The notes under the pieces: generated by a model
The model's database searches: none
Told to the model about the DNA's origin: nothing
The model's input: only the letters and a program-made list of their open reading frames with translations
Position numbers and translations under genes: made by a program
IMG/VR virus record: IMGVR_UViG_3300010885_073928
Coordinates: 1 to 25,704 of that record
Direction: 5' to 3' (one strand)
From: a virus
DNA length: 25,704 bases
In this document: positions 1 through 25,704 of the stretch, piece by piece
Layout: each line of letters opens with the position of its first letter
Position numbering within the stretch: the first letter of the stretch is position 1

Positions 1-576
1 GCCAACTACTACTGGTCACGTGCCCCAGGCAAGTTCCTGAACAAGACCAATGGTGCAGAAGTTGCACGTAACTCAAACCTCACCCCAGGACCAGCCTTCA
101 CAGGTACCGTCCGCGAGTGGTACGAGACATTGATTGAGACAATCATCGACGTTGCCAATGAGATTCACCGTAAGACACTTCGCGGTTCCGCCAACTTCAT
201 TGTTGTTGGACCAGAAGTTGCTACGATCCTCGAAGCTTCGATCTTCTACAAGCCTTCATACAGCCTCGATGGCGCTGGCCAGGTTTCCCAGCCAATGGTT
301 ATCGGAGCTGACAAGGTTGGTACATTGTCTAACCGCTTTACAGTCTACAAGGATCCTTACTTCTCCAGAAATAAGATCCTTGTTGGATACAAGGGCGGAA
401 GCTACTTGGAGACAGGATACGTCTATGCTCCATACGTTCCGTTGATCGTCACCCCAACGATCTTTGCGCCAGAAGATTTCACACCTCGTAAGGGCGTGAT
501 GACTCGCTATGGTAAGAAGATGGTTCGTTCTGACTTCTTCGGCACGGTCACATGCTTAGACATGAACGTGATCTAA
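1..576 (+). CDS. Major capsid protein, T4 gp23-like, C-terminal part (5' end outside window)
   Basis: The reading frame is open from base 1 and ends at TAA 574-576, giving the last 191 residues of a protein that begins upstream. The C-terminal block (residues ~130-170 of this fragment) reads ILVGYKGG, then ETGYVYAPYVPL, then FTPRKGVMTRYGKK. This matches the order and spacing of the T4 gp23 C-terminus (VGYKG, YYAPYV, MGFKTRYG). Gp23-type proteins have the HK97 fold and form the hexamers of the capsid shell. Full T4 gp23 is about 520 aa, so roughly the N-terminal 60% is missing here. Codon use differs from the rest of the window: about nine of ten Arg codons are CGT/CGC and C-ending codons are frequent. 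That is typical of a very highly expressed gene, though separate ancestry is possible. An intrinsic terminator follows 23 nt after the stop. Confidence 0.93.
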   Translation, partial: ANYYWSRAPGKFLNKTNGAEVARNSNLTPGPAFTGTVREWYETLIETIIDVANEIHRKTLRGSANFIVVGPEVATILEASIFYKPSYSLDGAGQVSQPMVIGADKVGTLSNRFTVYKDPYFSRNKILVGYKGGSYLETGYVYAPYVPLIVTPTIFAPEDFTPRKGVMTRYGKKMVRSDFFGTVTCLDMNVI

Positions 577-599
577 GCGATTAGAGACTTCGGTCTGAA

Positions 600-637
600 A
601 AGGGCTCTGGGAGAAATCCTGGGGCCCTTTTTTTTTT
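600..637 (+). terminator. Intrinsic terminator after major capsid gene
   Basis: A 13-bp stem (arms 600-612 and 617-629, a few G-T pairs) closes a GAAA tetraloop and is followed by a run of T to 637. This is a textbook rho-independent terminator. It would end capsid transcripts before the accessory genes. Confidence 0.93.
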
Positions 638-667
638 GTCTAGCGTTGTTTTATTTCAATTTAATCA

Positions 668-677
668 GATATTTACT
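668..677 (+). promoter_or_regulatory. ATATTTAC element, candidate late promoter (copy 1)
   Basis: GATATTTACT sits 39-48 nt before the ATG at 716, just after a terminator, where a new promoter is expected. Related elements occur before six other genes in this window. Confidence 0.4.
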
Positions 678-715
678 AGAGAACGACGTTCAATCAACTA
701 ATTTAGGAGATATAC

Positions 716-1879
716 ATGGCAGCTTCAACGGGAAGAGTTATTACAAGAATCACAGACAAGGGTATTGTGATGGAGCAATTCAAAGGAGATTCTTCTGTAC
801 AGTCTCCTACATTTATAGTTGAAATTCCGGCACAAGGTTCCGGAAATAGCTATGCAGTTTGGGCTCCTTATAAAGCCCCTGCTGCGGGTCACTTCACACA
901 ATGGGCTGATGCAGTGGCTGCAGTTCAAAGTAGCAATGGACCAACAACAATTTATATTGATGCTGATGCTAATTGCCAATCTGTACAGATTCCAGGCGGC
1001 GTTTGGACACTCAATAACACAACAATTGTTGGCACAGCAACGGGTGCTTGCGGCGAAGAATATCGTGGTGAGCAAACACTTTTGCAGGTCTATACGGAAA
1101 GCGATATTGATCATCCCTGCAGAATTTATGGTGTCGCAGGCCTAAAGGATCTGGAATTCTATGGCGAAGATTACTGTGGTTCACCACATGGTTGCAAAGC
1201 CATCATGTCGGCAGGTGAAGGTGATTTGGTCATTCTTGCACGCAACGATGAAGGTAACCTCTTTTCACAGGTTGATGTTGGCCGTGCGATTGAGATCAGC
1301 AATGCCGGCGCAGGCGACAATAATGGATGCTTTTATGTTCATAGCGTCATTGATGAGAACACTCTGACTTTCAGAAACTGCAACTATGTTCCTAACGATG
1401 CAAATAACGGTCACATTCACTGGGGAATCAATCGACTTGCAGCGGTTTTCTATGTTGCTGACAGTTATGGCACTGACAATCAATTTGTTCTTGACAATGT
1501 TCAGTTCCATACCGGAAACTGCGAAGAAAATCATGAAACATTCTATGTCAAACATTGCTCCAAGCTATTCTTGAAACTGGTCAATGGTGCTACAACTCGT
1601 TGGCACTCATTCAAAGTTGAAGGTTTTGTGATAGTGCAGACGGATGGTAGTGCATGTCAGATCCGCAGCGACTCGTTTGTTGGTTGTGGTTTTGTGAAGT
1701 TCTATCCACTTGCAGGAACAGAGTTTAGCCCATGCCAAGGTGTGGATTACTGCCCACATCAAGGAATCATCTATTACACGCCTGACGATGGTGGCAACTG
1801 GTCAGGCAGTCCGTACTCAGTACATGGTGCTCTGGATGAATTGGCAAGCAGAGTTTACAGTCTTGAGAACCCAAGCTAA
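716..1879 (+). CDS. Cysteine-rich beta-rich structural protein, fibre-like
   Basis: A 387-aa protein without a signal peptide or membrane segment. Residues ~75-290 are beta-strand-rich with many Asn, Gly and Thr. A stretch near residue 80 (TTIYIDADANCQSVQIPGG) resembles the first rungs of the right-handed beta-helix seen in phage fibres and tailspikes. The C-terminus (VHGALDELASRVYSLENPS) is a short heptad helix like those that trimerise fibres. Thirteen cysteines are spread through the chain, many in turn-like G/N-C contexts, which is unusual for a virion protein and could mean metal binding or disulfides. The ATG at 716 has an AGGAGA ribosome site 5 nt upstream. It lies between two terminators with the following 72-aa gene, so the two are probably co-transcribed. 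Likely virion-associated (head or tail fibre, or decoration). Function inferred, not recognised by family. Confidence 0.55.
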   Translation: MAASTGRVITRITDKGIVMEQFKGDSSVQSPTFIVEIPAQGSGNSYAVWAPYKAPAAGHFTQWADAVAAVQSSNGPTTIYIDADANCQSVQIPGGVWTLNNTTIVGTATGACGEEYRGEQTLLQVYTESDIDHPCRIYGVAGLKDLEFYGEDYCGSPHGCKAIMSAGEGDLVILARNDEGNLFSQVDVGRAIEISNAGAGDNNGCFYVHSVIDENTLTFRNCNYVPNDANNGHIHWGINRLAAVFYVADSYGTDNQFVLDNVQFHTGNCEENHETFYVKHCSKLFLKLVNGATTRWHSFKVEGFVIVQTDGSACQIRSDSFVGCGFVKFYPLAGTEFSPCQGVDYCPHQGIIYYTPDDGGNWSGSPYSVHGALDELASRVYSLENPS

Positions 1880-1902
1880 TATCAACATAAGGAGTAACTA
1901 AC

Positions 1903-2121
1903 ATGGCAGAATCATACGTTTATCTAGCGGGAGACCCGCAAAAGACACATCTTGATCTCAGTAGACAGGCAGCAGGAACACCTCTGGTATTTGTTGCTGA
2001 TGATGGTCAGGAATATGTAGTGAAGGCAGGAGAACTAGTGGTATCAGATCATGCGGCTCTTGCACTTCGTAACGCGGCTTTTGATCAGGCAACTGAGAAG
2101 AGAGTACCTAAGACAGCTTAA
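1903..2121 (+). CDS. Small protein of unknown function (72 aa)
   Basis: A 72-aa acidic protein, not recognised. Residues 1-50 alternate hydrophobic and polar residues with DDGQEYVVKAGELVVSDH, suggesting a small beta-domain; residues 50-72 look helical (ALALRNAAFDQA). The ATG at 1903 has a good AAGGAG site at 1889-1894. It begins 23 nt after the fibre-like gene and ends just before a terminator, so it is the second and last gene of a two-gene unit. Its position suggests a small virion or fibre-associated partner of the upstream protein, but the sequence does not prove this. Confidence 0.7.
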   Translation: MAESYVYLAGDPQKTHLDLSRQAAGTPLVFVADDGQEYVVKAGELVVSDHAALALRNAAFDQATEKRVPKTA

Positions 2122-2144
2122 TCTTAATAAAAATTAGATTAGTT

Positions 2145-2178
2145 AAGACGGGTCGGAATTTCTGGCCCGTTTTGATTT
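2145..2178 (+). terminator. Intrinsic terminator after the 72-aa gene
   Basis: A 10-bp GC-rich stem (2148-2157 with 2161-2170) has a 3-nt loop. Flanking AAG/TTT positions extend it by about three pairs, and TTTTGATTT follows. It closes the two-gene unit 716-2121. Confidence 0.8.
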
Positions 2179-2191
2179 AACTTACAAATTA

Positions 2192-2200
2192 GATATTTAC
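2192..2200 (+). promoter_or_regulatory. ATATTTAC element, candidate late promoter (copy 2)
   Basis: GATATTTAC lies directly after the 2145-2178 terminator and about 35 nt before the ATG at 2235. The core is the same as at 668 and 6801. Confidence 0.4.
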
Positions 2201-2234
2201 AATTATACGTCCAGCAAAAGGAGACACAAATATT

Positions 2235-2570
2235 ATGGCAGTGAAAAATAAAGTGGTTGCACAAACAGCACGAGTAGTTACAAAGGAAGTTACAACTGAA
2301 GCAGTTGTGGAAGCAGTTGTGGAAACTGCTGTGCCAGTTGTACAAGAAGAAAAGACTGTAGCTGTAGTTGTAAAGAAAGAAATTAACGTGGAACAGCTTA
2401 CTAAAGATTTAACGGAGAATCGTAATTTTCCTCTAAAAGAAGCAACTGCCCGTGAAATTGCTATAAGTATCAGTAAGCAAGGTTTTTCTTATTTGAGAGA
2501 ACTATCCTGGCTCCTTTCAGCTCCAGAAAGAAATAATTTGGCCGATAAATTATCTAAAAAATATACGTAA
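2235..2570 (+). CDS. Val/Glu-rich N-terminus plus helical domain, unknown function (111 aa)
   Basis: A 111-aa protein, not recognised. Residues 1-48 are low complexity (Val, Ala, Glu, Thr, Lys), with VVEAVVETAVPVV arising partly from a perfect 12-nt tandem duplication in the gene. Residues 49-111 look like a compact helical domain (INVEQLTKDLTENRNFPLKEATAREIA, shown only in part by position) ending in a basic tail. The ATG has an AAAAGGAGA ribosome site at 2216-2224. It has its own upstream terminator and ATATTTAC element, so it is probably transcribed separately. The low-complexity stretch may be a flexible arm on a small DNA-binding or capsid-associated domain; that is a guess. Confidence 0.65.
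   Translation: MAVKNKVVAQTARVVTKEVTTEAVVEAVVETAVPVVQEEKTVAVVVKKEINVEQLTKDLTENRNFPLKEATAREIAISISKQGFSYLRELSWLLSAPERNNLADKLSKKYT
2301..2324 (+). repeat. Perfect 12-nt tandem duplication inside the Val/Glu-rich gene
   Basis: GCAGTTGTGGAA occurs twice in a row (2301-2312 and 2313-2324) and keeps the reading frame, adding an A-V-V-E unit. Less exact copies follow. Confidence 0.9.
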
Positions 2571-2573
2571 TTC

Positions 2574-2602
2574 TTGACAAATTGAAATTTTTTACATACT
2601 TA
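2574..2602 (+). promoter_or_regulatory. Possible sigma70-type promoter (perfect -35, weak -10)
   Basis: TTGACA at 2574-2579 matches the -35 consensus exactly. The -10 is poor: CATACT (2595-2600) at 15-nt spacing or TACTTA (2597-2602) at 17 nt. It begins just after the stop of the upstream gene and lies before a structured leader. It is the only perfect TTGACA I noticed between genes. Confidence 0.35.
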
Positions 2603-2666
2603 CCTTTAAGCCCGGGACCTTTACGCTAAACCACTGGCGTTCCGGAAGCATGTGGACAAGGTAAGT
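2598..2666 (+). promoter_or_regulatory. Structured 5' leader that can sequester the ribosome binding site
   Basis: A perfect 9-bp inverted repeat, ACTTACCTT (2598-2606) and AAGGTAAGT (2658-2666), brackets 51 nt and ends one base before the ATG at 2668. The only Shine-Dalgarno-like bases (AAGG, 2658-2661) are inside the 3' arm. Inner stems are possible: CCGGG with TCCGG, and ACGC with GCGT around the loop TAAACCACTG. The fold would block translation unless opened. No known riboswitch or ribozyme class was recognised, and it is not a tRNA. Confidence 0.5.
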
Positions 2667-2667
2667 C

Positions 2668-3093
2668 ATGCCATCAGTTACAGTCAATGATACACAGGGT
2701 CTTCTTGTTAAAGCAGGCTCAGGATTTACAACAACAGGTGCTGTTGTTCACACAGCACTTCCTACATCACCCGTCCAGCAAATTACTACATCTCCCTATG
2801 TAGTAGCTGCTCCGGGCGTTTATACAATTTCCGGAACTTCTGCGATTACAGTCGTTCTTCCTCTTGCTGCATCGGTACCAGGCGGAATGTTCTGTTTTAG
2901 AAATGCTTCTGCAAAAGCTCACGTGATTACAGGCTCTGCTGAAGTCCCTGGAACTACAGTGCTTGCAGTTGGCAGCGGCAGCCGCGGCTCAAAAATTACT
3001 AATTCGACAGCCGTTGGTGATGCTGTCTCATTGTGGAGCAATGGTTTGCACTTTTTGGTACTTCCTGTTACAGGTACAGCGGTAATTTCCTAA
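2668..3093 (+). CDS. Beta-rich small protein, possible capsid decoration protein (141 aa)
   Basis: A 141-aa protein rich in Val, Thr, Ser, Gly and Ala with almost no charge. Residues ~45-120 alternate short beta-strands and turns (VVAAPGVYTISG, ITVVLPL, GGMFCFRNAS, HVITGSAEV, AVSLWSNG, HFLVLPVTG). The pattern resembles small phage decoration or fibre-tip beta domains, but no family was recognised. The start is forced: an in-frame TAA (2662-2664) lies two codons upstream, and ATG 2668 is the first start after it. It has a candidate promoter and structured leader upstream, and a long hairpin 7 nt after its stop, so it looks like a self-contained expression cassette (moron-like) set among virion genes. 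Confidence 0.6.
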   Translation: MPSVTVNDTQGLLVKAGSGFTTTGAVVHTALPTSPVQQITTSPYVVAAPGVYTISGTSAITVVLPLAASVPGGMFCFRNASAKAHVITGSAEVPGTTVLAVGSGSRGSKITNSTAVGDAVSLWSNGLHFLVLPVTGTAVIS

Positions 3094-3100
3094 CATTTCG

Positions 3101-3146
3101 GCGTGTCGGGAGCGAAATTAAAACCGCTCCCGACACGCTTCTTATT
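3101..3146 (+). terminator. Perfect 14-bp hairpin, probable terminator
   Basis: Arms 3101-3114 and 3125-3138 are exact reverse complements (GCGTGTCGGGAGCG on the 5' side) around a 10-nt A-rich loop. The tail TTCTTATT is only moderately T-rich, so it may act as a terminator or as an RNA-stabilising or processing hairpin. It lies between the stop at 3093 and the start at 3158. Confidence 0.75.
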
Positions 3147-3157
3147 CGAGGCCAACA

Positions 3158-3370
3158 ATGTTAGCAAAATCCGCAAGACAAAGTGGTAGATTTGAAGCGC
3201 TTCGAGTTACACTCGAAGCTGTGGCGAAACTCGAATCTCAGCAGGACAAAAAGGCGGAAATCTGTGACAAACTTCTTGAGATCTACAGGAACAAAGAGTT
3301 AGATCTTGTACAGAAATCCAATGCTCTTCTACAAATACTAGCCAATTCAGAAGAAGGAATTGATAAATGA
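3158..3370 (+). CDS. Small helical protein of unknown function (70 aa)
   Basis: A 70-aa, highly charged, almost entirely alpha-helical protein with heptad-like spacing (FEALRVTLEAVAKLESQQDKK, residues ~12-32). It has no membrane segment and was not recognised. Its ATG at 3158 follows GAGG (3148-3151), which is a weak ribosome site. It overlaps the next gene by 4 nt (ATGA at 3367-3370), so the two are translationally coupled and probably work together. With its coiled-coil membrane neighbour it might form a small complex, such as a lysis or virion accessory, but the sequence does not establish this. Confidence 0.65.
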   Translation: MLAKSARQSGRFEALRVTLEAVAKLESQQDKKAEICDKLLEIYRNKELDLVQKSNALLQILANSEEGIDK

Positions 3371-3705
3371 CTGACGATAAGCCCGCAGCCAACGGCTGGA
3401 ATGAATACTCAAAATTGGTGCTAAAAGAATTGGAAACACTCGCAGACAACATGGACGCACTTAGAGTTGAGATGCAGGAAGTCCGTCGAGACATTGCTAA
3501 AATTGAGACTCGAGAATCTAAAGTTGATGAAATTAATGTCTGGAAAAATAAGATGACTGACGTTGTCTCTCCAGCTCAATTGAAAGAGATCATTAAAGAA
3601 CATAAAGAAAATAGAGACTTTACTATAAGAGCAATTACTGTCATCGGTGTAATACAATTTTTATTGGCCGTTGCGATAGTTTGGATCAAATTACTTCAAA
3701 AGTAA
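3367..3705 (+). CDS. Coiled-coil protein with C-terminal membrane segment, XhlA-like architecture
   Basis: A 112-aa protein. Residues 12-55 form a heptad coiled coil (WNEYSKLVLKELETLADNMD, then RVEMQEVRRDIAKIE). A single hydrophobic segment at about residues 88-108 (ITVIGVIQFLLAVAIVWI) is followed by KLLQK. Small phage proteins with a coiled coil and a C-terminal anchor include the XhlA type found beside holins, and the opening motif is common in uncharacterised phage proteins. Here it sits among head and neck genes, with no endolysin in view, so a lysis role is uncertain. It could instead be a membrane-anchored assembly or superinfection factor. It is coupled to the preceding gene by an ATGA overlap. 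Confidence 0.65.
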   Translation: MTDDKPAANGWNEYSKLVLKELETLADNMDALRVEMQEVRRDIAKIETRESKVDEINVWKNKMTDVVSPAQLKEIIKEHKENRDFTIRAITVIGVIQFLLAVAIVWIKLLQK

Positions 3706-3716
3706 GAGCTCTGTCC

Positions 3717-3723
3717 TATTTAC
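3717..3723 (+). promoter_or_regulatory. TATTTAC element, candidate late promoter (copy 3)
   Basis: CCTATTTACA lies 17 nt before the ATG at 3739, between two gene blocks. It matches the core of the other copies but has C in place of the leading GA. The short distance overlaps the ribosome-site region, so this copy is weaker support. Confidence 0.3.
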
Positions 3724-3738
3724 AAGAAAGAGGGCAGT

Positions 3739-4920
3739 ATGGCAACATTTTCAACAACACCTAATCCTACACCGTTTGGATTTTTTGATTCTGATGCTGA
3801 ATTTCAAACGGAAGCTGACGGTATGTTCGTCTTTGTAAAAAGAAAACTTGGCGATGATGTATTGTCTGTTGAATTAACCAAGAAACAAATTTGGGCATGT
3901 TTTGAAGAGAGTTTTCTGGAATACGGAAAAATCATAAATGAATATCAGGCAAAGAGCCAGCTTCATAATCTTCTGGGCACCCAAACTGGTACCTTGGCAG
4001 GTGGAGAAAATAAATACCCCCGACAAACGCTAGAATTCTTTTTACGTCAGGCTGAACCCTATGCAATGGAAGCCAGCATGGGAGGCTCCTATACTTCTGT
4101 TTCAGGAACCATTAAGCTAAAGGCTAGACAGCAAGATTACAATCTCTATACAGATCTAGTAGATCTTTCTTCTAGCATGCCGCTTGTTAGCAGTTCTTAC
4201 AATACTTTGGGCTCACGTATGAAAATTATGGAAGTATTCCATTTTAGCCCGCAAGGAGCCTATAGATTTTTTGATACAACTTCGGCTATCAACTATCTAA
4301 ATAATGAATTTGCATTTGAATCATTTACACCTGAAACTGTTTTCTATGTTTTGCCAACATTTGAAGATGTTCTTCGTGGCGGAATGCTTAAGATGTCAAA
4401 TAAGATTAGAAGATCAAACTACTCTTATCGTGTTATTGGTCAAAATATAAGAATTTATCCCATGCCTACAGTGGAAAATGTTCAATATACACCCAACATG
4501 TGGATTAGAGTACAGTTTGCTGCAGATCCACTAAATCCTCCCTTCGGAGATAAGACTATTAATGGCGTAAGCAATACCTCTAATATTCCTTTTGGTAATT
4601 TAAGATTTTCGTTGGTCAATTCGATTGGTCGTCAATGGACTCGTCAATTTACTCTTGCTCTATGTAAAGAACTTTTAGGTCTTATTAGAGGTAAGATGAA
4701 GACTATTCCAATCCCTGGAGCAGACTTAACTCTAAATGGAGATGATCTAGTTTCTCAGGGTAGAGAAGATAAAGAAAAATTAATTACTCAAATTAGAGAG
4801 ATGTTAGAGACGATGACATATGATAAGCTTCTAGAAAAAGAGGCGACATCGTCTGAGAATCTTACAAAAGTTCTTAGTAAAGTGGCCATTCCTAACGGCC
4901 GCGCAATTTCAATGGGGTAA
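3739..4920 (+). CDS. Neck / head-tail connector protein, gp13-like
   Basis: A 393-aa protein. Residues ~27-62 (FVFVKRKLGDD, then VELTKKQIWACFEESFLEYG) follow a pattern I associate with T4-like neck proteins: an N-terminal helix, 'KLG.....EL', and a helix that helps pack the connector ring. Residues ~110-330 are beta-rich, with WIRVQFAADPLNPPFG near 255-270, and the C-terminal ~70 residues are helical (LITQIREMLETMTYDKLLE). Such proteins join the portal vertex to the tail. In T4 the order is 13-14-15, and here three genes of matching kind run in that order before the sheath. T4 gp13 is shorter (~309 aa). The next gene starts 4 nt after this stop. The assignment rests on motif pattern and order. 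Confidence 0.55.
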   Translation: MATFSTTPNPTPFGFFDSDAEFQTEADGMFVFVKRKLGDDVLSVELTKKQIWACFEESFLEYGKIINEYQAKSQLHNLLGTQTGTLAGGENKYPRQTLEFFLRQAEPYAMEASMGGSYTSVSGTIKLKARQQDYNLYTDLVDLSSSMPLVSSSYNTLGSRMKIMEVFHFSPQGAYRFFDTTSAINYLNNEFAFESFTPETVFYVLPTFEDVLRGGMLKMSNKIRRSNYSYRVIGQNIRIYPMPTVENVQYTPNMWIRVQFAADPLNPPFGDKTINGVSNTSNIPFGNLRFSLVNSIGRQWTRQFTLALCKELLGLIRGKMKTIPIPGADLTLNGDDLVSQGREDKEKLITQIREMLETMTYDKLLEKEATSSENLTKVLSKVAIPNGRAISMG

Positions 4921-4923
4921 TAG

Positions 4924-5589
4924 ATGGCAAGATTATTTATAACTCCTAGAGAACTTGACTTCATTAATGATACTGTTAAAGAAGTCATCAAAGATATTGT
5001 GGGTCAAAAAATATATCTTTACAAAGTTAGACCTGAATATTCGGATATTCATGAAGTCTATGAAGAGTCCATAAATAAGATCTTTGATCCTCCAGTTGAA
5101 ATTGAATGCAGAGTAGAATATGCACCTGAGGATGTACGCGTCAATAAGTTTGGTTCCGAAGAATTCTATACCATTGAAGTTTATTTTCATGCTAGAGATT
5201 TAGTTGAGAGAGATGTTGATATCAATGAGGGAGATTTCTTTAATTTTGATGCCACGTGGTTTGAAGTTGTAAAGTCAACTGTAAATACAATTATCTATGG
5301 TCAAATTGAGCATTCAATGGGAATTCATGCAGTCTGTAAACAGGCTCGCAAAGGTCTCATTGATATTGAGCCAATCGGTCCTACAAATGAACAATGGACA
5401 GATCCGAATTCTATACAGGACACATTTGTTCAGCAGCGTGGATTTGAAAATAACAGACTTGGTGAAACAGCTGATGTTAGAAATCTTCAACAAAGAGGTA
5501 TCTTAGATGCTCCAATTTCTGGACCAGCTGAGGTATCTCCAGCTGGAGATAGTACAGGTTTTTCTTCTTCATTCTATGACGAATCTTAA
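4924..5589 (+). CDS. Neck protein, gp14-like head closure candidate
   Basis: A 221-aa protein. The core (residues ~25-150) is beta-rich with EGDFFNFDATWFEVVKST and then YGQIEHSMGIHAVCKQARKG. This 'must enter value in a given frame, then Y/F-GQ, then C-K-R-G' layout recurs in small neck proteins of large T4-like phages, as far as I recall. The last ~65 residues are Pro/Gly/Gln-rich and probably flexible. It starts 4 nt after the previous stop with no clear ribosome site, so translation is likely coupled. Position between the gp13-like and tail-completion genes supports a role in sealing the head or joining head to tail. Confidence 0.5.
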   Translation: MARLFITPRELDFINDTVKEVIKDIVGQKIYLYKVRPEYSDIHEVYEESINKIFDPPVEIECRVEYAPEDVRVNKFGSEEFYTIEVYFHARDLVERDVDINEGDFFNFDATWFEVVKSTVNTIIYGQIEHSMGIHAVCKQARKGLIDIEPIGPTNEQWTDPNSIQDTFVQQRGFENNRLGETADVRNLQQRGILDAPISGPAEVSPAGDSTGFSSSFYDES

Positions 5590-5600
5590 TAGGAAAATAA

Positions 5601-6776
5601 ATGTCTACTAGATCTCAAATTCATGGAAATGATCAAAATCCTGCGCAACCCTCTGATAATCTTTCAACTAATTTTGTAGAAATCCCAAGTTGTAGGATCG
5701 AAGATGTTGATAAAGCTCTTTTCGATCTTTTTGATAAACAGCTTCCTTTGCTATTTACTCACAAAAAGGACACTAAAAGAGTACCTATAGTTTTTGCAAC
5801 AGGTGAAAGATTCGCACTGATAGCTAGAAAGAAACCTCTCAGAGATAGAAGCAAGGCTCTGATCTTACCTGTAATCTCTATTATGAGAACGAACATAGAG
5901 CTAGGAAATTCTATGGGAGGTTCATTTGCTCCAGACATTCCAATAATCATAAAGAAACAACTCTCTTCCAAAGATGCAATCTATCAGAGACTTTTAAATA
6001 AGAAAGGAATTAAGAATTCTAAGGATATTGCAGGACCAGATTCTTTTGTTGATCCCGTCAGCAAGCAAGTGGCAATGCCTGATAGAGTTGCAACTAGAAG
6101 AACTCAAGATGATGTAACTTCAACAATCGGAGATTTATCTCCAACGCTAGGCAACAATATTTTTGAAATATTTGAATTGCCGCCGCCTGTCTATGTTACA
6201 ATAGATTATGAAATTTCAGTTTGGACTCAATATACACAGGAGATGAATAATCTGCTTTCTGTCATTGCAACAGAAAGCCATTTCCATGCTTCTCCATCTT
6301 TTAGAATAGAAACATCAACAGGTTATACTTTTGTAGCATACATTGATAAAACTATTTCTAACCAAAGTAACTTTGAAGACTTCTCAGAAGAAGAAAGATA
6401 TGTGAGAACAAGTTTCCCCATCAAAGTTACTGGGTATCTTGTGGGGTCAACTTACAAGGGTGCACCTAATTTTGTAAAGAAATATGTCTCAGCGCCCCAG
6501 ATAAGTTTCGAGGTATCACCTAGCTTCGTTGAACAAAATTATGTTACAGAAGGACCTCCAAGTGGACAACCATCGGACTATTTAATTGATGATTTAAGAA
6601 ATAAAGATCAACCAGTTCCTCGACATGCTATTGGCGGAAATGATCCGATTCAAAAAAATTATGTAGAGACAATAGACGACCCCTTTTCTGTGAAAAAAAT
6701 TGATAATAGACAAACAGTTACAGTAAAAAAGACCACTATTACTAAGACAGGTGAGACAGTTTACGAAGTCTTATAG
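5601..6776 (+). CDS. Tail completion / sheath-stabilising protein, gp15 or gp3-like
   Basis: A 391-aa protein. Residues ~60-105 carry VPIVFATGERFALIARKKPL and ALILPVISIMRTNIE, and residues ~197-220 carry VYVTIDYEISVWTQYTQEMN. I recognise these as the signature of T4-like tail-terminator proteins, which cap the distal-from-baseplate end of tube and sheath and dock the tail to the neck. T4 gp15 is 272 aa. The extra length here is an insert at ~120-185 and a Lys/Thr-rich C-terminus (VTVKKTTITKTGETVYEVL). The ATG at 5601 has AGGAAA at 5591-5596. It lies immediately before the sheath genes, consistent with the role. Confidence 0.7.
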   Translation: MSTRSQIHGNDQNPAQPSDNLSTNFVEIPSCRIEDVDKALFDLFDKQLPLLFTHKKDTKRVPIVFATGERFALIARKKPLRDRSKALILPVISIMRTNIELGNSMGGSFAPDIPIIIKKQLSSKDAIYQRLLNKKGIKNSKDIAGPDSFVDPVSKQVAMPDRVATRRTQDDVTSTIGDLSPTLGNNIFEIFELPPPVYVTIDYEISVWTQYTQEMNNLLSVIATESHFHASPSFRIETSTGYTFVAYIDKTISNQSNFEDFSEEERYVRTSFPIKVTGYLVGSTYKGAPNFVKKYVSAPQISFEVSPSFVEQNYVTEGPPSGQPSDYLIDDLRNKDQPVPRHAIGGNDPIQKNYVETIDDPFSVKKIDNRQTVTVKKTTITKTGETVYEVL

Positions 6777-6800
6777 TAAGGTTCATTTTTTTTGCAGAAC

Positions 6801-6810
6801 GATATTTACA
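6801..6810 (+). promoter_or_regulatory. ATATTTAC element, candidate late promoter (copy 4)
   Basis: GATATTTACA lies about 36 nt before the ATG at 6844, between the completion protein and the first sheath gene. The core is identical to copies 1 and 2. Confidence 0.4.
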
Positions 6811-6843
6811 AACAAGAAGTTCTAATACAACTCAGGAGTGCCA

Positions 6844-9800
6844 ATGGCAGAACAAACTTTCAGATCACCAGGGTTTTTCGAGCAGGAAATTGATGCAACA
6901 GTCCAGGTGCAATCACCCGTCGGCACGCCAGCCGGCGTAATTGGTGTTTCACAAAGAGGACCCGCATTTGTTCCCGTAACTGTTGGATCTTATGAAGATT
7001 TTAAGACAAAATTCGGTGCACTAGATCCAAATATGTTTGGACCATATGCTGTTAATGAGTGGCTAAAAAATAGATCCGCCCTCACGTATCTTAGAGTTCT
7101 TGGAGCAGGAGCTAATTCTACAATTAGTGACCTCAATAACACAGAAGCTTTAGGAATCGTCAAGAGCGCAGGATTTATTCTTAGCGCAAGCAGTATTTCT
7201 ACATCCAACGGTTCTGTGGGTGCAAAAGGTTCTGTTCAGTTTATTGTTGCAAATCATACGTTGCCAAATGAAGAAGCTTTTGGTTACCCACAGTTTACTG
7301 ATAACAGCAGCGTCATTGACAAGACAAATACAAATCTTGTAAGAGGTATCGTTTTTGTTGCATCAGGTACACGACTTCTTACACTTGATAACACAAAGAA
7401 CTTTTCAAATATTAGCTCAGCATACCAGGGTAATGTTGCCAAGGTTGGTGCCATCGCCGGATCAACACTATCACAGCCCAAGTACTTCAAGCTAGTTCTA
7501 AGCTCGACACTTCCAGCCTTTGGATCCGCTGAGGGAAATTCTGGCGTCAGAATTCTTTCTGCCTCACTCGATCCTAATGATGCAGCCTACATTGGAAAGA
7601 TTCTTAATACAGATCCTCTTAAGTTTGCTGATGAGCAACACTTGCTATATGCTGACTTTTCTGTTGAGCACGATCTAGCTCCTGTTAAATCTTCTGCAGC
7701 TTATACGGTTGCAGTTGTCTCAGGATCTGCAACAGCTGCTCCGGCAGGAGGAATTGACTTTAATGCAATGTTTGGTAGATTTGATACCAGATACACAACA
7801 GCAAGAACAACTAGCTTTATCTCACAGCCATTTGGACTAAAAGAACACGATCTCTTTCATTTCGAAACGCTTGATGATGGAGTAGCAGGAAATAATTCCT
7901 ACAAGGTTTCTATTGCAAATCTTAGAGCCTCAACTGATCCATCTTATCAATACGGAACATTCGAAGTCCAGGTCAGATCATTGACAGATACCGATACAGC
8001 TCCACAAATAATTGAGAGATTTTCAAATTGCTCACTTGATCCAAATTCAGGTAACTACGTTGCAAGAATGATTGGTGACAAGAAGGTATATTTTGATTTT
8101 GATCAACAGAATCTCAGTGATAGAAAGCTAGTTGTAAAAGGAAAATATCCTAATGTTTCGAAGCTCATTAGAGTTGTTATAAACAGCAATGTTGAAAAGA
8201 AAATTGTGCCTGCTACGTCACTTCCATTTGGATTTAGAGGACTTCCAACTCTTAAGACAACGGACACACTAACAGATAGCTCTGTTACGGCTCTTGTTGG
8301 AAAAGACGGAACTGTTCTGGGAGGAACTTCTGCTCGCAGACTTTCTTATTCCTCAGGTACAATAGCAGCAGGTGCATTGACAGGATCAATAATTCCTCCG
8401 ATGCCGTTTAGATTCAAGGTAACAAATGGAACATACAATACAGGCTCAACTCCTCCATTCCTTGGCGCCCCTGGAAACAATGAAATAGCTGATGCGCGTC
8501 TCTACTGGGGTGTAAATACTCAAAAAATGCCGCTAAGCTCAAGCACAGACTCAGTTCTTGGTGTGCCAAATGCACTCTATCGTACAAATGAGCCAGGCGG
8601 TTTTAACTCTCTTATTAGTGCTTATGGTAAATTTGTAGGAATTGAGCAGCTAGGCGCATTGGTTACAGGTTCTGCAGCTGATGAATTCAATGATAACAAG
8701 TTCACACTTGCAAGAGTTGCAACCTCTCAGACCACAGGCTCAGCAAGCTCAGGATTGGCAGGAATTTTTGCTGCGGATGTCTTCACAGGATCTGCTGAGC
8801 AAATTATCAGAGAGTCAGCTTATGTTAGAGATGCTGTACCAAACGGTTCTGACTATACTGTAACAGACAAGACAATGGATGCTCGCTATACTCTAGCATC
8901 ATTGATCGCAACTTCTTCAGTACTGTTCAATAGATTTTCATCATATGCTAAGTTCACAAATATCTTTTATGGTGGTTTTGACGGTCTTGATATTACAGAT
9001 AGAGATAGATTCTATTTTAGAGATAGAGCTCTTTCTTCTGACAATGGTGGCAAGGCCGATACAGGCTATGCAGGACCTTTGGGCTCAACAACATTGTTTG
9101 GCGGAGCAGGAAGAAAAAATAACAATGTTGCTTCTCTAAATGCCGCATCTGCCATCATGGTTAATCCGTCAAATACAAATATCAATATTTTGGCGATCCC
9201 AGGCGCAAGAGACAAAATTGTTACAGACAATGCTTTGACACTTTGCAAAGATAATGGTTTGGTGGTGTATGTGATGGACACAGTCAAATATGATAGTGCA
9301 GCAAATCGTCTATACGATGATTCAACTGCACGTCCAGATCCTGCACAAACTTCAGAAAATTTCACGGCAAGAGCTGTTGATAACAACTATGGTGCAACAT
9401 TCTTCCCAGATGTAAGCATCCAGGACACAGTCAACAACAGAGTTGTGAAGGTTCCTTCATCAATTGCTGCATTGTCAGTTCTTGGATACTCTGATAAGAT
9501 TGCAGCTCCTTGGTTTGCTCCGGCAGGATTCAATAGAGCATCTCTAAATTTTGTGCAAAATGTTGAGACTCGTCTCACGCAGGCAGATAGAGATACTCTT
9601 TATGATGCAAGAATCAATCCAATTGCTTCTTTCCCTACAGGAGGATTTGTAATCTTTGGTCAAAAGACGCTGCAACAGGCTAAGTCTTCACTTGATAGAA
9701 TTAATGTTCGCAGACTTCTCATCGAACTCAAGCGCAGAGTCAATGATGTTGCACAAAAAGTTTTGTTTGAACCAAATGATTCACAGACAAGAGCAAAGCT

Positions 9801-10008
9801 CGTTGCAGGAATAGTTCCAATTCTGGCTCAAGTCCAGGCTCAACAGGGAGTTGAATCATTCTCCGTTGTATGCGATGATAGAAATAACACGACAGCTGAT
9901 ATTGAAGCAAATAAAATGAATTGCAAAATTGTGATTGTCCCAACAAGAACAATTGAGTTCATTTCGATCGATTTCATTGTAACAAATTCTGGCGTCCAGT
10001 TCGTGTAA
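6844..10008 (+). CDS. Tail sheath protein 1, T4 gp18-like
   Basis: A 1,054-aa protein. Start chosen at ATG 6844 (MAEQTF), with AGGAG at 6834-6838; a GTG at 6838 is in frame but overlaps this ribosome site. The N-terminal block (residues ~8-85: SPGFFEQEID, PAGVIGVSQRGPAFVPVTV, then LTYLRVLGAG) and C-terminal block (~925-1054: INPIASFPTGGFVIFGQKT, DRINVRRLLIELKRRV, IEFISIDFIVTNSG) are hallmarks of contractile sheath subunits. The C-terminal and N-terminal arms interlock neighbouring subunits in the helical sheath. Residues ~100-900 hold large surface insertions; T4 gp18 is only 659 aa. It is followed 32 nt later by a full-length paralogue. A structural virion protein that contracts to drive the tube through the host envelope. 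Confidence 0.93.
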   Translation: MAEQTFRSPGFFEQEIDATVQVQSPVGTPAGVIGVSQRGPAFVPVTVGSYEDFKTKFGALDPNMFGPYAVNEWLKNRSALTYLRVLGAGANSTISDLNNTEALGIVKSAGFILSASSISTSNGSVGAKGSVQFIVANHTLPNEEAFGYPQFTDNSSVIDKTNTNLVRGIVFVASGTRLLTLDNTKNFSNISSAYQGNVAKVGAIAGSTLSQPKYFKLVLSSTLPAFGSAEGNSGVRILSASLDPNDAAYIGKILNTDPLKFADEQHLLYADFSVEHDLAPVKSSAAYTVAVVSGSATAAPAGGIDFNAMFGRFDTRYTTARTTSFISQPFGLKEHDLFHFETLDDGVAGNNSYKVSIANLRASTDPSYQYGTFEVQVRSLTDTDTAPQIIERFSNCSLDPNSGNYVARMIGDKKVYFDFDQQNLSDRKLVVKGKYPNVSKLIRVVINSNVEKKIVPATSLPFGFRGLPTLKTTDTLTDSSVTALVGKDGTVLGGTSARRLSYSSGTIAAGALTGSIIPPMPFRFKVTNGTYNTGSTPPFLGAPGNNEIADARLYWGVNTQKMPLSSSTDSVLGVPNALYRTNEPGGFNSLISAYGKFVGIEQLGALVTGSAADEFNDNKFTLARVATSQTTGSASSGLAGIFAADVFTGSAEQIIRESAYVRDAVPNGSDYTVTDKTMDARYTLASLIATSSVLFNRFSSYAKFTNIFYGGFDGLDITDRDRFYFRDRALSSDNGGKADTGYAGPLGSTTLFGGAGRKNNNVASLNAASAIMVNPSNTNINILAIPGARDKIVTDNALTLCKDNGLVVYVMDTVKYDSAANRLYDDSTARPDPAQTSENFTARAVDNNYGATFFPDVSIQDTVNNRVVKVPSSIAALSVLGYSDKIAAPWFAPAGFNRASLNFVQNVETRLTQADRDTLYDARINPIASFPTGGFVIFGQKTLQQAKSSLDRINVRRLLIELKRRVNDVAQKVLFEPNDSQTRAKLVAGIVPILAQVQAQQGVESFSVVCDDRNNTTADIEANKMNCKIVIVPTRTIEFISIDFIVTNSGVQFV

Positions 10009-10040
10009 TAGATAGTTAGAGAGGAAACTTAGGAGACAAA

Positions 10041-13000
10041 ATGGCAGAACTAACATTTAATAGCGCCGGAGTCAGCATTAGAGAAATTGATTTGTCGGGA
10101 CCTTCATCCCAGACACCTACAGGATCTCCTGCCGGCGTTATTGGTACCGCGTTGAGAGGTCCGGCATTTGTTCCCGTGACTGTCGCCACATTTGATCTGG
10201 ATTTTGTTGCAAATTTTGGCAACACAGACGGAAAGAAATTCGGACCACTTGCTGTAAAAGAATGGCTAAGCTTTGCAAAATCTGCAACTTATCTTAGAAC
10301 TTTAGGTATTGGTGACGGATCTGCAAAAACTGCATCCGGAGTAAATGCCGGTAAGGTAACCAATGCAGGATTTGTTGTTGGATCAGAGCAGGTTCAAAGC
10401 ACAGGTTTGGTAGGACCAAATACAGCAGCCGGCGCTCATAATGTGGTTCCAGGTGTGGCTGGTAGAACTTATTTTCTAACTGCTCTAATGTCTGAGTCAA
10501 ATGGTTCGACCATTTTCTCTAAAGCAGGTATGCAAACAAATGCAAATTCGATCCCAGTCATAAGAGGAATTTTAATGGCACCTTCGGGAGTCGTTCTTTC
10601 TCTTTCATCTGCGATCAATACAAATGACAATAACCAGCCTACAACCTCTTCAGCCTTTGGCGCATTTGGTGTATTTGGATCCGGCGACGGTGGCGCGGGA
10701 ATTGGAAGCGTTTATACGGGTAGCGATGCATCTCAGCAATTTGTGCTTCTCGTAAACGGCCTAAAGAAGACTTCAGATAATCAGACAATTATCACAGCTT
10801 CATTTGATCCGCTAAAGAAAAATTACTTTGTGTCCACGTTAAATACGGATCCAGCGCAGCTGGAAGCAAAGGGACACTATCTCTATGCAGGTTATGATAT
10901 CAATGAAGCAATGGCAGTTGTAACTGGAACAGGGCTCACAGCTGAGACTGGTGTTGCAGGAAGCACAGGTCCTTTTGCTATGATGCTGTCAGCCGCCTCT
11001 AGCTGGAATAGCGGTTCTAAAGGCGACTCATCAACACTTGGTATTCCAAATTTTGAAGGATTTGAATCAAGATATGAGGGAGCTTTTTCACCCTTTGTTA
11101 TGTCTCAAAAGTTTGGTGGTCAATCACAAGATCTTTTCAGATTCTACTCAATTACTGACGGAGCCGCAGCTTCTCAGGAAGTCAAAGTAACAATTACAAA
11201 TATTGCTGCTTCATCAAATACAAACAACAAATATGGAACGTTTAGTGTTCTAGTAAGAAGTCTAAGAGACACAGATGATAATCCTAGAGTCTTGGAGCAA
11301 TACAATAACGTAAATCTAGATCCAACTTCTCCTAGCTATATTGCCAAGATCATTGGTGATACACATGGATTCTATGATTTTGATCAGCCATCTGGCAAGC
11401 AGCGTCTTGTTATTGAGGGAGATTATGCAAATCGCAGTCAGTATCTAAGAGTTGAAGTTTCCGAAGGTGTAAAGAATGGGTCAGTTGATCCAACTGCATT
11501 GCCAACTGGGTTTAGAGGCATTTGGCATCTATTGACTGCCGGCGACTCTATCGTTGTCAGTGATTCAATTCTTACAGGAACAGCAGCCACATTAACTGAT
11601 TCAAACTTGATTGGAATTGTCGCAAGCGTTTTGACAACCGTAAAGCAGCCACCTCTTCCACTTAGAAATAGTCTTGTAGCACCTTCTGGTCTGCTTGATT
11701 CTAATCTAACTTGGGGCGTTCAGTTTGAAAGACAGTCTTCTCCAACAAACACAAATGCTTCAACAGAGCTAGATCCATCAGTGGTTTCTTTCTGCAAGTA
11801 CTTTCCAAAGTATCACACAAACTTTCAGAACTCTCTTGTTGGTGATAATGCAGGAGCAGCCAATATTGGTTCATCTGTACTAGATGCCGATAAATTCAAT
11901 AACAATGGTTTTACCCTTGAAAAGATTGAAGTTATTACAGGAACAGTTACAAATTTAAATGCACTAGATCCAAATGAATGGGTCAATGCTCGTTACAGAA
12001 GAAACGGGGTTCTTTCTGGATCTATTCTTGATACAAACTCCAGCTGGAGAACAACAAGATTCTTTGATCCATCAATTGACTTCTCAGTTGGTTCAAAATT
12101 CACAAGCTTCACTTTGCCAATGCAGGGCGGATTTGATGGTCTGAATATCTTTGATACAGAAAAGAGCTCAATGTCCAACACAGCAGCAATTCGTGAAATG
12201 GCTGATTCTGTTAATCAAGGCGGAACGGCTGGCTCTACTATTGCAGCTTTTAGAAAAGCTGTTGATATTATGCAAAGCAAGACAAATGCCTTCATTCAGC
12301 TCTTGGCAATTCCAGGAATTAGAGAACCTGGTGTAACTGATTACACAATTTCTGCAATTGAAAATAATTTTGATGCCATGTACATCATGGATCTTCCTGA
12401 ATACAACAAGTTCTCTGTAATAATTACGGGTTCCGACCAGGCAGCTAACATAACAAATACTGTGAATAATTTTCGCTCAAGAGCTCTAAATTCTTCTTTT
12501 GCAGCGACATACTTCCCAGATGTTAATGTTTCCGATGCAAATGCTGATGGTACAGGATTACCAGCTGAAGTTATTTGCCCACCATCTGTGGCAGTCCTTG
12601 GATCATTCTCAAAGAATGACACTTATGCACCGTGGTTTGCTCCCGCTGGTTACACAAGAGGTTCTTTTACAAATAGAGTCCTCTCAACTGTCCAGAGCCT
12701 GGAACAAAGTGATGCAGATGTGCTATATCCTGCCGGAATTAACCCAATTAAATCTTATAATGGATCAACGGGACCGATCATCTGGGGACAGAAGACATTG
12801 CTAGCATCACAGAGTGCATTGAATCGAATCAATGTTCGTAGACTTCTTATCGAAGTTAGAAGAAGAGTTAGAGCCGTTGCCAATAACTTTGTATTTGAAC
12901 CAAATAGAGCAAGTACATTGACAGCTTTCTCTGCTCAGGTTACACCAATCCTAGCACAGATTCAGCAAGGACAGGGAATTGACAAATTCAGTGTTAGAAT

Positions 13001-13133
13001 TGATACATCAACTACAACACAAGCTGATATTGAGAACAATACAATTCGTGGAAAGATTTTTGTCCAACCAAAAAGATCGACAGAATTTATCTCAATTGAC
13101 TTCAATGTAACAAATGCTGGTGCACAGATTTAA
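10041..13133 (+). CDS. Tail sheath protein 2, paralogue of sheath 1
   Basis: A 1,030-aa protein with a good ribosome site (TTAGGAGA, ~10029-10036). It aligns with the preceding protein from end to end. The N-terminus has PAGVIGTALRGPAFVPVTV and SATYLRTLGIG. The middle shares YGTF.V.VRSL.DTD, then GD....FDQ, then FGFRG/TGFRG. The C-terminus has LNRINVRRLLIEVRRRV and TEFISIDFNVTNAGAQ. Divergence is substantial, so the duplication is not recent. Both copies keep the sheath core and both look intact, so each is probably functional. They may form a mixed sheath, occupy different zones, or be alternative subunits. Roles cannot be told apart from sequence. Confidence 0.92.
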   Translation: MAELTFNSAGVSIREIDLSGPSSQTPTGSPAGVIGTALRGPAFVPVTVATFDLDFVANFGNTDGKKFGPLAVKEWLSFAKSATYLRTLGIGDGSAKTASGVNAGKVTNAGFVVGSEQVQSTGLVGPNTAAGAHNVVPGVAGRTYFLTALMSESNGSTIFSKAGMQTNANSIPVIRGILMAPSGVVLSLSSAINTNDNNQPTTSSAFGAFGVFGSGDGGAGIGSVYTGSDASQQFVLLVNGLKKTSDNQTIITASFDPLKKNYFVSTLNTDPAQLEAKGHYLYAGYDINEAMAVVTGTGLTAETGVAGSTGPFAMMLSAASSWNSGSKGDSSTLGIPNFEGFESRYEGAFSPFVMSQKFGGQSQDLFRFYSITDGAAASQEVKVTITNIAASSNTNNKYGTFSVLVRSLRDTDDNPRVLEQYNNVNLDPTSPSYIAKIIGDTHGFYDFDQPSGKQRLVIEGDYANRSQYLRVEVSEGVKNGSVDPTALPTGFRGIWHLLTAGDSIVVSDSILTGTAATLTDSNLIGIVASVLTTVKQPPLPLRNSLVAPSGLLDSNLTWGVQFERQSSPTNTNASTELDPSVVSFCKYFPKYHTNFQNSLVGDNAGAANIGSSVLDADKFNNNGFTLEKIEVITGTVTNLNALDPNEWVNARYRRNGVLSGSILDTNSSWRTTRFFDPSIDFSVGSKFTSFTLPMQGGFDGLNIFDTEKSSMSNTAAIREMADSVNQGGTAGSTIAAFRKAVDIMQSKTNAFIQLLAIPGIREPGVTDYTISAIENNFDAMYIMDLPEYNKFSVIITGSDQAANITNTVNNFRSRALNSSFAATYFPDVNVSDANADGTGLPAEVICPPSVAVLGSFSKNDTYAPWFAPAGYTRGSFTNRVLSTVQSLEQSDADVLYPAGINPIKSYNGSTGPIIWGQKTLLASQSALNRINVRRLLIEVRRRVRAVANNFVFEPNRASTLTAFSAQVTPILAQIQQGQGIDKFSVRIDTSTTTQADIENNTIRGKIFVQPKRSTEFISIDFNVTNAGAQI

Positions 13134-13153
13134 TGACAGTTACTAGAGATCTC

Positions 13154-13162
13154 AATATTTAG
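13154..13162 (+). promoter_or_regulatory. ATATTTAG element, candidate late promoter (copy 5)
   Basis: CAATATTTAGAG lies 23 nt before the ATG of the tail tube gene at 13184. It has G instead of C after the core, as in copy 7. Confidence 0.35.
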
Positions 13163-13183
13163 AGGACAAGACAGGAGAACAAA

Positions 13184-13675
13184 ATGGCAGATACACTTTC
13201 AGTTTCAGAGATGCTTCCAAATAAGTTTGAGCCAAAGCGCAAATTTAGGTGGGTGCTTGCAATCGAGGGAATTGATTCATTCCTGATTAAGACGACTGCA
13301 AGACCCAACTTTAAGACAGAAGAGCTTGCGTTGCCGTTCATTAATGCAACCCGCTATGTTGCAGGTAGAACAACCTTTGAAACAATGGCTGTTACGCTAT
13401 ATGATCCAATTGCTCCTTCTGGTGCTCAACAGGTCATGGAATGGATTCGTACGCATTATGAGTCAGTTTCTGGTCGTGCAGGTTACGCTGACTTCTACAA
13501 GAGAGATATTCAGCTTAAGATGCTTGATCCAATCGGAACTGTTGTTGAGCTTTGGGACATTAAGGGTGCCTGGGTAACCGGTGCAACATTTAATGATCTT
13601 TCATATGACGAAGCCACGGGCGCAGTAGAAATTGCATTGACGCTTCGTTTCGATAACGCAGTTCTTCAGTACTAA
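13184..13675 (+). CDS. Tail tube protein, T4 gp19-like
   Basis: A 163-aa protein, the same length as T4 gp19. The sequence (FRWVLAIEGIDSFLIKTTARP, shown up to residue ~41; then ISV-like core with TFETMAVTLYDPIAPSG, QVMEWIRTHYE, LDPIGTVVELWDIKGAWVTG, and IALTLRFDNAVLQY) is the recognisable tube fold. It is a beta-barrel that stacks as hexameric rings through which DNA passes. The ATG at 13184 has AGGAG at 13173-13177. Arg codons are more often CGT/CGC than in neighbouring genes, matching high expression. It follows the two sheath genes and is followed by a GC-rich hairpin. Confidence 0.92.
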   Translation: MADTLSVSEMLPNKFEPKRKFRWVLAIEGIDSFLIKTTARPNFKTEELALPFINATRYVAGRTTFETMAVTLYDPIAPSGAQQVMEWIRTHYESVSGRAGYADFYKRDIQLKMLDPIGTVVELWDIKGAWVTGATFNDLSYDEATGAVEIALTLRFDNAVLQY

Positions 13676-13698
13676 TTTCTGTTCTTTCTCTGCTAAGA

Positions 13699-13727
13699 TC
13701 CGGCCGGCGCCTTCAAGCCCGGCCGGA
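13699..13727 (+). terminator. GC-rich hairpin after tail tube gene, possible terminator
   Basis: Arms TCCGGCCGG (13699-13707) and CCGGCCGGA (13719-13727) form a perfect 9-bp stem 24 nt after the tube stop. Only a poor T-tract follows (CTCATTTGG), so it may terminate weakly or stabilise the abundant tube mRNA. Confidence 0.5.
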
Positions 13728-13807
13728 CTCATTTGGCGGTGGTGAGGATTGTGCCAGAATGATTTCTTCTCTCTCTATGATTGTTCCGGTGGACAGACTC
13801 CAAAGTT

Positions 13808-13829
13808 GATCTGGGGCTGATCTGGAGCT
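13808..13829 (+). repeat. 11-nt imperfect tandem repeat in intergenic gap
   Basis: TGATCTGGGGC (13808-13818) is followed directly by TGATCTGGAGC (13819-13829), with one mismatch. It lies in the 235-nt gap between tube and gp26-like genes, which has no convincing reading frame. Confidence 0.8.
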
Positions 13830-13857
13830 TCTGCACATCAAGTAACTTTTCCTAGAA

Positions 13858-13867
13858 GATATTTTAC
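13858..13867 (+). promoter_or_regulatory. ATATTTTAC element, candidate late promoter (copy 6, one extra T)
   Basis: GATATTTTAC lies 45 nt before the ATG at 13911. It is a one-base insertion variant of the recurrent core. Confidence 0.3.
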
Positions 13868-13871
13868 TAAA

Positions 13872-13895
13872 GGCCTGAATAACTACAATCAGGCC
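13872..13895 (+). promoter_or_regulatory. Hairpin directly upstream of the gp26-like ribosome site
   Basis: GGCCTGA (13872-13878) and TCAGGCC (13889-13895) form a perfect 7-bp stem with a 10-nt loop. It ends one base before the AAGGAG ribosome site (13896-13901). It may set translation rate or protect the 5' end of a transcript starting at the ATATTTTAC element. Confidence 0.55.
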
Positions 13896-13910
13896 AAGGA
13901 GTAAAATCAC

Positions 13911-14762
13911 ATGGCAGATCAGAGAGAATCTAACGACGTCTTTACACAGCAACAGGCACAAGCCGCAGGAATTATGACAAGAAATGTCATTAAGGATGAT
14001 TTCGGGCTTGAAGTTCCAGTTGATGCTGTTCCAATTCCATCATTAGGTGTCATTTATCCATACGGTACACCGCTGCATAAGGCTGAGACTGTTGAAATCA
14101 GATCAATGACAGCTCGTGAGGAAGATATTCTTACTTCTCGTGCCCTAATCAAGAAGGGAACAGTTATTTCACAGCTTTTGAAATCTTGCATTGTTGACAA
14201 GTCAGTAGACGTTGAATCAATGATTGCTGGTGATAGAAATGCCGTAATGATTGCACTAAGAATTACAGGGTATGGAGCAGAATATCCTTGTGAGATTTCT
14301 TGCCCAGAATGCAATGAAACAAATAGACAGGATTTTAATCTTGCTGGTCTGCCAATCAAGAATCTTTCAATTAGTCCTATCGTAGAAGGCGCAAACTTAT
14401 TTGATTTTGTGCTGCCTATGACAAAAAAGCGTGTTGTCTTTAAGTTCTTGACAGGACTTGATGAAACAGAAATATCGCAGGAAGCTGACCGTCGTAAGAA
14501 GAAACTTGGTGTTGAAATTGAAAGTCTTGTAACTTCACGACTTATTTCAACAATAGTTGAAATTGATGGAATTAAAGATCGAAATAAGATTAGTCAATTT
14601 GTAAGATCAATGCCCGCCGGCGACTCTAGAGCTCTTCGTAAATACATGGATGATAATGAGCCGGGAATTGAAATGAAGTCTTGGATGACATGCTCTTCTT
14701 GCGGAGAAGAAAGTGAGGTGCGCCTACCAATGGGCGCATCGTTTTTCTGGCCAGACAATTGA
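13911..14762 (+). CDS. Baseplate protein, T4 gp26 family, with zinc-ribbon-like cysteines
   Basis: A 283-aa protein. Residues ~38-60 (AVPIPSLGVIYPYGTPLH) and the following 'V.IRSMTAREEDILTSRALIKKG' (residues ~63-85, partly quoted) are characteristic of the T4 gp26 / T4_baseplate family. In T4 gp26 is a baseplate hub-assembly protein, and its gene precedes 51, which is the order seen here. Cysteines at 127, 131 and 134 (CEISCPEC) and at 261 and 264 (CSSC) could together form a zinc ribbon. T4 gp26 is 208 aa. The gene overlaps the next reading frame by 50 nt. The start has AAGGAG at 13896-13901, 9 nt from the ATG. Confidence 0.75.
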   Translation: MADQRESNDVFTQQQAQAAGIMTRNVIKDDFGLEVPVDAVPIPSLGVIYPYGTPLHKAETVEIRSMTAREEDILTSRALIKKGTVISQLLKSCIVDKSVDVESMIAGDRNAVMIALRITGYGAEYPCEISCPECNETNRQDFNLAGLPIKNLSISPIVEGANLFDFVLPMTKKRVVFKFLTGLDETEISQEADRRKKKLGVEIESLVTSRLISTIVEIDGIKDRNKISQFVRSMPAGDSRALRKYMDDNEPGIEMKSWMTCSSCGEESEVRLPMGASFFWPDN

Positions 14763-15036
14763 AGAAATAGTAACATTATTCTTTGGATTAACATCTGAAG
14801 ATAAAGTACTGTATCTAGAATATGTTTTTACTCTCATGTATTATATGGGATTCTCATATGGCGAAGCTATGAGTCTACCAATTTGGCAACGAAAATGGTT
14901 TGTCGAAAGAATGCTTGAAGAGATAAAAAATTCAGGCGGTCAAAGTAGAGCTCCTGATTCTAATGCTGCTGACACTAGAGCAATGACGGGAAAGCATCGA
15001 GATCAGGTTCCTGCAAAACACCGTCGATTTACATAG
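14713..15036 (+). CDS. gp51-like baseplate/tail assembly protein, expressed by GTG start or frameshift
   Basis: A frame in +1 register relative to the gp26-like gene. From residue ~15 it reads TIEEIVTLFFGLTSEDK, then YYMGFSYGEAMSLPIWQRKWFVERMLEE. The 'YGEA..LPIWQRKWF' block resembles small T4-like gp51 hub-assembly proteins. The C-terminus is hydrophilic. No ATG precedes the conserved part. One option is GTG 14713, with GGAG at 14703-14706 giving sensible 6-nt spacing, but its first 12 residues look like chance coding. The other is a +1 (or -2) shift at the T-run 14742-14746, fusing this frame to the gp26-like protein. Two overlapping frames just before the tape measure are reminiscent of tail-assembly chaperone pairs. 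Confidence 0.7.
   Translation: MRCAYQWAHRFSGQTIEEIVTLFFGLTSEDKVLYLEYVFTLMYYMGFSYGEAMSLPIWQRKWFVERMLEEIKNSGGQSRAPDSNAADTRAMTGKHRDQVPAKHRRFT
14741..14747 (+). other. Possible +1 (or -2) translational frameshift site
   Basis: In the gp26-like frame the codons are TCG TTT TTC TGG. Because 14742-14746 are all T, a P-site Phe tRNA on TTT (14742-14744) can re-pair as TTT (14743-14745) in the +1 frame and continue TCT GGC CAG into the gp51-like frame. The zero-frame stop is at 14760-14762, shortly downstream. Confidence 0.35.
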
Positions 15037-15056
15037 CATCTGACTTTTCTATTCCA

Positions 15057-15064
15057 ATATTTAG
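15057..15064 (+). promoter_or_regulatory. ATATTTAG element, candidate late promoter (copy 7)
   Basis: CCAATATTTAGT lies 17 nt before the tape measure ATG at 15080. Its core and flanks resemble copy 5. Confidence 0.35.
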
Positions 15065-15079
15065 TCTCTGCGAGGAAAC

Positions 15080-18000
15080 ATGGCAGAAGATACACAAGCA
15101 GTTGGATCACAGCTCGAAATGCAAGCTGCTATTACAAAGCAGCTAAGAGAGCAGTATAGACTTAAAAAAGCAATGGGTCAGCTAAACACTGACGTAAACT
15201 TTGATGAAATGTCTTTGCAGGCCAATAAAGCCGCTGATAGCACCGGAGGCATGTCAAATTCAATTAAAGATGCTGCTGATTCACAAAAGAAATTTGGTGA
15301 TGCTACGGCAAAGACTCACAGTCAAGCAGGTCTTTTTGATAGAATGATGGACAAATGGAATAAGTCCTCGCTTAAGAAATTGTCTGTTGGATTTCTTAAT
15401 ATTGTAGAGAATCTTTACAATTTTGGAAAAGCATTACTGCCATTGATTACTGGCACTTTTATTTTAGATAAGCTAATAGAAAAAGCAATGTCACTCCAGC
15501 AACTAACTGCATTTGCAACTGCAAAACAAGATGTTAAAGAATTTGCAGGAGATTTGAATAGTGGCGTCGGCAAAAGTATTATGACGTCATACAAAAACTT
15601 TGGAAAAAGTGTAAAAGACTTTGGCATCTCAATGTCCAGTGTCTACACATCCGGAGAAGTGGGTTCTCCAACTGGTGCTGCTGCTGCCGGTGATAATGCT
15701 GCAGCAGCAAGACTCAAAGACGTCAAAGAACTATATGAGAAGTTAGGTTCTTCTGTTTATCAATTCCAGGGCTTACTAGAAAAAAGTGCAGGTGCTTTAA
15801 TCTTTTATGGTAAAGCAATGGGAATTGGAAATGAGGGCGCCGCAGAAATGCTTAAAGTTGCTCAGGGAATTGGCAAAGATGGGCTAAAGTATGTGAAAGG
15901 ATTTGCAGATCAAGCAGCAAAATCACTAGAAGCATATGGTGTCTCAGCTAAGTTCATGGCCCGGGGCATGACAGAGCTGCTAAAGACTTTACCACATCTT
16001 CAGCGAGACGGTGCCGCAGCTTTTGCTCCAATCGTCGCTTATGCCCAGAAGATGGGACTTGAGCTCAAGCAAGTAACTGGAATTCTTGATACTTTCTCAA
16101 GTGCTGATAAGAGCCTCGAGGTTGCATCAAATCTTGCTCAAATTGGTGTCTCTCTTGATCCACTCGTTCTTGTTGCTGAAAAGAATCCTGCTAAACAGCT
16201 TGATATGATTGGTAAAGCTATGCATAATGCTGGCAAAGCCGTAGATTTGTCAGATAGACATATGAGAAGCTATTTGAAGAGCACACTAAGTATAGATGAC
16301 GCAACATTGGATAGAATTGCCAGTGAAAATGGTCTAGCAAATTCTTTTAACAAGACAGCAAAACAAGCTGATGGTGCAGCCAAAAAGCAGAAAACTCAGC
16401 AAGAGGTCATGGAGGAACTAGGAAAAGGTATTAGGCAACTTATTACTACCATGGATCTATCCAACAAAGGTATCACAGGCTTCTTTAGTGCTTTAACAGC
16501 AGGTTTTAGTGACGGTGTTATGGGCTTTGGTATAATGAGAGGCTCATTGATAAGCATTAGAGATACATTAAAAATGGTCTATAAGGCAGGAAAAGATCTT
16601 GCAAAAATGTTTATGGAAAGTTTTCCTGGTGTAAGAGAAATGTTAGAAGGCGTTGTTAAACTTTTTGACAAAGCTGCAACACGAGAATTTCTAAAGGTTA
16701 TAAAGTCAGCATTTAAAGAACTTACTAATATTGTAGGCTCACTTGATCCAAAGGAAGGCATAAAATCATTTTTTGAAAAGTTATTCAATGGATTCAATTC
16801 TTATAGTGGAAAAATTGGAACATTTTGGTCAAATATTATGCCTGGTCTTAAGACGTTTACTGATGCTGCCGGAAAGATTGTTGGAGGATTAATCTCATTC
16901 ATTGGCGACAAAATAGCTAGCGGAATTACATCTCTCGCTGATATCATTAAAAATGGATTTGGCGGAGGAGGCGGCGGAGGAATGATGTCTGATATTGGCG
17001 TTATTCTAAGAAATATATTTTCACCCATCTGGGAAGGACTAAAAGATGCTGGTGGAAAAATTTGGGATGCCATGGGTGTTCTTTGGACAGATGGAATTTG
17101 GCCAAAATTGCAAGAATGGGGAAAGAATCTTCTAAAGTGGGGTTCTGAGGCCTGGACAAGTCTTACAAACTGGTTTAAAGATACAAAGAGCTCAGGTGAA
17201 GGATCATTTTGGGCAGGATTAAAAATTCAATTTGAAGAGGCATGGGTTGGCTTGAAGGATTGGTGGCAAAATACAGCCTGGCCACAGCTTGAATCATGGT
17301 GGAATGAATTAGTAGAAAAATGGAAGCCTGTCATAAAGTCTAGTCTTATAGGTCTAAGAAATTTTATAGTAAGTAATCTAGGCGATGGTTTCTTAGCAAA
17401 TAAAATAGGCGAAGCATTAATGCCGAAGCCTGAGGATGCACTTGGAAAAGATTCAAAATGGGCAAAAGAATACAACGAGCGGTCCGCAGGCTACGGCTAC
17501 ACAAATTCCACAGAATTCAATAATAAATTATTAGCAGAAATAACAGAAAGAAAAAGAGTAGAAGATGATGCCATGAGAAAAGCAGATCAAAAACAAGAAG
17601 ATGCTATAGCCCTTGGATATGAAAAAATGTCAATTTTTTTAGAAAAAAATGAACAGAAAATAGCCGAGTCAAAAATAGAAGCATCAAAAAATTCATCAGA
17701 AGCGATTAAAAAAGCAGCTGATCTGGAAAGCAAAGAACGCATTAGAATTTCTCAAATGACTATTACAGAACTAGCAAAATTTTCCAAAGCCAAGGATCAG
17801 ACTGAAAAAGAGATTATGGTTAGAGAGAAGACGACAAAGCTTCGCTCTTTAACTGATCTTGTCAAAGAAATTAAGTCTGTTGATTTAGAAATAGATAAAT
17901 CGATGCTAGCTATTTCATCTCTCACAAAGGGTGAAGCTTTTGACAAAAAACTAAAAAAATTGATCGAAGGCATAACAACAGTATTTAATTCATTGACAAC

Positions 18001-18538
18001 TAAGCTCAATGAATTAAAACCTGAATCATTTACAATTAAGACAGATCTAGTTTCTGGAATTGTAGGATTTTCTGCATTATTGTCAAAAATGTCTGAATCT
18101 CTGATATCTGTAAAAGGATTCTCAATGGGTCCTAAGACATTTGATTCAATACATGCATCTGTAAAGAGATACAGCGATATTATTTCTACTTTAAATAATA
18201 TGAGTACTGAGAGCATCCTCCAGAGAGGAAATGACATTTTAGACTTTGCGAATAAGATCGTAACAGCTAATAACACGCTTCACAAAGACTCTACAGCTGC
18301 CTCAGTTCTTGAGGCAATCCCACAGGCATTTAAGAGTGGTAAGGTTGCGGTTACTCACAATCTTCCTAACACAAGTCTTAATATCTCTATTACACGAGAT
18401 ACAGCAGTTCTTGCATCACAGTTAATTCAGGTTGATCTAGGCACTGATAAAACTTCCCAGTATATTGCCACAGGAGAATCTAAAACCAATCTTAAAGAAA
18501 TTAGACCTTCTCTAGGCGGTACACTAGGTAAGAAATAA
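15080..18538 (+). CDS. Tape measure protein
   Basis: A 1,152-aa protein. Its length, helix-rich low-complexity sequence and position after the gp26/gp51-like genes identify it as the tape measure (T4 gp29 role, 590 aa). It sets tail length and is ejected with DNA. N-terminal ~100 residues are hydrophilic helix. Residues ~104-135 (FLNIVENLYNFGKALLPLIT) are amphipathic-to-hydrophobic, a possible membrane-active segment. A G-rich stretch occurs near ~630. Residues ~650-750 are strikingly Trp-rich (about 16 Trp, as in IWEGLKDAGGKIWDAMG). Residues ~840-980 are charged coiled coil. If length scales as in T4, the tail would be about 150-180 nm; that is inference. Start ATG 15080 has GAGGAAA at 15071-15077. 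The stop overlaps the next start (TAATG). Confidence 0.85.
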   Translation: MAEDTQAVGSQLEMQAAITKQLREQYRLKKAMGQLNTDVNFDEMSLQANKAADSTGGMSNSIKDAADSQKKFGDATAKTHSQAGLFDRMMDKWNKSSLKKLSVGFLNIVENLYNFGKALLPLITGTFILDKLIEKAMSLQQLTAFATAKQDVKEFAGDLNSGVGKSIMTSYKNFGKSVKDFGISMSSVYTSGEVGSPTGAAAAGDNAAAARLKDVKELYEKLGSSVYQFQGLLEKSAGALIFYGKAMGIGNEGAAEMLKVAQGIGKDGLKYVKGFADQAAKSLEAYGVSAKFMARGMTELLKTLPHLQRDGAAAFAPIVAYAQKMGLELKQVTGILDTFSSADKSLEVASNLAQIGVSLDPLVLVAEKNPAKQLDMIGKAMHNAGKAVDLSDRHMRSYLKSTLSIDDATLDRIASENGLANSFNKTAKQADGAAKKQKTQQEVMEELGKGIRQLITTMDLSNKGITGFFSALTAGFSDGVMGFGIMRGSLISIRDTLKMVYKAGKDLAKMFMESFPGVREMLEGVVKLFDKAATREFLKVIKSAFKELTNIVGSLDPKEGIKSFFEKLFNGFNSYSGKIGTFWSNIMPGLKTFTDAAGKIVGGLISFIGDKIASGITSLADIIKNGFGGGGGGGMMSDIGVILRNIFSPIWEGLKDAGGKIWDAMGVLWTDGIWPKLQEWGKNLLKWGSEAWTSLTNWFKDTKSSGEGSFWAGLKIQFEEAWVGLKDWWQNTAWPQLESWWNELVEKWKPVIKSSLIGLRNFIVSNLGDGFLANKIGEALMPKPEDALGKDSKWAKEYNERSAGYGYTNSTEFNNKLLAEITERKRVEDDAMRKADQKQEDAIALGYEKMSIFLEKNEQKIAESKIEASKNSSEAIKKAADLESKERIRISQMTITELAKFSKAKDQTEKEIMVREKTTKLRSLTDLVKEIKSVDLEIDKSMLAISSLTKGEAFDKKLKKLIEGITTVFNSLTTKLNELKPESFTIKTDLVSGIVGFSALLSKMSESLISVKGFSMGPKTFDSIHASVKRYSDIISTLNNMSTESILQRGNDILDFANKIVTANNTLHKDSTAASVLEAIPQAFKSGKVAVTHNLPNTSLNISITRDTAVLASQLIQVDLGTDKTSQYIATGESKTNLKEIRPSLGGTLGKK

Positions 18539-18735
18539 TGATATCTAAGGAAAAGATGACAGAAATAGAAGCAAAAGAATGGTTAGAAAAAGAATTAAAG
18601 AAGGGAAATAACCTGGCACAAGCTTATCAATTTTTTTTGAAAGAAGCGCCTGAAGTTACAAAAAATTATTGGTACAATAATCTTGCAAAGATTCTAACAG
18701 AAAATTTAATTGAGAGTGATTCTAAGAAGAGCTAA
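18538..18735 (+). CDS. Small helical protein coupled to tape measure (65 aa)
   Basis: A 65-aa, lysine/glutamate-rich, all-helical protein, not recognised. Its ATG shares one base with the tape measure stop (TAATG), so it is translationally coupled; a second ATG at 18556 (MTEIEA) is a possible alternative start. It lies where small tape-measure chaperones or baseplate factors occur. T4 itself has small hub genes in this area (28 region), but no similarity was seen. Its 17-nt gap to the next gene keeps it in the same operon. A chaperone for the tape measure is a reasonable guess. Confidence 0.6.
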   Translation: MISKEKMTEIEAKEWLEKELKKGNNLAQAYQFFLKEAPEVTKNYWYNNLAKILTENLIESDSKKS

Positions 18736-18752
18736 GAGCCAGAGGTCATAAA

Positions 18753-21700
18753 ATGTCAGGTCCTATAGACGTAAATACACATCCAGAGGCAATACAGCCA
18801 GGATCCCAAGCAGTCGGTAGCGTTCCTAACACTCCTGAGAATGCGCTCAAAAATCCTAATTTTGGACCAGACGGATCATATCAGCCAATTAAAGATTCGG
18901 TAGATTTTACCAATGCAACGAATGATATTGGAAAAAATGCCAAAAAGACCCTAGGCATGTATTTGTCGAAAAGAACATCAGGAAAAGATTCTGTTCACCC
19001 TGGTGAAAAAAATAGTTTTCCAATTTCAGAACCCGGAGAAGATCAGGCAATTTTTGCTAAAAATAATACGCTGGGCCTTGAATCAACGGGGCTAGGAGCT
19101 CTTTCAAAGACAACTACTAATGAAAAAATTCTATCTTCATTTTTTACAGATGAACAAATTTCAAATGTGCTGGATAAAGGTGAACCTGGTATTTCTAATA
19201 AGACTCTTGTTAAGAGCGGACATACTTTGCTTAATTCATTTTCAACAATGGGGACAGCCGAAAATGATATTTCAAAAAATATTCTGGAGAGCATTTATAC
19301 AGAATTGTTAGCTGCCAACATGTATAGTCCGGCAGAAGAAAAACTAAAATTTATTCAAAATCCTCATGCTGGTGCAGAATCAGAGGCCACAAAAGGTCTT
19401 TTTTCAATTCAAAGAACACTAGGCTCTTTTAATAATACGAGCGAGCATGTAACGACTAGGGAGCTATCTACAAAAGTAATAAGCATGCTTGCATCTAAGA
19501 CAACGAAAGAAAACCCATTTGTAGGAAGCACAATGGTAGATCTTCTCAATGATGATCAAAAGAGTAGTCTATCAGGCATTTATCCTTGGGCACTACAAGA
19601 TGGGTCTCATAGCCCTAGAAGACAGGATTACAATAGAACAAGAATTTTTATGAGAAGTAACTCAAGAATTCCAGGAGATCCAACTCCGGGTGCGGATGAC
19701 TATAATTCATTTATTGATTTGGCAGCACAGTGTTATCTAAATATTCTTTCTACAGCTATGGGAATTAAAGCATCAATTGAAAAAAATAGATTTGTTGCAT
19801 TAAATGACAAGCAAGGTGCTATAAGCGTCCCTCTTTTGTGGTCTGGAAATCCTCCTGGTCTCTTGACATATGGACAACGAGAAAGCAGGCGCTGGGCCAA
19901 TGCCTATGAACAAAAAACAACTGACTACAAGTCGGAATTCAATCTGGACAATGATTTCATAAAATGTCTTCAGCGAGGTCTACGACTTTTCTTTGGATTA
20001 ACTCCTGACACAAATACTATTACAGTTTTAGATTTGGCAAAAGTGGCAGGAAATCTGGGAGATTCATCTGGATATTATCTGAGTGTTTTTAGATCATTAG
20101 CTGCCAATTCTACAAATAGCCCATCAGCTCCTAGCAGTGACCCGTTTAGTGGACAAAATAGCGATCCAAGATCTAAATTGTACAAATTTACTATGGTCAT
20201 TGCTGCAATGGGAGATATCTCTTTTAAGTCTCAAAATGGCATGAGAGATGTAACACCCTCAGAAAGACTTTTTTCAAAAGAAGCTTCAAGAATAGCATCA
20301 CCTGCAATTTTGACTGGTCTGGGTATGATACCTCCCTGGGCGGGTGTTGCAACAATTAGAAAGCATATTTCACGTTGGTCGCCTGTTGGAGCCTATGATG
20401 TTGCTCCTGGTGCAAATCCTTTGTCACTTCATACATTTTATGCGATACAAAAAAGAGATCCAAATGTAGGAAGAGCATCAACTAAATTACAAGGAATGAG
20501 AGCTATAAAGCCTAGCAAAGAAGCTGTGCAACAAGTTGAAGATGCTCTTGATGCAGAATACATGCCATTCTATATTCATGATATTAGAACCGATGAATTG
20601 ATTTCGATGCCTGCATTTATTTTGTCATTTACAGAAAATTTTGCTGTAGAATATACTTCAACAAAAGGTATGGGAAGACAAGATCCTGTTAAGACTTATA
20701 GCGGTGCCGAAAGAACAATTTCTCTGTCATTTAAACTAGTATCATTTAATGAAGAAGATTTTGACCATATTTGGCTCACAGTTAATAAGCTTGTGGCAAT
20801 GTGCTATCCACAGTATTCAGCAGGAAGAAAAAGAGTAACTAGTGATGGTAAAATAGATTTTATACAACCTTTTTCTCAAGTTCCAGGCGCCTCACCTTTA
20901 GTTAGATTAAGATTGGGAGATCTCTTTAAGTCAAATTATTCAAAATTTGGATTGGCAAAATTGTTCGGCGCGGGCCAATCCGCAACAAAAGATACAGCTC
21001 CTACGATTGTTCAAACTGATAGCTCTATCGGAGAGGCTATAGGACTGACTGCTTTAAAAGCTGTACCCAATGCGCTTCAAACTGCGTATGCAGTTTCAGA
21101 TGTAGGTATAGCTCCTGCACAAGGTCTCTATGATGAAGGATCTATTTCACAAAGTACAGTACTAAATTATATTTCAAATGATCAAGCAAATGACATAAGA
21201 ATGCTAAAAGACTTTGCATTTGATGCAGCATATGATGCAAATAGAATTACTGCTGATGCAGGTATCGAGGCTCAGGCTGCTTTGGGAGATAATTTTTTTG
21301 ATGCCAAGAAAAATTCAATTGTTGCATCTTTTGATTCAACAAAAGGCAGAGGATTAGCTGGGTTTATTACATCATTAGCCCTTGATTATGAAGGATCAAC
21401 TTGGGAAATTTCTCCTGGAAAGAAAGCACCCAAGAATATCAAAGTAACAATGAATTTTTCACCAATTCACGATTTGCCACTGGGACTCGATTACGACGGA
21501 AATCTCAGAAATCCTTCTCATCCTACAGGAAGATTTGCAGGATCCTATGGCGATGTTTACGACAACTTCTATGCTGTTGATCGAGGACCTGGAGCAGCTG
21601 ATAAGACACTTGCATTCTCAAAACCAAAAGATTTTAATCAAGTACAACTTGGTAAAAAATGGAGTAATAAGCAGGTTGCTGCAGATGTTTTGCTCGATGT

Positions 21701-21764
21701 CGCTAAGGCAATTGATGATGCAATATACCCAGATGAAAAGCAAAACGGAGGAAATAAAGAATAA
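18753..21764 (+). CDS. Baseplate tail-tube initiator-like protein (gp48/gp54-like domain)
   Basis: A 1,003-aa protein. Residues ~604-740 contain FYIHDIRTDELISMPAFILS, then TENFAVEYTSTKGMGRQDPV, YSGAERTISLSFKLVSF, and finally VRLRLGDLFKSNYSKFGLAK. I recognise this as the conserved domain of T4-like baseplate proteins on which the tail tube starts (gp48/gp54 type), and gene order after the tape measure agrees with T4 (29-48-54). The N-terminal ~600 residues are unrecognised, with Ser/Asn/Lys-rich linkers to ~130. Near the C-terminus, residues ~890-960 have DLPLGLDYDGNLRNPSHP. T4 gp48 and gp54 are only ~350 aa and ~320 aa, so this version carries large additions. Overlaps the next gene by TAATG. 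Confidence 0.6.
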   Translation: MSGPIDVNTHPEAIQPGSQAVGSVPNTPENALKNPNFGPDGSYQPIKDSVDFTNATNDIGKNAKKTLGMYLSKRTSGKDSVHPGEKNSFPISEPGEDQAIFAKNNTLGLESTGLGALSKTTTNEKILSSFFTDEQISNVLDKGEPGISNKTLVKSGHTLLNSFSTMGTAENDISKNILESIYTELLAANMYSPAEEKLKFIQNPHAGAESEATKGLFSIQRTLGSFNNTSEHVTTRELSTKVISMLASKTTKENPFVGSTMVDLLNDDQKSSLSGIYPWALQDGSHSPRRQDYNRTRIFMRSNSRIPGDPTPGADDYNSFIDLAAQCYLNILSTAMGIKASIEKNRFVALNDKQGAISVPLLWSGNPPGLLTYGQRESRRWANAYEQKTTDYKSEFNLDNDFIKCLQRGLRLFFGLTPDTNTITVLDLAKVAGNLGDSSGYYLSVFRSLAANSTNSPSAPSSDPFSGQNSDPRSKLYKFTMVIAAMGDISFKSQNGMRDVTPSERLFSKEASRIASPAILTGLGMIPPWAGVATIRKHISRWSPVGAYDVAPGANPLSLHTFYAIQKRDPNVGRASTKLQGMRAIKPSKEAVQQVEDALDAEYMPFYIHDIRTDELISMPAFILSFTENFAVEYTSTKGMGRQDPVKTYSGAERTISLSFKLVSFNEEDFDHIWLTVNKLVAMCYPQYSAGRKRVTSDGKIDFIQPFSQVPGASPLVRLRLGDLFKSNYSKFGLAKLFGAGQSATKDTAPTIVQTDSSIGEAIGLTALKAVPNALQTAYAVSDVGIAPAQGLYDEGSISQSTVLNYISNDQANDIRMLKDFAFDAAYDANRITADAGIEAQAALGDNFFDAKKNSIVASFDSTKGRGLAGFITSLALDYEGSTWEISPGKKAPKNIKVTMNFSPIHDLPLGLDYDGNLRNPSHPTGRFAGSYGDVYDNFYAVDRGPGAADKTLAFSKPKDFNQVQLGKKWSNKQVAADVLLDVAKAIDDAIYPDEKQNGGNKE

Positions 21765-22057
21765 TGTCTATCAACAGATACGCCTCTGATAATGCAATCA
21801 TGGGTGGAAAAATTTTAGGAACTAATTCATCTTTGAGAAACTTAAGAGAAGCCAACAAAGCCGGCTCATTATCAACTATTTCATACGTCATTAAAGAAGG
21901 TGAGCGTCTTGATATTCTTGCAGGTCAATATTACGGTGACGGCAGGCTTTGGTGGGTTATAGCGGCTGCATCGGGAATTGGTTGGTGGATGCAAGTTCCT
22001 CCAGGTACTAAACTGCTAATCCCAACCGATCTTTCACAGGTAGAGAGTTACGTCTAA
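21764..22057 (+). CDS. LysM-domain baseplate protein (97 aa)
   Basis: A 97-aa protein whose residues ~42-92 form a LysM-like domain: ISYVIKEGERLDILAGQYYG, DGRLWWVIAAASGI, then VPPGTKLLIP. This is the familiar layout of V..GD.L..IA...YGD..LWW.IA.AN....P..L..G..L.IP. In contractile phages and related injection systems such small LysM proteins (P2 gpX, T4-like gp53/gp54-associated) bind at the hub-tube junction, not to peptidoglycan necessarily. It is overlapped by stop/start TAATG on both sides, between a tube-initiator-like and a hub-like gene, so stoichiometric co-expression is likely. Confidence 0.8.
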   Translation: MSINRYASDNAIMGGKILGTNSSLRNLREANKAGSLSTISYVIKEGERLDILAGQYYGDGRLWWVIAAASGIGWWMQVPPGTKLLIPTDLSQVESYV

Positions 22058-25000
22058 TGTCAAAACAAGATGCCCAGGCCGCCTATGAAGAACTAAAAAA
22101 GTATATTACTGCGTCTTCTCGAGATGCTTTTTTAAGATCGGCAGAAGGATCTGGGCAGCCAGGATCCTACCCAGCAAAGAAGAAAGACGATAGCAAGGGC
22201 TTACAAGATGACCCAACTATCAAAAAAATCTATGATGATTTTTTTGCAAGCTCACAGAATCAAGCTTCATTTGAACAAATAGCAAAAAAAATTCATGATT
22301 TTGCTATATCAAAAAAAGAAGATAAAAATCTTGTCAAAGAAATAGAAAATATTTTTACATTTACACCGTATACTGCAGATGCAGTTGGAAATTATTGGAG
22401 TATACCCTATAATAGCACGGGAAATACAAATCAGGGGACCCACTCATTAGTAAACGATACTACTATGCAGCCCGGTGCTGTAACTTATACTGCTAAGTCT
22501 ATTACTAAAAACATCCCTGAGAGCAGTAGAATTGATGTGATTCAATCATGGCTTGCAGATCTTCCCACACATGCAGCTGATTCTGATATAAATGCAGTAT
22601 TTTTAAGTACTCTTACAAATGTCGCTATGTCACAGGCTGTTCCGTATGTAGATATTTTAATTTCTACGGGAATCGATGCTGATTCAGAAAATTTTGCACC
22701 CTTTTCTTTAGGTTCATTTTTGGGAATAAACAATAAAGATGACGTCATGTTTAAAAGCAAATTTAAGGATGCACCTGGCTCTAGTGTCGTAAAAGCAAAT
22801 ATTGGAAAAAAGACATTGGGTGCTGTTGCATCAATGGAAATATTTACAACTCCCCAGACTCTTGTAAATGCAACAGGACATCTAGGCTACAATGAAATGA
22901 TTCCTGGCAGAATTGATCCTTTTAGACCCTTTATGGCGCTAGAAGCTTTCAATGTTCAGACTGTCTCATCGGGCCACGGTTTTTTGCAAAAGAAAACTGC
23001 AGATATGAAAATAATATTGTTTGACAAGGGCAGATTAAGTGATATAGCAATGCTAGTCTCTCCTATGGCATACAATACTGTTCAGCTGGATATCACATAT
23101 GGCTGGGCACATCCTGCAGGAAACTTAACAGCAGGTAGATCTTCTGATGCTAAATTTGATGATAAAATAGGCAAAATGATTGATGCAATGAGAGTAACTG
23201 ATACTTTTACTGTTGTCAACAATAATATGGTATTTAATCCCAATGGAACAGTCTCCATTGATCTTAAGCTTGTATGTACAGGTATGGATGAATTTTCAAC
23301 AAAAGAAATTAAGCTGTCAGATAAATCTAATGCTAGTGTAACTGAAATCAATAATTTAATGATGGCATTGTCATCAAAAATAAATAATCTAAAATCAGAT
23401 CTAAATTTTCCTGTGTCACTTACAAGCGGAAATGCAAATAGTATCGTTTCCTTAGATGAAAAAGAGAGAGAAAGCCTTAGAAAGTTAACTCATAGCCTTT
23501 CAAAGCATGGGAAAAAAACAATTGTAGGGTTAGATTCTGTTATAGCAGATATTGCAGCGCTTATTGGAGAAAAGAATAAAGATAAAGCGGGAACAGAGAC
23601 AGGAAAAGTCTATGCATACAGAGATTCTCGAGAAAAAGAAGTTGATGACTTTATAAAGGAGCTTACTTCGACTCCTGATACTCCTGATCCTTTTATTAGA
23701 ACTCATCAAAAAATTGGAGTTACAGATGAGCTTCTTATCAAAGATTCATACGTATCTTTAGGAAAAATTTTGGTAAAAGCAATAGCATCAGACTTGTCCC
23801 AAACAGCTGAAGTGATGATGATTTTTGGATGTTTTAATCAGAATGCCGCCGGAGTAAGAGATCACAATATCTCACAATTTCCTATTCTTTTAAAGAGTGG
23901 AGATAAAAATAAGATCACACTACAAAAAGTCTTAACAAAATATCTTAAAGACAATACCACAATGTCACCTCAGGATTTTATTAGAATTCTTATAGATAAT
24001 TTTATAGAAAATCCAAGCAATCTAGCCTACGGATTATCAGGAGCTTTCAGCCCAGATACCTTTAATTCTAAAGAGGGTCGTCCTGAGTATGCAAAAGGAG
24101 TAGCTGAGCTTCTCAAGCAAGAAGACGGAGGTCTTGCCTTAGAAACTGCCAAACTCAATAATTTGGCATCTGTTTATCACAATCTAAATTTGCAAAATGT
24201 TTCCTCACCTATTTTTACTGTACCAAAAGTTACTATGGAAATTACGTCGAGAAGGGCAGCAGGTACTAATGAAGAATCTCCAAAATCTATAATAAGAGTC
24301 AATATATTTGATGCTGCACATGATCCATCAAAGCCTGTTTCTGATCTTTTGATGGATGTGCTTAGAGATGGGTATGTTTTAGATCCTCCGCAGACAGATG
24401 GTCAGGCTTCAAACAACATACGAGTTCCACGACACGGAAAAACTTTGAGCTCTTTTTATAAATCTATTAGTTCTCTATTGGTATCTAGAGATGTTTTTCA
24501 CGATGAAACCCCAAAAACATCCACTCCGGCCGATCTAAAAGCACGCGATGCTCTTAATGCAATATTAGAAAAAGATTATAAAAATGCGAAAGTTCTTAAT
24601 CTTGACAATTTTGGAAAAGTAACATTTATTAGAAATCTTTTCTATGACTATTTTCCAACATTGATCGTCGGAAGTATGGGCTCCGGAATTTTGAGTGCAA
24701 ATTTGTCATCACAGCAAAATGATGCGCTTAAAACACAGGCAATCAGTAGAGCAATAAATGGAAATTCAGAAGGTCTACCTGAAAAATTTAGTGATTTTGG
24801 AATGGTATTGTACCCAACACAGCTAACGATGGATGTTTTTGGGTCACCATTATTCAAATATATGCAAAGATATTTTGTTGACTTTGGAACAAATACATCT
24901 GCTGACAACATCTACATGCTTACAGGTATAACTCTTAATTTTTCACCAGGATCTTTTAAAACAAACTTAAGATTTTCACAAAATGATGCATTTGGTAGAA

Positions 25001-25107
25001 CCATTAATATTAAGAAAACTGCAGCAAGTTCTCTTATGGGAATTGTCCAAGCACAAAAGGATGCAAAAGAAGCTCCTGCTACACAAAAAAAGAAAAAAGG
25101 CAAATAA
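22057..25107 (+). CDS. Large baseplate / hub-like virion structural protein
   Basis: A 1,016-aa protein. Residues ~295-352 (FMALEAFNVQTVSSGHGFLQ, KMKIILFDKGRLSDIAMLV-like run, then VQLDITYGWAHP) resemble a conserved block I associate with baseplate hub proteins of large T4-like phages. A C-terminal block (~930-975: YFVDFGTNTSADNIYMLTG, LNFSPGSFKTNLRFS) is also typical. The N-terminal 110 residues are charged and helical, ~430-560 a Lys/Asp-rich linker, and the very C-terminus is basic (QKKKKGK). No lytic catalytic motif was seen. Position after the LysM gene suggests a gp27-like hub role. ATG overlaps the previous stop (TAATG). Confidence 0.5.
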   Translation: MSKQDAQAAYEELKKYITASSRDAFLRSAEGSGQPGSYPAKKKDDSKGLQDDPTIKKIYDDFFASSQNQASFEQIAKKIHDFAISKKEDKNLVKEIENIFTFTPYTADAVGNYWSIPYNSTGNTNQGTHSLVNDTTMQPGAVTYTAKSITKNIPESSRIDVIQSWLADLPTHAADSDINAVFLSTLTNVAMSQAVPYVDILISTGIDADSENFAPFSLGSFLGINNKDDVMFKSKFKDAPGSSVVKANIGKKTLGAVASMEIFTTPQTLVNATGHLGYNEMIPGRIDPFRPFMALEAFNVQTVSSGHGFLQKKTADMKIILFDKGRLSDIAMLVSPMAYNTVQLDITYGWAHPAGNLTAGRSSDAKFDDKIGKMIDAMRVTDTFTVVNNNMVFNPNGTVSIDLKLVCTGMDEFSTKEIKLSDKSNASVTEINNLMMALSSKINNLKSDLNFPVSLTSGNANSIVSLDEKERESLRKLTHSLSKHGKKTIVGLDSVIADIAALIGEKNKDKAGTETGKVYAYRDSREKEVDDFIKELTSTPDTPDPFIRTHQKIGVTDELLIKDSYVSLGKILVKAIASDLSQTAEVMMIFGCFNQNAAGVRDHNISQFPILLKSGDKNKITLQKVLTKYLKDNTTMSPQDFIRILIDNFIENPSNLAYGLSGAFSPDTFNSKEGRPEYAKGVAELLKQEDGGLALETAKLNNLASVYHNLNLQNVSSPIFTVPKVTMEITSRRAAGTNEESPKSIIRVNIFDAAHDPSKPVSDLLMDVLRDGYVLDPPQTDGQASNNIRVPRHGKTLSSFYKSISSLLVSRDVFHDETPKTSTPADLKARDALNAILEKDYKNAKVLNLDNFGKVTFIRNLFYDYFPTLIVGSMGSGILSANLSSQQNDALKTQAISRAINGNSEGLPEKFSDFGMVLYPTQLTMDVFGSPLFKYMQRYFVDFGTNTSADNIYMLTGITLNFSPGSFKTNLRFSQNDAFGRTINIKKTAASSLMGIVQAQKDAKEAPATQKKKKGK

Positions 25108-25119
25108 TCTCGCTGTAAC

Positions 25120-25148
25120 TTGAAAATAAAGATTTTGAAGACTATCAT
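25120..25148 (+). promoter_or_regulatory. Candidate sigma70-type promoter for the polymerase gene
   Basis: TTGAAA (25120-25125), a 17-nt spacer and TATCAT (25143-25148) each match the consensus at five of six positions. A start about 7 nt downstream would fall on the ATG at 25155, giving a leaderless message. AT-rich DNA makes chance matches common. Confidence 0.4.
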
Positions 25149-25154
25149 AGAACT

Positions 25155-25704
25155 ATGCAAATCGAAGTTATTCTTGGAGAGTCAAAAGTTAAGTTTGGAA
25201 ATCTGCCTGGACCTGATGATTCATTAGATATTACAGCAAGTGGAGGATCTTACCAACATCTTCTTAAAATTCTTGCTGACAAAGAATTTAATCTGTTGCC
25301 TGAAAAGTATCAAAAGATGACAGAGCACTTTACCTCATCTTCTTTTGTTTCTCCGTTACTAATTCCCAGGTCTGTTCTCTTAGAGTCTGTTAAAAGAGCA
25401 GAGTCTATTATGCTAGATAGTTTAACTGCACCTCGCGATCTGGAATACCTTGAAAGCTGGCTTAAAATAAGAAACTTTTTAGAAAGTTTGCAGCCGGCAA
25501 AGATTGACAAAACAATCTTGGATGAAGTTATCTCCAGAAACGGTGAAAATAATCGTCACAATTTTGAAACTTTTAGACCCAATTTCAGGGGATACACTAA
25601 AAAAATTAAATACAGTACAAGTGGAACAGTTACAGGTCGACTAACGGTTGAATCTGGTCCCTTAATTCTAACGACACATCATGATGTAAGATCTTGTATA
25701 AGAA
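25155..25704 (+). CDS. DNA polymerase, family A-like, N-terminal part (3' end outside window)
   Basis: The first 183 codons, open to the window end. ATG 25155 is the only ATG after an in-frame TAA at 25116-25118, and no good ribosome site precedes it. Residues ~150-183 read KIKYSTSGTVTGRLTVESGP, then ILTTHHDVRSCIR. TGRL(S/T) followed by P.(I/L)(L/Q).....(R)...I is the segment before motif A in family A polymerases (Pol I: TATGRLSS, then R-R), where the Arg contacts template or nucleotide. In Pol I this lies near residue 660. Here only ~150 residues precede it, so no 3'-5' exonuclease domain fits in this protein. The palm and motifs A, B and C would lie beyond the window. T4 uses a family B polymerase, so this is a difference from T4. 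Confidence 0.65.
   Translation, partial: MQIEVILGESKVKFGNLPGPDDSLDITASGGSYQHLLKILADKEFNLLPEKYQKMTEHFTSSSFVSPLLIPRSVLLESVKRAESIMLDSLTAPRDLEYLESWLKIRNFLESLQPAKIDKTILDEVISRNGENNRHNFETFRPNFRGYTKKIKYSTSGTVTGRLTVESGPLILTTHHDVRSCIR

Follow-up and report, generated by a model that had tools for sequence, protein, structure and literature searches.

The window, by which we mean the whole stretch of DNA analysed here, is a 25,704-base virus contig, possibly a fragment. On its plus strand two overlapping genes sit between a gp19-like tail tube gene and a gene in the position of the tape measure (Table 1). The tube protein scores just below the cut-off of Pfam Phage_T4_gp19 (E 2.5e-6, 27.8 bits, cut-off 28.2). 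The gp26-like protein, which carries two CxxC pairs, matches PF12322 (T4_baseplate) over the cut-off (E 3e-18) and phrog_150 as well, and its reading frame ends ...GCA TCG TTT TTC TGG CCA GAC AAT TGA, with the TGA at 14760-14762. Profile searches with the gene in the tape-measure position gave no convincing family match; in Flavobacterium phage immuto the annotated tape measure occupies the equivalent position. The gp51-like ORF is read in the +1 frame, which is open from 14689, and if counted from the GTG at 14713 to its stop (15036) it overlaps the gp26-like gene by 50 nt. The original prediction that no ATG precedes the gp51-like part, and that this part lies in the +1 frame over the last 50 nt of the gp26-like gene, is confirmed: the earliest +1-frame ATG is at 14836, within the conserved core (LMYYMGF), and GTG 14713 is the sole ATG, GTG or TTG ahead of the conserved part. 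Between the tube and gp26-like genes a GC-rich palindromic stretch (13698-13735), absent from the output of the terminator scan, was noticed by eye, and in SP-15 a terminator is annotated between the same two genes. Two long tandem genes (6838-10008 and 10041-13133) are tail-sheath-like by eye, and positions 14803-14958 match DUF6760 (PF20546) below the cut-off (E 1.8e-4).

Table 1 Features at the gp26-like/gp51-like locus of the window.
Feature	Position	Strand	Basis or remarks
gp19-like tail tube, upstream neighbour	13184..13675	+	phrog_4542, E 4e-26
gp26-like gene, putative short tail-chaperone form (TAC-N)	13911..14762	+	PF12322, phrog_150, AlphaFold model
Rival start: GGAG, 6-nt spacing, GTG	GGAG 14703-14706; GTG 14713-14715	+	
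RNA stem-loop, 10 pairs, loop of 4	14717..14740	+	Immediately upstream of the T-rich site; -16.5 kcal/mol
Candidate +1 shift site, TTT TTC T(GG)	14742..14748	+	UUU 14742-14744 can re-pair on UUU 14743-14745
gp51-like C-terminal (T) domain, +1 frame, ending with a stop codon	14743..15036	+	Coding-like from 14743; homologue of cyanophage gp51 and of the C-terminus of T4 gp51
36-nt in-frame insert	14743..14778	+	Resembles a degenerate tandem repeat of the sequence starting at 14779 (FSGQTIEEI / FFGLTSEDK)
Tape-measure-position gene, 1152 aa, downstream neighbour	15080..18538	+	Position alone

The AlphaFold model of the gp26-like protein (pLDDT 85) was compared with the PDB. Foldseek returned nothing at E 0.001, and the HK97 tail chaperone 2OB9 took ranks 1 and 2 with weak E values (0.84 and 0.94). 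VIA aligned 88 residues with 3KLU YqbN, which we take to be a member of a tail-chaperone family (Z 5.8, rmsd 4.0), and 87 residues with 2OB9 (Z 5.4, rmsd 5.6); the next row had a Z of 4.2, and all Z values were under 8. The predicted model of the T domain is poor (pLDDT 69). By hhalign, the T-domain profile of the window and its relatives matches a profile built from two cyanophage gp51 proteins together with the C-terminus of T4 gp51 (90.1%, E 1.6e-6), thus "gp51-like" is a fair name for this domain; a BLAST search comparing the T part directly with T4 gp51 gave no match, the likeness being found by the profile comparison alone. T4 has two PF12322 genes, gp26 and gp51. The window record has one PF12322 match, the T domain being in a separate frame without PF12322, and ten long related viral records gave one match in nine cases and none in one, by a model that overlooks known gp26 relatives (no match in Mel-JY01 or immuto). 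As far as shown, the T4-style arrangement, with a gene of its own for the long form, is absent within the 25.7 kb of the window. The pair had originally been set apart from the usual tail-chaperone frameshifts. That distinction probably does not hold: the position between the tube gene and the gene in the tape-measure position, the weak chaperone fold matches and the likeness to the T4 gp51 C-terminus suggest that this is a tail-chaperone case.

Relatives were collected with the gp26-like and gp51-like proteins, and also two distant gp26 proteins, as queries. The first set comprised at least 260 viral loci, with the window 261; eight loci cut off near the site were dropped, and 183 distinct ones were kept. 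Two later scans supplied a hold-out set of at least 160 loci, of which eight cut-off ones were dropped and 138 were distinct. Several scans kept the best 80 matches each, and the sample is that of the loci nearest the queries, not a census. The gp51-like part lies in the +1 frame in 181 of the 183 distinct viral loci of the first set, window included; part of these 181 were found through gp51 similarity, which guarantees a T domain and leaves its frame free. The same relation is seen in 137 of the 138 distinct hold-out loci, six of which are open in both frames. The overlap of the gp26-like and gp51-like frames is beyond chance. The two exceptions of the first set (L264, with TTC TTG TAT, and L269, with TTC CTT TGG, the CTT ahead of TGG being kept) have the T domain in the -1 frame with an ATG of its own, and the hold-out exception (L383, TTC TTC TGG) has it in the -1 frame without an ATG. 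These three loci (L264 2200-2330, L269 2190-2320 and L383 1617-1700) offer natural controls for the loss or the switch of a shift.

Start codons that could serve a separate gp51-like gene are scarce. No ATG is found in the +1 frame up to the site in 156 of the 181 loci, so a clear ATG start of gp51 is not the rule among the relatives, and 83/181 have no ATG, GTG or TTG between the last +1-frame stop and the site. In 21 loci, the window among them, a +1-frame start is preceded at 4-10 nt by an SD-like 4-mer. The first start past the site lies 15-17 codons downstream in 104/181 (in the main clade it is typically the M of LMYYMGF) and has an SD-like 4-mer in 3/181. The stretch from the gp26 stop to the first ATG is, by its substitution pattern, under purifying selection in the +1 frame. 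Its pN/pS in the largest group, of 54 sequences, is 0.30 and about equals that of the core (0.27); a group of 6 gave 0.30 against a core value of 0.29, and a group of 14 immuto-like sequences, in which the stretch was taken up to a conserved IHE-type motif, 0.45 against 0.19. These groups cover 54, 6 and 14 of the 89 clusters, and the other 15 clusters fall in groups of fewer than five or are without the marker motif. Given the scarcity of starts and this pre-ATG coding constraint, translation has to enter the +1 frame ahead of the gp26 stop, and these comparisons make a strong case for recoding in the family.

The candidate site consists of the Phe-Phe or Phe-Leu codon pair near the end of the gp26-like gene and the T that follows. 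Most of the 181 loci have TTT TTT TGG (114), TTT CTT TGG (38) or TTC TTT TGG (24); TTT CTA TGG occurs three times, and TTT CTT TAC and TTT TTC TGG once each, the last in the window. Among cultured members, Microcystis phage Mel-JY01 has TTT TTT TGG and Flavobacterium phage immuto TTT CTT TGG. A CCT follows the two commonest sites, and the Pro codon of the window is CCA. Codon 2 is YTT ahead of T in 177/181 loci and in 87 of 89 clusters (75% identity), and in 137/138 hold-out loci, four of which have no Pro codon, were left unclassed by the script and were scored by eye. The site is thus conserved in the relatives, as a T-rich one. Where codon 2 encodes Phe it is TTT in 138/139 cases (gene-wide 0.68) and where it encodes Leu it is CTT in 39/42 (gene-wide 0.27); these counts include related sequences, and the p-values for the bias ignore relatedness. 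Were the slip to take place at codon 2, the third base of that codon would be noncoding in both products, hence dual coding is no explanation for the bias. The overlap 3' of the site is dual-coding and its conservation proves nothing by itself; CCT and GAC downstream of the site can be explained in this manner and were not used as evidence. Re-pairing at codon 1 (UUU|Y) or at codon 2 (YUU|U) is possible in 181/181 loci, and in the window at codon 1 only.

The original prediction had proposed that a T-run at 14742-14746 permits re-pairing of the Phe tRNA. The run of five T is there and codon 1 can re-pair, yet a "T-run" is too narrow a description, since 42/181 sites have no run longer than 3. 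The longest run is T7 or T8 in 114 sites, 4 in 24 and 3 in 42. Moreover, TTC-TTT occurs 24 times and TTT-TTC once in the first set (2 and 0 times in the hold-out set), which is a better fit to slippage at codon 2 than to the length of the T-run.

No SD-like word was found about 3 nt upstream of the shift codon at the family sites. SD-like words stand chiefly at -27 to -33 and at -9/-10 from codon 1, the nearest ones about 5 nt ahead of codon 1 or 8 ahead of codon 2, where the Gly codon showed no codon excess. GGAGG occurs about 28 nt before the site in 64 of the 89 first-set clusters (synonymous-shuffle mean 12.0, sd 2.9) and in 20 of 95 hold-out clusters; given the latter count it was dropped as a family-wide SD element, and it may be an arm of a stem.

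The wider gp26 family contains sites of the opposite direction. Fourteen T4-like phages with an annotated gp26 were examined (P-SSM2, S-PM2 and 12 picked among 60 listed of 671 records), and in 13 of them (L292, L293, L298-L306, L308 and L309) gp26 ends with the heptamer T TTT TTY, the T domain following in the -1 frame. Some of the phages, P-SSM2 and S-PM2 for example, have in addition an ATG close to where the T domain starts. T TTT TTC is present too in RaK2, Munch and four related viral records (L276-L279), and in L165 together with a nearby ATG. PMC12846349, citing Vladimirov et al. 2022, describes poly-T -1 signals as known from the TAC-N genes of T4-like phages; the -1 side of the gp26 family is therefore already known. 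The second ORF is missing, short or hypothetical in the annotation of S-CAM1, Aeromonas G2, ACP17, S-T4 and C48C1.

Other +1 arrangements were met as well. SP-15, LIS04, Streptococcus phage GXN1 and a locus of an Erysipelotrichaceae MAG have an open +1 frame at other codons. This MAG locus, with its +1 frame open, was the one relative among 61 pattern matches to an SP-15-type query of genome contigs, and a PF12322 search of 392 genomes of the MAG's phylum gave four matches. The SP-15 protein had no match in plasmids, and the tape-measure protein had 24 pattern matches in viral contigs, none of them a relative. As a side observation, in SP-15-like, Streptococcus phage and MAG loci (L166, L168, L169 and L274) the +1 frame is open after gp26 at TTT TTT or TTC TTT followed by other codons, and in three of the four NCC CGA comes after the Phe-Phe codons.

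Directly 5' of the site the window can form an RNA stem-loop with a z of -4.3 and the second lowest energy of the 89 clusters. Comparison with synonymous shuffles indicates that such a 5' stem-loop is selected across the relatives: the 27 nt before the site (codons -9 to -1) have a mean z of -1.29 against +0.08 for the control in 89 clusters, and the hold-out set gave -0.99 against -0.11 in 95 clusters at most 75% identical to the first set. With a 36-nt folding window, an excess was seen for hairpins ending at about -6 to +3 in all five clades with at least four clusters, whereas with a 26-nt window the excess close to TTT CTT sites is nearly absent (about -0.1 to -0.4). Selection for a 5' hairpin was not seen in the 13 phages with -1 sites (+0.32, control +0.09). 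RNAalifold detected no covarying consensus structure in 40 main-clade sequences (-1.4 kcal/mol); the signal is visible only per sequence against synonymous shuffles, which implies that the register of the hairpin varies. Folding of the 60 nt downstream showed no excess over the control (-0.47 against -0.42), and the z of -1.26 for 90 nt, for which there was no matched control, was left out of the argument.

We propose that the two ORFs belong to a single tail-assembly-chaperone gene that yields two proteins: programmed +1 recoding would join the ORFs, most likely through slippage of the ribosome at YUU-UGG-C. We hold this reading to be rather more probable than its rivals taken together. Most ribosomes would terminate at 14760 and release the short, G-like gp26, and a minority would shift to +1 at the Phe-Phe codons (14742-14747) and make a GT-like gp26-T fusion, predicted to have 374 aa, which by analogy with lambda would connect tape measure and tube protein; the roles of both products are likewise proposed by analogy. 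In the slip itself, modelled on the CUU-UGA-C of RF2, the P-site tRNA-Phe or tRNA-Leu would move from UUU or CUU to UUU or UUC, with UGG waiting in the A site. The window has UUC as codon 2, therefore its slip would have to take place at codon 1 (UUU-U), perhaps leaning on its strong hairpin. Comparison of the relatives shows, at the level of sequence, the +1 geometry, the scarcity of starts, coding constraint from the site onwards, the YTT-before-T rule and the selected 5' stem-loop.

Some observations run against this proposal. Three loci have TTT CTA TGG and can re-pair at codon 1 only, and L269 keeps its TTC CTT TGG despite a T domain with its own ATG in another frame. In E. coli prfB, the gene of RF2, the SD lies 3 nt upstream of the shift codon. 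The family sites resemble CUU UGA C of that gene in that CUU or UUU can re-pair on UUU in +1, but they present the sense codon UGG instead of UGA, there is no SD 3 nt upstream, and the window has the non-consensus TTT TTC TGG CCA. After the prfB codon, UUU and CCC are named as the next most slippery in PMC10885494. A stem-loop that ends at the site would be unwound by a ribosome slipping there, which makes a role of the hairpin in a ribosomal slip uncertain.

The chief rival is transcriptional slippage assisted by the hairpin: the nascent hairpin at 14717-14740 would draw RNA from the polymerase within the T-rich tract, and the gp26-T fusion would be translated from transcripts one U short. 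We consider this unlikely. The selected hairpin is adjacent on the 5' side, was replicated in the hold-out set and was not seen in the 13 phages with -1 sites; a terminator-like call was obtained at 14717 in the window; T7 or T8 is present in 114/181 loci, and the T5 of the window behind its strong hairpin would suit. There are two precedents. In the Roseiflexus IS630 a stem-loop, which the window hairpin resembles in position, stands immediately 5' of a T-rich motif and one base is lost (PMC5009743), and in IS1447 a stem-loop lies beside A9, seven A being sufficient for slippage (PMC6211511). The motif of IS630 is T5C5, however, and even one rC:dA mismatch is described as not viable there (PMC5009743), whereas many sites of the family are mixed and should realign poorly: runs of 3 T (TTTCTTT, TTTCTA) in 42/181 and of 4 T in 24/181 do not provide for a low-mismatch realignment. 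The 24 TTC-TTT sites against one TTT-TTC contradict the prediction from T-run length, the hairpin excess almost vanishes near TTT CTT sites in the 26-nt window, and tail chaperones are otherwise known for ribosomal shifts (PMC5009743). The 66/181 mixed sites with T-runs of 3 or 4 and the 24:1 excess thus favour ribosomal over transcriptional slippage.

For the window itself a separate start at GTG 14713, with a recoding site that has decayed, has to be weighed. The original prediction named this GTG, with its spaced GGAG, as the competing explanation of the overlap, and it is indeed present at a spacing of 6 nt; the window's shift codons are non-consensus (1/181), and L264 and L269 demonstrate that a T domain, there in the -1 frame, may have an ATG of its own. 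Nevertheless, the +1 frame at 14713-14742 scores as non-coding, its percentile being 0.0 when ranked among true coding windows and the 22nd among out-of-frame ones, a test weakened by the overlap with gp26, whereas 14743-14778 reaches the 39th percentile of true coding windows and the 99th of out-of-frame ones. Relatives that keep the full motif, such as L084, have a GTG at this place too, arising from the codons AGT GAG, and a T domain made separately would forfeit the shared N-terminus. We regard such a start as improbable, and recoding of one kind or the other, ribosomal or transcriptional, as likely in the window. Of the frameshift-or-GTG reading, recoding is well supported for the family; what it did not foresee is that the codons TTT TTC of the window are exceptional, codon 2 TTC being unique among the 181 loci, and that FFGLT, with which the conserved portion of the gp51-like part begins and which adjoins the shift site in the relatives, is found 36 nt further on at 14779. 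The intervening insert, which was not seen ahead of FFGLT in the relatives whose sites were inspected, looks as if it arose by tandem duplication: two 27-nt stretches compared at an offset of 36 are identical at 17/27 positions (P 0.0002 against random in-frame pairs). The single in-frame TTTT found along the fusion reading of the window is at 14742. With its codons, its 36-nt insert and its very strong hairpin, the window appears to be an outlier, a partly eroded copy of the signal.

That the hairpin and the T-rich tract are an intrinsic terminator or attenuator limiting tape-measure expression, the +1 overlap being incidental, is very improbable: the geometry in the window is terminator-like (two calls found against 1.3 expected from shuffles) and the hairpin is selected, but the +1 frame, the scarcity of starts, the pre-ATG constraint and the YTT-before-T rule are left unaccounted for.

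Compatible with either kind of +1 slip is a more tentative idea, that the hairpin behind the slip site pulls the RNA by one base through the polymerase, or through the ribosome on its way out of the hairpin, and that the family has switched between -1 sites without a hairpin and +1 sites with one at the same Phe-Phe codons. We think this less likely than not; if it is true, the hairpin would do most of the work in the window, whose shift codons are the weakest and whose hairpin is among the strongest.

In lambda, the G/GT gene lies between tube and tape measure. The ribosomal +1 reading gives the present pair the further features described for gpG/gpGT in PMC5009743, i.e. a short and a longer form with a shared N-terminus and a shift near the end of the first ORF; the shift of lambda is -1, whereas the family here is +1 with a 5' stem-loop, and the two are likened by description and not by sequence. 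With T4 the pair shares the PF12322 gp26 family and the C-terminal domain of gp51, which T4 differs in encoding in a second, separate PF12322 gene; gp26 and gp51 of T4 are tail chaperones according to Vladimirov, Gautam and Davidson 2022, as cited in PMC10885494 and PMC12846349. The -1 poly-T sites of cyanophages, Vandenendeviridae and others likewise use the C-terminal Phe-Phe of gp26 as slip site, and the cyanophage T domain is homologous, but there the heptamer is T TTT TTY, the T domain is in the -1 frame and no selected 5' hairpin is apparent in the 13 phages. A +1 shift has been proposed for the tail chaperone of another myovirus, HSTV-2 (PMC5009743), which in contrast infects haloarchaea and is likened to the family by description alone. 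In the literature searched, which placed the full text of Vladimirov et al. 2022 outside its scope, no description of the +1 YTT-TGG site or of the hairpin was found.

We read the locus as a real recoding cassette, conserved in many relatives and housed in a gene of known type, with a direction that differs from that of its cyanophage relatives and with an accessory hairpin; the window is its odd member, and to judge from the sequences compared, the signal appears to be common to hundreds of uncultured relatives. T4 is stated in PMC5009743 to be the exception to the rule that long-tailed phages have a tail-chaperone frameshift. A large group of mostly uncultured T4-like phages now appears to shift to +1 in the very gene family of T4, opposite to the cyanophages. 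Such shifts may be the reason that several deposited genomes lack the second ORF, have it short or list it as hypothetical, and the two homologous natural sets of sites, which differ in direction, codons and hairpin, provide a test bed for the causes of forward slipping by a ribosome or a polymerase.
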